Positions 1-64,000 of a DNA stretch of 64,000 bases are shown in pieces. Source of the DNA: Selenomonadales bacterium. Its GTDB lineage: Bacteria; Bacillota; Negativicutes; Sporomusales; UBA7701. Position numbers and translations under genes: made by a program. Location of the stretch: the NCBI GenBank assembly GCA_029976065.1, contig JARKNV010000069.1:83692-147691 (forward strand), read 5' to 3'. A model generated the notes under the pieces. That model saw only the letters and a program-made list of their open reading frames with translations. It was not told the DNA's origin and made no database searches. Each line of letters starts with the position of its first letter. Within the stretch, counting starts at the first letter, position 1.

Positions 1-54
1 CGCAAGATTTTGACATATCTTAAAACAGATTATAACCGATGATGTCGACGGTCG

Positions 55-447
55 TCAAGCCCCCGTCTGCTGGACGGACATCCGCTTGTGCCCCGACATG
101 ATCATTTTGCGCGTGAGGATGAAGTGGTTGTAAACGCCCTGCACAGCGGATATCAGGGCGCGTTTCGACGGGGTGTGCATCCGTTCGTCAATATCCCTGA
201 TGATCACTTCCTTGTCGTCTGACAGTGATTTGCCGGCGAGGATTTTTTTGACGAATGTGTTTTGGATGTCGCAGTACATCGGTACGTGACAATCAATGAT
301 TTCCCCGGAGTCGATGTCGACCGTTACGATTATGCAGACAAATTTATGGCGCTGGGATATGTCCGTTTCGGTCGGCACCTGTGCCTGCGCGGAAAAGATG
401 TGCTCCCTGCCCATTTTTTCACCTCGTTGCGGAAAATTTTGATGCAA
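55..447 (-). CDS. DUF3870-like conserved hypothetical protein
   Basis: 130-aa ORF; pattern (VDIDSGEIIDCHVP...FVKKILAGKSL...) resembles DUF3870 proteins of anaerobic Firmicutes; recognised by eye only. Confidence 0.6.
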   Translation of the reverse strand: MHQNFPQRGEKMGREHIFSAQAQVPTETDISQRHKFVCIIVTVDIDSGEIIDCHVPMYCDIQNTFVKKILAGKSLSDDKEVIIRDIDERMHTPSKRALISAVQGVYNHFILTRKMIMSGHKRMSVQQTGA

Positions 448-699
448 ATTTCCGGGCCGTGGATATACAAGTTCTCTTAATTATCTGTATTTTCCTGCCG
501 GCGGTGTATAGATTTTTTATATAGGCATTTTATTGACTTACCGTTATGTTTGGGGATGTAGTCCTGCGTTTCGCCGTTTTCCCGCCTTCAGCCGGACCTT
601 TTTCGACACTGCAGGCGCGTTTTTGCGAATAACTTCGCTGCCGACGTCTTGACGCGGCCGGCGGGTATCGTTTAAAATAATTATTGAGTTAATGGTACC

Positions 700-1001
700 G
701 AGTTGCTTGGTTATTGTATCGGAACACAATTTCGATATGTAGTGAACAAGCCCAGCTCGTTAAATGCGTTAATGCTCTGCATTGCATTTTACGGTCTGGG
801 CTTGTTCATTGGCAAAAGAAAATAGGGGTTGAAATCGCTAACTCAGATGCCGGACGCACGGCCTGGTATTTTTAGCGGTTGCTATGAGTCGCTTGGACTT
901 ATGGTATCGAACGAACTTCGATATGGAGTAAGCAAGCTTAGCTCGTAATGACACTGCGAATGGTTCGTCGTGTTCTTATCAGAGCTAAGCTTTTTGATTT
1001 T
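700..1001 (+). promoter_or_regulatory. Two tandem copies of a ~65-nt repeated leader (700-812 and 886-1001), each with an inverted repeat followed by a long hairpin
   Basis: Copy A GAGTTGCTTGG..TATCGGAACACAATTTCGATATGTAGTGAACAAGCCCAGCTCGT; copy B GAGTCGCTTGG..TATCGAACGAACTTCGATATGGAGTAAGCAAGCTTAGCTCGT; copy B ends AAGCTTAGCTC...GAGCTAAGCTTTTT (terminator-like). Confidence 0.6.
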
Positions 1002-1041
1002 ATCGAGCTAATCAGCAAATTATCGAATGGAGGTAACAAGT

Positions 1042-2232
1042 ATGGAAGAAGTTGTCATCGTAAGCGCTGTACGGACGCCGATCGGCAAGATCGGCGGCGC
1101 CCTGCGCGATGTCCCGCCTGAAGATTTGGCCAGAGACGTTATCGCGGAGAGCATCCGGCGCGCCAATGTGGAGCCCGATAGGATCGACGAGGTGATTTTC
1201 GGCCAGACGAAGCAGAGCGCCGAAGCGGCCAATCTGGCCAGGGTGGCGGCGCTAAAGGCCGGGCTGCCGATCGGGGTGCCGGCTTATACGGTGATGCGCC
1301 AGTGCGCCTCCGGGCTGCAGGCGGTGAACAACGCCGCCCAGGCGATCATGTGCGGGCTGGCCGATACCGTGGTGGCCGGCGGCACGGAGAGTATGAGCAA
1401 CGCGGTGTATTATCTCCGCAACGCGCGCTACGGCTACGGAGCCGGCAACGGCGTACTGTGCGATTCGAATATCGAGAGCCAGGCCCGTTCGCAGCCGATG
1501 GAGGTTTACGGGCAGCTGACGATGGGCTTGACGGCGGAAAATCTGGCGGCGATGTATTCGATCAGCCGCGAGGAGCAGGACTTGTACGCCCTGGGAAGCC
1601 AACAGAAGGCCCAGGCGGCGATCAAGAGCGGCCGGTTCAAGGAGGAGATTCTCCCGGTGACGATTCCGAAAAAGAAGGGCGCGCCGGTTATTTTCGCTAC
1701 CGACGAGTTCCCCCGGCCGACGACGCTGGAAGGGCTGGCGAAGTTGCCGCCGGCGTTCAAAAAGGACGGCACGGTGACGGCCGGGAACGCGACCGGCCGC
1801 AACGACGGCGCGAGCAGCCTGGTGGTCATGTCGGCGAAGGAGGCCGCGCGGCGGAGCCTGAAGCCGCTGGCGGTGCTGCGCAGCCAGGCGGCGGCGGGCG
1901 TGCCGCCGGAGATCATGGGGATCGGCCCGGTCCATGCGACGAGGAAGGCGCTGAAGCTGGCGGGGCTTACGCTGGCGGACATCGGCCTGATCGAGATGAA
2001 TGAGGCGTTCGCGGCCCAGTGCCTGGCGTGTATAAAAGAGCTCGATATGAATACGGCTATTCTGAATGTCAACGGCGGCGCGATCGCGCTCGGCCATCCC
2101 CTCGGCTGCACGGGGGCGCGCATTCTGACGACGCTGCTGTACGAGATGCGGCGGCGGCAGGTGAAGTACGGCCTGGCGACGCTCTGCATCGGCGGCGGCA
2201 TGGGGGTCGCCGACGTGGTCGAGCTGGTTTAG
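1042..2232 (+). CDS. thlA: Acetyl-CoA acetyltransferase (thiolase)
   Basis: MEEVVIVSAVRTPIGKIGGALRD, RQCASGLQAVNNA, NVNGGAIALGHPLGCTGARI, CIGGGMG motifs; SD GGAGG favours the ATG at 1042 over 1027. Confidence 0.95.
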   Translation: MEEVVIVSAVRTPIGKIGGALRDVPPEDLARDVIAESIRRANVEPDRIDEVIFGQTKQSAEAANLARVAALKAGLPIGVPAYTVMRQCASGLQAVNNAAQAIMCGLADTVVAGGTESMSNAVYYLRNARYGYGAGNGVLCDSNIESQARSQPMEVYGQLTMGLTAENLAAMYSISREEQDLYALGSQQKAQAAIKSGRFKEEILPVTIPKKKGAPVIFATDEFPRPTTLEGLAKLPPAFKKDGTVTAGNATGRNDGASSLVVMSAKEAARRSLKPLAVLRSQAAAGVPPEIMGIGPVHATRKALKLAGLTLADIGLIEMNEAFAAQCLACIKELDMNTAILNVNGGAIALGHPLGCTGARILTTLLYEMRRRQVKYGLATLCIGGGMGVADVVELV

Positions 2233-2274
2233 CCGGCCCGATGGATTCTGAGAGGAAGCGAGGATTGCTGCCAG

Positions 2275-3183
2275 ATGATTTACCGGAATTTCGACCAGCT
2301 CCTTGAGCGGGTCTGCGCCGGCAAGCACGAGAAAAAGGTCGTGGCGGTGATGGCCGCCGAGGACAGCCACACGCTCGAGGCGGTTTGCCAGGCGGCCAGG
2401 GTGGGCGCGGTGGAGCCGCTGCTGATCGGCGATAAGCTGAAGATGCGCCGACAGCTCGAGCTGTTGGGGGAGTGCCCGGCGGATTACGCGCTCGTGCACG
2501 CGGAGACGGCCGCGGATGTGGTTTACAAGGCGGCTCAGCTCGTGAACGACGGCGAGGCGCATTTCCTGATGAAGGGCCTGATCCCGACCGGGGAAATGAT
2601 GAAGCACCTGCTGAGCGAGAGGTGCGGGTTCCGCACGGAGATGCAGATGTCCCACCTGGGACTCGTCCAGATTCCCAATTACCATAAACTGATCGGCATT
2701 ACCGATTCGGCGCTGCTTGTCTATCCCGATCTGCAGCAGAAGAAGAGCATGGTTATAAACGCGGTGAACGCGATGCTGCGGATGGGCTTCGATCCGCCGA
2801 AGGTGGCGGTTCTGGCGGCGGTGGAGCAGGTTAACCCGAAGATGCCGGAAACGCTGGACGCCGAGGCGCTGCGACAGATGAACGCCGCCGGCGAGATTGC
2901 CGGCTGCATCGTGGCGGGGCCTATTTCGTACGACCTGGCGATCAGCAGGGAGTCGGCGGAGCTGAAAGGCTATGACAGCCCGGTGTGCGGCGACGTGGAT
3001 TTGCTGGTGGCGCCGAATATCGCCGCCGCCAATATTCTGCTGAAGGCGCTCCGCTATTCCGCCGCGGCGAGCAGCGCGGGGTTCGTGGTCGGCGGCCGGG
3101 TGCCGCTGGTGCTGACTTCGCGCGCGGCGGAGGTGGGCAGCAAGTATTTGCCGATCGTCCTGGCGGCGGCGGCATCGGCGTAG
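2275..3183 (+). CDS. ptb: Phosphate butyryltransferase / phosphate acetyl-butyryltransferase family
   Basis: 302 aa; family motifs (FLMKGLIPTGEMMKHLL, ITDSALLVYPDL, VAGPISYDLAIS); followed by butyrate kinase. Confidence 0.9.
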   Translation: MIYRNFDQLLERVCAGKHEKKVVAVMAAEDSHTLEAVCQAARVGAVEPLLIGDKLKMRRQLELLGECPADYALVHAETAADVVYKAAQLVNDGEAHFLMKGLIPTGEMMKHLLSERCGFRTEMQMSHLGLVQIPNYHKLIGITDSALLVYPDLQQKKSMVINAVNAMLRMGFDPPKVAVLAAVEQVNPKMPETLDAEALRQMNAAGEIAGCIVAGPISYDLAISRESAELKGYDSPVCGDVDLLVAPNIAAANILLKALRYSAAASSAGFVVGGRVPLVLTSRAAEVGSKYLPIVLAAAASA

Positions 3184-3219
3184 CTTTGTCAGGATTATGG
3201 CTTTTGGGGGGAGCAGCCT

Positions 3220-4311
3220 GTGGCGGAAACGATCTATAGAATATTGTCCATCAATCCCGGCTCGACGTCGACGAAGATCGCCGTGTACGAGAACGACAGG
3301 GAGTTACTCCGCAAGAATGTCAGCCATGACGCCGCGGAGCTGGCCAAGTACAAGTCGATGGTCGACCAGTTGCCGATGCGCAAGGAGGCGATCAGGGCCT
3401 GCCTGCTGGAGGAGAATTTCGTGCTCGCCGGCCTGTCGGCGGTGGCGGGCCGGGGCGGCAAGCTGCCGCCGCTGAAGCGCGGCGCTTACAGGGTCACGCA
3501 GGAAATGGCCGATTTCCTTACATACCGCCCGATCGACGAGCACGCCTCCAATCTGGGCGCGATTATCGCCTACAGCATCGCCGAGCCGCTCGGCATCCCG
3601 TCGTTCATTTACGATGCGGTGGTGGTCGACGAGCTGGCGGAGGTGGCGCGGTATTCCGGGGTGCCGGAGCTGACGCGGCGGGCTGCCTGCCATGTGCTCA
3701 ATATGCGGGCGGTGTCCCGCAAGGTGGCCGAGAAGAGGGGCGGGAAGTTGGAGGATCTGAATATCGTGGTGACGCACATGGGCGGCGGCATCACGGCGGC
3801 GGTGATCAGCAAGGGGCGGATGATCGACGTCCTCACCGACGAGGAGGGGGCTTTTTCGCCGGAGCGGGCCGGCCGGGTGCCGTGCCGCCAGCTGGTGGAC
3901 CTGTGCTACTCTGGCAAGCTGGAGCATAAGGCGGCGATCAGGCGCATGCGGGGCAACGGCGGCCTGATCGCCTATCTGGGAACGAACAGCGCGCTCGATG
4001 TCGAGGCGCGCATCAGGCAGGGCGACAAGGAAGCCGAAAGCGTTTATTACGCCATGGCCTACCAGACGGCCAAGGGCATCGGCGAGCTGGCGACGGTGGT
4101 CAACGGCGAGGTGGATGTGATTATCCTTACGGGGGCGATCGCTTATTCGCAGCTGTTTACCGACTGGGTCGCCGCCAGGGTGAATTTCATCGCGCCGGTG
4201 GAGATCGTGGCCGGCGAAAATGAGCTTGAGGCGTTGGCGCTTGGCGCGTTGCGCGTCCTGAAGGGCGAGGAGACGGCCAGGGAATTCAGCTTGGTTCCGC
4301 CCTCCGTCTGA
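3220..4311 (+). CDS. buk: Butyrate kinase
   Basis: RILSINPGSTSTKIAVYEND, VTHMGGGITAAVISKGRMIDV; ASKHA kinase family; GTG start. Confidence 0.95.
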   Translation: MAETIYRILSINPGSTSTKIAVYENDRELLRKNVSHDAAELAKYKSMVDQLPMRKEAIRACLLEENFVLAGLSAVAGRGGKLPPLKRGAYRVTQEMADFLTYRPIDEHASNLGAIIAYSIAEPLGIPSFIYDAVVVDELAEVARYSGVPELTRRAACHVLNMRAVSRKVAEKRGGKLEDLNIVVTHMGGGITAAVISKGRMIDVLTDEEGAFSPERAGRVPCRQLVDLCYSGKLEHKAAIRRMRGNGGLIAYLGTNSALDVEARIRQGDKEAESVYYAMAYQTAKGIGELATVVNGEVDVIILTGAIAYSQLFTDWVAARVNFIAPVEIVAGENELEALALGALRVLKGEETAREFSLVPPSV

Positions 4312-4359
4312 CGTTTATTCCGGAGCGGCCGGGAATAGATAAAGGGGAGACTGTCACTC

Positions 4360-5763
4360 ATGGTACTTACTTTGGGTCATTTTGTCGGCGTGGCTGCCAC
4401 GCTTATTGTGATGATCGCGGTCGGCTTGTACGCCGGCAGCAAGGTAAAGTCGTCGTCCGATTTCGCCACCGGCGGGCGCCAGGCGGGGCAGTCGGTGGTC
4501 GCCGGGGCGATCATGGGCACGCTGGTAAGCGGCGCGTCCACGATCGGCACCGCCCAATTGGCCTTCCAATACGGCTTTTCGGCGTGGTGGTTCACGCTGG
4601 GGGCCGGGATCGCCTGCGCGGTGCTCGGTTTGGGAACGGCACGGCGCTTCTATGAGGGCTCGTGCGAGACAATCGCCCAGTATCTGGTCAAAACGTACGG
4701 GACGCCGATCGGGCCACTTTCCACCGTCTTCGGCGCATTAGGAATGTTCTTGAGCATGATCAGTCAGGTGCTGGCGTTCATCGCCCTGATGACGACGATG
4801 TTCCCCATCAGCCCGCTGACGGCGGCGGCGATCGGCATCGTGTTCGTGCTGTGTTATGTGCTGTTCGGCGGGGTGTGGGGCGTCGGCCTGGTCGGCGTGG
4901 CCAAGCTGATCCTGCTGTATGTGGCGATGATTTCCTGCGGGGCGATCGCGCTGGTCATGATGGGCGGGGTCGGGGGGCTGCAGGCGAGTTTCCCGGCGTT
5001 CCCGTGGTTTTCGCTGTTCGGCCGGGGGGTGGAGAAGGATCTTGCCGGCGGGGTCTCGCTGGTGGTGGGCGTGCTGTCGACCCAGACTTACGCCCAGGCG
5101 ATCGCCGCCGGGCGGAGTTTTTCCGAGGCGCGCAAGGGGGCGCTGTGGTCGGCGCTGCTCATCCCGCCGATCGGCATCGGCGGGATCATGGTCGGACTGT
5201 TCATGCGGGCTAATTTCCCCGGCACGCCTTCGAGCGAGGTGCTGCCGACCTTCATCCTGGGGTATCTGCCGCCGGTGCTGTCCGGCGTCATCCTGGCGAC
5301 CCTGCTGATCACGGCCGTGGGCGGCTGGGCGGGTTTGCTGTTCGGCATTTCGACGATGTTCACGCGCGATATCTATCAGCGGTTCATCAGGCAGCAGGCG
5401 CAGCAGGGCGAGGCGCTGCTGGTGCAGCGGACGGCGATCGTCGTCGTCGTGCTGCTGTCGGCGCTGGTGGCGACCGGCAACGCGGGGTCGCTGATCCTGG
5501 GCTGGAGCTTCCTGTCGATGGGCCTGCGGGGCTGCACCATCCTCTGCCCGCTGCTGGGGGCGATGTTCTTCCCGCGCTACCTGACCCCGGCGGCCGGCAT
5601 AGCGGCGGCGTTTCTGGGGCCGGTGACGAACGTTGTATGGTTCCTGTGCTTCCCCAAAGGGGTCGATCCGCTTTATCCCGGGCTGCTCGCGAGCCTGGCG
5701 GCGCTGCTGGTCGTAAGCCTGTTCACGAGGAAGAAGGCGCGGCCGGCGGATTTGCCGGCGTAA
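4360..5763 (+). CDS. Sodium:solute symporter family protein
   Basis: 467-aa polytopic protein with SSS-family pattern (SDFATGGRQAGQSVVAGAIMGTLVSGASTIGTAQLAFQYG). Confidence 0.85.
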   Translation: MVLTLGHFVGVAATLIVMIAVGLYAGSKVKSSSDFATGGRQAGQSVVAGAIMGTLVSGASTIGTAQLAFQYGFSAWWFTLGAGIACAVLGLGTARRFYEGSCETIAQYLVKTYGTPIGPLSTVFGALGMFLSMISQVLAFIALMTTMFPISPLTAAAIGIVFVLCYVLFGGVWGVGLVGVAKLILLYVAMISCGAIALVMMGGVGGLQASFPAFPWFSLFGRGVEKDLAGGVSLVVGVLSTQTYAQAIAAGRSFSEARKGALWSALLIPPIGIGGIMVGLFMRANFPGTPSSEVLPTFILGYLPPVLSGVILATLLITAVGGWAGLLFGISTMFTRDIYQRFIRQQAQQGEALLVQRTAIVVVVLLSALVATGNAGSLILGWSFLSMGLRGCTILCPLLGAMFFPRYLTPAAGIAAAFLGPVTNVVWFLCFPKGVDPLYPGLLASLAALLVVSLFTRKKARPADLPA

Positions 5764-5777
5764 CGGGATGCATGAAC

Positions 5778-5803
5778 AAAAAGAGGGCTACGGCCCTCTT
5801 TTT
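5778..5803. terminator. Bidirectional intrinsic terminator
   Basis: AAAAAGAGGGC-TACG-GCCCTCTTTTTT between convergent genes. Confidence 0.85.
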
Positions 5804-5812
5804 TGTTTGTAT

Positions 5813-6439
5813 TTATATGCTACTTTTGGTCTGGGGGCGCAAATGATGGATGTCATTGAGCAGGGTGAGTATCGTCCTCTGGGGGTGGTATTCGAGGATG
5901 CTGACACAGGTGTTGTCGAGGCGGATGTCCCAGAGGTGGTTGAGGTGGATGCCGAGGGCGGCGCAGATGATGGTGCGGATGGTGCCGCCGTGGGAGACGA
6001 CGGCGACGGTCTGGCCGCTATGGCGCTCGACGAGGCGGCCGATGGCGCCGGCGGCCCGTTCCTTGAGTTCGCGGAAGGTTTCGCCGCCGGGGATGCGCAC
6101 TTCGTCGGTGCGGGTGAACAGCTGGCCGTATTCTTCCGGCCACTTGCCGCTGATGCCTTCGTAGGTGAGGCCTTCCCATTCGCCGAAGAGGATTTCGCGC
6201 AGGTCGGGCAGGCAGGTGACGGGCAGGCCGTGGCGGGCGGCGATGGTTTCGGCGGTGATGCAGGCGCGGCGGAGGTCGCTGGCGTAGACGGCGTCGAGCT
6301 TCTCGTTCGCGAGGCGGCCGGCGACGAGTTCGGCCTGGCGGAGCCCTTCGTCGGAAAGGTCGGTGTCGGTGTGGCCCTGATATTTGAGTTCTTTGTTCCA
6401 GACGGTTTCGCCGTGGCGGATGAGGATTATTTTCGTCAT
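5813..6439 (-). CDS. cobC: Histidine phosphatase family, probable alpha-ribazole phosphatase
   Basis: LIRHGETVWN motif; last gene of the cob operon. Confidence 0.85.
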   Translation of the reverse strand: MTKIILIRHGETVWNKELKYQGHTDTDLSDEGLRQAELVAGRLANEKLDAVYASDLRRACITAETIAARHGLPVTCLPDLREILFGEWEGLTYEGISGKWPEEYGQLFTRTDEVRIPGGETFRELKERAAGAIGRLVERHSGQTVAVVSHGGTIRTIICAALGIHLNHLWDIRLDNTCVSILEYHPQRTILTLLNDIHHLRPQTKSSI

Positions 6440-7533
6440 GGAGTACCACCCTTGAGGTTTTTGGCCAGCGCGGCCAACAAAACGGCGTTCTGCGCCGGCA
6501 GCTTTACGGCCAGGCGGATGTATGCGGGGGACAGCCCCGGATAGTTGCCGCAGTCGCGGATGAGGATGCCGTCCCGCAGCATGGCCTGGCGGAGCGCAGG
6601 GGCGGTCGTGGTTGCAAGGCGGGCGAGGATGAAGTTGGCGCAGGCCGGGAAGGGCCGGACGCCGGGGAGGGCGGCGAGGCCGCTGGCAAGTTCCCCGCGG
6701 GCGGCGGCGACGGCGGCGACGCTGGCTTCCCGGTAGGCGTCGTCGGCGAGGGCGGCGACGCCGGCGGCCTGGGCGAGGGTGTTGACGTTCCAGGGGTCTT
6801 TGGCCCGGTCGAGACTGTCGCCTACGGCCCGGTCGGCTAGCAGGAAGCCGAGGCGCAGGCCGGGGACGGCGTAGAATTTGGTGAGCGACTGGAGGACGAT
6901 GAGATTGGAATAAGCGCCGAGCAGCGGCCGGCAGGTATAGTCGGCGGCGGCGGGCAGGAAGTCGAGGAAGGATTCGTCGACGACAACCCAGGCGCCCCGG
7001 CGGGCGGCGGCGGCGGCGACGGTTTCGACGGCGGCGCGGCTTAGCAGGCCGCCGGTGGGGTTGTTGGGGTTGCAGAGGAAGGCGAGGTCGACACCGGCAA
7101 GGCGGGCGGCGAAGGCCTCGGGGTCGAGGCCGAAGCCGTCCTCCTCCGGGAGGGGGAAATATTCTACGGCGGCGCCGGCGGCCCGGGCGGCCCGCTCGTA
7201 TTCGCTGAAGGTAGGGGCGGCGAGCAGGACGCGGCGCGGACGGCGCACCTGGCAGAGGACATAGAGGAGTTCGGCGGCGCCGTTGCCGCAGGTGACGAGG
7301 GCGGGGTCGACGCCGTAGCGCTTGCCGATGGCGGTTTTGAGGGCGGACGCGGCGGCGTCGGGGTAGTGGACGACGCTGTCGAGGGCGGCCTGGACGGCAG
7401 CCCGGACGGCGGGAGACAGCCCGAGGGGGTTGATGTTGGCGCTGTAGTCCAGGAGGTCGCCGAGCGCGGCGCCGGTAAGACGGGCGGCGGCGTAGACGTT
7501 GCCGCCGTGTTCGAATTCACGGGGGGTGTTCAT
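6436..7533 (-). CDS. cobD: Threonine-phosphate decarboxylase
   Basis: Class I aminotransferase fold (LLDYSANINPLG, CNPNNPTGGLLSR, SLTKFYAVPGLRLGF); cob operon context. Confidence 0.92.
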   Translation of the reverse strand: MNTPREFEHGGNVYAAARLTGAALGDLLDYSANINPLGLSPAVRAAVQAALDSVVHYPDAAASALKTAIGKRYGVDPALVTCGNGAAELLYVLCQVRRPRRVLLAAPTFSEYERAARAAGAAVEYFPLPEEDGFGLDPEAFAARLAGVDLAFLCNPNNPTGGLLSRAAVETVAAAAARRGAWVVVDESFLDFLPAAADYTCRPLLGAYSNLIVLQSLTKFYAVPGLRLGFLLADRAVGDSLDRAKDPWNVNTLAQAAGVAALADDAYREASVAAVAAARGELASGLAALPGVRPFPACANFILARLATTTAPALRQAMLRDGILIRDCGNYPGLSPAYIRLAVKLPAQNAVLLAALAKNLKGGTP

Positions 7534-8411
7534 CGGCTTCCCTCCTTTAGCACGGTGAGCCCGCCGGAGATGAGTCGGGCCGTCCGCAGGAACTGGAGCG
7601 CGGGGCAGGCCCGCACGATCTCCGTGTGGCAGGCGGCGGCCGCGGCGGCCGAAGGTTCGCCGGGGAAAAGGACGCCGAGGACGGTGCCGCTGTGGGCGGT
7701 ATTGACGCCGACCGCGCCGTGACGGCGGGCGACGGCGATGACTTCCTCGAGCGAAGGCTTGGCGAGGATGGCCTGGTTGGCAAGGGCGCTGACGGTGGCG
7801 GCCCGGCCGATGAGGGCGCAGTCGCCGGCGGCGAGGCCGCGACTGACGAGGTCGACGGCCAGGCGGACTTCCTTTTCCTTGGCGGCGTTGAGGGCGGCCA
7901 GGTCGGTGCGCCGGTTGAATTCGAGGGTGTCGATGCGGCCGCCGGCGTCGAAGATGAGGACGCTCATCGGCGGCGGGGCGCCAAGGGGCCGCCGGATAAG
8001 GCCGCGGACATGGTCGAACATGACGATGCCGGGGAAGAAGATGCCGTCAGTCGGCTCGATGGCCAGGGCGATGTCGGCGATTTCGTCGGCGGCGAGGCGG
8101 CGGCCGGCGGCGAGGGCGGCGGCCTGACAGGCGGCGGCGATGTCGGCGCTGGAGGAGGCCATGCCTTTGCCCTGGGGCAAAGCCGAGGCGACGGCGACGG
8201 TGAAGGGCCGGCCGGCAAGGCCGAGGCGGTCCCAGGTCAGGCGGACGGCGGCGACGGTCTTGTCGCCGGCGGCCGACGGGCCGGCGCTGGGGATGACGGT
8301 GACCTCGCTGTAGAGGTCGACCGGGCAGGTTATGAGGAAGTTGCCGCCGTCCAGGGTGCCCTGGACGAGTTCGCCGCACGAGCCGGGTGCGCGGACGGTT
8401 GCTGTCATCAT
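7530..8411 (-). CDS. pduX: GHMP kinase, probable L-threonine kinase
   Basis: APGSCGELVQGTLDGGNFLITCPVDLY, LPQGKGMASSSADIAAA; next to cobD. Confidence 0.85.
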   Translation of the reverse strand: MMTATVRAPGSCGELVQGTLDGGNFLITCPVDLYSEVTVIPSAGPSAAGDKTVAAVRLTWDRLGLAGRPFTVAVASALPQGKGMASSSADIAAACQAAALAAGRRLAADEIADIALAIEPTDGIFFPGIVMFDHVRGLIRRPLGAPPPMSVLIFDAGGRIDTLEFNRRTDLAALNAAKEKEVRLAVDLVSRGLAAGDCALIGRAATVSALANQAILAKPSLEEVIAVARRHGAVGVNTAHSGTVLGVLFPGEPSAAAAAACHTEIVRACPALQFLRTARLISGGLTVLKEGSR

Positions 8412-8459
8412 ATAATTATTCCCCTGTTGCGTACGCTGCGACTCGGCCGCGCGCGAATT

Positions 8460-9215
8460 TTATCGCCAGAAATAACTATTCCATTCCCAGGCGAGGACGA
8501 AAATAAAGAGAACGACTATTTCGCTGAGTTCGGTGACGGCGCCGTAGGTGTCGCCGGTGAGGCCGCCGAGCGCACGGGAGGCGTAGCGGCAGAAGGCGAT
8601 GGCGAATAGGACGGCGGCAGCGAGGGCGACGAGGGCGACGAGGCCGAGGGGGGCGACGAGGATGAGGGCGGTGGCGGCGGCTATATAAAGCGCCGGCCGG
8701 CCGGCGAAGTCGGCGAAGGCTTTGCCGATGCCTTCCGGCCGGGCGTATGGGTATTGCGTGATGGCGACGACCATCGCCAAACGCCCCAGCACCGGCATGG
8801 CGAACAGGGCGGCGAGAGGGTTATAGGGCAGGAGGTCGAGGAGCAGCGACCACTTGGCGAGGGCGAGAAGGACAAAGGCCGTGACGCCGTGGGCGCCCAC
8901 CCGGCTGTCTTTCATTATTTCCAGCATCCGCTCGCGGGGCCGGCCGGACAGGAGGCCGTCGGCGCTGTCCATGAGGCCGTCGCAGTGCAGGCCGCCGGTG
9001 AGGAAGAATTCGAGGGCGAGGAGGGCGGCGGCAAGGGTGTGGATAGGCAGATAGGGGTCGGCGAAGTGGAAGGCGCCGGCCAGGAGGGCGCCGATGACCG
9101 CCCCGACGAGGGGGAACCAGCGGACGCAGGCCCCGAAGGCTTCCGGCGCGACGGCGTCCTGGCGGGCAAGGCGGATGCGGGTAAGGAACTGCAGGGCGGT
9201 GAGAAAGTTGGCCAT
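8460..9215 (-). CDS. cobS: Adenosylcobinamide-GDP ribazoletransferase (cobalamin synthase)
   Basis: ALQFLTRIRL...GGLHCDGLMDSADGLLSGRPRERMLEIMKDSRVGAHG. Confidence 0.95.
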   Translation of the reverse strand: MANFLTALQFLTRIRLARQDAVAPEAFGACVRWFPLVGAVIGALLAGAFHFADPYLPIHTLAAALLALEFFLTGGLHCDGLMDSADGLLSGRPRERMLEIMKDSRVGAHGVTAFVLLALAKWSLLLDLLPYNPLAALFAMPVLGRLAMVVAITQYPYARPEGIGKAFADFAGRPALYIAAATALILVAPLGLVALVALAAAVLFAIAFCRYASRALGGLTGDTYGAVTELSEIVVLFIFVLAWEWNSYFWR

Positions 9216-9254
9216 TATGCTGCGTCCGGCGGAAGCGCCGGTCTCCTCTCCCCT

Positions 9255-10208
9255 TTATCGTACGATGAGTACGGTTATCAGCGCGGCGAACAGGGCGGTG
9301 GCGGTGTACATTATCCTGATGGTGGCGGCGATGTCGCCGGGGACGAGCTGGCGGCCGGGGTCGCCCAGGGTGGCCCGCAGCGAAGGCACGCCGCCGTAGT
9401 AGTTGAGGCCGCCGAGCCGCACGCCGAGGGCGCCGGCGACGCCGGCCTCGGGGATGCCGCTGTTGGGGCTGGGGTGCCGGGCGGCGTCGCGCCAGATGGC
9501 GCGGGCGGCGCCGCGGGCGCTGCGGCCGGTCAGGAAGGCGGCGGCAACGACGAGCAGGCCGGTGATGCGGGCGGGAATGTAGTTGAACGCGTCGTCGGTC
9601 CTGGCGGCGACCAGGCCGAAGTCGCGATATTTGTCGTTTTTGTAGCCCACCATCGAGTCGAGGGTGTTGACGGCGCGGTAGAGGACGGCGAGGGGCGCGC
9701 CGCCGAGGGCGGCGTAGAAGAGCGGGGCGATGATGCCGTCGGTGATATTTTCGGCGACCGTTTCGACGGTGGCGCGGGTGATCTCGGCGCTGTCGAGGGC
9801 GGCGGTGTCGCGGCCGACGATCCAGCCGACCTTGCGCCGGGCTGCGGCGAGGTCGCCGGCTTCGAGGAGGGCCTGGATCTCGCGCCCGGCCTCGGCGAGG
9901 CTGCGGGGGGTGATGGCGAAGGCCAGCAGGAGGGCGCCGCCGCCGAGGGCGGCGAGGGGATGCAGGGCGGCGAGGGCGGCGACGATGAGCCAGGAGGCGG
10001 CGAAGGCGGCGATGAGGACGGCGAGGACGAGCACGAGGCCGGCCAGGCGTTTGGCGGCCGGCGCGGCGGCCGGCTTGAGGAGCCGCTTTTCGAGGGCGGC
10101 GATGAGGTTGCCGATGAGGACGACGGGATGCCAGCCCGTCCGCGGGTCGCCGATGAGGGTGTCGAGGACGAGGGCCAGGCCGGGCAGGTATTTGGCGGTG
10201 CTCAGCAT
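9255..10208 (-). CDS. cbiB: Adenosylcobinamide-phosphate synthase
   Basis: LVLDTLIGDPRTGWHPVVLIGNLIAALEK, AENITDGIIAPLFYAALGGAPLAVLYRAVNTLDSMVGYKND. Confidence 0.95.
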   Translation of the reverse strand: MLSTAKYLPGLALVLDTLIGDPRTGWHPVVLIGNLIAALEKRLLKPAAAPAAKRLAGLVLVLAVLIAAFAASWLIVAALAALHPLAALGGGALLLAFAITPRSLAEAGREIQALLEAGDLAAARRKVGWIVGRDTAALDSAEITRATVETVAENITDGIIAPLFYAALGGAPLAVLYRAVNTLDSMVGYKNDKYRDFGLVAARTDDAFNYIPARITGLLVVAAAFLTGRSARGAARAIWRDAARHPSPNSGIPEAGVAGALGVRLGGLNYYGGVPSLRATLGDPGRQLVPGDIAATIRIMYTATALFAALITVLIVR

Positions 10209-11740
10209 GGCGCACTCAGGATGCGGTAGACGAGGTCCATGTCGAGGTGGGCGCGGACGTGGGCGGCAAGGCGGTCGTAGCTGCGCTCTTTCTGGCTGCG
10301 GGTGTCGGTGCCGGCTGCCAGGGGGGCGAGGCCTTTGCGGGCGCGGAGGGCGCCGACGACCGCCCGGCGGAAGGCGTCGTTGTCGAAGATGCCGTGGAGG
10401 TAGGTGCCGAGAACGAGGCCGTCGCCGCGGACGGCTCCGTCGCGTTCGCTGACGGGATTGCCGGAGCGGCCGGTGATGGTGAAGGCGGGGGAAACGGGGG
10501 CAAAGAATTCGGTGCGGCCCATGTGGATTTCGTAGCCGGTGAGGCCGCCGGCGGTGAAGGCCAGGCCGAGGAAGGGGTTGGCCTCGCAGCTGGCGGTGGC
10601 CTGGTGGGTTATTTTGTCGGCGGCGAAGGTGGTGACGGCGTCAAGCAGGCCGAGGCCGTCGACGCGGTCGAAGGCCGATTCGGTGTGGTCGGGGTCGCGG
10701 ACTTCGCGGCCGAGCATCTGGTAGCCGCCGCAGATGCCGACGACGGGGGTGCCGGCGGCGGCGAGGGCGGCGATGTCGCGGTCGAAGCCCTGGGCACGCA
10801 GCCACAGCAGATCTTCGGTGGTGTTTTTGCTGCCGGGCAGGATGACGAGGTCGGGGGCGCCGAGCCGCTGTCCGGCGGCGACGTAGCGGACGGCTACGCC
10901 CGGTTCGGCGGCGAGGGCGGCGAAGTCGGTGAAATTGGAGATTTTCGGCAGGCGGAGGACGGCGATGTCGATGTCGGCCGCCCCTCTCCCCTCCCCTGCC
11001 CCGCCCCGCTTGTCGTCGAGGGAGACGGAGTCCTCGTCGTCGATGCCGAGGTCGTCGAGGTGGGGAATCACGCCGACGACGGGCTTGCCGGTCCTGGCCT
11101 CGAGGAAGTCGACCGCCGGCCGGAGAAGGGCGATGTCGCCGCGGAATTTGTTGATGATGATGCCTTTGACGAGGTCGCGCTCGTCAGGCTCGAGCAGTTC
11201 GAGGGTGCCGACGACGGAGGCCAGCGCGCCGCCGCGGTCGATGTCGGCGATGAGCAGCACGGGGGCGGGAGCCAGTTTGGCGATGCGCATGTTGACGATG
11301 TCGTTGGCTTTGAGGTTGACTTCGGCCGGGCTGCCGGCGCCTTCGATGACGACGACGTCGTAGGCGGCCTGGAGGGCGCGCAACGAGGTTTCGACGACGG
11401 CGAGGAGCTCGCGGCTGTGGCCGGCGTGGTACTGGACAGCCGACATGTTGCCGATGGGGCGGCCGAGGACGACGACTTGGGAGGAGGCGTTGCCGGTGGG
11501 TTTGAGGAGAACGGGATTCATCTCGACGGCGGGCTCGATGCCGGCGGCTTCGGCCTGGGCGACCTGGGCGCGGCCCATTTCGCCGCCGCTTTTGGTGACA
11601 TAGGAGTTGAGGGCCATGTTTTGGGCTTTGAAGGGCGCGACGGAGCGGCCGTCCTGGCGGAATATCCGGCAGAGGGCGGTGGCGAGGATGGATTTGCCGA
11701 CATGTGAGGAGGTGCCCTGGAGCATGATTGCTTTTGCCAT
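10202..11740 (-). CDS. cobQ: Cobyric acid synthase
   Basis: MAKAIMLQGTSSHVGKSILATALCRIFRQDG; ICGGYQMLG glutaminase motif. Confidence 0.97.
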   Translation of the reverse strand: MAKAIMLQGTSSHVGKSILATALCRIFRQDGRSVAPFKAQNMALNSYVTKSGGEMGRAQVAQAEAAGIEPAVEMNPVLLKPTGNASSQVVVLGRPIGNMSAVQYHAGHSRELLAVVETSLRALQAAYDVVVIEGAGSPAEVNLKANDIVNMRIAKLAPAPVLLIADIDRGGALASVVGTLELLEPDERDLVKGIIINKFRGDIALLRPAVDFLEARTGKPVVGVIPHLDDLGIDDEDSVSLDDKRGGAGEGRGAADIDIAVLRLPKISNFTDFAALAAEPGVAVRYVAAGQRLGAPDLVILPGSKNTTEDLLWLRAQGFDRDIAALAAAGTPVVGICGGYQMLGREVRDPDHTESAFDRVDGLGLLDAVTTFAADKITHQATASCEANPFLGLAFTAGGLTGYEIHMGRTEFFAPVSPAFTITGRSGNPVSERDGAVRGDGLVLGTYLHGIFDNDAFRRAVVGALRARKGLAPLAAGTDTRSQKERSYDRLAAHVRAHLDMDLVYRILSAPC

Positions 11741-11772
11741 TTATTTGCGCCTCGTTCTGTGCGACCGCCTTT

Positions 11773-12342
11773 TCAGACGGTCGGGATTTTCGCTGCCAGT
11801 TGTTTTATATTTACGGGGATGCCGCTGACGACCAAATAAACCTCGTCGGCGACGGCGGCGAGCTGCTGGTTGGCCAGGCCGGCCAGGTCGCGGTATTCGC
11901 GGGCGAGGGCATTTTCGGGGACGATGCCGGCGCCGACTTCGTTGGTGACGAAAACGACGGTGGCGGCGGCAGCCCGGGCGGCGGCGGCCAGTTTGGCGAT
12001 TTCGCCGGCGATGCGGTTGTGCCGCTCCGCCGGGATGGCGGGGGCCGCGGGGTCGAGCAGGAGGTTGGCTACATAGACGGTGATGCAGTCGAACAGGATT
12101 GCTTCTGCGGATTCGGCCGCGCGGGCGAGGGCCTCGGGGGCGGCCCGGGGGGCTTCGATCGTTTGCCAGGAGGCCGGCCGCCGGGAGCGGTGGAGGGCGA
12201 CGCGGGCCGCCATTTCGGCGTCAAGCGTTTCGGCGGTGGCGATGTAGGCGACGGGGCCGCCGAGGGCGGCGGCGTATTTTTCGGCGAAGGCGGATTTGCC
12301 GCTGCGGGCGCCGCCGGTGACAAGGACGATTTTGCCGTTCAT
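11773..12342 (-). CDS. cobU: Adenosylcobinamide kinase / adenosylcobinamide-phosphate guanylyltransferase
   Basis: MNGKIVLVTGGARSGKSAFAEKYA...VAYIATAETLDAEMAARVALHRSRRPASWQTIE; internal start of the listed 11773..12747 ORF. Confidence 0.95.
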   Translation of the reverse strand: MNGKIVLVTGGARSGKSAFAEKYAAALGGPVAYIATAETLDAEMAARVALHRSRRPASWQTIEAPRAAPEALARAAESAEAILFDCITVYVANLLLDPAAPAIPAERHNRIAGEIAKLAAAARAAAATVVFVTNEVGAGIVPENALAREYRDLAGLANQQLAAVADEVYLVVSGIPVNIKQLAAKIPTV

Positions 12343-13730
12343 CGCTGCTCCCCTTTCGCGGCCCGGAACGCGCGGCATCGGGCGATGAAGCCGGCGGCGG
12401 CGGCGCGGTTGCCGGCAAAGTGCATGTGGAGGTACGCGGCCAGGAGGCTGCCGGCGGCGAAGCCGCCGAGGTAGACGTTGCCTGTGCGCATTTTGCGGAA
12501 CTGGAAGGCCCAGTCGAAATCGTCGGCCGGGCAGGTGAGTTCCATGCGGGAGAAGTGGAATTCGTGGCCGCGGAGAATTTCGCCGGCGCGGCAGAGGACG
12601 TTGTCGCCGAGGGCGGTGGCTTCGACATAGCCGACGGTTTGCAGGCGGCTCTCCATGCGGCAGACGGCGGGCACGAGGCCGACCATCGGGAAGGCGCGGC
12701 CGTCGAAGGCCGCGATTTCCTTCGCCAGGTACATGAGGCCGCCGCATTCGGCGTAGGCGGGCAGGCCGCCGCGGACGGCGCCGCGAATGGCTTCGAGCAT
12801 CGGCGTGTTGGCTGACAGGCGGTGGAGGAACATTTCGGGAAAACCGCCGCCGATGATGAGGCCGTCGACGGCGGGCAGGCCGCGGTCGTTGAGCGGGCTG
12901 AAGGGGACGAGCTCCGCCCCGAGTTCTTCGAGGACGGCGAGGCTTTCCGGATAATAGAAGGTGAAGGCTTCGTCGCGGGCGACGCCGATGCGCACGATTT
13001 TGGCGGCGGCGGCGGCCGGCGGCGGCACCCGGAGCGGCGGAGCGGCGGCGGCGACGCGGATGAGTTCGTCTACGTTGAGGTCGCGGTCGACGGCGGCGCG
13101 CATCAGGTCGACGCGCAGGGCGGCCTCCGATTGCTCGGTGACGGGGGTGAGGCCGAGATGACGCTCGCCGACGCCGAGGCTGTCGTTGCGCTGCAGGCAG
13201 CCGAAAACAGGCAGGCCGAGGCGGCCGAGGGCTTCGGCGACGATGGCCCGGTGGGTTTCGGAGCCGAGGCGGTTGACGATGAAGCCGGCGACGGTGAGCC
13301 CGGGGTCGTAGGTGGCGAAGCCGAGGGCGGTGGCGGCAACGCTTTCGCCGGCCGAGCGGGCGTCGAGGACGACGACCACCGGGGCGCCGAGCGCCCGGGC
13401 GATGGCGGCGGTGCTGCTGATGCCGCCCCGGCCGCCGTCGAACAGGCCCATGACGCCTTCGATGACGGCGATGTCGGCCCCGGCGGCGGTTTTGGCGAAC
13501 AGGGGCACAAGTTCGCCTTCCGGCACGAGCCAGGTGTCGAGGTTGTGGGCGGCTACGCCGCTGGCCAGGCGATGGTAGCCGGGGTCGATGTAGTCGGGGC
13601 CGATCTTGTAGGACTGCACGCGGATGCCCCGCTGCCTGAGGACGGCGAGCAGGCCGGCGACGATGGTGGTTTTGCCGACGCCGCTACTTGTACCGGCTAT
13701 TACTATTCTCGGAATCTGCAACTGCTCCAT
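12339..13730 (-). CDS. cbiA: Cobyrinate a,c-diamide synthase
   Basis: RIVIAGTSSGVGKTTIVAGLLAVLRQRGIRVQSYKIGPDYIDPGYH; AECGGLMYLAKEI. Confidence 0.95.
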   Translation of the reverse strand: MEQLQIPRIVIAGTSSGVGKTTIVAGLLAVLRQRGIRVQSYKIGPDYIDPGYHRLASGVAAHNLDTWLVPEGELVPLFAKTAAGADIAVIEGVMGLFDGGRGGISSTAAIARALGAPVVVVLDARSAGESVAATALGFATYDPGLTVAGFIVNRLGSETHRAIVAEALGRLGLPVFGCLQRNDSLGVGERHLGLTPVTEQSEAALRVDLMRAAVDRDLNVDELIRVAAAAPPLRVPPPAAAAAKIVRIGVARDEAFTFYYPESLAVLEELGAELVPFSPLNDRGLPAVDGLIIGGGFPEMFLHRLSANTPMLEAIRGAVRGGLPAYAECGGLMYLAKEIAAFDGRAFPMVGLVPAVCRMESRLQTVGYVEATALGDNVLCRAGEILRGHEFHFSRMELTCPADDFDWAFQFRKMRTGNVYLGGFAAGSLLAAYLHMHFAGNRAAAAGFIARCRAFRAAKGEQR

Positions 13731-13766
13731 GCAAAAAACCCCTTCGGGAACCTTTTGGAATGCCGC

Positions 13767-13938
13767 GGCCGTTCAAAAGTGCCCAGATGCAAGGCGCCCC
13801 GGAAAAGCGCGCCGCGTACTCGGAATGTACGCAAGCAAGCGCTTTGAGGAGCAAGTGCGCAAGTTCTTAGCGCTTTAGTGCTTAGAACTGCGGCCTGCCC
13901 CTTGCGGGTACGCCGCAGATGGGCGCTTATCAACGGCC
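13767..13938. repeat. Intergenic structured repeat, copy 1 (with module B insertion)
   Basis: GGCCGTTCAAAAGTGCCCAGATGCAAGGCGCCCCGG...GAGGAGC...CGCAGATGGGCGCTTATCAACGGCC; lies between cobO and cbiA inside the operon. Confidence 0.85.
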
Positions 13939-13948
13939 GACTCCGTTT

Positions 13949-14527
13949 TCAATACTCAATGCCGCGGCGGGCGTCGATGCTTAAGTCCTTCATCGGATGT
14001 TTGACGGCTTTGCATATAGTGACACTATCGGCAATCTGTATCAGTTCGTCTGGCATGTGGCGGCCGGTTAGGACGATGGTTGTTTCCGGCGGCCGCGATT
14101 TTACGAGGGCGGTTACCTTCCCGAGGCTTATATGGCCGCGCCGCAGGGCGTGGCTGATTTCGTCGAGGACTAATACGGCGGGCCGCTCGTCCCTTAGGAC
14201 CTGGGCGGCGTATGCGAGCGCCTGGGCGGCGTAAGGGTTGCCCGGCTTTCTATTTTCGCGGAAGCATTCGCCGCATTTGCGGCAGACGGCTTCGCCGCTT
14301 TTGATGCGGGCGGCGAGGGCGCAGCCGTGCCCGAACTGGCGGATGGTGATGGCCGGCAGGTGGAGCTGGGCGAAGAGTTCGCCGCTGTAGCCGCCGCCCT
14401 TCTGGAACTGGACGACGACCGCCCGGCGGCCGCCGGCCGCGGCGGTTACCGCCAGCCCGAGGGCCGCGGTGGTCTTGCCTTTGCCGTCGCCGGTGTAGAT
14501 GATGAGCGGGGCAGGTACGGTGCTCAT
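13949..14527 (-). CDS. cobO: Cob(I)yrinic acid a,c-diamide adenosyltransferase (CobA/CobO type)
   Basis: IYTGDGKGKTTAALGLAVTAAAGGRRAVVVQFQKGG; LDEISHALRRGHI. Confidence 0.93.
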   Translation of the reverse strand: MSTVPAPLIIYTGDGKGKTTAALGLAVTAAAGGRRAVVVQFQKGGGYSGELFAQLHLPAITIRQFGHGCALAARIKSGEAVCRKCGECFRENRKPGNPYAAQALAYAAQVLRDERPAVLVLDEISHALRRGHISLGKVTALVKSRPPETTIVLTGRHMPDELIQIADSVTICKAVKHPMKDLSIDARRGIEY

Positions 14528-14532
14528 GGCGC

Positions 14533-15156
14533 TCAGTCCTGCAGGTAGAGGATGGCGTTGGCGGCGGCGGCGGCGATGGGGCTGCCGCCTTTGGTGCCGG
14601 CAACGGTGATGTAGGGCGCGGGGACGGTGGCGGCCAGCAGTTCCTTCGATTCGGCGGCACCGACGAAGCCGACGGGCACGCCGATGATGGCCGCCGGCCG
14701 GATGCCGGTGTCGGCGATCATTTTCAGCAGCTCGAACAGCGCGGTGGGGGCGTTGCCGATGGCGACGACCGCTCCGTGGAGGCGGGGGCCGAAGGCTCTC
14801 ATCGCGGCCATGGCGCGGGTGATGCCGGCGTTCTTGGCGGCAGCCGCGATTGCCGGGTCGGCGATCAGGCAGTGCACGCTGCCGCCGAGTTCGCCGAGAC
14901 GGCGCTTGTTGATGCCGGTGCGCACCATCTCGACGTCGCAGAAGATGTCGCAGCCGGCTTTGAGGGCCCGGCTCGCGGCCTCGATGGCGAGGGGATGGAT
15001 GCGGATGTGGTTGGCGTAGTCGACGTCGCCGGCGGCGTGAATGATGCGGGAGTATATTTTGGCCGCGGCGGGCGTGAGGTTGAGGCCGGCGAGATGAGAA
15101 GCGATAATCGCCATGCTCCGCTCCTCGATGAGGCCGGGGTCGGTGATGAAGTCCAC
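14533..15156 (-). CDS. cbiC: Cobalt-precorrin-8 methylmutase
   Basis: Precorrin-8X methylmutase motifs (RIIHAAGDVDYANHIRIHPLAI, GNAPTALFELLKMI, GVPVGFVGAAESKELL). Confidence 0.95.
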   Translation of the reverse strand: MDFITDPGLIEERSMAIIASHLAGLNLTPAAAKIYSRIIHAAGDVDYANHIRIHPLAIEAASRALKAGCDIFCDVEMVRTGINKRRLGELGGSVHCLIADPAIAAAAKNAGITRAMAAMRAFGPRLHGAVVAIGNAPTALFELLKMIADTGIRPAAIIGVPVGFVGAAESKELLAATVPAPYITVAGTKGGSPIAAAAANAILYLQD

Positions 15157-15534
15157 TTAATCAGCCTCCCGGATGCGGTCGATGAGAATGTCGGCGATGC
15201 GGGGGTCGGGGCCGATATGGTCGGCCATGGTGACGGCGACGTCGGGGAAACGCTCCTTGAGAGCGGCGATTTCTGCGGGAATGTCGTGCTGGATGTGCAT
15301 GCCGTTGGCGAAGAACATCGGCACAACGACGATTTTGTCCGCGCCGCGGGCGGCGAGACTGGCGACGGCGTCCTCAATGGTGGCGAGCTCAGATTTGCGG
15401 TTCATGATGGCTGTTTCCACCAGGTCGCTGCCGAGGCGCTCTTTGATGATGTCGCTGATGCGGAAGACGACCTGGTTGGCCTCGCCGACGCTGGCGCGGC
15501 TGCCGTGGCCGAGGACTACGACTCCCTGTTTCAT
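15157..15534 (-). CDS. cbiX: Sirohydrochlorin cobaltochelatase
   Basis: GVVVLGHGSRASVGEANQ...IVVVPMFFANGMHIQHDIPAEI; short CbiX. Confidence 0.92.
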   Translation of the reverse strand: MKQGVVVLGHGSRASVGEANQVVFRISDIIKERLGSDLVETAIMNRKSELATIEDAVASLAARGADKIVVVPMFFANGMHIQHDIPAEIAALKERFPDVAVTMADHIGPDPRIADILIDRIREAD

Positions 15535-16295
15535 TTCAAGACCTCCTTGACAAAGTCGCTTACGGAGTCGATATCGGCGGCGATGCGGCTGTACTCGATC
15601 GCCGGCCGGTCGATTACGATGAGGGGCAGGCCGAGTTCCACGGCGGCGCTGAATTTGCTGTCGGCGCCGCCGACTAGGCCGCTGTTCTTGGTGACGATGA
15701 CGTCGGCGGCGTATTCGCGGAAAAGGGCGAGGTTGAGCTGGTGGGAGAACGGTCCCTGCAGGGCGATGATGTCGGCGGGAGCGAAGCCGAGGCGCCGGCA
15801 GACGGTGAGGACCTCGGGTTCGGGCAGGACACGGGCGATAAGGCGCCGGCCGGCCAGCAGGGGTTCGTTCTTGAAGGCTGCCAGGGTGCGGCTGCCGGTG
15901 GCCAGGAAGATGACTTTCCCCAGATCGGCCGCCAGGCGTGCCGCCTGGACGGCATCGGCGGCACGGTGGAGTTTGTCGTAGGCCGGCAGCGGGGCCGGCG
16001 GACGCTCGTAGCGCAGGTAGGGCAGGTCGAGGGCTTCGCAGGCCGCCTGGGCGTTGCGGGAGGCGGTGGCGGCGTAGGGGTGGCTGGCGTCTATCAAGGC
16101 CCGGGCGCCTTCGCTCCTGAGCAGGGCGACGAAGCCGACGGTGTCGCGGCCGCCGGTGTGGACGGTTAGCCCGTCCTGGGCGGCAAGCTTGCGGCCGTAG
16201 TCGGAGACGACGGCAATGCTGACGGGCCAGCCCTGCCGGGCGAGAAAGGCCGCGAGCTCCCTCCCGTCCCTGGTGCCGGCCAGCACGACGATCAC
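15531..16295 (-). CDS. cbiJ: Cobalt-precorrin-6A reductase
   Basis: VLAGTRDGRELAAFLA...IDASHPYAATASRNAQ...YLRYERP. Confidence 0.93.
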   Translation of the reverse strand: MIVVLAGTRDGRELAAFLARQGWPVSIAVVSDYGRKLAAQDGLTVHTGGRDTVGFVALLRSEGARALIDASHPYAATASRNAQAACEALDLPYLRYERPPAPLPAYDKLHRAADAVQAARLAADLGKVIFLATGSRTLAAFKNEPLLAGRRLIARVLPEPEVLTVCRRLGFAPADIIALQGPFSHQLNLALFREYAADVIVTKNSGLVGGADSKFSAAVELGLPLIVIDRPAIEYSRIAADIDSVSDFVKEVLK

Positions 16296-17116
16296 AGCGA
16301 ATACCCCCGCGGGGTTATCATCCGCCCGGCGGCGGTGTATGTGCGGCTGTTGCCGATGATGACGAGGGAGAACATGTCGATGTGCTCGCGGGTGAAGTTT
16401 TCCAGGTCGGAGATGACCATGCTTTCGTTTGGCCGGCTGGCGTGACGGACGATGCCCACCGGCGTGGCCGCCGGCCGGTGCTTGAGGACGATTTCCCGCA
16501 CCTGCTCGATCTGGGTGACCCGGCGGGTGCTCTTGGGGTTATAAAGGGCGATGACGAAGTCGCCGGCGGCGGCCATTTCCGCCCGCTTGACGATCGTGTC
16601 CCAGGGGGTGAGCAGGTCGCTGAGGCTGATGACGGCAAAGTCGTGCATGATGGGCGCGCCGAGGAGAGCCGCGGCGGCGCCGATGGCGCTGATGCCGGGA
16701 ATGATGTCGACTTCGGGCTGGACCGCCGGCGGGTACTTGAAGACGAGTTCGAGCACCAGCCCGGCCATGCCGTAGATGCCGGGGTCGCCGCTGGAAACGA
16801 CGGCGACCCGCCTGCCGGCCATGGCTTCCTCTACGGCCGCCTGGCAGCGGTCGATTTCCTGGGTCATGCCGGTGCCGATTATCTTTTTGCCTGGCAAAAG
16901 GTCGTTTATGAGCGCGAGATAGGTGTCGTAGCCGACGACCGTTTCGGCGGCGGCGATGGCGTCCAGCGCCCGCCGGCTCATGTCGGCGAGGCGGCCGGGG
17001 CCTAGACCGACGACGGCGATTTGACCTCGGCGATGGCCACCGATATTTTGTCGTAGCTCGTTTTGCCCAGCAGGAGCTTGTCTGTTCCCGCCGCTAAGAG
17101 CGCCGCCGCTTCGCAT
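16292..17116 (-). CDS. cbiH: Cobalt-precorrin-3B C17-methyltransferase (N-terminus uncertain; core begins near 17040)
   Basis: GQIAVVGLGPGRLADMSRRALDAIAAAETVVGYDTY; GDPGIYGMAGLV; overlaps the 3' end of cbiG in another frame. Confidence 0.88.
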   Translation of the reverse strand: MRSGGALSGGNRQAPAGQNELRQNIGGHRRGQIAVVGLGPGRLADMSRRALDAIAAAETVVGYDTYLALINDLLPGKKIIGTGMTQEIDRCQAAVEEAMAGRRVAVVSSGDPGIYGMAGLVLELVFKYPPAVQPEVDIIPGISAIGAAAALLGAPIMHDFAVISLSDLLTPWDTIVKRAEMAAAGDFVIALYNPKSTRRVTQIEQVREIVLKHRPAATPVGIVRHASRPNESMVISDLENFTREHIDMFSLVIIGNSRTYTAAGRMITPRGYSL

Positions 17117-18075
17117 ACATTCCCCACTCCAATCTGTTCTTGGACGAATTCCGAGGTTTCGAGTCCATATTGTTCGATGCATTGTTGCAGTTGCTCGTTG
17201 GTGTATGTCCGGAAGGGCACGGCCATCTGTTCCACCATGGCCAGCAGGCCGATTTCGTCGTCCTTGACGGCGGTTGTGGCAATCGTGCCGACACTCTTGA
17301 CACTGCGGCCGATTTTCCTGCAGGCGTCGGTGATGGCGGTGTAAAGGGCGGCGCTGGGCACGCCCCGCCGGCAGCCCACGCCGACGGCGATGGTGGCCGG
17401 CCGCAGGAAGACATGGGGCTTGACCATGTACATTTCTTTGTCGGAGATGACGACGGCGGCGTCGTAGCGGTCGGTGTGGACGAGGTCTTCGCTGGTGACG
17501 AGCATGATGCACTGTTCGGCCGCCAGTTTTACGTAGTGCTCGTAATCGGGCAGGGAGCAGTCGATGAAGAAGATGACCCGCTTGCCGGCGACGAGGGCGG
17601 CGCTGATGTGCTTGAGCTGGTCGAAGGGCTCGATCTCTAGCCCGATGCGGGCGGCGAGCACGTCGGGGGCGGGTTTGTGCTGGATGTCGGTGGCGGTGGT
17701 GATGACCGGTGTGGCGCCCGCCGCTTCGGCGATGACGCGGGTCAGTTCGTTGGCGCCGCCGATGTGGCCGGCGAGCAGGCTGATGGCGTGGCGGCCGGCC
17801 TCGTCCATGACGACGACGGCCGGGTCGTAGCGCTTGTCGCGGATATGGGGGGCGATGACGCGGACGACGATGCCGGTGGCCATAATGAAGACCAGACCGT
17901 TGTATTTGTGGTAGATGTCGGCGACGAGTCCGCTGAGGCTCTCGTAAGTCCGGACGTCGGTCCCCCCCTCCCTGCCGGCCTTGGCGTAGAGGTCGATTTT
18001 GCAGGTGAGCTTGGCGGCCATGGCGGCCGCGAGGCGAGCCCCGTTATCGGTTATGGATATTACTGCGGTTTTCAT
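17002..18075 (-). CDS. cbiG: Cobalt-precorrin-5A hydrolase
   Basis: MKTAVISITDNGARLAAAMAAKL; ATGIVVRVIAPHIRDKRYDPAVVVMDEAGRHAISLLAGHIGGAN; internal start of the listed 17002..18348 ORF. Confidence 0.93.
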   Translation of the reverse strand: MKTAVISITDNGARLAAAMAAKLTCKIDLYAKAGREGGTDVRTYESLSGLVADIYHKYNGLVFIMATGIVVRVIAPHIRDKRYDPAVVVMDEAGRHAISLLAGHIGGANELTRVIAEAAGATPVITTATDIQHKPAPDVLAARIGLEIEPFDQLKHISAALVAGKRVIFFIDCSLPDYEHYVKLAAEQCIMLVTSEDLVHTDRYDAAVVISDKEMYMVKPHVFLRPATIAVGVGCRRGVPSAALYTAITDACRKIGRSVKSVGTIATTAVKDDEIGLLAMVEQMAVPFRTYTNEQLQQCIEQYGLETSEFVQEQIGVGNVCEAAALLAAGTDKLLLGKTSYDKISVAIAEVKSPSSV

Positions 18076-18827
18076 TTTGCCTCCCTGAACATGTGGCCGA
18101 ATTCCGGGGAATAAAGCCTGGACAGCGCGTAGCCGCCGTCCAGACAGCGGCCGACGACGATCATGGCCGTGCGGTCGACGCCCGCCGCTTGGACGGTGCG
18201 GGCGATGGTGGCGAGAGTGCCGCGGTAGATTTTTTCGTCCGGCCAGGAAGCCTTCTGGACAACGGCGATGGGCGTGTCTTCGGGATAGCCGCCGGCAGTG
18301 AGCTCGCCGACGACGCTGTCGAGCATGTGGACGCTGAGGAAGATGCACATCGTGGCCCGGTGGCTGGCCAGTGCCGCCAGTTTCTCCCGCTCCGGCACCG
18401 GGGTGCGGCCTTCGAGGCGGGTGACGATGACGGTCTGGCTGACTTCCGGCAGGGTGTATTCACAACGGAGGGCCGCCGCGGCCGCGAGGAAGGAGCTGAC
18501 GCCGGGAACGACTTCGTAGCCGATGCCGCGGGCGTCGAGGACGTCCATCTGCTCCTTTATGGCGCCGTAGATGCTGGGGTCGCCGGTGTGGAGCCTGACG
18601 ACCAGTTTTTCTTCCCCGACGGCCCGGACGATGGCGGCGATGACTTCGTCGAGGGTCATGGAGGCGCTGTTCATGATTTCGGCGTTCTGTTTGGCGAGTC
18701 TGAGGAGGGCCGGGTTGACGAGCGAGCCGGCGTAGATGATGGTGTCGGCGATGGTCAGCAGGTGCTGGCCTTTGACGGTTATGAGTTCGGGATCGCCGGG
18801 GCCGGCGCCGACGAAATAGACATTCAT
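18072..18827 (-). CDS. cbiF: Cobalt-precorrin-4 C11-methyltransferase
   Basis: MNVYFVGAGPGDPELITVKGQHLLTIADTIIYAGSLVNP; LHTGDPSIYGAI; internal start of the listed ORF. Confidence 0.95.
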   Translation of the reverse strand: MNVYFVGAGPGDPELITVKGQHLLTIADTIIYAGSLVNPALLRLAKQNAEIMNSASMTLDEVIAAIVRAVGEEKLVVRLHTGDPSIYGAIKEQMDVLDARGIGYEVVPGVSSFLAAAAALRCEYTLPEVSQTVIVTRLEGRTPVPEREKLAALASHRATMCIFLSVHMLDSVVGELTAGGYPEDTPIAVVQKASWPDEKIYRGTLATIARTVQAAGVDRTAMIVVGRCLDGGYALSRLYSPEFGHMFREAK

Positions 18828-19537
18828 CCCAGTCCCCCCTTTTTGATCAGAATGAGCGACAGGTAGTCGCGTTTTTTGCCGATGAGGCTGTCGAGGTCGC
18901 GGGTGACGAATTGGTCGGGATAACCGAGCCTGCTGACGAAGACGGCTTTGTCCTTGAGGCCGAGGTCGCCGAGAACGGCGACGATTTCGTCGTATTTGCC
19001 GGCGACTTTCATGAGCACGGCGTTGTCGAAGGCGGCCAGCAGCGGCCGCAGGGCTTCGGGGTCGTCGACGGCCGGGAGGACGGCGAGTTTTTCCGTGCCT
19101 TCGGCGAGGGGAATGTCGAGGTGGGCGGCGGCGGCGGCGAACGAGGTGACGCCGGGGACGCTCTCGACTTCGACGGCCGGCAGGAGGGCGCGGACGCGCT
19201 TGAGGAGGTAGGTGTAGGTGCTGAAAAGCATGGCGTCGCCGATGGTTATGAAGGCAACGTTTTTGCCGGCGGCGAGGCAGGCGGCGATTTTTTCGGCGCC
19301 GCGGCGCCATTCGGCTTCGAGCAGGGCCTTGTCGCGGGTCATGGGGGTGGGCACTTCGATTATTTCCGCGGCGGCGCTGATGTATGTGCCGGCCACTTTG
19401 CGGGCGACGCTTTCGTTGTCGACGGCCGAGCGGGGCAGGCAGACGACATCGGCGGTTTTGAGGAGGGCGGCGGCGCGGAGGGTGAGCAGGTCGGGGTCGC
19501 CCGGCCCGACGCCGATGCCGTAGAATTTGCCGTTCAT
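18824..19537 (-). CDS. cbiL: Cobalt-precorrin-2 C20-methyltransferase
   Basis: MNGKFYGIGVGPGDPDLLTLRAAALLKTADVVCLPRS; TIGDAMLFSTYTYL. Confidence 0.95.
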   Translation of the reverse strand: MNGKFYGIGVGPGDPDLLTLRAAALLKTADVVCLPRSAVDNESVARKVAGTYISAAAEIIEVPTPMTRDKALLEAEWRRGAEKIAACLAAGKNVAFITIGDAMLFSTYTYLLKRVRALLPAVEVESVPGVTSFAAAAAHLDIPLAEGTEKLAVLPAVDDPEALRPLLAAFDNAVLMKVAGKYDEIVAVLGDLGLKDKAVFVSRLGYPDQFVTRDLDSLIGKKRDYLSLILIKKGGLG

Positions 19538-20124
19538 TGGGGTCCTCCCTTGGTGCAGGCTATGATGTAAACGGGGTTGCCGGCCTGGAACATGTGCTTG
19601 CCGCCGGCCTTGCGCAGACGGGTGACGTGTACGCCGACGGCCTCGGTGCCGTAGCCGGGACGGTCATCGAGGGCGGCGAGGGCCTGATGGAGCGTTTCGA
19701 CGGTGACGGCGGCGAGGATGAGGCGGCCGCCGGGTTTGAGCAAGCGGTCGGCGGCGGCGAGGATCCCGCCCAGGCGGCCGCCGCTGCCGCCGATGAAGAT
19801 GGCGTCGGCGGCGGGAAGTCCCTCAAGGGCTTCGGGGGCCGCGCCGGCGACGATTTCGAGGTTGGCGGCGCCGAATTTGGCGGCGTTGGCGCGGATAAGG
19901 GCAACGCCTGCGGGTTCTTTTTCGATGGCGTAAACGCGGCCGCGGGGCGCGAGCAGGGCGGCCTCGATACTGAACGAGCCGGTGCCGGCGCCGATGTCGA
20001 GGACGGTGTCGGCTTCGCCGATCCTGGCCTTGACAAGGGCGAGGATGCGGATTTCCTGCTTGGTCATGGGGATGTCGCCGCGGATGAATTCGTTGTCGGG
20101 TATGCCGGGAACGGCGGGTGTCAT
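19534..20124 (-). CDS. cbiT: Cobalt-precorrin-6B C15-methyltransferase (decarboxylating)
   Basis: IRGDIPMTKQEIRILALVKARIGEADTVLDIGAGTGSFSIEAALLAP; FIGGSGG. Confidence 0.94.
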   Translation of the reverse strand: MTPAVPGIPDNEFIRGDIPMTKQEIRILALVKARIGEADTVLDIGAGTGSFSIEAALLAPRGRVYAIEKEPAGVALIRANAAKFGAANLEIVAGAAPEALEGLPAADAIFIGGSGGRLGGILAAADRLLKPGGRLILAAVTVETLHQALAALDDRPGYGTEAVGVHVTRLRKAGGKHMFQAGNPVYIIACTKGGPQ

Positions 20125-20747
20125 GCCATCACCACCATCACGCAGTGTTCGAAGCCCCGGCCGGCCGCGACGGCGGCGAGGTCGGCAGCGAAGATTTTTT
20201 CTTCGGGGTAGGAGAGGTCGGCGCACAGCCAGGCGGCGGTATCGGGTGGCCAGCCGCGGGCGAGGAGGTCGCCGGCGACGGCGTGGGGAGCGTTGACGGC
20301 GTCGGTGAGGAGGGCGAGTTTTTTGCCGGGGATGTAGTCGAGGGCGCCGGCGGCGGGGGCGCGGCCGTGGAGGCTGACGAGAACGGCGTCCTGCCAGGGG
20401 CAGGCGAGGCGGGCGAAGGCGAGCTGGACGGAGCTGACGCCGGGGATGACTTCGAGCCGTCCGGGGCCGAATTCGCGGCGGAGGGCGACGAGGAGGCTGT
20501 GGAAGCCGGGATCGCCGGAGACGAGGACGGCAACGTCGCTGTCCTCAAGGCGCCGGCCGATGAAGGCGAGGACGGCGGCGATGTCCCGGCCGATGGCGAA
20601 GGTTTCGCTGCCGGCGGGGGCGAAGGCGGCCAGGGCGCGGCTGCCGCCGACGACGACTTTCGCGGCGGCGATGGCGCGGACGGCGATGGGGGGCAGGTAG
20701 TCTGGCGAGCCGGGGCCGATGCCGATTACGACGATTTTATGGTCCAT
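20121..20747 (-). CDS. cbiE: Cobalt-precorrin-7 C5-methyltransferase
   Basis: MDHKIVVIGIGPGSPDYLPPIAVRAIAAAKVVVGGSRAL; SGDPGFHSLL; internal start of the listed 20121..21293 ORF. Confidence 0.94.
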   Translation of the reverse strand: MDHKIVVIGIGPGSPDYLPPIAVRAIAAAKVVVGGSRALAAFAPAGSETFAIGRDIAAVLAFIGRRLEDSDVAVLVSGDPGFHSLLVALRREFGPGRLEVIPGVSSVQLAFARLACPWQDAVLVSLHGRAPAAGALDYIPGKKLALLTDAVNAPHAVAGDLLARGWPPDTAAWLCADLSYPEEKIFAADLAAVAAGRGFEHCVMVVMA

Positions 20748-21835
20748 GCGAGGCTGCCTCCGATTTTCGCGGCCTGGTCGTCGAGGCCGAGGATGTCGCC
20801 TTTGAGGGTGACGATGACGGTGCCGACGGCCAGCCGGCCGTGGACGAAGCGTTCGGCGCGGACGCTGGCCCGGGCGGCCAGGCGACGCCAGACGCCGCCG
20901 ACCGGGTAGCGGCCGATGACTTCGACCGCGGCTTCGGTGGTGACGCAGGCGAGGATTTCCTCGACCGCCTCGCGGGGTGCGCCTTCGGCGGCGGCGTAGG
21001 CGGCGAGCGTTTCGAGCCGGGCGTCGGCCATGCGGCTGTGGGTGTGGAAGATGCCGGCGGCGACTTTGACGATTTTTCCGAGGTGGCCGAAGAGGAGGAT
21101 CTGCTTCAGGCCCTGGTCGGCGGCGGATGTGAGCATGTGGCCGATGAAGTTCGAGGTCTGGACGACCCGGTCGGCGGGCAGCCCGCACAGGTTTATGGCA
21201 ATGTCCTGGCCGATTTTGCCGGGGACGAAGACGGCGGTGTCGTAGCCGAGGGCTTTGACGACGCTTATCTGCGGGGTAAGGGAGGTTTTCCACGCCTCCT
21301 CGGACATGGGCTCGACGATGCCGGTGGTGCCGATGACGGACAGGCCGCCTTCGATGCCGAGGACGGGATTGAGGGTTCGGGCGGCGAGTTCGCGGCCGCC
21401 GGGGATGGCGACGGTGACCAGGGCGCCTTGACCCGCGGGGAGAACTTCCCGGAGGGCGGTTTCGATCATCCGGCGGGGGCCGGGGTTGACGGCCGGCTGG
21501 CCGACCGGCACCGCCAGGCCGGGTTTGGTGACCGTGCCGACGCCTTCGCCGGCGCGGATGAGAATTTCCGGGTTTTCGGTTATGGCGACGTCAACGGTGA
21601 TAGTGACGCCGTCGGTAACGTCGGGGTCGTCGCCGGCGTCCTTGACCACTGCGGCGGCCCCGCCCGCGCCGGTGGCGCGGCTGTCGGCGATTTTGACGCT
21701 GAGGAGCCTGCCCTGCGGGGTTGCCACGTCGACGGTCACGGACGGGCGGCCGAGAGCGGCGAGGACGGCCGCTTTGGCGGCGGCGGCGGCGCAGGTGCCG
21801 GTGGTGATGCCCCGGCGGAGGGGCTGGCTGGACAT
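20726..21835 (-). CDS. cbiD: Cobalt-precorrin-5B C1-methyltransferase
   Basis: LRRGITTGTCAAAAAKAAVLAALG; GFVxGKIGQDIAINL-like; first gene of the operon. Confidence 0.95.
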   Translation of the reverse strand: MSSQPLRRGITTGTCAAAAAKAAVLAALGRPSVTVDVATPQGRLLSVKIADSRATGAGGAAAVVKDAGDDPDVTDGVTITVDVAITENPEILIRAGEGVGTVTKPGLAVPVGQPAVNPGPRRMIETALREVLPAGQGALVTVAIPGGRELAARTLNPVLGIEGGLSVIGTTGIVEPMSEEAWKTSLTPQISVVKALGYDTAVFVPGKIGQDIAINLCGLPADRVVQTSNFIGHMLTSAADQGLKQILLFGHLGKIVKVAAGIFHTHSRMADARLETLAAYAAAEGAPREAVEEILACVTTEAAVEVIGRYPVGGVWRRLAARASVRAERFVHGRLAVGTVIVTLKGDILGLDDQAAKIGGSLAWTIKSS

Positions 21836-21840
21836 CGAAA

Positions 21841-21864
21841 ATACCCCCTGAAAACAGGGGGTAT
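21841..21864 (-). promoter_or_regulatory. Leader hairpin occluding the cbiD Shine-Dalgarno (riboswitch expression platform candidate)
   Basis: Minus strand: ATACCCCCTG-TTTT-CAGGGGGTAT-TTTTCGATG; 10-bp perfect stem containing AGGGGG, 8 nt upstream of the cbiD ATG. Confidence 0.8.
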
Positions 21865-21941
21865 AAATAATAACAATATAAAAATTGTTATACCTATCTA
21901 CCCACCTGCCTATCTTCCGTAGGTCGTAACGGCGCGTGTTA

Positions 21942-22089
21942 GAACAGGCAGGTCTCCTGGCTTTGGTTCATCGCTTTCCCACGCCTTCCCGGTTGCCCAG
22001 TGGCCTAGTGTGGTTGGCTCGCCAATACAGTGGCGGGACCGCGCCGGATTGTACCGGCTTCCCTATTAAGCAAAGCACCTGTTCCCTAG
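21942..22089 (-). promoter_or_regulatory. Cobalamin riboswitch
   Basis: Minus strand: GGGAACAGGTGCTTTGCTTAATAGGGAAGCCGGT...GCGGTCCCGCCACTGT...GCCACTGGGCAACCGGGAAGGC...AAGCCAGGAGACCTGCCTGTTC; B12-box and canonical conserved core. Confidence 0.96.
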
Positions 22090-22357
22090 CTATTAAATTA
22101 CATTACGACGGTGTGGAGATATTATGTGCTTATATTCGGCCAGTATTACGGCGATTCCTGCTATTTACGGCAAAAAAGACAAATATTTAGCTTGGCATTG
22201 GGTATAAGGGTTTTCTTTATGTCCATCGGAAAAGTGTTCCCTTACATGTAAGAAAATTTAGTATTTTTCCTTAATTTACTGGAGGATTTCCCCCGGCGCG
22301 ACCAGAATATAAGCATGAACTGGTCAGTCCACCATACCGTGTGCAGGGAGTGATAGA

Positions 22358-22972
22358 ATGAAAAAGGTGTGCGAGAACTGGGAGCAGGCTCTCCCGACCG
22401 GCAGTTTCGGCCCGCACCTGTTCTCCGAGTTCGAAACCCGCGCCCAGAACGTGTCGGCCGAGGTCTTCCGGGTAGCCACCGCTGCCGAAGCTCAGGCGGT
22501 GCTTGTCGAGCTCGCCAAAAGCCTCGGAGCCAAGAAGGTCGTGGTTGTCGACTGTCCTCTGTCGAAAGCCGCCGGCGCCAGCGAGGCGCTGAAGAACGCC
22601 GGGCTGGAGGTTCATACCGCGGCCGCCGATATCGCCGCCCACGCCGATACCGCCGATCTTGGCGTTTCCGGGGTGGAGTTCGGCGTAGCCGAAACAGGCA
22701 GCGTCCTTCAGGATGCGTTGGCGATCGAAAGCCGCCTGGTATCCACTTTGCCGCCCGTCCACGCCGTTTTCCTGAACAGCGCCAATATCGTCCCGGCGAT
22801 GACGGACGCTATCGGCGTCGTTGCCAAGGTGTTCGACCACGGCTATATTTCTTTCATCACCGGCCCCAGCCGCACGGCCGACATCGAACGGGTGCTCACT
22901 ATCGGCGTTCACGGTCCCGGCAGGTTTATCATCATTGCCGTCGATGAGACGGCCGGGGGAGGTGCCGCGTAA
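22358..22972 (+). CDS. lutC: LUD-domain lactate utilisation protein (LutC-like)
   Basis: AETGSVLQDA...HAVFLNSANIVPAMTDAI...FITGPSRTADIERVLTIGVHGPG. Confidence 0.88.
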   Translation: MKKVCENWEQALPTGSFGPHLFSEFETRAQNVSAEVFRVATAAEAQAVLVELAKSLGAKKVVVVDCPLSKAAGASEALKNAGLEVHTAAADIAAHADTADLGVSGVEFGVAETGSVLQDALAIESRLVSTLPPVHAVFLNSANIVPAMTDAIGVVAKVFDHGYISFITGPSRTADIERVLTIGVHGPGRFIIIAVDETAGGGAA

Positions 22973-25143
22973 TGGCCACGAGGGAGCGCAATATCAAGCA
23001 GGAAATAAGCCAGAAGCTGAAGGACGATGTGCTGCGCGGCGCTTTGGGCAAGTTCGGCGAAGCGTACCCCATCTCGCGGGCCAAGGCGTATGAGAACATC
23101 GCGGATATCGAGGCGCTGCGCGACGAGCTGAAGGCGATGAAAGTGGCGGCGGTGGCCGATATCGAGGCGATCGCCGACAAGTTCGAAGCCGAGGCGAGCA
23201 AGCGGGGCGCCAAGGTTTTCCGCGCCAAGGACGGCCCGGCGCTGAAGAAGTACCTGCTCGACCTTTGCCAGGCAAAAGGCGTGAAGCAGATCGTCAAGTC
23301 CAAGTCGATGGCGTCGGAGGAGATCCACCTCAACCACGCCCTTGAGGAGGCCGGCATCAAGGTGAAGGAGACCGACCTCGGCGAGTGGATCATCGCCATT
23401 GCCGGCCATACGCCTTCGCATATGGTAATGCCGGCGATCCACCTCAACAGGCAGCAGTGCGCGGAGTATTTCTCCAAGGAACTGCACGAGGACATTCCTC
23501 CCGATATCCCCTTCATGGTGCAGACGGCCCGCAAGTCGCTGCGCGAAAAATTCCTGCAGGCCGATTTGGGTATTACGGGCGCGAATTTCGGCATCGCCGA
23601 GAACGGCGCCATCGGCCTGGTGACCAATGAGGGCAACGCCCGCTTGACCACGACCCTGCCCCGCATTCATGTGGTGATTATCGGTTACGAGAAGCTTATC
23701 CCGACGGTCAAGGATACCATTCCCATCCTCCGTTCGCTGGCGCGCAGCGCCACCGCCCAGTTGGCGACCAGCTACGTAAGCATGATCTCCGGCCCGGTGC
23801 CGGCGATGGTGAAGGAGGACGGCCAGTGGGTGGAGCAGGATAAGGAGCTCCATATCATCCTGTTCAACAACGGCCGCCTGAAGGCCGCCAAGGACGAGAA
23901 ATTCAAGGAGATCTACCAGTGCATCCGCTGCGCCTCGTGCCTGAACGTCTGTCCGGTCTACCAGCTGGTGGGCGGCCATGTCTACGGCCTCATTTACGCC
24001 GGCGGCATCGGCGCGATCCTGACGGCGTTCTTCAACAGCATGGGCGATTTCGAGAAGATAAACGAGTTGTGCATCGGCTGCCGCAAGTGCACGACGGTGT
24101 GCCCCGGCAGGATCAACATCCCCGGCCTGATCGAGGAGCTTAGGATCAGGGGGGTCAAGGACCACGGCCTGCCGTTCTCGCTGAAGCTGCTGTTCGAGAA
24201 CGTCATTGCCAACCGCCGCCTGTTCCACAGCTTGCTGCGAACAGCAGCGATCGGCCAGAAGCCGGTACAGTCGGGCCGCTTCATCCGCCACCTGCCGCTG
24301 TTTATGGCCGGTCTGACCGAGGGGCGCAGCCTGCCGGCGATCGCCGATACGCCGCTCAGGGACCGGATCAACAAGATAACGAAGCGCCTGGCCGCCCCGG
24401 CGAAGAAGGTGGCGTTCTTCAGCGGCTGCAACATGGACTTCGTCTTCCCCGAGACGGGCGAATCGGTGTTCAAGGTGCTGCAGGACCTCAATATCGCGGT
24501 GGTCTTCCCTGACGACCAGAATTGCTGCGGCAAGCCGGTGGTCGGGTTCGGCGACGTGGAAACGACCAAGAAGATCGCCAAGCGCAACATCGAGGCTTTC
24601 GAGCAGGCCAATGCGGACTACATCGTCGCCGCCTGTCCGAGCTGCACCGAGACGCTGCGAATCACTTACCCGGAAATTCTCGCCGACGAGCCCGAGTGGG
24701 CGGGGCGGGCCAAGGCGTTCGCCGCCAAGGTCAAGGAGTTCTCCCAGTTCGTGTGCGCGGAGTACGAGCTGGCCGGCCGCCTGGCGAAGAAACCGGGCGC
24801 GACGAAGGTTACCTTCCACGATTCCTGCCATATGAAGCGGGTGCTGGGCATCCACGAGGAGCCGCGCAAGCTGCTGGAAAGCACCGGGGCGTGCGAGGTC
24901 GTGGAGATGAAGGACTGCGACAAGTGCTGCGGCATGGCGGGCGCCTTCGGCCTCAAGTACGCGGAGCTGTCGGCCCCGATTCTCAAGCAGAAGATCACCA
25001 ACATCAAGGACAGCGGCGCCGAGGTTGTGGCGGTCGGTTGTCCGGCCTGCATGATGCAGATCGGCGGCGGCCTCGACAAGCAGGCAGCGGGGATAAAGGT
25101 GAAGCATGTGGCGGACATATTGGCCGCCCAGATTAAAGAGTAA
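22972..25143 (+). CDS. Fused LutB-LutA-like protein: LUD domain, 2x[4Fe-4S] and CCG (heterodisulfide reductase-type) domains
   Basis: 723 aa: GITGANFGIAENGAIGLVTNEGNARL (LutB), CIRCASCLNVCPVY and CIGCRKCTTVCPG, then FFSGCNMDFVFP, CCGKPVVGFGD, HDSCHMKRVLG, CCGMAGAFG. Confidence 0.9.
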   Translation: MATRERNIKQEISQKLKDDVLRGALGKFGEAYPISRAKAYENIADIEALRDELKAMKVAAVADIEAIADKFEAEASKRGAKVFRAKDGPALKKYLLDLCQAKGVKQIVKSKSMASEEIHLNHALEEAGIKVKETDLGEWIIAIAGHTPSHMVMPAIHLNRQQCAEYFSKELHEDIPPDIPFMVQTARKSLREKFLQADLGITGANFGIAENGAIGLVTNEGNARLTTTLPRIHVVIIGYEKLIPTVKDTIPILRSLARSATAQLATSYVSMISGPVPAMVKEDGQWVEQDKELHIILFNNGRLKAAKDEKFKEIYQCIRCASCLNVCPVYQLVGGHVYGLIYAGGIGAILTAFFNSMGDFEKINELCIGCRKCTTVCPGRINIPGLIEELRIRGVKDHGLPFSLKLLFENVIANRRLFHSLLRTAAIGQKPVQSGRFIRHLPLFMAGLTEGRSLPAIADTPLRDRINKITKRLAAPAKKVAFFSGCNMDFVFPETGESVFKVLQDLNIAVVFPDDQNCCGKPVVGFGDVETTKKIAKRNIEAFEQANADYIVAACPSCTETLRITYPEILADEPEWAGRAKAFAAKVKEFSQFVCAEYELAGRLAKKPGATKVTFHDSCHMKRVLGIHEEPRKLLESTGACEVVEMKDCDKCCGMAGAFGLKYAELSAPILKQKITNIKDSGAEVVAVGCPACMMQIGGGLDKQAAGIKVKHVADILAAQIKE

Positions 25144-25158
25144 TGCGGTAATACGCAG

Positions 25159-25184
25159 AAGAGCCTCCCGGCCGGGAGGCTCTT
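25159..25184 (+). terminator. Intrinsic terminator after the lut-like operon
   Basis: AAGAGCCTCCCGGCCGGGAGGCTCTT followed by GTTTTT. Confidence 0.85.
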
Positions 25185-25290
25185 GTTTTTCGACGCCGGC
25201 GAAGAAATACGCCGGACGAGGCGAGGCGCCGGGGTCATATCCGGCCGGTGCGGCATAGCCTATACTATCCTTCGCCGGGAGGTGGCCGGA

Positions 25291-25434
25291 ATGAATCTAC
25301 TGCCGGGTTTGAACGCGTCCCCCTTCAGTCTGCTGGTGCTGTGGGCCGTCCTTTTTATCATCCTGGCCGATGTCTGCTGCCCCGCCTTCTACGCGTATTA
25401 CGCCTGCCCGTCCTGCTGCGGGCGGGGAAGATGA
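25291..25434 (+). CDS. Small Cys-rich membrane protein, unknown
   Basis: MNLLPGLNASPFSLLVLWAVLFIILADVCCPAFYAYYACPSCCGRGR; SD GGGAGG upstream; single TM helix then a Cys-rich tail. Confidence 0.6.
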   Translation: MNLLPGLNASPFSLLVLWAVLFIILADVCCPAFYAYYACPSCCGRGR

Positions 25435-25453
25435 GGCGGCGAGGGCGCCAAAC

Positions 25454-25485
25454 GGAAAAGCCGCGATCAGTTTCGCGGCTTTTCC
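25454..25485. terminator. Bidirectional hairpin terminator
   Basis: GGAAAAGCCGCGA-TCAGTT-TCGCGGCTTTTCC. Confidence 0.75.
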
Positions 25486-25512
25486 ATTCGTAGCGGGAAA
25501 GGAGCAGCCTGC

Positions 25513-25803
25513 TCAAAAGGTTCGCATGCCGGGCTGCTTCTTGTCGCTCAGCGTCCGGTCATAGTCTTCCAACTGGGCGTCGAGAGCGGCGCTGGCGGTG
25601 ACGATTTCGCCGTCGGCGTACTGGGCGTCGGCCATAAGGGTGTGCAGCGTCTGCCGGAGGTCGGCGACCTGCTGGCGCACCCGGGCGAGGCCGGGCATTT
25701 GGGCGGCACTGCTCTGATTTTGGCCGGCCACGGGCTGGCCGGAGGTCACGAGGTTGGTTGCTTGCGTTGCGGCGGTGGTTGTAGTGTTATCGCTGGACGG
25801 CAT
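25513..25803 (-). CDS. Small protein, possibly Spo0E-like
   Basis: 96 aa; helical C-half ...EIVTASAALDAQLEDYDRTL loosely resembles the Spo0E SxxLDxxxxxY pattern. Confidence 0.4.
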   Translation of the reverse strand: MPSSDNTTTTAATQATNLVTSGQPVAGQNQSSAAQMPGLARVRQQVADLRQTLHTLMADAQYADGEIVTASAALDAQLEDYDRTLSDKKQPGMRTF

Positions 25804-25887
25804 TGTCTTCCCTCCCGGTTTGCTGGTACCGTTAGCATGCCAGGAAGGGGGGGCATTAATGCGTCGCCGCGCCGCACCGGCCGGCGC

Positions 25888-26454
25888 TTATTTCCCGGCC
25901 GGGAAAATTTTGAACAGATTCTTTTTCACGCCGCAGACGGGACAGAAGTCGGGCGCTTCGCCCTCGCCGGTATGGCCGCAGACGGGGCAGATGTATACGT
26001 CGCCGAGCACCATGTCTTTACTCTGCTTGGCCGCGTCCTGGGCGTCCTTGAACATCTTGGCGTGGATCTTTTCCGCTTCGAGGGCGTAGCGGAAGGCCCG
26101 TTCGGCGCCATTTTCCTGCTGGAACTGGGCGGCTTGCAGGTAGACGGGGTACATCTGCTCGACTTCGTGCAGTTCGCCGTCGATTGCTCCCTGGAGATTT
26201 TCCGCCACCGTGCCGAGGCCGAATACGGCTCCGGCCGTGACCGCCGCCCCGCCCGCCTGAGCGCCAAGCTCGCGGAAGTGGTTGGTGGCGTGGGCTTGCT
26301 CGGCGTAGGCGATGGCAGCAAACAGGCGGGCGATATTGGGCATCCCCTGTTTGGCGGCGTGGTCGCCCCAGATGTAGTAACGCATGCTGGCCATCGATTC
26401 GCCCCCATAGGCGGAGCGCAGGAAATCGGCGGTCATGTCGTTCTTTACGGACAT
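25888..26454 (-). CDS. Rubrerythrin
   Basis: Ferritin-like domain with C-terminal rubredoxin motif YICPVCGHTGEGEAPDFCPVCGV. Confidence 0.93.
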   Translation of the reverse strand: MSVKNDMTADFLRSAYGGESMASMRYYIWGDHAAKQGMPNIARLFAAIAYAEQAHATNHFRELGAQAGGAAVTAGAVFGLGTVAENLQGAIDGELHEVEQMYPVYLQAAQFQQENGAERAFRYALEAEKIHAKMFKDAQDAAKQSKDMVLGDVYICPVCGHTGEGEAPDFCPVCGVKKNLFKIFPAGK

Positions 26455-26544
26455 AATATCACTCCTTTGCCGTTTGTGATATTATTCCTATTCGCGCCGT
26501 TTATCATATAAACCTGCTCATTTTTTCGCCAAACCGGGTACGAG

Positions 26545-27300
26545 TCAGTTGTCGTCGCGGGGATACATGGGCATTTTGGCGATGGCATCGTCGAAGATGC
26601 GGTTCATCATCGATTCGGGACCGGTGGGATCGTGGTCGTTGTTCCAGGCGAAGGAGTTGCGGGTGCGCTGGTCGGTGAACTGCCATACGTAGCGCCATGT
26701 CCGCGTGTCGAGGAGGGCGAGGCGGGCTTCGGCGCTGTCGAAAATGTTGTGATGGGCCGGGTGGTGGACGACGACGGTGCGCGGCACCTCCATCCAGCCG
26801 GAGTATTCCTTGCCGTCGGGGGTTTTGCCGCCGTACTCGACCCGCTCGTAGTGCGTTTCCGTGGAATAGTAGGCTTCCTGCCATTCGTAGAACCAGCCGA
26901 AGTCACGGATGTCCATGTAGAGCACGAGGTCGGCGTACTTGGGCATTTCGCGCTGCAGGAGGGCGGAAAATTCCCTGGGGTCTTCGGGGATGCTGCCGGC
27001 AAGGGCGGGGTCGGCTTTGACGCGGGCGGTGACGTAGGTGAGGGTGACGTACTGGAGGTTGGGTATTTTATTCTTGCGGACACTGAACAGGGCGGCGATT
27101 TTTTCCGCGGCATAGGGGTATTGTACGAATTTGTTGTTGCCGCTGACGTTGAAGCCGTCATAGGCGAAGGTGGAGTCCATGACCAGCACGGTTTTTACTT
27201 TGGCGAAGTCGTAGTTCGGGCTGACGGACTCGGTTTGTTTGGCGGCGGCCGGAGCCGTCAGGCAGAATAGAACGGACAGAACGGCGATGGTGTTCCGCAT
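26545..27300 (-). CDS. Secreted hypothetical protein
   Basis: N-terminal signal peptide MRNTIAVLSVLFCLTAPAAAK; 251 aa. Confidence 0.65.
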   Translation of the reverse strand: MRNTIAVLSVLFCLTAPAAAKQTESVSPNYDFAKVKTVLVMDSTFAYDGFNVSGNNKFVQYPYAAEKIAALFSVRKNKIPNLQYVTLTYVTARVKADPALAGSIPEDPREFSALLQREMPKYADLVLYMDIRDFGWFYEWQEAYYSTETHYERVEYGGKTPDGKEYSGWMEVPRTVVVHHPAHHNIFDSAEARLALLDTRTWRYVWQFTDQRTRNSFAWNNDHDPTGPESMMNRIFDDAIAKMPMYPRDDN

Positions 27301-27527
27301 GTTTTCCCCCTCCTCGTTCGCGTTGCCCGCCCACGCGGGGTCACCGGAATTTTCCGGGGCAAATCAAGACTGACCGGTCGGTCATGTATCGGCGGAAGTG
27401 TTGTCCTTTCCGGGTCTTTGCTATGATTTTATCAGCAGAATATGACAAATGTGTGACGATTATCCAAGGGAATTATCAAAAAGAAAGCGAGCCTCCAAGC
27501 GGGGCCCGCCATGCTTTCAAGGTTAGG

Positions 27528-27734
27528 CTACAGTATTTCGTTGGAGGTGATTTGGACGATATATTCTCCCTTGGTATTACGCTTGATGGCGGCTTTCTTG
27601 CCGGCGCCGTCGTCGACGGTGATCGCCTGGAGGTCGTGGGCGAGAAGGAAATTGAGGACGTCCTGCTTGACGAACGCCTCCCAGCTCATTTTCTTTGCGC
27701 TGGCTTCGTTCCCGGTGATAACGTCTTGTGCCAT
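27528..27734 (-). CDS. Small conserved-looking hypothetical protein
   Basis: 68 aa with SD (AAAGGAG) upstream of the ATG. Confidence 0.55.
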   Translation of the reverse strand: MAQDVITGNEASAKKMSWEAFVKQDVLNFLLAHDLQAITVDDGAGKKAAIKRNTKGEYIVQITSNEIL

Positions 27735-27874
27735 TATATTGCAGCTCCTTTCGTGATATGTGCCTCTGGGGCCTCCTACATATTCGCCCTTTGCCAGGAA
27801 AACCCTTGCGAGGGAAAAAATAAAAAGGCCGGCACGATATGCTAGCCATATATTAAACTACCAGAATAAATGTA

Positions 27875-27902
27875 GAAAGCCTCCCGGCTAAGGGAGGCTT
27901 TC
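27875..27902. terminator. Intrinsic terminator
   Basis: GAAAGCCTCCCGGCTAAGGGAGGCTTTC downstream of korC. Confidence 0.8.
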
Positions 27903-27934
27903 TTGGCCATATCAGTTTCTCTCTCTGTCCGTCT

Positions 27935-28468
27935 CTATTTCTTTTCCCCGAGGCTGAAGCCGAGTTGGAGGGCCTTGGTGTTGACCTCTTCGGTGCCTTT
28001 GGGCACGCGGTCGAGGACGGCCTCGGTGACCGCCTTGCGGCTGACGATGCCGGTGCTGCTGACCAGGGCGCCGAGGGCGACGATGTTGGCGAACATGTCC
28101 TTTTTCAGATGGTCGCGGGCGGCTTTGGTGATGCCCACCGCTACGATGTCGGCGTCGATTTGGGGAATGGTGTCGACGTTGGTGGCGTCAACGATCATCT
28201 TGCCGCCTTTTTTGAGGATGCCGGCGTATTTGGTGCAGGCTTCCTGGCTCATGGCGAGCAGAATGTCGGCGGTGACGATTTTGGGGTAGTCGATTGCGTC
28301 GTCGGAGATGATTACTTCGGCTTTGCTGGCCCCGCCGCGGGCTTCCGGACCGTAGGACTGGGTCTGGATGGCCTGCTTGCCTTCGAGAATGGCGGCTTCG
28401 GCGAGGATGATGCCGGCGAGGATGATGCCCTGGCCGCCTGTACCGGTGAGGCTAATGCGCCATATCAA
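27935..28468 (-). CDS. korC: 2-oxoacid:ferredoxin oxidoreductase, gamma subunit
   Basis: TGTGGQGIILAGIILAEAAI...QSYGPEARGGASKAEVIISD. Confidence 0.92.
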   Translation of the reverse strand: MIWRISLTGTGGQGIILAGIILAEAAILEGKQAIQTQSYGPEARGGASKAEVIISDDAIDYPKIVTADILLAMSQEACTKYAGILKKGGKMIVDATNVDTIPQIDADIVAVGITKAARDHLKKDMFANIVALGALVSSTGIVSRKAVTEAVLDRVPKGTEEVNTKALQLGFSLGEKK

Positions 28469-28469
28469 T

Positions 28470-29291
28470 TTATTTTCCCCCCTTCTTTTCGACCCGGGCG
28501 ATGAGTTTGTCGTATTCGGCGGTGTATTCGGGGGCTTCGCTGCGGTAGAGTTCGCCGACGACGAATTTGCCCTTAAGGTCTTCGGGACGCATTTTGGCTA
28601 CGGCCTGGACCATGACGGCGCTGTCGCGCTGCCAGGCGAGCATGTCGGCGGCGGAGCCCATTTTGTTTTTGCGCCCGTAGGAGATGGGGCATTGGGTGAT
28701 GGCGTCGATGACGGAGAAGCCTTTGTTTTCGATGCCTTTGACGACCAGATCGGTGAGGAGCTGGGCGTGGAAGGCGGTGCCGCGGGCTACGTAGGTGGCG
28801 CCGGCGGCGATGGCCAGGGCGGCGATGTCGAAGGACCGCTCGATGTGGCCGAAGGGGGCGGTGGTGGCTTTGGCGGCCATGGGGGTGAGGGGCGAGTACT
28901 GGCCGCCGGTCATGCCGTAGATGTTGTTGTTGAAGATGACGGTGGTGATGTCGACGTTGCGGCGGGCGGCGTGGATGAAGTGGTTGCCGCCGATGGCGGT
29001 GGAGTCGCCGTCGCCGGTGAGGACGATGACGTTGAGTTCGGGCTTGGCGAGCTTGATGCCGGTGGCGAAGGTGAGGGCGCGGCCATGGGCGGTGTGGACG
29101 GTGTTGAAGTTCATGTAGCCCGAGGCGCGCGACGAGCAGCCGATGCCGGAGACGATGACGGTTTTCTTCTGGTCGAGGCCGAGTTTGTCGACGGCCCGCA
29201 GGATGGCGGCGAGGAGGATGCCGTTGCCGCAGCCGGGGCACCAGATGTGAGGCAGCGCCGACTTGCGGAGATATTTTTCGATGCCGGCCAT
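28470..29291 (-). CDS. korB: 2-oxoacid:ferredoxin oxidoreductase, beta subunit (TPP-binding)
   Basis: PHIWCPGCGNGILL; GDGDSTAIGGNHFIHAARRNVDITTVIFNNNIYGMTGGQYSP. Confidence 0.95.
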   Translation of the reverse strand: MAGIEKYLRKSALPHIWCPGCGNGILLAAILRAVDKLGLDQKKTVIVSGIGCSSRASGYMNFNTVHTAHGRALTFATGIKLAKPELNVIVLTGDGDSTAIGGNHFIHAARRNVDITTVIFNNNIYGMTGGQYSPLTPMAAKATTAPFGHIERSFDIAALAIAAGATYVARGTAFHAQLLTDLVVKGIENKGFSVIDAITQCPISYGRKNKMGSAADMLAWQRDSAVMVQAVAKMRPEDLKGKFVVGELYRSEAPEYTAEYDKLIARVEKKGGK

Positions 29292-30427
29292 TATTTGCCA
29301 CCTCCTGCCTTGATGATGGGATTGAGGATTTCTTCCGGCCGGAAGAGCTCACCGTCGTAGCGGGTGAGGGAGACGACTTTTTCGCGGGGGACGTAGCGTT
29401 CGATTTCGCCGACGAGTTGGCCGTAGTTGAGTTCGGGGACGATGACCGTTTTCGCTTGGGCGGCGGCCCGGGCGACGATTTCGGCCGGGAAGGGCCAGAT
29501 GGTGACGAGGGAAAGGAGGCCGGCTTTGACGCCTTTGGCGCGGGCTTCCTTGACGGCGGCGATGGCCGCGCGGGTGGTGCCTCCGTAGGCGATGACGAGG
29601 ACGTCGGCGTCGGCGGTGAAGTCTTCGTGGTAGATGGTTATTTCGTCTTTGGCCCGCTCGATTTTGGTGTGCAGGCGGTCGATGAGTTCGGTGGTGAGGG
29701 CGTTGTTCTGGGAGGGCATGCCTTTGTAGTCGTGGACGAGGCCGGTGACGTGGTAGTAGTAGCCTTCGCCGAAGTCGGCCATGGGCGCGACGCCGTCGGC
29801 GTCGGGCTTGAAGGCTTGGTATTCTTCGGGCGGCCCGGAGGGGCGCTTGCGGTCGATGACTTCGACTTCGCTCGATTCAGGCAGTTCGACGCGTTCGCGC
29901 ATGTGGCCGATTACTTCGTCGAGGAGGAGGATTACGGGCATGCGGAATTTTTCGGCGAAGTTGAAGGCTTTGACGGTGATGTCGAAGCATTCGCGCACCG
30001 AGGTAGGGCTGAGGGCGATGACGCCGCGGTCGCCGTGGGTGCCCCAGCGGGCCTGCATGACGTCGCCCTGGGCGGGCGAGGTGGGTTTGCCGGTACTGGG
30101 ACCGAGCCGCTGGACGTTGACGATGACGCAGGGGATTTCGGCCATGGCGGCGTAGCCGATGAGTTCCTGTTTGAGCGAGTAGCCGGGGCCGCTGGTGGCG
30201 GTGATGGCCTTGGCGCCGGTGAGGGAGGCGCCGCAGACGGCGCCCATGCTGGCGATTTCGTCTTCCATCTGGATGAATTTGCCGCCGAATTTGGGCAGCA
30301 TTTCGGCGAGGATTTCGGCTATTTCCGTGCTGGGGGTGATGGGATAACCGGCGAAGAAGGTTACGCCGGCCGCCAGTGCGCCGACGGCGCAGGCCTGGTT
30401 GCCTTGCATGAGTTGTGCTTTAGCCAT
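29291..30427 (-). CDS. korA: 2-oxoacid:ferredoxin oxidoreductase, alpha subunit
   Basis: GNQACAVGALAAGVTFFAGYPITPSTEIAEIL; TSGPGYSLKQELIGYA. Confidence 0.95.
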   Translation of the reverse strand: MAKAQLMQGNQACAVGALAAGVTFFAGYPITPSTEIAEILAEMLPKFGGKFIQMEDEIASMGAVCGASLTGAKAITATSGPGYSLKQELIGYAAMAEIPCVIVNVQRLGPSTGKPTSPAQGDVMQARWGTHGDRGVIALSPTSVRECFDITVKAFNFAEKFRMPVILLLDEVIGHMRERVELPESSEVEVIDRKRPSGPPEEYQAFKPDADGVAPMADFGEGYYYHVTGLVHDYKGMPSQNNALTTELIDRLHTKIERAKDEITIYHEDFTADADVLVIAYGGTTRAAIAAVKEARAKGVKAGLLSLVTIWPFPAEIVARAAAQAKTVIVPELNYGQLVGEIERYVPREKVVSLTRYDGELFRPEEILNPIIKAGGGK

Positions 30428-30626
30428 TGCTATCCCCCTTTCCGGGTTTGATTACTTTGATGGCAAAGTCCGGACAGCGCAGTTCGCACTGGCCGCAGGC
30501 GATGCATTTGTCGGGATCGGTGACGTAAATCTTGCCTTTGTCGTTGAGGGCGAGGATTTTCTTGGGGCAGAAGGCCACGCAGATGCCGCAACCTTTGCAG
30601 TATTTCTGGGTGATATCGAGCGCCAC
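30420..30626 (-). CDS. korD: 2-oxoacid:ferredoxin oxidoreductase, delta (4Fe-4S ferredoxin) subunit
   Basis: CKGCGICVAFCPKKI and CIACGQCELRCPDFAI; GTG start at 30626 preceded by GGAGGTGTTGAC. Confidence 0.92.
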   Translation of the reverse strand: MALDITQKYCKGCGICVAFCPKKILALNDKGKIYVTDPDKCIACGQCELRCPDFAIKVIKPGKGDSNG

Positions 30627-30758
30627 GTCAACACCTCCTGAATATTGGGCCACAAGCTGGTCTGATTGCCTTGTGCTTTACCATTAGCCTGTCTCGCCGG
30701 CGGCCGGTATTATTCCGGCGCCGCCGGGTCCGTCGGCGGCCTATGTTTTTCGGGGCAA

Positions 30759-30999
30759 TGTATACAAAAAACATTGGTTCTATGGATACATGGCCCTAAG
30801 CACACCCATAGCCGGGCATCTCTACCCGGCTACGATCAGCAACGTTGCTGCGGCTTACAAGCATATTTATGGCTGTAACAGCTGTTTTCTCTATCGGAAC
30901 AGATTTTCCTGCCAAGACTACATGAAAATTCCTTAACAGTCTAAAAACTACAATCCGGTTGTCAAACCGACACACATGCATTGTGAGTATTGTATACAA
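30759..30999. promoter_or_regulatory. Two TGTATACA palindromes (30759-30766 and 30990-30999) in the kor upstream region, candidate operators
   Basis: TGTATACA and TTGTATACAA; resemble GntR-type half-site arrangement. Confidence 0.4.
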
Positions 31000-31030
31000 A
31001 GTACTTAGCTTGCAAGCCGGCTTTCCGCGG

Positions 31031-31067
31031 AAAGGCCATAGCCGGGCTACGACCCGGCTATGGCTTT
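31031..31067 (-). terminator. Intrinsic terminator downstream of the TRAP permease
   Basis: AAAGGCCATAGCCGGG-CTACGA-CCCGGCTATGGCTTT. Confidence 0.8.
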
Positions 31068-31092
31068 AATTTGTGTTAAAATACCAGGCAGG

Positions 31093-33027
31093 TCAGGCGG
31101 AGGCTTTGGCCTTTTGCAGTTTCTTCCGTTTGAGGTACTGGAAGAACATCAGCGCGGCCAGGACGCCGGCGCCGATGGCGTCGGTGTATAGGCCGGGGTC
31201 GATGAGCATCAGGCCGCCGAAGAAGAACAGCAGCCGCATCGGCATGCTGGCGGGAGCCAGGAAGTAGCCGATCATTGCCGCGCTCAGGCCGACCATGCCG
31301 AAAAGCGCGGTGCAGGTGCTCCACAGCACGGTCAGGGGGGTGGCGTTGATCATCAGCAGGGTTGGGTTTAGTACGAAGATGTACGGTACGACGAAGGCGG
31401 CGATGGCGAGCTTCGAGGCGTTGATGCCGGTGCGCATCGGATCGCTGCCGGCGATGCCCGCCCCGGCGAAGGCCGCGAGGGCGACCGGCGGGGTGACGTC
31501 GGCGATGATGCCGAAGTAGAAAGCGAACATGTGGGCCGCCAGCACGGGCACGCCCATCTGGAGGAGCGCCGGGGCGGCGATGGTGGAGGTGATGACGTAG
31601 TTGGCGGTGGTGGGAACGCCCATGCCGAGGATGAGGGAGGTGATCATGGTGAAGAACATGGCGGGCAAGAGCTTGCCGCCGGCCAGATCGAGCAGCGCCG
31701 ATGCGAGCTTAAGGCCGACGCCGGTTTTGGTGACGACGCCGATGATGATGCCGGCGGTAGCGCAGGCGATGAGGACGCCCAGCACCGCTTTGGCGCCTTT
31801 CTCGAGGCCGAGGACGACGTCTTTGGCGCTGATGCGGGTGGATTTGCGCAGGCAGGAGGCGCCGATGGCAAGGAAGATGGCCCACAGGGCGGCGCGCATC
31901 GGCGTGTAGCCGGCGACGAGCAGATAGACGATGACGATGAGCGGGATGGCCAGATGGCCGCGCTCGACCAAGAGTTCTTTAAATTTGGGCAGCTCGCTGC
32001 GGGGGATGCCCTGAAGGCCGTGTTTTTTCGCCTCAAGATGGACGCCGATCCAGACGCCGCTGTAATAAAGGAGCGCCGGGATGACGGCGGCGGTGACAAC
32101 ATTAATGTAGGGTATGCCGATGAATTCGGCCATGAGGAAGGCGGCGGCGCCCATGACGGGCGGCATAAGCTGACCGCCGGTGGAGGCGGTGGCTTCGACG
32201 GCGCCGGCGAATTCGGGCTTGTAGCCGAGCTTCTTCATCATGGGGATGGTGAAGCTGCCGGTGCCGACGACGTTGGCGACCGAACTGCCGGAGACGGTAC
32301 CCATGAGGCCGCTGGACAGGACGGCTACCTTGGCCGGTCCGCCGCTGGCCCAGCCGGCGACGGCGTTGGCGATGTCGATGAAGAATTTGCCAAGGCCGGT
32401 GGTTTCAAGGTAAGAGCCGAACAGGATGAAGAGGAAGATGAAGGTGGACGAAACGCCGAGCGGGATGCCGAAGATGCCTTCGGTGGTGTAGAAGAGGTGG
32501 TCGATCAGTTCATCCATGCCGACGCCGCGGTGAGCCAGAATGGGCGGCATGTAGGGGCCGGCGAAGGCGTAGATGAGGAAGCCGGTGGCGACGATGACCA
32601 TCGGCCAGCCTACCGCCCTTCTCGCGGCTTCCATTACCAGAAAGAGGCCGAGGACGCCGACGACGATGTCGAGGGTTGTGGGCATGGCAGCCCGGGTGAC
32701 GAGTTCCTCGTAAAAGACGACGATGTACATCGGCGCCGCCCCCCCCACTATCGCCAGCAGGACGTCGAGCGGATGGACCTTGTCCCGGGGCCAGCTGCGC
32801 CGGGTCGGGTAGAGGAGGAAGATGAGCGTCAGGCCGAACCCGAGGTGGATGGCGCGCTGCAGCGCGGCGTCAAGTACCCCGAAGACTGCGGTATACAGTT
32901 GGAACAGCGAGAAGCAGATGGCGATGGCCATGACGATTTTCGCCATTAAGCCTTTCAGGGTCCTGGTGTCTGATTCGCGATCATATTTCGCCAGTACCTC
33001 TTCGGCGGTAAGGATTTTTTTCTCCAA
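31093..33027 (-). CDS. TRAP transporter, fused permease (DctQM type, TAXI-associated)
   Basis: 644-aa polytopic protein; VSGSSVANVVGTGSFTIPMMKKLGYKPEFAGAVEATASTGGQLMPPVMGAAAFLMAEF. Confidence 0.94.
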   Translation of the reverse strand: MEKKILTAEEVLAKYDRESDTRTLKGLMAKIVMAIAICFSLFQLYTAVFGVLDAALQRAIHLGFGLTLIFLLYPTRRSWPRDKVHPLDVLLAIVGGAAPMYIVVFYEELVTRAAMPTTLDIVVGVLGLFLVMEAARRAVGWPMVIVATGFLIYAFAGPYMPPILAHRGVGMDELIDHLFYTTEGIFGIPLGVSSTFIFLFILFGSYLETTGLGKFFIDIANAVAGWASGGPAKVAVLSSGLMGTVSGSSVANVVGTGSFTIPMMKKLGYKPEFAGAVEATASTGGQLMPPVMGAAAFLMAEFIGIPYINVVTAAVIPALLYYSGVWIGVHLEAKKHGLQGIPRSELPKFKELLVERGHLAIPLIVIVYLLVAGYTPMRAALWAIFLAIGASCLRKSTRISAKDVVLGLEKGAKAVLGVLIACATAGIIIGVVTKTGVGLKLASALLDLAGGKLLPAMFFTMITSLILGMGVPTTANYVITSTIAAPALLQMGVPVLAAHMFAFYFGIIADVTPPVALAAFAGAGIAGSDPMRTGINASKLAIAAFVVPYIFVLNPTLLMINATPLTVLWSTCTALFGMVGLSAAMIGYFLAPASMPMRLLFFFGGLMLIDPGLYTDAIGAGVLAALMFFQYLKRKKLQKAKASA

Positions 33028-33058
33028 TTAAGCCGCCTCCTTTCACGGAATGAATGAG

Positions 33059-33580
33059 TCAGTCATTATGCAGCCACTTGTAGTAGTATGGCTTAACGCG
33101 GATGGTTACGAACGCTCCTCCCTCGTGAAGGGCGTAAAGGGGAATGGTTTGATTGTGCACTTCGAGAACAAGCCCCGCTATGGACCCGGCATGGACGGAT
33201 AATTGGTCGAAGCGGCGGCCTATGCCGGTAAGGACGAAGTCGTTGCCCTGGCGGGCAAAATGGCCTTCGCCGGGCAGGAAAGGCAGCCCAACGCCATAAG
33301 TCTGATAGACTGTTGATTCGAGAACCAGTTCGTCGGCAGCCACAATGGAAAAAGTCTCCGCTACAGGCGTCTTTTGCACCGAGTGAGTGTATTTTAAGCT
33401 GAAGGTATCGCCTTTGCTGACAGGAATAGTCATACGTTTTCCCTGGTCTGTCGCGATGAATAGGCACAGCTTCATGGACAGAAACAGGCCGCCGATTATT
33501 AGCCCCACAGCCAGAAAGGCGATACCCAGCAAGGTTTTCGCCCTAACGCCGGTTGGCCAGCCTTTCACGCGATTGAACAT
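33059..33580 (-). CDS. DUF1850 domain protein
   Basis: FSLKYTHSVQKTPVAETFSI pattern; typical TAXI-TRAP neighbour. Confidence 0.8.
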   Translation of the reverse strand: MFNRVKGWPTGVRAKTLLGIAFLAVGLIIGGLFLSMKLCLFIATDQGKRMTIPVSKGDTFSLKYTHSVQKTPVAETFSIVAADELVLESTVYQTYGVGLPFLPGEGHFARQGNDFVLTGIGRRFDQLSVHAGSIAGLVLEVHNQTIPLYALHEGGAFVTIRVKPYYYKWLHND

Positions 33581-33671
33581 TTTACAACTCCAGTCTTGCC
33601 AGAAAAAGCCGGGAATCGGCAGACCCGATCCCCGGCACGCTTACTATAAGGTTGACCCTACAAGACAAGGC

Positions 33672-34640
33672 TTATTTCTCTTTGAAGAATTTTTCCGCGC
33701 CAGCATGCAGCTTGATGGACATGCCGTCCTGCGCGGTAGCCTTGGTGATGCCCTTGCCTACGGCATGGGCGGCCTTGATGCGGTCAAGGTTGCCGTAAAT
33801 GGCCTTGGTAATGGCGTAGACGGTGTCGGCGTCCATTTTGTCGGCGACGACGAGCATGGCCTGAACGGCAACGGCGTCGGCTTCGGCGGCCTGCCCCTGA
33901 TAGGTGTTGGCGGGAATCTTAACCTTGGTGTAGAACGGGTATTTCTTGATCAGGGAGTCTGCTTGGGCGGCCTCGATGGGAACGAGGACGATCTTGTTCT
34001 GGACGGCGATATCCTGGATGGCGGCGGTGGGGTGGCCGGCGGTTACGAAGGCCACGTCGACGTTGCCGTCTTTCAGGCCGCTGGCGGCTTCACCGAAGGA
34101 GAGATACTGAACTTTGATGTCGTTGTAGGTGATGCCGTACTGTTCGAGAATCTGGCGGGCGTTGGCTTCGGTTCCGCTGCCGCGGGCACCGACGGCGACC
34201 CGCTTGCCTTTAAGGTCGGCAATCGATTTGATGCCGGCTTTTTCAAGCGCGACGATCTGGATGGTTTCCGGGTAGAGGGTGGCAATGCCTTTGAAGTTGT
34301 CGACTTTCTTGTCCTTGAACATTTCGGTGCCGTTGACGGCATAATAGGCGATGTCGTTCTGAATCAGCGCAAGGTCGACTTTACCGTCTTTCAACATGTT
34401 TACGTTGGCGACGGAGGCTCCGGTGCTCTGGGCACTGGCGTTGGCGCCGGGAACGTTCTTGTTGATTATTTCCGCCATGGCTCCGCCCAGCGGGAAGTAG
34501 GTGCCTGCCGTGCCACCGGTGGCGATGTTAATGAATTTTTGCGCAGCAGGTTTCGGTTGTTCTTTGGCGCCGCCGCCGCAACCGGCGATAAGACCGGCGA
34601 CCATAACCACTACAACCAGGAACGCGAGAGTCTTTTTCAT
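33672..34640 (-). CDS. TAXI family TRAP transporter solute-binding lipoprotein
   Basis: Lipobox (VAGLIAGCGG); FINIATGGTAGTYFPLGGAMAEIINKN; VGARGSGTEANARQIL. Confidence 0.95.
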   Translation of the reverse strand: MKKTLAFLVVVVMVAGLIAGCGGGAKEQPKPAAQKFINIATGGTAGTYFPLGGAMAEIINKNVPGANASAQSTGASVANVNMLKDGKVDLALIQNDIAYYAVNGTEMFKDKKVDNFKGIATLYPETIQIVALEKAGIKSIADLKGKRVAVGARGSGTEANARQILEQYGITYNDIKVQYLSFGEAASGLKDGNVDVAFVTAGHPTAAIQDIAVQNKIVLVPIEAAQADSLIKKYPFYTKVKIPANTYQGQAAEADAVAVQAMLVVADKMDADTVYAITKAIYGNLDRIKAAHAVGKGITKATAQDGMSIKLHAGAEKFFKEK

Positions 34641-34816
34641 TCTTTCCCCTCCTCAGTAGATTTATGGATAACATTATTGTTTTTTCGCTGTTGATAAAGG
34701 TTTTCCTGCTTGCATGAACGTACAGACAGGCGAGAATTAGCCGCCACTACAAGAGGATACAAAATCCTTCAAAAAAAAACGTTAATCCTCAAAGGAAAAA
34801 CATCTGTGAACAATAA

Positions 34817-34969
34817 TCAGTTTTCCGAGGTGTCGGCAACGCGTTTACGGACATAGTACATGACCGCCAGCCAGAGGATAAATCCCGGTCCGGCGATCAA
34901 CGGATTGATCAAGAGGCAAAAGATGAAGCCAATAATTACCGGCCAGATATATGAGTGCACGAGTTCCAC
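34817..34969 (-). CDS. Small 50-aa membrane protein, unlisted in the ORF track
   Basis: GGAGGTGAAAGC-GTG; VELVHSYIWPVIIGFIFCLLINPLIAGPGFILWLAVMYYVRKRVADTSEN*; hydrophobic. Confidence 0.65.
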   Translation of the reverse strand: MELVHSYIWPVIIGFIFCLLINPLIAGPGFILWLAVMYYVRKRVADTSEN

Positions 34970-35106
34970 GCTTTCACCTCCCCGCCCTTCTTCATTTCAC
35001 TAGTATTATGGCCGGCGCATGGCGTCATTAAACGGTTGGTGGGCGCGGCGCGGGGAAAATGATATAATGGTCGTGTTACCGAGAGATGACGGAAAGGACG
35101 TGCTTC

Positions 35107-35466
35107 ATGGATAATCCGGCCACTGGACTGAACATTAAACTTGCCCGCACGCTTTGGTTCAATACTTACCGCGCCATGGTCGAGGATTCCGCCGGCGAGT
35201 ATCTGGCCTCACTGCGGCTTATCCCGGCGATTCCGTTGGACCGCGACAGCGTGCCCGCCGACGCGCCGGAGGCGGAACCGTATCTGCTGGTGCTGGTAGA
35301 GGACGCGGTGTTTTCCGAGGAGGAGCTGATCAATTTCGAGGGCGAAGTTGCCGGCCTGCTGCTGGAGCGGATGGCTCAGCCCGATTTCAACCCCGCTTTC
35401 TGCCAGTTTGCTTATCCCTCGGCGCCGCGAGGCGCGGGCCCGCAAGTGATGGAGCTGGGGAGCTAG
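35107..35466 (+). CDS. Hypothetical protein
   Basis: MDNPATGLNIKLARTLWF...; the ATG at 35107 (GAAAGGA upstream) is preferred over 35086. Confidence 0.6.
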   Translation: MDNPATGLNIKLARTLWFNTYRAMVEDSAGEYLASLRLIPAIPLDRDSVPADAPEAEPYLLVLVEDAVFSEEELINFEGEVAGLLLERMAQPDFNPAFCQFAYPSAPRGAGPQVMELGS

Positions 35467-35477
35467 CTATTATGGTA

Positions 35478-35515
35478 AACGAAAAGAGAGTGCCGCAAGG
35501 CACTCTCTTTTCGTT
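35478..35515. terminator. Intrinsic terminator
   Basis: AACGAAAAGAGAGTGCC-GCAA-GGCACTCTCTTTTCGTT, perfect 17-bp stem. Confidence 0.9.
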
Positions 35516-35539
35516 CTCTTTCTATTATTGAATTCCCGC

Positions 35540-35770
35540 GGCCGTTCAGAAGTCCCCGGATGCAAGGCGCACCGGATAAGCAGACACACAACGCTTTAGC
35601 GTTGATGTGATCGCTTATCCCCGACAGGGTGCGAGCGCTTGCTAGCGTACTTGGTTGCGTACGCTAGCAAGCGCTCTGAGGAGCAAGTGCGCAAGTTCTT
35701 AGCGCTTTAGTGCTTAGAACTGCGGCCTGCCCCTTGCGGGTACGACGCAGACGGGGGCTTATCAACGGCC
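35540..35770. repeat. Intergenic structured repeat, copy 2 (modules A and B)
   Basis: GGCCGTTCAGAAGTCCCCGGATGCAAGGCGCACCGG...GAGGAGC...CGCAGACGGGGGCTTATCAACGGCC. Confidence 0.87.
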
Positions 35771-37309
35771 GATTCCTTTTTTGTAAACGGCGTGGCGTTC
35801 GAATTCCGCAATTTTTTTGTACCCCGGCAGCGGCGCGCCGCCTTTGCCGACAAGCAGGTATACTTCGGGCCGGCCGGCGGTGCGGGCGGTAAAAGCGTCC
35901 ACCGCTTCGGTGGGCATGGTGTATTTACCGGCCCATACTCCCTGGGGCGAGGCAACTGTTCCGACGAGTTGCGGGATGACGTAGCCGCTGTAAAAGACGG
36001 CGGAGGTGGCGTATTCGCCGATGATGGCGACGGTGGCGCCGGCGGGCGGCAGGGCGGCGGCGGCGTGCTTGGCGGAGCGTTCGGCGGCCATGGGGACAAG
36101 CACTTGGTGGATGAGCAGCAGGCTTACGACCAGGACAGCGGCGCCGGCGGCCAGCGGTTGACGAAAGGGTTCCCCCTTGTACCCCAGCCATAGCACGGCA
36201 GCCGCGCCGGTAACGGCAGCCAGTTGGAGAGGCCACCATGCGGCTTCCGGCAGCCATATGCCGCCGACGGCAAAAACGGCCAGCAACAGCGTCGCCGGCA
36301 GGGAGAGCCAGAGCAGGGGCTTGGGGCGGCCGGCCGACATTTTGTCGAGTTCGCCGGCCACGAGGACGGCGGCGGGGAACAGGGCGGGAAATACGTAGGT
36401 GAGGTATTTGGTGGCCATAAGGGTGTAAAAGGCGATGAATACGCCCGTCCATACGGCCAGGAAGGCGAAGTGCGGCCGCCGGCGCCCGGCAACGAGGGCG
36501 CGCAGGAAAACGCCCGTCCAGGGCAGGAGGCTGACGGGGAAGACGATGAGGTAGTAGTAGAAGACGTTGTCCTGGGGATGCTCGGAAACGGTGGCCCGCA
36601 GGTAGTTGTGGAGGCCGAGGAAGGTGTCGACGAAGTCGCGGCCGTGGACGGCGTACATGACGAGGTACCAGGGAGCGGCGACGGCGAGGAAGACGGCCGC
36701 GCCGGTAAAGAGGCGCAGGCGGCCGAGGAGTTCCCAGCGGCGGGTTATCGCGATGTAGGCGAACAGGACAAGGACGGGCATGACGAGGCCGACCGGACCC
36801 TTGGTGAGGACGGACAGGCCGGCGGCGGCGTAGGCGGGGATGAACCAGCCCCTCCCCTCCCCTTTCAGTCCGAGGTAGAAAGCGGCGAGGCTGACGCTGC
36901 CGAAAAAGAACAGGACGGCGTCGGTGATGACCATCCTGGCGATTACCCAGTATTCGAGCGAGGTGCCGAGGACAACGGCGGCCAGCACTCCGGCCGAGCC
37001 GCTGCCGTAAAGCCGGGCGGCGAACCAGGCGGCGAAGGCTACGCCGGCGGCGCTGAAGAGGGCGGCCGGGAAACGGGCCGCGAATTCGCCGATGCCGAAG
37101 ATTTTGTAGCTGGCGGCGATCAGCCAGTAGATCATGGCCGGCTTGTCGTACCAGAACTGGCCATAGATTTGAGGGGACAGCCAGTCGCCGCTGAGGAACA
37201 TTTCCTTGGCGGTAAGGGCGTAATTGGCTTCCACCGGGTCGGTTACGGGGATGAGGCCGTTAAAGGGCAGGAATACTGCCAGTGCGGCCAGGAAGATGAG
37301 CAGGGGCAT
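35762..37309 (-). CDS. Glycosyltransferase family 39 (ArnT-like)
   Basis: PVTDPVEANYALTAKEMFLSGDWLSPQIYGQFWYDKPAMIYWLIAASYKIFG; polytopic. Confidence 0.9.
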   Translation of the reverse strand: MPLLIFLAALAVFLPFNGLIPVTDPVEANYALTAKEMFLSGDWLSPQIYGQFWYDKPAMIYWLIAASYKIFGIGEFAARFPAALFSAAGVAFAAWFAARLYGSGSAGVLAAVVLGTSLEYWVIARMVITDAVLFFFGSVSLAAFYLGLKGEGRGWFIPAYAAAGLSVLTKGPVGLVMPVLVLFAYIAITRRWELLGRLRLFTGAAVFLAVAAPWYLVMYAVHGRDFVDTFLGLHNYLRATVSEHPQDNVFYYYLIVFPVSLLPWTGVFLRALVAGRRRPHFAFLAVWTGVFIAFYTLMATKYLTYVFPALFPAAVLVAGELDKMSAGRPKPLLWLSLPATLLLAVFAVGGIWLPEAAWWPLQLAAVTGAAAVLWLGYKGEPFRQPLAAGAAVLVVSLLLIHQVLVPMAAERSAKHAAAALPPAGATVAIIGEYATSAVFYSGYVIPQLVGTVASPQGVWAGKYTMPTEAVDAFTARTAGRPEVYLLVGKGGAPLPGYKKIAEFERHAVYKKGIGR

Positions 37310-37324
37310 TGTCCTGTCCTTTCG

Positions 37325-38857
37325 TCACTGCTTGACAAGCAGCAGTTTTTCGCCGACGGCGGCTAATACCTTGAACTTCTGTTTTTCGGTATTGTTCATC
37401 CAGTCCCAGTCGCCCGGACGGATGACGAAGTAGGCTTTGCCGGGAACGCCCCAGTGTTCGTAGGCCAGCTCGGTGCCGTATACGCCGGAGTAGAAGGCGA
37501 AACCGGGGCGAAGGAATTTGACGACATAGACGGGCGACTTGCCGTCGTAGTTAGCGGTGAAGGCCTGGGCGACGTCGCGGGCGTGAAAGGCCGGGGCGGC
37601 CGGTGGGAAAAGCAGCGACATGAGAACGACGACAAAGACGGCCATGCCGGCAATCTGCAGCCAGAAGGCCCGGCTTACATCCCGTTTGGCCACGAAGTAC
37701 CAGGTGCCGAGGATCATGGCAATGAAGACGGCGGCGGTGAAGTAGGCGCCGGGGAGAAGGTCGGGCATGGCGTTATAGGCGCCGTAGACGGCCCCGGCGG
37801 CGAGCAGGCCGCCGAAAACGGTCAGCAGCAGCGGCCAGGCGAAAGGCCGGTCACCGCGCCGCCAGTCCATGATGCGGTCGAGGTACCAGCCGACGATTAT
37901 GGCGAGCGGCGGATACATGGGCAGGATGTAGGAAACGAGCTTGGTCCGCGATGCGGTGAAGAACAGGAATATAAAGGCCGCCCAGATGGCGAGAAACACG
38001 AGGGGCCGGCGGTGCTGGGGGCGGCTGTCGGTCAGGGCCGCCCATACGGCCTGGAGCATTACGGCCGTCCAGGGAAGGAAGCCGAGGATGAGGACGGGGA
38101 TGAAGTAGTACCACAGCACCCCTTCCGGATGCTCGGGGCTGGTGAAGCGGGTGACGTTGTGAAACCCGAGGAAGGTATCGACGAAGGCGTTGCCGTGGAT
38201 GGCGTACATGGCGACGTACCAGGGCAGGCCGAACAGGGCGAAGAGAACGATCCCGGCGGGGATTTTCATTTCCTTGAGGAGGGAGAAGTTACGGGTCAGC
38301 AGCATGTACAGGAAGATGACGGCGCCGGGAAAGAGGAACCCCACCGGCCCCTTGGTGACGGTGGCGAGGCCGGCGCAGATGTAAAACAGGTAGTAACGCC
38401 GTTCGAGGAAGGCGAGCAGGGACACTGTCAGGAAAAAGGTGAGGGTGATGTCGGTGACCGCAGCTTTGCCGAGGTAGAAGTATTCGATGCTGGTGACGAG
38501 CACAAGCGCGCCTGCCAGGCCGGCGCGGGCGCCGAACAGGCGGGAGGCGGCGAAGTAAACGTAGAGGGCGCCGAGGATGGCGAGGAGGGCCGACGGCAGG
38601 CGGGCAGCGAATTCGCTGCTGCCGAGCAGTTTGAAGGAAGCCGCCACAAGCCAGTAGTACATGGGGGGTTTGTCGTACCAGTATTCGCCGTAGATGCGCG
38701 GCGATACGAAGTCCTGGTGGCTGAGCATTTCTTTGGCGGTTTCGGCATAGACGGGTTCGTCGGGATCGAGGAGCGGGATGCCGCCAAGATTATAGAACAT
38801 GACGAAGGCGGCAATCAGGATCAGCAGGATCGTGCCGAAGGTGGACCTTTCCGTCAT
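37325..38857 (-). CDS. Glycosyltransferase family 39 (ArnT-like), paralogue
   Basis: PLLDPDEPVYAETAKEMLSHQDFVSPRIYGEYWYDKPPMYYWLVAASFKLLG. Confidence 0.9.
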   Translation of the reverse strand: MTERSTFGTILLILIAAFVMFYNLGGIPLLDPDEPVYAETAKEMLSHQDFVSPRIYGEYWYDKPPMYYWLVAASFKLLGSSEFAARLPSALLAILGALYVYFAASRLFGARAGLAGALVLVTSIEYFYLGKAAVTDITLTFFLTVSLLAFLERRYYLFYICAGLATVTKGPVGFLFPGAVIFLYMLLTRNFSLLKEMKIPAGIVLFALFGLPWYVAMYAIHGNAFVDTFLGFHNVTRFTSPEHPEGVLWYYFIPVLILGFLPWTAVMLQAVWAALTDSRPQHRRPLVFLAIWAAFIFLFFTASRTKLVSYILPMYPPLAIIVGWYLDRIMDWRRGDRPFAWPLLLTVFGGLLAAGAVYGAYNAMPDLLPGAYFTAAVFIAMILGTWYFVAKRDVSRAFWLQIAGMAVFVVVLMSLLFPPAAPAFHARDVAQAFTANYDGKSPVYVVKFLRPGFAFYSGVYGTELAYEHWGVPGKAYFVIRPGDWDWMNNTEKQKFKVLAAVGEKLLLVKQ

Positions 38858-38859
38858 AG

Positions 38860-39798
38860 CTACCTCCCGTGTATTGATGGCGGGCTGCCAACCAGAGCGC
38901 GGTAGGTGGCGGCCAGGCCTTGGAGCAGGGTCGTCCGCGGCTGCCAGGGCAACGCCCGGACGGCGGCGCGGTTGTCGAGGCAGGAGCGGTAGATGTCGCC
39001 TTCCCTGGGAGGCTGGCGGCGGATGGCGGGTTCGCGTCCGGCCACTTTAGCCAGCAGGGCGGTCAGTTCGCTGACGCTGGTTTCTTCCTTGGTGCTTATA
39101 TTATATACGGCGTTGGCGGCCGGCGATACGAGGGCCAGCCAGTTGGCCTCGGCCACGTCGCCGGCGTAAACGAAGTCCCGCGTCTGGCCGCCGTCGCCGA
39201 AGATGTCTAGGTGTTGGCCGGCGGCGAGGCGCCGGGCAAAGATGCTTACCACGCCGCCTTCGCCGGCGTCGCCCTGCCGTTCGCCGTAAACGTTGGCGTA
39301 GCGGAGGATGACGTAGTCGAGGGCGAAGATTTCCTTGTAGAGTCTGAGGTAGTTTTCGGCCGTCATTTTGCTGAGGCCGTAGAAGGATAGCGGCGCCAGG
39401 GGCGTATTTTCGGGGATGGGGACGGCTTCACTAGCGCCGTAGACGGCGGCGGTGGAGGCGAAAATGACCCTTTTTACGCCGCTGAGGCGGGAGGCTTCGA
39501 GTACGTTGACGGTGCCGAGAACGTTTACGGCGCAGTCGATATCCGGGGCGTCCAGCGATTTTGGCACCGCCGTTTGGGCGGCGAGGTGGATGACGTAGTC
39601 GAACCGCTCGGCGGCGAAAACGGGCCTGAGATCGTCGCGGGCGATGTCGAGCTTGATGAGCCGCGCGGCGGAGTTGACGTTGGCCGCCAGACCGGTGCTG
39701 AGGTCGTCGATGACGACGACGGCGCAATCTTTGGCAAGAAGCTTGTCTACGATGTGGGAGCCGATGAAGCCGGCCCCGCCGGTGACGAGTACTTTCAC
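38860..39798 (-). CDS. NAD-dependent epimerase/dehydratase (UDP-glucose 4-epimerase-like)
   Basis: MKVLVTGGAGFIGSHIVDKLL; YGLSKMTAENY. Confidence 0.92.
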   Translation of the reverse strand: MKVLVTGGAGFIGSHIVDKLLAKDCAVVVIDDLSTGLAANVNSAARLIKLDIARDDLRPVFAAERFDYVIHLAAQTAVPKSLDAPDIDCAVNVLGTVNVLEASRLSGVKRVIFASTAAVYGASEAVPIPENTPLAPLSFYGLSKMTAENYLRLYKEIFALDYVILRYANVYGERQGDAGEGGVVSIFARRLAAGQHLDIFGDGGQTRDFVYAGDVAEANWLALVSPAANAVYNISTKEETSVSELTALLAKVAGREPAIRRQPPREGDIYRSCLDNRAAVRALPWQPRTTLLQGLAATYRALVGSPPSIHGR

Positions 39799-39850
39799 GG
39801 AAGCCCTCCTAAAAGGTTTATATTCTAAAATGAATTGCTGCTTTATACAA

Positions 39851-39971
39851 GGCCGTTCAAAAGTGCCCAGATGCTAGGCGGCTACGCCAGGTGCGCCGCG
39901 CCGCGTACTCGGAACGTACGCAAGCAAGCGCCTGGCGTAACAACAACGCAGATGGGCGCTTATCAACGGTC
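39851..39971. repeat. Intergenic structured repeat, copy 3
   Basis: GGCCGTTCAAAAGTGCCCAGATGCTAGGCGG...CGCAGATGGGCGCTTATCAACGGTC. Confidence 0.85.
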
Positions 39972-40958
39972 GGTTTTGCGAGGCTGATCGAATAGGAAAT
40001 CCTGACCGAACACCTTGACCGTATAATAAAAGCCGATGGAAAAGGGCAGGTATTCGGCGGCGATCCGCCAGGCGACGGCAAGAATGCCGACCGTGCCGAG
40101 GGGGAGAAGCTCTCCGAACAGGAGGACGAAGCCGCCTTCGGCGATGCCGGAGCCGCCCGGCGTCGGCGCGAAGTAGAGCAGAATGTTAAGAAAGATCATT
40201 CGCCCCATGACCAAAGGCCAGTCTACGACCGCCCCCAGGCCGAGGAAAAGGACGGGAACGACGGCGTAAAGGGCGAGCAGGCTGGCGGCCGATTCGGCGA
40301 ATACCCTGAGCATGCTGAGAGGCGCGGAGATCAGCAGGAAAACGGCGCCGCGGGTATCGCGGTAAAGGGAGAATATCTGGCGTCGGCGGCTACGGTCGAC
40401 GCGGCGGGTAAACCGTCGCAGCACCCTGAGGGAGAGCGGCGAGCGCAGGAACCATACGCCGGCGGCGCTGGCGAGGACGATGGCGCCGCTGACGGCGATG
40501 AGGACCTGCGGCGGTATCCAGGGCAGCAGGCGGGGATCGTAGGCGAAGACCAGCGGCAGGCAAACGAAGAGGAACATGATGGACATGAGGGTGCGGATAA
40601 AGACGACGACGGTGGCGATGCCGGTGGGTACGCCGGCGCGCCGCAGAAACATGACCTGGGCGACCGCCCCGCCGGTAGCGCCCGGGGTGAGGAGGGCGGC
40701 GAAGTAGTTGCTGAATATAACCTGCACCGCCTGGATCAAGGTTATCCGCTGGCCGGCGATACCCACGAGATGGAGCAGCCGTGTCCCGTCGAAAAACATG
40801 CCGATGGCGATGAGCACGGCGACGGCGGCCAGCGACCAGGGCCGGAAGGCCCCCAGGTGGCTGAGGGTGTCGATGCCGACGGTGAAGTAGATTACGGCCG
40901 CGGATATGCCGCCGACGAGCAGGATGAGCAGGGCGAGACGCCGCTGGAATTTATTCAT
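39963..40958 (-). CDS. Lysylphosphatidylglycerol synthase-type TM (flippase-like) protein
   Basis: UPF0104/LPG_synthase_TM pattern (NYFAALLTPGATGGAVAQVMFLRRAGVPTGIATVVVFIRTLMS; PTPGGSGIAEGGF). Confidence 0.85.
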   Translation of the reverse strand: MNKFQRRLALLILLVGGISAAVIYFTVGIDTLSHLGAFRPWSLAAVAVLIAIGMFFDGTRLLHLVGIAGQRITLIQAVQVIFSNYFAALLTPGATGGAVAQVMFLRRAGVPTGIATVVVFIRTLMSIMFLFVCLPLVFAYDPRLLPWIPPQVLIAVSGAIVLASAAGVWFLRSPLSLRVLRRFTRRVDRSRRRQIFSLYRDTRGAVFLLISAPLSMLRVFAESAASLLALYAVVPVLFLGLGAVVDWPLVMGRMIFLNILLYFAPTPGGSGIAEGGFVLLFGELLPLGTVGILAVAWRIAAEYLPFSIGFYYTVKVFGQDFLFDQPRKTDR

Positions 40959-41805
40959 GGCCGAGTTCCCCGAAGGAGATGAGCTTGATTCCGTTGGCCG
41001 CGAGGCGCTGCCTGGTGAGGGGGCTGGTAAGGGCGGCAAGCTCCTCCTGCCAGTGGTAGCCCCAGCCGTAAAGCGCTCCCAGCGCGGCGTCGTCGTCGCC
41101 GGGGTGAACCATTATTTCGCTTGCGCCGTCCGGCAGGCGGTCGAGGATGGTGAGCAGGAATTGCTGGCGCATGTTGCCGCCGGCAAGCATGCCGAAGAAA
41201 TGGTCGGGTACGGCAAAGCCGCGCCGTTTTGCTTTTATGCGGGCGAGCGACGCCAGCGACGACAGGCCGAAGCGGCCTACAAACCGGCCGGCGGTGCACG
41301 GGTAGCCGCCGAAGAAGAAGCGCGGCTCGGCGGGAATGCGCAGGGCTTTGATGCCGAACCGGGCAGCGAGGTCGAGGACGATGTCGATGATGCCGGGGAG
41401 GACGTGGAGGTGCTGATGGCTGTCGAGGTGGGTGATTTTTACGCCGGCGGCGGCGGCCCTGGCCACCTGGGCGGTGAGTTCGGTGCGTATTTCGTCCATA
41501 CTGACGCGGCCGCGCAGGAAGCGGGCGAGAAAGGCGGGGTACTGTCCGGGAAAGCGGCCTGCGTCGTCGAGTAACGTGGGGATGGAGGCGGGGTCGGCGA
41601 CGGGCCTCTCCCCCACCAGCGTTAGGTGAACGCCGGTGCCGAGGGACGGGTGGCGGCCAGCCTGGAGGACGGCGTCGGCAAAGGCGGCGGCGCCGGGCAT
41701 GAGGGAGGTGCTGGTTATGCAGCCTCCGGTGTGACCGGCGATGACGGCCCTGTTTACCGCCGGGTGAAGGCCGAAGTCGTCGGCGTTTATGATGAGCAGT
41801 TTCAT
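40951..41805 (-). CDS. ChbG/HpnK (YdjC) family deacetylase
   Basis: LLIINADDFGLHPAVNRAVI; ITHLDSHQHLHVLPGI. Confidence 0.93.
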   Translation of the reverse strand: MKLLIINADDFGLHPAVNRAVIAGHTGGCITSTSLMPGAAAFADAVLQAGRHPSLGTGVHLTLVGERPVADPASIPTLLDDAGRFPGQYPAFLARFLRGRVSMDEIRTELTAQVARAAAAGVKITHLDSHQHLHVLPGIIDIVLDLAARFGIKALRIPAEPRFFFGGYPCTAGRFVGRFGLSSLASLARIKAKRRGFAVPDHFFGMLAGGNMRQQFLLTILDRLPDGASEIMVHPGDDDAALGALYGWGYHWQEELAALTSPLTRQRLAANGIKLISFGELGHE

Positions 41806-41972
41806 TGGCGGACCCTTTCTTGGCGCAGTGGCGGTACTAGTGTTTACCGACGGGCCGATATTCTTCCCGCCGTTTGCCCGGCAGGCCGTGTCTGCCCTAA
41901 TTTTCCAGGTATTCCGCCTATAGGGCGGATAATACTAATCATGTCTCCAGTTTATTATGAGGAGGTTTCTCT

Positions 41973-42263
41973 GTGGACAAAAAGAATCAGCAGTCCAAGT
42001 CTCAATTCGGCACGCTGACAGCCAAACATGACGCCAATCAGGATTACACATCGTCCACCGCCGGCAGCATGTCTGGCACGAGCGGTACGATGGGGACGAG
42101 CGGCACTTCTGGGATGAGCGGCTCGATGAGCGGCAGCGCCAGCGGCGCCGGGACAATGACCGCCAAGTTCGACGCCAACAACGATTACGGCGGCAAAAGC
42201 GGCAGCCAGAGCGGCCAGTCGGGACAGCAAAAGGTCAAAACTTCGGATAAGAATATCAAGTAA
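41973..42263 (+). CDS. Low-complexity Ser/Gly-rich small protein, possibly gamma-SASP-like
   Basis: NQQSKSQFGTLTAKHDANQDY and TMTAKFDANNDY flanking an SG-rich linker; SD AGGAGG upstream. Confidence 0.6.
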   Translation: MDKKNQQSKSQFGTLTAKHDANQDYTSSTAGSMSGTSGTMGTSGTSGMSGSMSGSASGAGTMTAKFDANNDYGGKSGSQSGQSGQQKVKTSDKNIK

Positions 42264-42272
42264 GCATGACGT

Positions 42273-42299
42273 AAAGGGAGCCTGGCGAAGGCTCCCTTT
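42273..42299. terminator. Intrinsic terminator (identical to 42507-42533)
   Basis: AAAGGGAGCCTGGCGAAGGCTCCCTTT followed by T-rich sequence. Confidence 0.85.
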
Positions 42300-42325
42300 T
42301 CCTTACAGAGAGACTTCGTATTGTG

Positions 42326-42507
42326 TCAGGCCGTTCAGAAAGTCCCAGATGCTAGGCGCACCGGATAAGCAGACACACAACGCTTCAGCGTTGATGTGCT
42401 CGCTTATACCCGAAAGAGTGCGAGCGCGCCGCGCCGCGTACTCAAAACGTACGCAAGCAAGCGCTCTGAGAAGCAACGACGCAGATGGGGCTTTATCAAC
42501 GGCCTGA
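42326..42507. repeat. Intergenic structured repeat, copy 4 (module A)
   Basis: TCAGGCCGTTCAGAAAGTCCCAGATGCTAGGCGCACCGGATAAGC...CGCAGATGGGGCTTTATCAACGGCCTGA. Confidence 0.87.
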
Positions 42508-42533
42508 AAGGGAGCCTGGCGAAGGCTCCCTTT
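42507..42533. terminator. Intrinsic terminator (identical copy)
   Basis: AAAGGGAGCCTGGCGAAGGCTCCCTTT. Confidence 0.8.
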
Positions 42534-42543
42534 CTCCTTCTCG

Positions 42544-43725
42544 TTACACGTGCCGGGCCAGTAGTGCGCCCAAGCGGGCTATGCCGGCGGCGATTTCCTC
42601 TTCGCCGGTATTGGCGAAGCTGAGGCGGAAGGTGTTATGCCCGCCGCCGTCGGTGTGGAAGGGCGTGCCGGGCACATAGGCGACCTTGGCGTCGTCAATG
42701 GCCTTGGTCAGCAGTTCGCGGGCATCGAGGGCCGGCGGCAGGGTGACCCAGATGAACATGCCGCCTTCCGGCAGCGTCCAAGAGACGCCGGCGGGAAAGC
42801 TGGCGGCAAGGGCCGCGAGCATGGCGTCGCGCTGGCGGTGATAAAAGCCGGTGATGGTGGCGATGTGGGCGTCGAGGTCGTTGTCGACAAGGTAACGGTG
42901 GAGCGCCCGCTGGGTCAGGGAGTTGGTGAGGATGTCGTTGAGCTGTTTGGCGGCTGTTACTTTGTTCGCAATGTCGGGATGGGCGACGAACCACCCTACC
43001 CTGAGGCCGGGGGCGATGACTTTGGAGAAGGTGCCGGTGTACATGACCCAGTCGCTGTCAGCAATGCTTTTGATCGGGGGAATGTCGGGGCCGCCGAAGC
43101 GGAGTTCGCCGTAAGGATTGTCTTCGAGCAGCGGTATTTCGTGTTCGGCGGCCAGTTCGCCGAGGCGACGGCGCTTTTCGAGGCTGAGGGTTATGCCGGT
43201 GGGATTCTGGAAGTTGGGGTTGACGTAGATGAATTTGGGCCGCACTTTCTTGAGCTGGCGGGCCAAGGCGTCGACGTCCATGCCGTCGCTTTCCATGGGC
43301 ACGGGCAGGAAGCTGGCCTGGTAGCTGCGGAAAGGCTGCAGGGCGGCCAGGTAGGCGGGGTTTTCGACGGCGATCAGGTCGCCGGGGTTGAGGAGCAGGC
43401 GGCCGATGAAATCAATGGCCTGCTGGGAGCCGCTGGTGATGACGATGTTTTCGGGACCGCAGGCGATGCCGGTGCGCTCCAGGCGCCGGACGAGCAGTTC
43501 GCGCAGCGGCGGGTAGCCTTCGGCAAGGCTGTACTGGAGGGCGGCCCCGGCCTGCTCGTTGAGCACGGCGGTATAGGCGGCCGCCAGGCGGCCGACGGGA
43601 AACGTCCTGGCCGACGGCAGTCCGCCGGCGAAGGAGGTGATGTCGGTGCGCTGGGTTATTTTGAGCATCATTTTGACGGCGGGATCTTCCATGGTGGCTA
43701 CGCGGTCGGCCCAGGTGATGTTCAT
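42544..43725 (-). CDS. PLP-dependent aminotransferase (class I/II, 2-aminoadipate transaminase-like)
   Basis: ITSGSQQAIDFIGRLLLNPGD; YVNPNFQNPTGITL; YTGTFSKVIAPGLRVGW; MNITWADRV start. Confidence 0.9.
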   Translation of the reverse strand: MNITWADRVATMEDPAVKMMLKITQRTDITSFAGGLPSARTFPVGRLAAAYTAVLNEQAGAALQYSLAEGYPPLRELLVRRLERTGIACGPENIVITSGSQQAIDFIGRLLLNPGDLIAVENPAYLAALQPFRSYQASFLPVPMESDGMDVDALARQLKKVRPKFIYVNPNFQNPTGITLSLEKRRRLGELAAEHEIPLLEDNPYGELRFGGPDIPPIKSIADSDWVMYTGTFSKVIAPGLRVGWFVAHPDIANKVTAAKQLNDILTNSLTQRALHRYLVDNDLDAHIATITGFYHRQRDAMLAALAASFPAGVSWTLPEGGMFIWVTLPPALDARELLTKAIDDAKVAYVPGTPFHTDGGGHNTFRLSFANTGEEEIAAGIARLGALLARHV

Positions 43726-43747
43726 ACGGATACCTCCCGGAATATAA

Positions 43748-45709
43748 TCAGTGCGTAGGCCGGCGACGGCGTGACCGGCGGGCCGACAACTTGGCCTCGT
43801 AGTCTTCGACGAGGGCGATTTCGGCGGCGGAAAGGTCGTAAATTTTGTAAACCATCTGGTTGAAAAGGTCGTCCATGGCGGCGACACGGGCGGCGGCGCC
43901 GCTGTCGCCATCGCGGCGGCGGCGGACGACGGTGGTCATTATCCTGACGAGCTCGGGGGCGCGGGCGTTGGCTTCGGCATGGACCTTGACCGGCAGGAGT
44001 TCGAGGGTGTCGATGTCGGTCTGGGCCATCGACCGGCCGTATTCCATGGTAACGGCGTGATAGTAAAAGGACAGCAGCCGGGAGTTGAGAAGCAGCAGCA
44101 GGTAGTCGAGGGTGACGGCGCCGCTTCTGGCGACAAAGCTATGAAGATTGTTGAGGTGGTAATAGCCGTTGTCGTCGATGCAGGCGGTGAGGGTGAATCC
44201 CGTCTGGCGGACGAGGATTTTGCGGATGCCGACGATGGCCGGGTCCCAACCGCCTTTGTAGAGCCGGTCGGGGTCGATGTTGAGCCAGTGGCCCTCGTAG
44301 GTGAGGCCGTAGCGCTCGACCTGGCTGCCGGAGATAAGCCCGCGCCGCCAGGTGGGGCCGGCGCAGGCCGGGCCGATGATGTCGCTCTGCTTGGAGACGG
44401 AGCGGACGCCGGTGTGCCCGGATGCAAAATTTGCCAGGGGCTCATTGCTATTATCTATTTTATCAATCAGGTTTTTGACCGTCAAATCGGAAAACAGCCG
44501 GAACCGCTGATGGGGGAGCGCGGCGAAGTAGCTCTGGGAATAGGAGCACCCGGCCGCGCCGGCCTTGAGGTCGTCCTTGCTTTCAACCTGGCGGATGGTA
44601 ACCGCCTGGCGGCTGCGGGCCGCAGGATCGCTTTCCCGCCGCAGGATGCTGATCGCCGACATGCCGACGGCGGCGTTTTTGAACACCGGCAAGGAAATGT
44701 GGGCCATGGTTTCGATGGCGGTGTGGTCCATTATGTAGCGGCGGATTTTCGAGTAGTAGCGGCCGAGCAGGAAACTGTCGGGGAGGATGAACCCCAGCCG
44801 CCCTCCTTCGACGAGCATTTCGATGCCGCGCTCGAGGAAGAGGACGTAATAGCTGAGTTTGTATTCGGCCGAGGCGCTGAAGGCGCTGCGCAGATAGGCT
44901 TCGTAGTCGCGGTCGAGGCGCCGGGCGCCCCGCAGGCCGAAGGACAGGTACGGCGGGTTGCCGACGACGAAATCGTACCGCGCCGACCAGAAGGCCCGGT
45001 CGCCGCCGGCGCCCTGCTCCGGCCGGCGAAGGCTGTCGCAGACGAGGATGTTGGGGCATAGGCCGCCACTGGCGGCCGGCCTTTTGAGCAGCAGCCCGGC
45101 GGCGGCGGTTTCGGCGGCGAGGCCGTCGATATCGGCGCCCCACAGGTTGCGGGTGAGGATATGCCGGTGGATGCCGTCGTCCGACCAGTCGCGATCCGGG
45201 AACCGGCGGGCGAGGACGGTACGGTCGGCGGTGAACCGGGCCCGGAGGAGGTCGTAGGCGCGGAGGAGAAAGTTGCCGCAGCCGCAGGCAGGGTCGAGAA
45301 TTTTTATGTCCGGGTCGGCGATTACGTCGGCTTGGGCGACGGTGCCGGCGAGGATGAAATCGATTATCTGGGGGGCGGTATAGAAAAGGCCCTGGGCCCG
45401 GCGGCCGAGGGCGAGCTTTTCGTAAAGTTCGCCGAGGAGCCAGGCATCGCGGGGCAGGGTGCACAGCCAGCGGGAGATGATGGTGTGGATGCGGTCGGGT
45501 ATTTCGGTGTCGCCGGCGCAAGGCGGCCCGCTGGCGGCAATGGACAGTGCCGGGGCTCTAGCCGCCTGGGCGGCGACGGCCTCGGCGGGCAGGCCGCCGC
45601 GCAGCACGGCGACGAGCACGGTCAGGAGGCCCCGTTCGGCCGCCAGGCCCTGAGCCGCCAGCCAGGTTTTCATTTCTTGGCATTCCGCCAGAAAGTGCTT
45701 CCAGTTCAT
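43748..45709 (-). CDS. Eco57I/TaqI-type N6-adenine DNA methyltransferase (orphan)
   Basis: ILDPACGCGNFLLRAYDLL (motif I), VVGNPPYLSF (motif IV); TaqI-like C-terminal specificity region. Confidence 0.9.
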   Translation of the reverse strand: MNWKHFLAECQEMKTWLAAQGLAAERGLLTVLVAVLRGGLPAEAVAAQAARAPALSIAASGPPCAGDTEIPDRIHTIISRWLCTLPRDAWLLGELYEKLALGRRAQGLFYTAPQIIDFILAGTVAQADVIADPDIKILDPACGCGNFLLRAYDLLRARFTADRTVLARRFPDRDWSDDGIHRHILTRNLWGADIDGLAAETAAAGLLLKRPAASGGLCPNILVCDSLRRPEQGAGGDRAFWSARYDFVVGNPPYLSFGLRGARRLDRDYEAYLRSAFSASAEYKLSYYVLFLERGIEMLVEGGRLGFILPDSFLLGRYYSKIRRYIMDHTAIETMAHISLPVFKNAAVGMSAISILRRESDPAARSRQAVTIRQVESKDDLKAGAAGCSYSQSYFAALPHQRFRLFSDLTVKNLIDKIDNSNEPLANFASGHTGVRSVSKQSDIIGPACAGPTWRRGLISGSQVERYGLTYEGHWLNIDPDRLYKGGWDPAIVGIRKILVRQTGFTLTACIDDNGYYHLNNLHSFVARSGAVTLDYLLLLLNSRLLSFYYHAVTMEYGRSMAQTDIDTLELLPVKVHAEANARAPELVRIMTTVVRRRRDGDSGAAARVAAMDDLFNQMVYKIYDLSAAEIALVEDYEAKLSARRSRRRRPTH

Positions 45710-45783
45710 GCCGCTACCCCGTACCGCTTCTTAATTCCGCTAAGTATATATGTAGATCGTCGTTGACGTATAACAGTCTGTGC

Positions 45784-45962
45784 GAGGTGGGTTAGAAAGT
45801 TCCAGATGCAAGGCGCACCGGAGGCTGACACCGGAAGCGTACACGAACGTACGCTGCACCCGTAAAGGGTAGGCCGCAGTTCTAAGCGCAAAAGCGCCAA
45901 GAACTTGCGCACAGGATGGCAGCCGAGGAGCAACGCCGCAGATGGGCTTTATAACCCACCTC
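45784..45962. repeat. Intergenic structured repeat, copy 5 (module B inverted)
   Basis: GAGGTGGGTTAGAAAGTTCCAGATGCAAGGCGCACCGG...GAGGAGCAACGCCGCAGATGGGCTTTATAACCCACCTC. Confidence 0.85.
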
Positions 45963-45967
45963 CCCTG

Positions 45968-46756
45968 TTATCTGTCGACAGTCTCTACGTGGGAGGCGTA
46001 GGCGCTGTGGTTATGTATCGACTCATAATTCTCGCATTCGACCTCGAACCAGGCAACGCCGTCCAGGGCCCTGAACGCCAGGACCAGGTCGCGGAGGACG
46101 TCTTCGACGAATTTGGGGTTTTCGTAGGCGAGCTCGGTGACGTATTTCTCGTCCTCGCGCTTGAGGAGGGAAAATACGGGGGCGCTCCCCTGGGCTTCCA
46201 TGATCGCGGCCAGGTCCTCGATCCAGATGAAGCGGCCGGGCTGGAACCTGACTTTGGCGCGCATGAGGCCGCGCTGGTTGTGAGCCCCGTAGGAGGAGAT
46301 CTCCTTGCTGCAGGGACACAGGGAGGTGAAGGGGACGGTGAGGCCGAGGACGAAATCGAGGTGGCTGCCCTGCTGCAGACCGCCGGCGAACACGCAGTCG
46401 TAATCGAGCAGGCTTTTCAGGCCACTGGCGGGGGCGGTTTTTTCGATAAAATATTTGAAGGCGATGTCGATGTGGGCGCGCCGCGCATCCAGCCGGCCTG
46501 ATAGGTCGGCGAGGATGGCTTCCATTTCCCGGTAGGATACAGGCTTCTGGCTCCAGTCGCTGAGCACTTCGATGAAGCGGCTCATATGGGTGCCCTTGTA
46601 TTCTTTGGGGAGGTCGACGGTCAGTTTGATGTTGGCCAGCACAGATTGGAATGAGCCGCTTTTGCGTTTGATGAGGAAGGGCAGATGGACTTCGCTCACG
46701 CCGACTTTCTGGATGGCGATGCCCCGTTCGTCGGCCAGGCTTTGCACGTCTTTCAT
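45968..46756 (-). CDS. folE2: GTP cyclohydrolase FolE2 (type IB)
   Basis: MKDVQSLADERGIAIQKVGVSEVHLP...LPKEYKGTHMSRFIEVL; LCPCSKEIS. Confidence 0.93.
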   Translation of the reverse strand: MKDVQSLADERGIAIQKVGVSEVHLPFLIKRKSGSFQSVLANIKLTVDLPKEYKGTHMSRFIEVLSDWSQKPVSYREMEAILADLSGRLDARRAHIDIAFKYFIEKTAPASGLKSLLDYDCVFAGGLQQGSHLDFVLGLTVPFTSLCPCSKEISSYGAHNQRGLMRAKVRFQPGRFIWIEDLAAIMEAQGSAPVFSLLKREDEKYVTELAYENPKFVEDVLRDLVLAFRALDGVAWFEVECENYESIHNHSAYASHVETVDR

Positions 46757-46788
46757 GAGTAATCCACTCCTAAGCGAAACCGTTCAAT

Positions 46789-47466
46789 CTAAGGCCGGCC
46801 GCTGTATTTGACGGGGTCGGTCAATCCGGCTTCACTGAAGCCTTTGAGTCTCAGCAGGCAACTGTCGCATTGCCCGCAGGCCGCTTCGCCGCCAGCATAG
46901 CAGCTGGTGGTGAGGTGCAGGGGGGCGCCGAGCTTGGTGCCGAGGAGGACGATGTCTTTTTTGGACAGGTCGATGAGGGGCGTTTCCACGGCGATGCGGC
47001 GTCCGTCCTGGACGGCGGCTTTGGTGCTGTAATCGGCGAGCTGCTGGAAGAGGCGGATGAATTCGGGCCGGCAATCGGGGTAGCCGGAGTAGTCGAGGGC
47101 GTTGACGCCGATGTAGATGCGGTCGGCGCCGCTCTTTTCGGCGTAGCCGAGGGCGTAGCTGAGGAAGATGAGGTTGCGGGCCGGGACGTAGGTGGCGGGG
47201 ATGTCGTGCCGGGTAACGTCGCCGGCGGGTACGGCGATGGCGGCGTCGGTGAGGGCGCTGCCGCCGATGGCGGCCATGTTGGTGGTAATGACGAGATGGT
47301 TTTCGACCCGGTAATATTCGGCGACCAGGCGGGCGCAGGCCAGTTCGCGGTTGTGCCGCTGCTGGTAGTCGAAGCTGATGGGGAGCAGCTCGCAGCCGGC
47401 GGCGGCAGCCACCGCCATGCAGACGGTGGAATCGAGCCCGCCGGAAAGTAGTACGACCGCTTTCAT
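46789..47466 (-). CDS. queC: 7-cyano-7-deazaguanine synthase
   Basis: MKAVVLLSGGLDSTVCMAVA; CYAGGEAACGQCDSCLLRLKGF. Confidence 0.96.
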   Translation of the reverse strand: MKAVVLLSGGLDSTVCMAVAAAAGCELLPISFDYQQRHNRELACARLVAEYYRVENHLVITTNMAAIGGSALTDAAIAVPAGDVTRHDIPATYVPARNLIFLSYALGYAEKSGADRIYIGVNALDYSGYPDCRPEFIRLFQQLADYSTKAAVQDGRRIAVETPLIDLSKKDIVLLGTKLGAPLHLTTSCYAGGEAACGQCDSCLLRLKGFSEAGLTDPVKYSGRP

Positions 47467-47609
47467 ATCGGAAACACTCCTCTGGTTGTTGTAGGGTTAT
47501 TATATGGCCGCCCCCGTACGGGCTATGCGACCGGTCCGGTTATAGACGAAGGGAGGCTGTTTATAAAACAGCCTCTGTAGCCGAGGGAATATATTTTTCG
47601 TAAAATGCT

Positions 47610-48677
47610 TCAGGTGCGAGTAACCTTGATTATGCTGAGGTCCTTTTTGCTCTCGAGGTCGATAAACTCCCCATTTTCGTCACGGACCACCGGCCGGGCG
47701 GAGATAAATTTGCCGAGATAGACGACTTCGGCTTCCCGTCCGTCGCTTAGCAGGACAACGTTGCCGATGAAATAGTCACGGACGTTATTGAGGAAGACGG
47801 TGCAGATGTTGGGGTCCAGCTTGTCGTACATGTCGCGCATCAAGGCTTCCACGGCCGCGAAGGGGGTTACTTTCTTGCTGTATACCTTGTCCGAGGTCAT
47901 GGCGTCGTATATGTCGACGACGGCGACGACTTTGGCGAAGGGATGAATTTTGCTGCCGACGACCTGGATGGGGTAGCCGCTGCCGTCCTCGCGCTCGTGA
48001 TGCTGGAGGATGGCGTACATGACCGAGGTGGGCAGGCCGAGTTCCTTGACGAGGTTATAGCCGCGGGTGGTATGGAGGCGCATTACCTCCATTTCGGCCG
48101 GGGTTAGTTTGCCCGGTTTCCGCAGTATCTCCAGGGGGATCTGGGTTTTGCCGATGTCGTGGAGGAGACCGGCCAGCACCAGGTCCTTCAGTTCGTCACC
48201 GCGGTAGCCCAGCCAGCGGCCGACGACGCCGCAGAGCACGGCTACGTCGATGGAATGGTAGAAGGTGTAGTCGTCCTGGCGCTGGACGACCTGCAGGTGG
48301 TTGAGGATACCGGAGGTGTTGATGAAGGGTTCAAGGGTGCTGTCGGCCAGTTCGCGCATTTCCTTGAGCGGTACCTGTTTGAAAAAACGGATGGTTTCGA
48401 AGGAGCGCTTCAGGGTGGTCACGGTATCGTTGTAGCCGCTGGAAACAGCCACTTGGGTTTCGGACAGGGGCGGCGGTTCTTTGTCGGCGCTGTCGACGAC
48501 ATGGCGGATGTCGACGACCCCCACCCCCCACCCTTTCAGGCGTTGGATGAGGTTCGGGGTGAGGACGGTGCCCTCGCCGAGAGCGAATTTGTCGTTGTCG
48601 GTGATTAAGCTGCCTGCCAGCTCCATGCCGGGCTTGACTTCGTCAATCCGGTACCGTTTGGTGATTACCCGGATCAT
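47610..48677 (-). CDS. HD-GYP domain protein
   Basis: AGLLHDIGKTQIP...HTTRGYNLVKELG...HHEREDGSGYPIQ; DIYDAMTSDKVY. Confidence 0.93.
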   Translation of the reverse strand: MIRVITKRYRIDEVKPGMELAGSLITDNDKFALGEGTVLTPNLIQRLKGWGVGVVDIRHVVDSADKEPPPLSETQVAVSSGYNDTVTTLKRSFETIRFFKQVPLKEMRELADSTLEPFINTSGILNHLQVVQRQDDYTFYHSIDVAVLCGVVGRWLGYRGDELKDLVLAGLLHDIGKTQIPLEILRKPGKLTPAEMEVMRLHTTRGYNLVKELGLPTSVMYAILQHHEREDGSGYPIQVVGSKIHPFAKVVAVVDIYDAMTSDKVYSKKVTPFAAVEALMRDMYDKLDPNICTVFLNNVRDYFIGNVVLLSDGREAEVVYLGKFISARPVVRDENGEFIDLESKKDLSIIKVTRT

Positions 48678-48842
48678 TTATACTCCCCTTTTCGCAAATA
48701 TAGCGAAAAACACTGGGTCGGCAAAACAGATACCCATATTTGTCAATTATTTAGACATTTTCCGCTGTTTTCCTGCATTAAGGGGCAAATAGATATATAG
48801 TTTTCACGGTTTTACGCATTTTTTTGCGATTTCTCGGGGCCA

Positions 48843-49469
48843 TTATTGCCCGGCTGATTTATTCAGGGCTTCGCGGGCGAGCTTGTCGGCCATTTCGTTG
48901 CCGGCCACGCCCGCGTGCCCGGGCACTTTGTTGAAAGCCACCCACGGCAGATAGGGGCGGATGTACTTGGCGTACGCGAGGGTGAACGGGTTGTTTGTTT
49001 TCCATTCGCCCTCGGCCCAGGCCGCGATGCCGACGTAGTCGTGGTGGATGGTGACCGGTTTGGCGCTGTTGTCGTTGGCCCATTTTACCGCCCGCATGGT
49101 GGCGGACAGTTCACCGGCGACATTGCGAATGGCCGCCGCCGCTTCGTTTTCGCCGGCCCCGCTGTCGCTGTGGACGATTTCCCCGTCCCGGTATACGACG
49201 AAGGCCCAGCCGTATTTATTGTCTTCCTGGCGGAAGGTGCCGTCGACGTATATGTCCCAGCCGCCCCCGGTCGGCGCCGGCATTGCCTCTTCCGGGCCGC
49301 GGGCCGACGACAGGCCGGCGACAAAGTCGGCGGCTTCCTGTTCGGTGGGAAAGGCTTTGAACGCCGCCCCCGGATAACCATGGACCTGCGCCTGGCACTC
49401 GGCCCAGGTCCGATACACCCCCGGCTCCCGGCCGGACCTGACGGCGTAATATTTCACCTTCGGGGCCAT
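48843..49469 (-). CDS. Ribonuclease HI with N-terminal viroplasmin-like domain
   Basis: KVKYYAVRSGREPGVYRTWAECQAQVHGYPGAAFKAFPTEQEA; DIYVDGTF; VPGHAGVAGNEMADKLAREAL. Confidence 0.93.
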   Translation of the reverse strand: MAPKVKYYAVRSGREPGVYRTWAECQAQVHGYPGAAFKAFPTEQEAADFVAGLSSARGPEEAMPAPTGGGWDIYVDGTFRQEDNKYGWAFVVYRDGEIVHSDSGAGENEAAAAIRNVAGELSATMRAVKWANDNSAKPVTIHHDYVGIAAWAEGEWKTNNPFTLAYAKYIRPYLPWVAFNKVPGHAGVAGNEMADKLAREALNKSAGQ

Positions 49470-49502
49470 TCAATCACCTCCGCTCCTTGCGTTTGCGCCA
49501 TG

Positions 49503-50699
49503 TTACCGCTGCTCTCCTTCGTCCAGGCCGTAATGCTGCCAGGCGAGGGAAAGGGCTTTCTGCCAGACGATCTTGAGCGGCAGGCCGTGCTCGACGGCTA
49601 AAGCCCGGCAGTCTTCATACTCGGGGGCGACGTTGGCCACCCGGCCTTTGACCGCACTGACCTTGACCCGCACCTGCCCCCAGGGGGTGTCGACGGCGGT
49701 CATTTCACGTTCGGCCTCCAGGCGGCTGACGGCATGGTAGCGCATGCCGATGGTGGTCGTTTCGGCGAGGAGGACGGCGGCGACGGCGGGAAAGGCGGCG
49801 CTGTCGGTAAGGGCGGACAGTTGCACGGCCGAACGGCCTTTTTTCATGACGATGGGCGTCAGCCAGACGTCGCGGGCGCCGGCGGCGAAGAGCCTGTCCA
49901 TGGTATGGGGGTAGAGCTGGGGATTGAGGTCGTCGATATTGGCCTCGACGACGAGGTATTCGGCCGGCTGCCGGTCGTCGGCCAGCCGGCCGAGGATGGC
50001 TCTGAGGACGTTGGGGGTTTCAAGGTCCCAGGAGCCAGCGCCGTAGCCGATGGCGTCGCTGATGAACCCGGCCGGGGGACCGGCGGCGGCGGCGGCGAAG
50101 GAGGCCACGAGGACGGCGCCGGTGGGGGTGACCAGTTCTTTGGCGATGTCGCCGTGTTCCCAGGGTATGCCGCAGAGAAGTTCGGCGGTTGCCGGGGCGG
50201 GGATGGGCATGCGGCCGTGGCTGCATTTGACGAAGCCGCTGCCTGTTCTGAGCTTGGAGGTGTAGACGCGCTCGACGCCCAGCCAGTGAAGGCCGAGGAC
50301 GGTGCCGACGATGTCGACGATGGTGTCGACGGCGCCGACTTCATGGAAGTGGACTTTGTCGACGGTGGTGCCGTGAACTTTTGCTTCGGCTTCGGCCAGG
50401 CGCAGGAAGACTTTTTTGGCTTCGTCCTTGACGGCGGCGGGGAGACCGGAGTCGTCGATGAGGGTGTTGATGTCGGGCAGATGGCGGTGGCGGCGGCCGA
50501 AAAAGCCGGTCTTGACGTCGAGGTAGGTGGCGGCGATGCCTTGTTTCTCGACCTTTTTTATGATGAGATCGTAGCCGTCGACGGGCAGCTTGGCGAGTTC
50601 GCCGCGCAGGTAGTCTTCCGGCAGGCCGAGGTCGATGAGGGCGCCGAGAAGCATGTTGCCGCTGATGCCGCTGAAGCAGTCCAGATACAGGGTGCGCAC
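49503..50699 (-). CDS. larC: Nickel-pincer cofactor biosynthesis protein LarC (single continuous ORF)
   Basis: MRTLYLDCFSGISGNMLLGALIDLG; VHFHEVGAVDTIVDIVG. Confidence 0.94.
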   Translation of the reverse strand: MRTLYLDCFSGISGNMLLGALIDLGLPEDYLRGELAKLPVDGYDLIIKKVEKQGIAATYLDVKTGFFGRRHRHLPDINTLIDDSGLPAAVKDEAKKVFLRLAEAEAKVHGTTVDKVHFHEVGAVDTIVDIVGTVLGLHWLGVERVYTSKLRTGSGFVKCSHGRMPIPAPATAELLCGIPWEHGDIAKELVTPTGAVLVASFAAAAAGPPAGFISDAIGYGAGSWDLETPNVLRAILGRLADDRQPAEYLVVEANIDDLNPQLYPHTMDRLFAAGARDVWLTPIVMKKGRSAVQLSALTDSAAFPAVAAVLLAETTTIGMRYHAVSRLEAEREMTAVDTPWGQVRVKVSAVKGRVANVAPEYEDCRALAVEHGLPLKIVWQKALSLAWQHYGLDEGEQR

Positions 50700-50703
50700 G
50701 GTT

Positions 50704-51456
<753 letters not shown>

Positions 51457-51457
51457 G

Positions 51458-52273
51458 TTACACCCCTTCGAGGATTTCATTCATGCTGCCGGTGCGGTAA
51501 CCGGCCAAATCTAGGGCTATGTAGGCAAAGCCGAGGGCTTTGAGCGCGGCGACGAGGGCGGCGGCGTTGTCGGGACGGACGAGGTCGGCGAACGCCTCGG
51601 GAGCCACTTCGATGCGGGCCAGGTCGCCGTGATGGCGGACCCGCACCTGGCCGGAAACGAGGGCGCGCACGGCGAGCTCGGCGGCTTCCACCTGGCGGAG
51701 CCGTTCTTCGGTTACCGGCAGGCCGTAGGCGAGCCGGGAAACGAGGCAGGGTGCGCTGGGCTTGTCCCAGGTGGAAAGGCCCCAGCGACGGGATACGGCG
51801 CGGATTTCGTCTTTGCTCAGTCCGGCTTCGAGGAGCGGACTCCTGACGGCCGGCAGTTCGGCCACGGCGCGCATGCCGGGGCGATAGTCGCCGCGGTCGT
51901 CGGCGTTGGTGCCTTCCACGACCCAGGAGAAGCCGTGGTCCTTTGCCCAAGCCGCCAGGGCGGTAAAGCGGCCCTTTTTGCAGCAATAACAGCGGTCGCG
52001 GTCGTTGGCGACGAAAGCCGGGTCGGCGAGTTCGGCGCTGTCCAGCCAGACATGTCTGATGCCTAAAGCTGCGGCGGTGGCGGCCGCATCGGTCAGTTCC
52101 GCGGCCGAGGAGGTGGCCGAACGGGCGGTGACGAGCACTACCCTGTCACCCAGCGCCCTTTGCGCGGCCGCCGCCAGAAAGGTGCTGTCAACGCCGCCGG
52201 AAAAGGCGACCGCGACGCTGCCGAGAAGGCCAAGAATTTCTTCCATCCGGCTTAATTTTTCCTCAGTTGTCAC
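51458..52273 (-). CDS. larE: ATP-dependent sacrificial sulfur transferase LarE
   Basis: VAVAFSGGVDSTFLAAAAQRALGDR; EGTNADDRGDYRPGMRA; CLVSRLAYG. Confidence 0.95.
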   Translation of the reverse strand: MTTEEKLSRMEEILGLLGSVAVAFSGGVDSTFLAAAAQRALGDRVVLVTARSATSSAAELTDAAATAAALGIRHVWLDSAELADPAFVANDRDRCYCCKKGRFTALAAWAKDHGFSWVVEGTNADDRGDYRPGMRAVAELPAVRSPLLEAGLSKDEIRAVSRRWGLSTWDKPSAPCLVSRLAYGLPVTEERLRQVEAAELAVRALVSGQVRVRHHGDLARIEVAPEAFADLVRPDNAAALVAALKALGFAYIALDLAGYRTGSMNEILEGV

Positions 52274-52301
52274 GAAAAACCCTCCTGTATGTGCAATAAA
52301 A

Positions 52302-52340
52302 AAGACATAGATATTCCTTGCCGGAATGCTATGTCTTCAT
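52302..52340 (-). terminator. Hairpin followed by U-tract upstream of larE (terminator/attenuator)
   Basis: Minus strand: AAGACATAGCATTCCGGCAAGGAATATCTATGTCTTTTTTATT. Confidence 0.75.
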
Positions 52341-52406
52341 GACACGTTTTCGGATTATATTTTACCATATCCCGCCGGTTGGCTCAACTCCATTTGTTGC
52401 GGTGAG

Positions 52407-52886
52407 TCAGTTCTGGAAGTTTTTTTGGCGGGACCCGACCAGCAGAGCTTCTAGGTTCTCCATTATTTTTAACTGATTTTCCTCCAGCAGGCTGATGCTC
52501 TGGTTGAGTAGCAGCACCTGCGGATTTATCCTGAGCTTGGGATTGCGGGCAATCAGTTCAAGGTGTCCGGCGGCCATCTCCAGCTGCTCGGCGGCAGCCA
52601 GCACTTGGCTGTCGAGGAGTTTTTCGAGGAGAACGTAATGGTAAACCTTTATGGAGTCGATGGCCTGGCTGAAGCCTTCACTGCTGGCCTGGTGCTGGGC
52701 GAAAGTATTGAAGTGGACACTGAATTCCTGAAACTCGCTGCTGGTGGCCACTGCCAGGTCATGGTTCAGCAAATAGATAAGTTTGTATATCTTATTAATA
52801 TAGGAGTTCTGCAATTGTATCAGTGACAATACGTCGCTGAATTCGGCACCCTGGCAGGGCGCGAGGTGGAAATCCTGCAATTCCAC
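52407..52886 (-). CDS. Hypothetical helical protein
   Basis: 159-aa ORF, no family recognised. Confidence 0.6.
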   Translation of the reverse strand: MELQDFHLAPCQGAEFSDVLSLIQLQNSYINKIYKLIYLLNHDLAVATSSEFQEFSVHFNTFAQHQASSEGFSQAIDSIKVYHYVLLEKLLDSQVLAAAEQLEMAAGHLELIARNPKLRINPQVLLLNQSISLLEENQLKIMENLEALLVGSRQKNFQN

Positions 52887-53071
52887 TCTAGTACCACCTC
52901 CACTAAAGCGTAGTCGGTCACTATATCCTATTCATTGTTACGCGTTATGTTTACAATTTCGGACAGCCCGCCGGCGGCAGGGGCGAAAAAATCACCGGTA
53001 ACGGCGTGCGGCGGCGGCAACTGGCCAAAAAATGAAACAACCGCCGGAGCGGTTATACTCCCGGCGGGCCT

Positions 53072-54151
53072 TTATACCACGGCAACGATCCGCAGATTCC
53101 GCTGGTGAAGAAGATTGACAATGCCCTCACGCGTCCAGACAACCGGTCTGGACGGCTCCTGGCTGTTAATCCGCACCACCGCGCCGGCTTGGCCGTTGTC
53201 GAATTTAACGGCGCTGCCGATATAGTAGGGAACGACGATTTTATTGACGGCGGCGACGACCTGGCTGTCGAACTGGGTGCCTGCGCCGGCGTTGATGATG
53301 GCGATGGCCTCGTGGGCGGAAATGCGGGGCCGGTAAACCCGGTCGGTGATAAGAGCGTCGTAGACGTCGGCTACGGCGACGATGCGGGCCAGCGGATGAA
53401 TTTTATCGTCGGCGATGCCCCAGGGGTAGCCCCGTCCGTCGGGCCGCTCGTGGTGCTGGAGGGCCATCAGGGCAATGCGGCAGTCCACCTTGGTTTCGGC
53501 CCGCAGGGTGTTGTAGCCGAACGAGGTGTGTTTCTTGACCTGCTCGAATTCATCCGGTGTCAACGGGCCGTTTTTCTCAAGGATTTCGTTGGGGATGCTG
53601 TTTTTGCCGTAGTCGTGCAGCAGCCCGCCGATTCCCAGGATGTATATTTCGTCGCGCGAGAGGCCCATTGCCATGCCGAAGGCTACGGCGAAGACGCCGA
53701 CGTCGACGCAATGCCCGTAGAGGTAATCGCTTTTCTGCCTGATATCGGACAGGTAGATCAAAAGGTTGCCGTGGGCCGACAGTTCCTCGATGACTCTGTG
53801 GATGCATTCGCGCAGGTACGGCAGGTGAGCGGCGATTCCGCCGCGGTTGCGATAGGCGTTCTGCATGGCCTGGATCATGCTGAGCCTGGTGGCCGCGCTG
53901 ATGAGGTTGGGAACGGTGGACAGCTCTTTGTTGGGCTTTTCGGTTGCGTCGCGGACGCTGATGGAGTTGATGCCGTGCTTGCCGAGCAAGGCGATGATTT
54001 CCTGCCGGAGCGGCGTGCCGGCCGTTACGAGAACCTGGTTGTGCCCGTTGATGATATCATTGGCAAGTATCATGTCGCCGGTTGCCTGCTGGAGCGGTAT
54101 CTGCCTAATGGCCGTCACCCCCGTTCGCACAAAATAATAGAACCCCGCCAA
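53072..54151 (-). CDS. HD-GYP domain protein (second)
   Basis: GGLLHDYGKNSIPNEIL...HTSFGYNTLRAE...HHERPDGRGYPWG; DVYDALITDRVYRPRISAHEA. Confidence 0.93.
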   Translation of the reverse strand: MAGFYYFVRTGVTAIRQIPLQQATGDMILANDIINGHNQVLVTAGTPLRQEIIALLGKHGINSISVRDATEKPNKELSTVPNLISAATRLSMIQAMQNAYRNRGGIAAHLPYLRECIHRVIEELSAHGNLLIYLSDIRQKSDYLYGHCVDVGVFAVAFGMAMGLSRDEIYILGIGGLLHDYGKNSIPNEILEKNGPLTPDEFEQVKKHTSFGYNTLRAETKVDCRIALMALQHHERPDGRGYPWGIADDKIHPLARIVAVADVYDALITDRVYRPRISAHEAIAIINAGAGTQFDSQVVAAVNKIVVPYYIGSAVKFDNGQAGAVVRINSQEPSRPVVWTREGIVNLLHQRNLRIVAVV

Positions 54152-54613
54152 ACCATTACAGTCCGGAGGGGTTCACTACTAGCTCAGTGTAAAATAAGTG
54201 ACCACATAGTTTTTTACACGTCATCGCATTCCACTGTTTAACCGGTGTAAAGTTGTCGTACCTTGCATTATTTTCTAAATTTCGCTATAACACGGTTAAT
54301 TCCTGCTTAGCCGGTGTCGAAACGGCAAGAAATTGACCATAATTTTTCACTATACGAAAATAAGGCCGGTTTGCCGCCGACCTCCGCCAAGATATTGTAG
54401 TGCTTCGTCCCCTCCTCCCCTGTCGTCAACTAAACCAGCCAAATGTAAATAATAGGAAAAGCAGATATGTCTTCACTCGTTATGTAGCCAACCCTCCTAC
54501 ATTTCGCAAAATGGGCATATAATATAACGGGGCAGGGAAAAGCCACGTTCATCGCGAATTATATTGCGGTAATCCCGCTTGCCGGCAGACTATCGATAAA
54601 CGGAGGAATGCCA

Positions 54614-54898
54614 ATGCTGACCATTAACCCCGATGCCGCCGCTTACATCCGCGAGCAGAATAAGCCCATTTATCTTGACATTCCGCCGGCCGTCGGGACC
54701 TGTTGCATCCACATGCGGGATTGCCCCGCCGTCCGCTTCGGCGAACCGCCGTATGACCGCGAGTACTACGAGAAGCGGGACATCGACGGCGTAACCGTGT
54801 TCGTGCCGTACGAACTGCCCGACCAGCCTCTCAGGGTAGTGCTTCACAGCTATTTCGGCTTCAAGAACCTCACTATTTCCGGCTGGCATTTGGCTTAA
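54614..54898 (+). CDS. CC/Se-motif family protein (Cys form)
   Basis: MLTINPDAAAYIREQNKPIYLDIPPAVGTCCIHMRDCPAVRFGEPPYD; CC at the position that is Cys-Sec in some relatives. Confidence 0.7.
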   Translation: MLTINPDAAAYIREQNKPIYLDIPPAVGTCCIHMRDCPAVRFGEPPYDREYYEKRDIDGVTVFVPYELPDQPLRVVLHSYFGFKNLTISGWHLA

Positions 54899-54903
54899 AA
54901 ATG

Positions 54904-54938
54904 CAAAAAAAGCAGGCCTTCAACGGCCTGTTTTTTTT
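54904..54938. terminator. Bidirectional intrinsic terminator
   Basis: AAAAAAAGCAGGCC-TTCAAC-GGCCTGTTTTTTTT. Confidence 0.9.
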
Positions 54939-56317
54939 GCGCGCCGCCACTGGGTGGCGAGGGCTACGAACTTCGTCGCCCACTCCGGATTGGCCACGGC
55001 GTGGATGTGGTTGTAGGTGGCAAAGGTGTTTTTGTGGAGGATGCCGTCGCGGCGGCCGTCGATGCCGTGGCCGCGGACGACTTCGTAGGTGTAGCGCAGG
55101 CCGGGGTCGGCATCGGCGAGACGCGAGTGGTGGAATTCATGGCCCTTGACCTCGGCCCCCGGTGCGAAGTAGGGGTTGCCTGCGAGGCTGCGCATCAAGG
55201 TGTAGCCGTGGCCCTGCGGCCCTTTTTCGACGACGACGGAGAACGGCAGCACGCCGCACATCGGATAGCTGCGGCCGTCCCAGATTATTTCCCGGCCGAG
55301 GTACATGAGTCCGCCGCACTCGGCGTATATTGGCAGGCCTTCTTCGGCCACGCGGGCGATGGCCCGCCGGAGGCCGGTGTTGGCGGCGATGGCTTCGCCG
55401 AATACTTCGGGAAAGCCGCCGCCGATGTACAGGCCGTCGAGCTGCGGCAGTTCCCGGTCGGACATGCTGTTGATATATACCGGCTCAGCCCCGGCGGCAG
55501 CCAGGGCTTCTATATTTTCCGGGTAATAGAAGGTAAAGGACTGGTCGTGGATGATGCCGATCCTGGCCGCGACCTGCCGGCCGAGACGTCCGCCGGCGGC
55601 GACGGCCGCAAGGGCGGGAGCCTGGGAGGCGACGGCGAGAATGGCGGCAAGGTCGAGGTGGCGGGCGGCGACGGCGATGTTGCCGGCGACGGCTTCGCGG
55701 ACGGCGCCGTGCTCGGCGGCCGGCACCAGGCCAAGGTGGCGCTCGGGAAAGACGCTGTAGGCGTTCTTGGGGACGGCTCCCAGCACGGGGATGCCGCAGT
55801 ATTCCTTGATGGCCGCCCTGAGCATGCTTTCGTGGCGCGCCCGGGCGACTTTGTTGAAGATTACGCCGGCGATGGCGAGGTCGGGCTCGAAGTTCATGAA
55901 ACCGAGCACCAGGGGAGCGATGCTGCGGGTGGTGCGGGTGACGTCGACGACGAGGATGACGGGCGATTTGGTGATGCGGGCGATTTGGGCGGTGCTGCCG
56001 GTGCCCTTGAGGTCGACGCCGTCGAACAGGCCCATGGCGCCTTCGATGAGGGCGATATCGGCCCCTTCCGTCCCCCGCTGGAGGGTTTCCCTTATCTGCG
56101 CGTCGTTCATCCAGTAGCAGTCGAGGTTGCGGCAAGGCCGGCCGGCGGCGTAGCCGAGCCAGCTGGGATCGATGTAATCGGGTCCTTTTTTGAAGGGCTG
56201 GACGGCACGGCCCTGCTCACGGAGGGCTCCCACCAGGCCGATGCTGATGGTGGTCTTGCCGGAATGGCCGTGCGGCGCGCCGATGACCACGCGGGGAACG
56301 TTCCAGGTTTGGATCAT
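54920..56317 (-). CDS. Second CbiA/CobB-family cofactor a,c-diamide synthase; DsrN-like siroheme amidase candidate
   Basis: VVIGAPHGHSGKTTISIGLVGALREQGRAVQPFKKGPDYIDPSWLGYAAGRPCRNLDCYWM; AECGGLMYLGREI; same side of the window as the dsr genes while a canonical cbiA exists at 12.3-13.7 kb. Confidence 0.85.
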   Translation of the reverse strand: MIQTWNVPRVVIGAPHGHSGKTTISIGLVGALREQGRAVQPFKKGPDYIDPSWLGYAAGRPCRNLDCYWMNDAQIRETLQRGTEGADIALIEGAMGLFDGVDLKGTGSTAQIARITKSPVILVVDVTRTTRSIAPLVLGFMNFEPDLAIAGVIFNKVARARHESMLRAAIKEYCGIPVLGAVPKNAYSVFPERHLGLVPAAEHGAVREAVAGNIAVAARHLDLAAILAVASQAPALAAVAAGGRLGRQVAARIGIIHDQSFTFYYPENIEALAAAGAEPVYINSMSDRELPQLDGLYIGGGFPEVFGEAIAANTGLRRAIARVAEEGLPIYAECGGLMYLGREIIWDGRSYPMCGVLPFSVVVEKGPQGHGYTLMRSLAGNPYFAPGAEVKGHEFHHSRLADADPGLRYTYEVVRGHGIDGRRDGILHKNTFATYNHIHAVANPEWATKFVALATQWRRAKKTGR

Positions 56318-56347
56318 ACTTGCCTCCTACTAACTACACAAGGCTAA

Positions 56348-56466
56348 GGCGGAATTAAAAGGCTCAGATGCAAGGCGCACCGGAAGGGCGCGCCGCGACG
56401 TGTACTCGAATGTACACTAGCAAGCGCCCTGAGGAGCAACGACGCAGATGAGTCTTTTAAACCGCC
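56348..56466. repeat. Intergenic structured repeat, copy 6
   Basis: GGCGGAATTAAAAGGCTCAGATGCAAGGCGCACCGG...GAGGAGCAACGACGCAGATGAGTCTTTTAAACCGCC. Confidence 0.85.
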
Positions 56467-56470
56467 GGTA

Positions 56471-56818
56471 TCAGAGTACGCCCCATTTGCGGGCGTATTC
56501 GAGGAGCACCTGAAATTCGGTGTCTGCGAACCCCTGGGAGATAAGGTAGCGTTTGGCTTCCTGGGCTTCCATCTCGTTGGAGTCGGCGAAGACGCGGTCT
56601 TTTTCGAATTTGAAGGTGAAGCCGCGGGCCGCGAGGGCCTCAATCATCGCCGCCACCCGGTCGGCGCGACGGGCAAGGCGTTCGCCGAAGCGGCGGACGT
56701 TGTCGGCTGTGGGGGGCTGGTCCGGGGAAGCTACGAGGTCGTAGGGTACCGGTTCTTCGATGAGTTTGAGGATGATGCGGGTGAGGTGGTTGACCACCGG
56801 CCGGTAGGTTTCGCTCAT
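56471..56818 (-). CDS. Uncharacterised protein in the dsr neighbourhood
   Basis: 115 aa, no family recognised; between the DsrN-like gene and the YeiH-type transporter. Confidence 0.65.
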   Translation of the reverse strand: MSETYRPVVNHLTRIILKLIEEPVPYDLVASPDQPPTADNVRRFGERLARRADRVAAMIEALAARGFTFKFEKDRVFADSNEMEAQEAKRYLISQGFADTEFQVLLEYARKWGVL

Positions 56819-56869
56819 GTTATCGCCTCCGTTAAAAAGTATACCATAAAGGCGGAAAGGCTACCACGA

Positions 56870-56901
56870 AAAAGGCCCGGCAGTAAGACTGCCGGGCCTT
56901 T
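56870..56901. terminator. Intrinsic terminator
   Basis: AAAAGGCCCGGCAG-TAAGA-CTGCCGGGCCTTT. Confidence 0.85.
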
Positions 56902-56913
56902 CCTGCAGCAAAA

Positions 56914-58263
56914 TTATTTGACGTTGAGCCAGTAGTCTACGAACACGTGGTTGGACAGCCAGTAGCCCAGCGGCACGTTGATGAGCACGCCGATGGTGAA
57001 AGCGGCGAACGGCTTCCAGCCGAAGGAGGTCAGTTCGCGGAAGCGGGTGGTGAAGCCGATGGACAGGAAGGTCCAGGTGAAGGTCCAGCCGCGGAGGGTC
57101 TTGATCGGGCCGAGGGCGTCCTTGGAGTAGGCGGAGCCTACTTTGGGGGCGACGGAGGCGATGAGGATGGTGGTGAAGATGGAGGCTACGAAGAAGCCGA
57201 TGACGAATTTGGGGAAGCGGCGCCAGATCTCGCCGATGTCAACGCGCTCGGAGCCGTTGCCGTTGCCTTCCTTCTTCTCCCAGACGGTGACGGACAGCCA
57301 GGCGACCAGGAGAGCCCAGATGCCTACGAACATGTCGCGGCCGACGACCTTCATGAGGGTGAAGGTCTTGATGGCGCGCTCGTCGCCGACGGTGGCGGCA
57401 GCGGCGAAGCCGGCGGCGTCGGCGAATTCGGAGGTGCCTATCCAGGCGCCGGCCGGCCCGGGGGCCATGCCGAGGGCTTTACACCAGATGGGCAGCAGGA
57501 TGACCATGACGACCGCCCAGACGATAACCATGGAGATGGCGACCGAGACGTGCTCTTTCTCGGCCCGGCAGGCGCCGCCGATGGCGATCGAGCCGGACAC
57601 GCCGCAGATCGAGCCGCCGGCGCCGAGGCAGGCGCCGAAGCGGGGGTCGAGGCCGAACAGCTTGGTGGCGGCCCAGAAGATGCTGAAGAAGGTGGTGGCC
57701 GCTACGATGGTGGCCTGGAGCATGGCCATGGGGCCGGCCTGCATGATGATGGTGAACGGCAGGGTGGCGCCCATGAGGACAATACCGGTCTTGACGTAGA
57801 ACTCGGTTTTGAGGGCCGACTGGAACCACTTGGGCAGCGTCATGGTGTTGCTGATGAGCATGCCGAACAGCAGGGCCAGCAGCGGGGTCTCAAGCTGCCA
57901 GTATTTCAGGAAGCTGTTGGAGCCGAGCGCGGTGATGAAGACGGAGATGATGAACAGGACGGTGAAGCCGGCGAAGTAGTTGTTGAGGTTGATCTTCATC
58001 GTCTTGGCGGCGATGCCGAAGGCGATCATGAAGAACACATACAGGTAAATTATGCCGGCCGTACTCTTAGCGAGGCTGTCCCAGAGCTTGGCGGTCTTGC
58101 CGAAGTCCCAGCCGGCGATGCCGACGGCCATCGTTTTGAAGAAGCCGATGCCGCCAACGAAGAAGGTGATGGAAATGAGGAAAGTGAGGCCCAAACCGAT
58201 AATGATTGCCCAGGTATCTTCCCGCTCGTACCAGGGAAGAGCCGATTGAGGAGCACCTGCCAT
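56914..58263 (-). CDS. YeiH-family putative sulfate exporter-type membrane protein
   Basis: Polytopic 449 aa; GACLGAGGSICGVSGSIAIGGACRAEKEHVSVAISMVIVWAVVMVILLPIW resembles the YeiH/PSE family. Confidence 0.8.
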   Translation of the reverse strand: MAGAPQSALPWYEREDTWAIIIGLGLTFLISITFFVGGIGFFKTMAVGIAGWDFGKTAKLWDSLAKSTAGIIYLYVFFMIAFGIAAKTMKINLNNYFAGFTVLFIISVFITALGSNSFLKYWQLETPLLALLFGMLISNTMTLPKWFQSALKTEFYVKTGIVLMGATLPFTIIMQAGPMAMLQATIVAATTFFSIFWAATKLFGLDPRFGACLGAGGSICGVSGSIAIGGACRAEKEHVSVAISMVIVWAVVMVILLPIWCKALGMAPGPAGAWIGTSEFADAAGFAAAATVGDERAIKTFTLMKVVGRDMFVGIWALLVAWLSVTVWEKKEGNGNGSERVDIGEIWRRFPKFVIGFFVASIFTTILIASVAPKVGSAYSKDALGPIKTLRGWTFTWTFLSIGFTTRFRELTSFGWKPFAAFTIGVLINVPLGYWLSNHVFVDYWLNVK

Positions 58264-58475
58264 GAATTATTCCTCCTTTGAATAAATCCTTCGTGTTCAC
58301 GGGGTGGAACAGAAAATTGCGTCTTCTTTCGGCCTATCACCCCCATTTGAACGTCTTGGGCCGCTACAATCTTACCTTATATCACTTCGCCAGGAACATT
58401 GTGAATCCCCTAACGTGCACTGATAATAATATTTGATGATGATATAAAGAAGTGTTATAATTTGCCGGGAAAAGA

Positions 58476-58509
58476 CCACGCCACTTGTGAGGAGTCACAA
58501 GCGGCGTGG
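58476..58509 (-). terminator. Intrinsic terminator of the dsr operon
   Basis: CCACGCCACTTGTGA-GGAG-TCACAAGCGGCGTGG with TCTTTT on the minus strand, 13 nt past the dsrC stop. Confidence 0.85.
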
Positions 58510-58521
58510 CGGTTTTGGATT

Positions 58522-58839
58522 TTAGACGCAACCGGTAGGCTTGGGCAGACCGGCCAGCTTACAGGCGCCCTTGGCAGGGCCTGACGGGAACATGTCGTAG
58601 ATCTGTTTGAGACTGAAGCCGGTGTCTTTGCAAAGCTTGCGGATCATCGGAGCGATGCCGAACTGCTTGTAGTAGTCGCGCAGGTAGTTGATGACCTTCC
58701 AGTGATCTTCGGTGAGTTCAGTGACGTCCTCAAGTTTGGCGAACGCTTCGACGATATCCTGATTCCAGACGTCGGGATCTACCAGGAAGCCGTCTTCGTC
58801 GACTTCGATCTGCTTGCCTTTTACGTCAATGTTTGACAT
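58522..58839 (-). CDS. dsrC: DsrC sulfur-carrier / TusE family protein with both C-terminal cysteines
   Basis: DEDGFLVDPDVWNQDIVEAFAKLEDVTELTEDHWKVINYLRDYY; C-terminus CKLAGLPKPTGCV (C-X10-C). Confidence 0.96.
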   Translation of the reverse strand: MSNIDVKGKQIEVDEDGFLVDPDVWNQDIVEAFAKLEDVTELTEDHWKVINYLRDYYKQFGIAPMIRKLCKDTGFSLKQIYDMFPSGPAKGACKLAGLPKPTGCV

Positions 58840-58881
58840 GATTATACCTCCCTTTGATTTATATGTGAAAAGTGTTTCGAT

Positions 58882-60216
58882 TTATGCCAGGACGATAGCC
58901 TTGCCGACAACGTCCATGACGCCGCCCATTTTGAGGTCTTCCATGCCGTAGTGCTTCATCACGTGAGGCAGTTGGGCCTTGCAGATGGAGCACGGCGTGG
59001 CGAAGTAGTCGAGGGGCAGGAGTTCTTTGACCTGTTCGGCCTTTTTTTTGCCAAGCTGCATGCGAATGTCCATCATTTCGTCCATCAGGATGCCGGACCC
59101 GCCGCCGCAGCAGAAGTTGCGCTCGCGGTTGGGGGTCATTTCGACGAATTCGGTGACACAGGCTTTGAGGATTTCCCGCGGCTGCTCGATGATGTCGCCG
59201 GCCCGTGCGTAATTGCAGGGGTCGTGGAGGGTGACCCGCCAGGGCAGTTTGTCGAGTTTGAGCTTGGACAGGTGCTGGTAGGTGTATTCGAGGATGTGGA
59301 CGATGCCAAAAGGAGCGGGGCCGTTGGCGCCTTCGGTGTACATTTTGGCTGCCCGCCAGCCGTGGCCGCATTCGCCCTGAACGACGAGCTTGGCGCCCAC
59401 CATTTTGGCGGCGTCGCGCATCCGCTGGTTCTGTTCCTTCATGGCGTCCATGCTGAAGAGGAGGCCGAAGTTGGCCGCCTCGAGGACGGTGGAGGGAATG
59501 GTCCAGTTGGCGCCGATGGCGTGGAAAAACTTCGCCACGCCGATCATGGTGTCGACGTTGGAGAAGAAGTCGGCCGAGGACGGGATGTAGAGAATATCCG
59601 AGTCGGGTTTGTCGACAGGTATCTTGATTTCGAGGCCCGTCTCTTCCTTCATCTCGTCTTCCATGAATTCGCAGCAGTCGATAGTGGCCGGCTTGGGGAT
59701 GCCCATGTTGTTGCCGGTTTTTATCATATTGGCCGCGACGCCGGTCATGAAGCGGGGCACGACGCCAAGCGCCGTCATGATGCTGCGGGCGGCAATGGTG
59801 ATTTCGGCGGTGTCGATGCCGAAGGGGCAGTATACGGCGCAGCGCCGGCATTCGTTGCACTGGTAGAAGTAGGTGACCCATTTGGCGAGCGTTTCGGCGT
59901 CGTAGTCCTCGGCGCCGATATAGCGGCCGATGGTTTTGCCCGTCCAGGTGAAGTAGCGTTTGTAGATTTTGCGGAAGAGGTCGGCCCGGGCGGCGGGGAT
60001 GTTGTTGAAGTCGCCGGTGCCGAGGTAGCTGTGGCAGGCGTTGGCGCAGGCGCCGCATTTGGTGCAGGTCTCGAGCATGACCATGAGCGACCTGGCCCAG
60101 TGGCGGTATTCGTCGATGCCTTTCAGCAGGGCCTGCTGCTTTTCCTTTTCAGGTACGGCGGTGATGCCGGCCGATAAGAGATCCTTGTCTTTGGCAAGAT
60201 GAAGCGGAACCTTCAT
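58882..60216 (-). CDS. dsrK: DsrK-like heterodisulfide reductase-type Fe-S protein
   Basis: CTKCGACANACHSYLGTGDFNNIPAARADLFRKIYKRYFTW; CNECRRCAVYCPFGIDTAEI; CCG-type motifs FCCGGGSG; MKVPLH start. Confidence 0.94.
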   Translation of the reverse strand: MKVPLHLAKDKDLLSAGITAVPEKEKQQALLKGIDEYRHWARSLMVMLETCTKCGACANACHSYLGTGDFNNIPAARADLFRKIYKRYFTWTGKTIGRYIGAEDYDAETLAKWVTYFYQCNECRRCAVYCPFGIDTAEITIAARSIMTALGVVPRFMTGVAANMIKTGNNMGIPKPATIDCCEFMEDEMKEETGLEIKIPVDKPDSDILYIPSSADFFSNVDTMIGVAKFFHAIGANWTIPSTVLEAANFGLLFSMDAMKEQNQRMRDAAKMVGAKLVVQGECGHGWRAAKMYTEGANGPAPFGIVHILEYTYQHLSKLKLDKLPWRVTLHDPCNYARAGDIIEQPREILKACVTEFVEMTPNRERNFCCGGGSGILMDEMMDIRMQLGKKKAEQVKELLPLDYFATPCSICKAQLPHVMKHYGMEDLKMGGVMDVVGKAIVLA

Positions 60217-61019
60217 GCCTGCACCCCCTTGGCTTGGCCGGAGTCGGCGACCGGAGCTTTGGCGCCTGCGAAGGGCGAGCGCAGTGGCGTGCCGGCCGGC
60301 GTGGGATAGACGGGCGCGGCTTCGGTAAGCATGGTCCGGTTGACGAGGAAGCCGGCGAAGTGGAGCATTTTGGAGAAGGGGAAGTAGCACAGGAAAAGCA
60401 TGACGGTGATGAAGTGGGCGATAAAGATCGGTTCGTTGGGGATGGGGGTCGGACTGAACATTAGCAGGTTACCCATGTATGCCTTGATGGCCGCCAGGTC
60501 GACGTGGACTTCCGGCAGCCGCATGTGGTTGCCGGTCACGGCGATGGCGAGGATGAAGAGCAGGTCGATGAAATCGGCCGGGTCGGAAAGTTTCTTGACT
60601 TCGGGGTTGGCAAGACGGCGATAAAAGAGGACGATGAGGGCCACCAGAAGGGCAATCCCGGAGACGGTGCCGAGGAAGGCCGACAGGGCCTGGCTGGCGG
60701 ACGGCGTAAGGCCGATGAGGGTAAACTGGTTCATGAGGAAGTAGATGCCGACGATATGACCGCCAATGACCATGGCCAGGGATACGTGCAGAATCCAGGC
60801 CCACAGCCAGAGGTTTTTGTCGTTTTTATAGAGGCTCTTGAAAAGGAGCAGTTCGGTTCCCACGGCCGCGACCCGGCCCGCGCCGCCAGAGGGCGCCGGG
60901 AAAAGGGTGAGCTGGAAGGGAACCGGCACTTTCAGCCAGCCCGCCACCCGGTAGGTTACGCCGATCAGGAAGATAGCGCCCGCGATGTAGGGGAGCACCT
61001 GTCCGACGAAGTAGAGCAT
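60213..61019 (-). CDS. dsrM: DsrM-like membrane cytochrome b subunit
   Basis: 268-aa polytopic NarI-type protein immediately upstream of dsrK; LWLWAWILHVSLAMVIGGHI. Confidence 0.92.
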   Translation of the reverse strand: MLYFVGQVLPYIAGAIFLIGVTYRVAGWLKVPVPFQLTLFPAPSGGAGRVAAVGTELLLFKSLYKNDKNLWLWAWILHVSLAMVIGGHIVGIYFLMNQFTLIGLTPSASQALSAFLGTVSGIALLVALIVLFYRRLANPEVKKLSDPADFIDLLFILAIAVTGNHMRLPEVHVDLAAIKAYMGNLLMFSPTPIPNEPIFIAHFITVMLFLCYFPFSKMLHFAGFLVNRTMLTEAAPVYPTPAGTPLRSPFAGAKAPVADSGQAKGVQA

Positions 61020-61041
61020 ACTTTTACCTCCAGCGGGGCCT

Positions 61042-61165
61042 GAGGCTGGCTAGAAAGTCCATCTGCGGCGTTGCTTCCTCAGAGCGCTTGCTAGCGTACA
61101 TTCGAGTACGCGTCGCGGCGCGCTCTTCCGGTGCGCCTTGCATCTGGAGCTTTCTAGACAGCCTC
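61042..61165. repeat. Intergenic structured repeat, copy 7 (inverted relative to copies 1-6)
   Basis: Minus strand: GAGGCTGTCTAGAAAGCTCCAGATGCAAGGCGCACCGGAAGAGCGC...GCGCTCTGAGGAAGCAACGCCGCAGATGGACTTTCTAGCCAGCCTC. Confidence 0.87.
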
Positions 61166-61177
61166 GCCGCGCACATT

Positions 61178-62236
61178 TTAGAGTCTGAACTGACTGGTGG
61201 AACGGAAGGTAGTCGGCGAGAAGGTAAAGTCGTCGATGTGTTTTTCGGTGAAGGGGATGCCGGTAAGCTTGAAGAAACGCTCCCAGCCTACGCGGTCGAT
61301 CCACTCGCCCATGCGTTCGCCGGCGCGGGCATTTTGAGCGTACACTTCAACCAGATGTTTGACGGCGTCGGTGACTTCCGGCCAGCGGGGCGGGTTGTTG
61401 GGCAGGAAGGGGATGGCGAGACGCGAGAATTTGGGGGCGGTGCGGGCGTTGGACACCTTGCCGCCGACCCAGATGGAGACGCCGTCGTTGACCGGGTCGG
61501 CGATTTCCATCGAGGGGCACATGGTGTAGCAGTTGCCGCAGAACATGCATTTTTCCTTGATGACTTCGACGCTCTTGAGTTTGGGGTTGGGACGGATGGC
61601 GCCGGTGGGGCAGGCGGCGATGACCGAGGGAATTTCGCAGGCTTTGGCGACGCCTTCGTGGTTGATGCGGGGGATGGCGCGGTGGATGCCGACGATGGCG
61701 ATGTCGGAACAGTGGCAGGCGCCGCACATGTTGACGCAGCAGGCCACGGCCAGGCGTACCCGGGCGGGCAGCTTCATGGTGGTGAAGTAGCCGTGCAGTT
61801 CGTCCATCATGGACTTGACCAGGCCGGAGGCGTCGGTCGCCGGGGTGTGGCAGTGGATCCAGCCCTGGGTATGGACGACGTTGGAGATGGCGTTGCCGGT
61901 GCCGCCCACGAGGTAGCCGCGGCCTTTCAGGTCGGCGAGCAGGGGCTGGAGTTGTTTCTCGTCGGAGACGAGAAATTCGAGGTTATGGCGGGTGGTGAAG
62001 CGGACGTAGCCGCCGCAGTATTTGTCGGCGATGTCGCAGATTTCCTTGATCCAGTCGGTGCTGACCAGACGGGCCGAGGCCACGCGCACCGAGTAGAGGA
62101 GGTCGCCGGTTTCGCTGACGTGCTTGAGGACGCCGGGCTGGGGAATTTCGTGGTAGGACCATTTACCGTAGTTCTTGGCGATGACCGGCGGGATCATCGT
62201 CCGATAGTCGGGAGGGCCAAAATCGGTTTTAGCCAT
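61178..62236 (-). CDS. dsrB: Dissimilatory sulfite reductase beta subunit
   Basis: [63 protein letters not shown]; ferredoxin motif [16 protein letters not shown]. Confidence 0.97.
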
Positions 62237-63431
62237 GCTTCACTACCTCCTCTTCCTGCCAGAAGATGTACGGATTGGCGCGCGGGGCGGAAACCATCTG
62301 CGGCTGGGGCGTCAGGCCGATGCCCTTGAGGAAGTTGCCCATGCCGATGCGGTAGATAAGTTCGCCGATCCGCTCGCGGGGTTTGGCGTGTTCGTCGAAG
62401 TATTCGGTGATTCTGGTGATCAGGTCGAAGATTTCGGTGTAGGGGGCGTCGACTTTCATGAACGGTACGAGCACCCAGCCGATGAAGGCCGATTTGACGA
62501 CCGGAGCCTTGCCGCCGATGAGGATGGCCGCGCCGCGGTCTTTGCCGGTCTTGATGGCTTTGGGCATCATGTCGATGCAGTTCATACAGCGGACGCAGTT
62601 GTCGGCGTCGAATTTGAGCTCCTGTTTGGCGCTGTCGAATTCGAGGCATTTGGTCGGGCATTTGCCGACGACGAGCTGGTGGATGTCGAAGCCGCCTTTG
62701 ACGTAGTCGCGGACCGCGTTCTGGTCGATTTTGAGGGTGTCGCGCCAGGTGCCGATGACGGCGAAGTCGGAACGCGCGGTGGCGGCGGCGCAGTCGTTGG
62801 CGCAGGCCGAGCATTTGATTTTGAATTTATACGGCCAGGCCGGACGATGGAGGGCGTCCTGGAAGTGACGGGTGACTTCCTGGATGAAGTCCATGCTGTC
62901 GATGCAGGCGAATTCGCAGCGGGCCATGCCCACACAGCCGCTCGGGGTACGGAGGCCGCCGCCGGAACCGCCGAGGTCCCAGCCCTTTTCGCTCAGTTCG
63001 TCAAAACAGGGCTGAAGATTCTCGGTGGTGGTGCCGAGGAGGATGACGTCGCCGGTGGAACCGTGCATGTTGGTAAGGCCGCTGCCGAATTTGTCCCAGG
63101 TTTCGCACAGGCCGCGCAGGGCTTTGGTGGTGTAGAAGAAACCGGGTACCATGTTGACGCGGATGGTGTGGAACTCCTTGACGTTCGGAAACTGGTCGGC
63201 CTTGGCGGAATAACGGCCGATAACACCGCCGCCGTAACCTTTTACGCCGACGATGCCGCCGTGTTTCCAGTAGCCGATCTTGTCTTTGTAGGACAATTCG
63301 AGCTGGTTAACAAGGTCTTGGGAATTGGCTTTCTTGGCGGCGGCCTTCTTCATTTCGGTTACGAAACTGGGCCATGCGCCTTTTTCGAGTTCATCCAATC
63401 GAGGGGTCTTGGATTCTGCCATACTCTTCAC
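62229..63431 (-). CDS. dsrA: Dissimilatory sulfite reductase alpha subunit
   Basis: [75 protein letters not shown]. Confidence 0.97.
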
Positions 63432-63450
63432 CTCCGCATTATTAGGGCCT

Positions 63451-63633
63451 TTAATACTCCTGGACGACGATAGCTTCTGCTGGGCAAATCATCATGCAAC
63501 TCTGACAGCCCAAGCAATCCTCACCAGTCACTTCAGCTTTGCCGTCGACCAGCGACAGGATTTTGGCTGGACAAGTGGCGACACATTCGCTGCAGCCAAC
63601 GCATTTGTCCTGGTCAATCGTTACTATGAACAC
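63451..63633 (-). CDS. 2x[4Fe-4S] ferredoxin
   Basis: CVGCSECVATCPAKIL...CLGCQSCMMICPAEAI; GTG start (VFIVTIDQDKC) with SD GGAGGTGATACC. Confidence 0.9.
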   Translation of the reverse strand: MFIVTIDQDKCVGCSECVATCPAKILSLVDGKAEVTGEDCLGCQSCMMICPAEAIVVQEY

Positions 63634-64000
63634 GGTATCACCTCCCTCACAGAACCTGTCCGCCCAGGGGCTGCCGGTACACAAAAAAATGAGGCATCAG
63701 GCAAGGCTAATGCTTCATTCCTTGCTCATGATACTACGGGAAAATAGTACGTTACGATTTTTACAATTTAAGCGTAGCAGAATTTTGCGATAACGACAAG
63801 CCGCCAGCACATCACTTTTGCTTTGCCGGGTATAATAGTTTGTTTATGATCATTTTTGCCTAGTATTCTTGGACCGCCCGGTCTTTTCCTGCGGTCCGGG
63901 CCTTGGCCGCCGGCGGTAATAATAGCCAGGAGTGGCATTTTACTATTATGCCGGGGAAATGGAAAAAAGTACCGTAGGCGCGAGGGTCCGTCCGGGGAAA

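What the first reader, a model, noticed from the sequence alone, without database searches (positions are those of the whole stretch)
35585..45915. Modular nested hairpin cassettes inside the repeat family, including an inverted module
Module A (GATAAGCAGACACACAACGCT..AGCGTTGATGTG.TCGCTTAT) is inserted after ACCG in copies 2 and 4 only. Module B (GTGCGCAAGTTCTTAGCGCTTTAGTGCTTAGAACTGCGGCCTGCCCCTTGCGGGTAC) is inserted at the same site, after GAGGAGCAA, in copies 1 and 2. A diverged module B appears in copy 5 in reverse orientation (GCACCCGTAAAGGGTAGGCCGCAGTTCTAAGCGCAAAAGCGCCAAGAACTTGCGCAC) at another position. Each module is itself a hairpin, so the elements look assembled from exchangeable palindromic parts.
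Basis: seen in the sequence. Interest (0 to 1): 0.7.

Follow-up and report, generated by a model that had tools for sequence, protein, structure and literature searches.

The report
Hairpin repeats with swappable heads
This bacterium carries a large family of structured DNA repeats placed just after genes, in which a stem that stays at each site carries a 'head' made of hairpin modules, and related species hold the same stem with a different head.

Summary
Module A is in copies 2 and 4. Module B is at one junction in copies 1 and 2. A diverged, inverted B lies in copy 5. The window holds seven copies, the genome probably well over 100; 141 distinct copies were collected from five genomes of the genus. 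The fold is strongly supported: 22 of 32 core pairs have compensatory changes, and G·U far exceeds A·C on one strand (120:9 in the inner outer stem). Modules are discretely present or absent, not gradually decayed. At orthologous sites in sister species the outer stem is often kept while the head differs: 40 of 45 pairs differ in architecture, and 28 of 32 heads are closer to a paralogue in their own genome. Modules also occur outside the element (A beside 16S rRNA genes; B in a second repeat family). Copies sit next to stop codons, mostly antisense to neighbouring genes; recent insertions are bracketed by a duplicated 20-27 bp terminator hairpin. Best reading: a non-autonomous, class-restricted structured repeat family whose heads spread between copies by ectopic gene conversion. 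The general kind is known (BOX, BIME, MITE-like); the head swapping is the new part. Mobilising enzyme and any function are unknown.

The parts
13765..13940 (+). copy 1: outer stem 13765-13784/13921-13940; C1 arm; module B
13855..13911 (+). module B, forward, in copy 1
   Evidence: identical to the B of copy 2
35539..35771 (+). copy 2: outer stem, module A, fully palindromic C1 arm, module B
   Evidence: z -10.3
35575..35618 (+). module A in copy 2
35631..35676 (+). central C1 arm of copy 2, perfect-palindrome form
35687..35743 (+). module B, forward, in copy 2
39851..39971 (+). copy 3: outer stem and C1 arm only; the sister species G004 has a C2 head at this site
42326..42507 (+). copy 4: outer stem, module A, C1 arm; absent at the same site in G001, G003 and G004
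42364..42407 (+). module A in copy 4
42273..42299 (+). terminator hairpin, left copy of the 27-bp duplication flanking copy 4
   Evidence: single copy in three relatives
42507..42533 (+). terminator hairpin, right copy of the 27-bp duplication flanking copy 4
45784..45962 (+). copy 5: outer stem 45784-45803/45944-45962; C2 arm with inverted B
45823..45924 (+). C2 arm of copy 5, interrupted by inverted B
   Evidence: uninterrupted C2 arms elsewhere
45856..45912 (-). module B, inverted, in copy 5
   Evidence: a second inverted B at the same place in L039
56348..56466 (+). further copy: C1 head; G004 has a C2 head on the same outer stem
61042..61165 (-). further copy: C1 head; G001 has an armless form, G003 no element

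Best explanation
A non-autonomous, structured, dispersed repeat family. Each copy is a locus-specific outer stem, a conserved tandem G-A hinge (AGATGC/GCAGAT), and a head of one to several hairpin arms. SHOWN: the fold, the discrete modules, their fixed junctions, and replacement of the head at orthologous sites while the outer stem stays. SHOWN: heads resemble paralogues of the same genome more than their orthologues. INFERRED: hairpin modules, some of which also exist on their own, entered loops of the head on rare occasions, and whole heads then spread from copy to copy by ectopic gene conversion or template switching between short conserved stretches around the hinge. INFERRED: whole elements insert near gene ends and terminators, duplicating about 20-27 bp, by an unidentified trans-acting enzyme; copies facing with the gene are mostly removed by selection, because the folded strand would be part of the mRNA.
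For: Covariation 0.412 against 0.166+-0.007 shuffled and at most 0.107 slid. G-U 120 vs A-C 9 in outer-stem pairs 1-6; the bias has the same sign whichever way the copy faces its genes (34:8 sense, 80:22 antisense), which speaks against transcription-linked mutation bias. Orthologous sites: 5 pairs with the same architecture, 40 different. Outer stems 0.81 identical vs 0.64 for non-orthologues, but heads 0.62 vs 0.59; 28 of 32 heads closer to a same-genome paralogue. Of 21 pairs with a kept distal stem and a changed architecture, 8 keep the stem right up to the hinge and others break further out: variable endpoints, as gene conversion gives. Copy 4 is present in one of four species with a 27-bp terminator duplication; similar duplications in L008, L063, L065, L082, L085. 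Orientation 61 antisense vs 19 sense, convergent 14 vs divergent 4; 53 of 62 antisense copies end within 38 nt of a stop codon.
Against: Identical stretches at the swap edges are only about 8-12 nt, short for RecA-type conversion. No mobilising enzyme was found: no Y1 transposase in the own genome and no pair of element ends around a longer insert in 1.65 Mb. The architecture classes come from my own regular expressions, and the gene calls are rough (one window gene was called on the wrong strand). The paralogue test compares the best of many paralogues with one orthologue. Most copies show no visible target duplication. No expression data.
Confidence: 0.6

Rival explanations
1. Modules are autonomous mobile hairpins (REP/IS200-like palindromic units) that insert one at a time into loops of the element by a single-strand transposase, and leave it again.
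For: A and B occur outside the element: A beside 16S rRNA genes and as separate intergenic repeats in G094, G113 and G194, B in a second repeat family. Both have the layout long hairpin + mini-hairpin. B is found in both orientations. D is cleanly present or absent at one site in G001/G004.
Against: No Y1 transposase in G000 or G002. Whole-head replacement is commoner than single-module change. Modules keep fixed junctions.
Confidence: 0.2
2. A dedicated enzyme cuts at the tandem G-A hinge and swaps heads site-specifically, a programmed diversification system.
For: The hinge AGATGC/GCAGAT is nearly invariant; in 8 of 21 swapped pairs the outer stem is kept right up to it.
Against: Other breakpoints lie further out; no candidate enzyme seen; invariance may simply be structural.
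Confidence: 0.08
3. Loss and independent re-insertion: elements are lost and new ones with other heads land at the same favoured spot after the stop codon.
For: Strong preference for stop-codon edges; some loci have quite different outer stems between species (copy 5 site).
Against: Sixteen orthologous pairs share outer stems above the 99th percentile of non-orthologous pairs, e.g. GAATTCGTTTAAAAGCTCC and GGCGGAATTAAAAGGCTC, most with changed heads.
Confidence: 0.1
4. Selection for a cellular RNA function (3' UTR, processing or antisense RNA) maintains and diversifies the copies.
For: Deep covariation on one strand; position next to stop codons.
Against: Position not kept between species (30 mapped sites without a detected copy); folded strand mostly antisense to the mRNA; no promoter evidence; no Rfam family.
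Confidence: 0.15

Closest known systems
BOX elements of Streptococcus (PMC3049150)
   Same: Composite repeats of exchangeable modules in intergenic regions, predicted to fold as RNA, module number differs between strains, target duplications.
   Different: BOX modules lie in linear tandem between boxA and boxC; here modules are nested hairpins at distinct loop sites on a locus-specific stem, one of them inverted, and whole heads change at orthologous sites.
REP/BIME with RAYT (Y1) transposases (PMC2817692, PMC3733652)
   Same: Many intergenic imperfect palindromes at gene ends, combined into mosaics; modules A and B resemble such units in size and shape.
   Different: 85-230 nt multi-arm elements; no Y1 transposase in the own genome.
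MITEs (Correia, RUP, ERIC type)
   Same: Short, non-coding, folded, dispersed, target duplication in recent copies.
   Different: Ends are not fixed inverted repeats but locus-specific complementary stems; duplication of 20-27 bp is long; no parent transposon found.
Stem-loop sequence families of bacterial genomes (PMC2267715)
   Same: Families of intergenic sequences sharing a predicted fold.
   Different: A survey of 40 genomes; I did not check its families for this element; its abstract does not describe head exchange.

Membership tests
BOX elements | boxA and boxC ends with a variable tandem number of boxB | tested here: not met
   Modules are single, non-tandem, at several different loop sites. 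BOX sequences themselves were not aligned.
BOX elements | modular composite with strain- or species-level module gain/loss | tested here: met
REP/BIME | 20-40 nt palindromic unit | tested here: not met
   Whole element 85-230 nt; only single modules are near this size
REP/BIME | RAYT (Y1) transposase in the genome | tested here: not met
   PF01797: none in G000 (88% complete) or G002; IS200-like in G001
MITE | conserved terminal inverted repeats | tested here: inconclusive
   Consensus CAGGCCGTT..AACGGCCTG, but sequence differs by locus while staying complementary
MITE | target-site duplication | tested here: met
   3-4 of 141 copies, up to 27 bp exact; none in random pairing; empty site in three species
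MITE | autonomous partner with the same ends | tested here: inconclusive
   None in 1.65 Mb scanned; not scanned genome-wide
Rfam RNA families | match to a curated covariance model | tested here: not met
   No match at E<=1 in 35400-46100

The most novel reading that the evidence does not exclude
Heads are exchanged by a dedicated, site-specific process acting at the tandem G-A hinge (protein or RNA mediated), making the family a combinatorial system that shuffles structured nucleic-acid modules on fixed genomic anchors.
Probability: 0.1. Interest if true: 0.85.

Novelty: new variant of a known kind. Interest (0 to 1): 0.6.

Why it matters
Dispersed palindromic repeats are usually treated as decaying mobile debris. 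Here a hundred-copy family keeps its fold while its inner modules turn over faster than its locations, and modules are shared with unrelated repeats and rRNA leaders. It gives a natural data set for how structured repeats acquire parts, and for testing whether very short homologies next to hairpins drive gene conversion in bacteria.

Tried and rejected
RAYT-driven REP system: no Y1 gene in the own genome. Known RNA family: no Rfam hit. Plasmid or phage cargo: none in PLSDB or INPHARED, one IMG/VR contig. Replication-strand bias: I expected orientation to follow the replichore in G001 (dnaA at 3.696 Mb), but it did not (ccw 21 + vs 9 -, only 2 cw copies in the sample); by eye it followed local GC skew, and gene direction explains it. 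Autonomous partner by orphan ends: none. Mutation-bias explanation of the G-U excess: rejected because the bias persists in sense-oriented copies. The genus could not be named: G003 matches the MAG 'Selenomonadales bacterium SL1-B47'.

Full report
Observation. Module A lies at 35575-35618 and 42364-42407, module B as identical 57-mers at 13855-13911 and 35687-35743, and a diverged B on the other strand at 45856-45912. Two more copies lie at 56348-56466 and 61042-61165 (-).

Where it is. The window is part of a 3.42 Mb draft (G000, 82 contigs, 88% complete). BLAST with copy 4 gives 163 first-look candidates there and 111-224 in four other genomes of the genus. Of those only a capped number were scored, so copy numbers are estimates. 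One relative, G003, corresponds to the MAG Selenomonadales bacterium SL1-B47 (matching contig length). In a sample of 61 genomes, 31 gave matches, including several families of the class. In a sample of 300 genomes of the phylum only the own genome matched, among roughly 290 outside the class. The family therefore looks class-restricted (Negativicutes, judged from the name of the MAG).

Anatomy. A copy has an outer stem of about 20 bp, a hinge AGATGC/GCAGAT in which G-A and A-G face each other, and a head. The simplest head is one arm (C1, apex CGTAC..GTACG). Alternatives are C2 (GGCTGACACC..GGATGGCAGCC) and C3 (GGCCCGCGACGG..GTGGGCC). Optional modules sit at fixed places: A on the 5' side of the arm, B on its 3' side, D or E on the 5' strand below the apex, inverted B on the 3' strand of C2. 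One copy (L006) has an A-like module at the B site. In 141 distinct copies from the genus, 47 were C1 without module, 17 C1 with A, 8 with B, 11 with both, the rest other combinations.

Fold. On 63 core sequences, 94% of cells pair, 22 of 32 pairs show compensatory change, and the covariation score is 0.412 against 0.166+-0.007 in shuffles and at most 0.107 when slid. In the outer stem, pairs 1-6, G-U outnumbers A-C 120 to 9 in the orientation given. Single-strand folding of this strand is therefore what is maintained. G-T is also tolerated in single-stranded DNA, so this alone does not tell RNA from ssDNA. The asymmetry holds in copies facing either way relative to genes, so it is not a by-product of transcription-linked mutation.

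Position. With rough gene calls over 1.65 Mb (one known error), 61 copies lie between genes that run against them, 19 between genes that run with them, 14 are convergent and 4 divergent; the background has twice as many divergent as convergent gaps. In the antisense group 53 of 62 copies end within 38 nt of the stop codon of the gene on their 3' side. The outer arm read along the gene often contains TTGATAA, i.e. two stop codons, which some genes appear to use.

Insertion. Copy 4 is absent at the same place in G001, G003 and G004, which have one terminator hairpin where the window has two, 27 bp identical, on either side of the element. L008 and L063 show similar 21-27 bp duplications, and so do L065, L082 and L085 from other genera. 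Such matches do not occur in random pairings of flanks.

Head exchange. Collinear regions of own contig C58, G001, G004 and G003 gave 45 orthologous pairs of copies. Five had the same architecture, 40 did not, and 30 mapped sites had no detected copy. Outer stems of orthologous pairs are more alike than those of others (0.81 vs 0.64), heads are not (0.62 vs 0.59), and 28 of 32 heads on well-conserved stems are closer to some paralogue in the same genome than to the orthologue. Clear cases: the stem GAATTCGTTTAAAAGCTCC carries a C1 head in the own genome and C2 in G004; GGCGGAATTAAAAGGCTC likewise; the site of copy 1 has module D in G001 and not in G004; the site of copy 5 has C2 with inverted B (own), forward B (G003), a C3-type head (G004) and no arm (G001). 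Caveats: classes rest on pattern matches of mine, and the paralogue test compares the best of many with one.

Modules outside the element. A-like hairpins joined to a second small hairpin lie directly before 16S rRNA genes in G018, G023, G031 and G050, and as intergenic repeats in G094, G113 and G194. About six B copies lie in another repeat type of this genus with CCATGG hairpins. So the modules have a life of their own.

Mechanism. Gene conversion between copies explains why heads are homogenised within a genome, why outer stems stay, and why break points vary. The short shared stretches (8-12 nt) fit template switching at hairpins better than RecA exchange; that is inference. What moves the whole element is unknown: no Y1 transposase in the own genome, no pair of ends enclosing a gene in the sampled sequence, none in plasmids or phages.

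Known kinds. BOX elements of streptococci are the nearest described case of modular folded repeats with module gain and loss (PMC3049150). REP/BIME and MITEs share other traits but fail, or leave open, defining tests. The literature searches found no description of this family, within an open-access library only.

Noticed in passing
window 42273-42299 and 42507-42533; L008, L063, L065, L082, L085: Recent insertions are bracketed by a duplicated terminator hairpin of about 20-30 bp, unusually long for a transposon target duplication.
   Followed up: partly
L083, L084, L229, L231, L238, L239 (around 1500): A hairpin like module A, reverse orientation, lies immediately before the 16S rRNA gene start in several genomes of the class, joined to GTTCGATGCGTTAGCAGTCGAAC.
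   Followed up: partly
L230, L241, L249 (G094); L232, L242, L250 (G113); L213, L214: Module-A-like hairpins occur as stand-alone intergenic repeats in other families of the class.
   Followed up: partly
genus loci with B next to GCCATGGACGG; G004 intergenic region opposite window 27830-27945: A second nested-hairpin repeat family (CCATGG hairpins) shares module B and resembles module D.
   Followed up: no
G001 at the sites of window 45784-45962 and 61042-61165: Two armless copies with the same junction AAGGCGC|TCTGAGGAGCAACG, as if arms are deleted between short GCGC repeats.
   Followed up: no
L062 (G004:C19:1369-4540): Two elements in head-to-tail tandem sharing the stretch AGACAAGGCCAGCGACCGTTCAGAAG.
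   Followed up: no
L302 4625-4643 (IMG/VR contig): The only viral contig with an exact match to the element core; whether it is a provirus of a Negativicutes host was not examined.
   Followed up: no
window 21930-22097 (-): Cobalamin riboswitch (Rfam RF00174), the only Rfam hit in the window.
   Followed up: no
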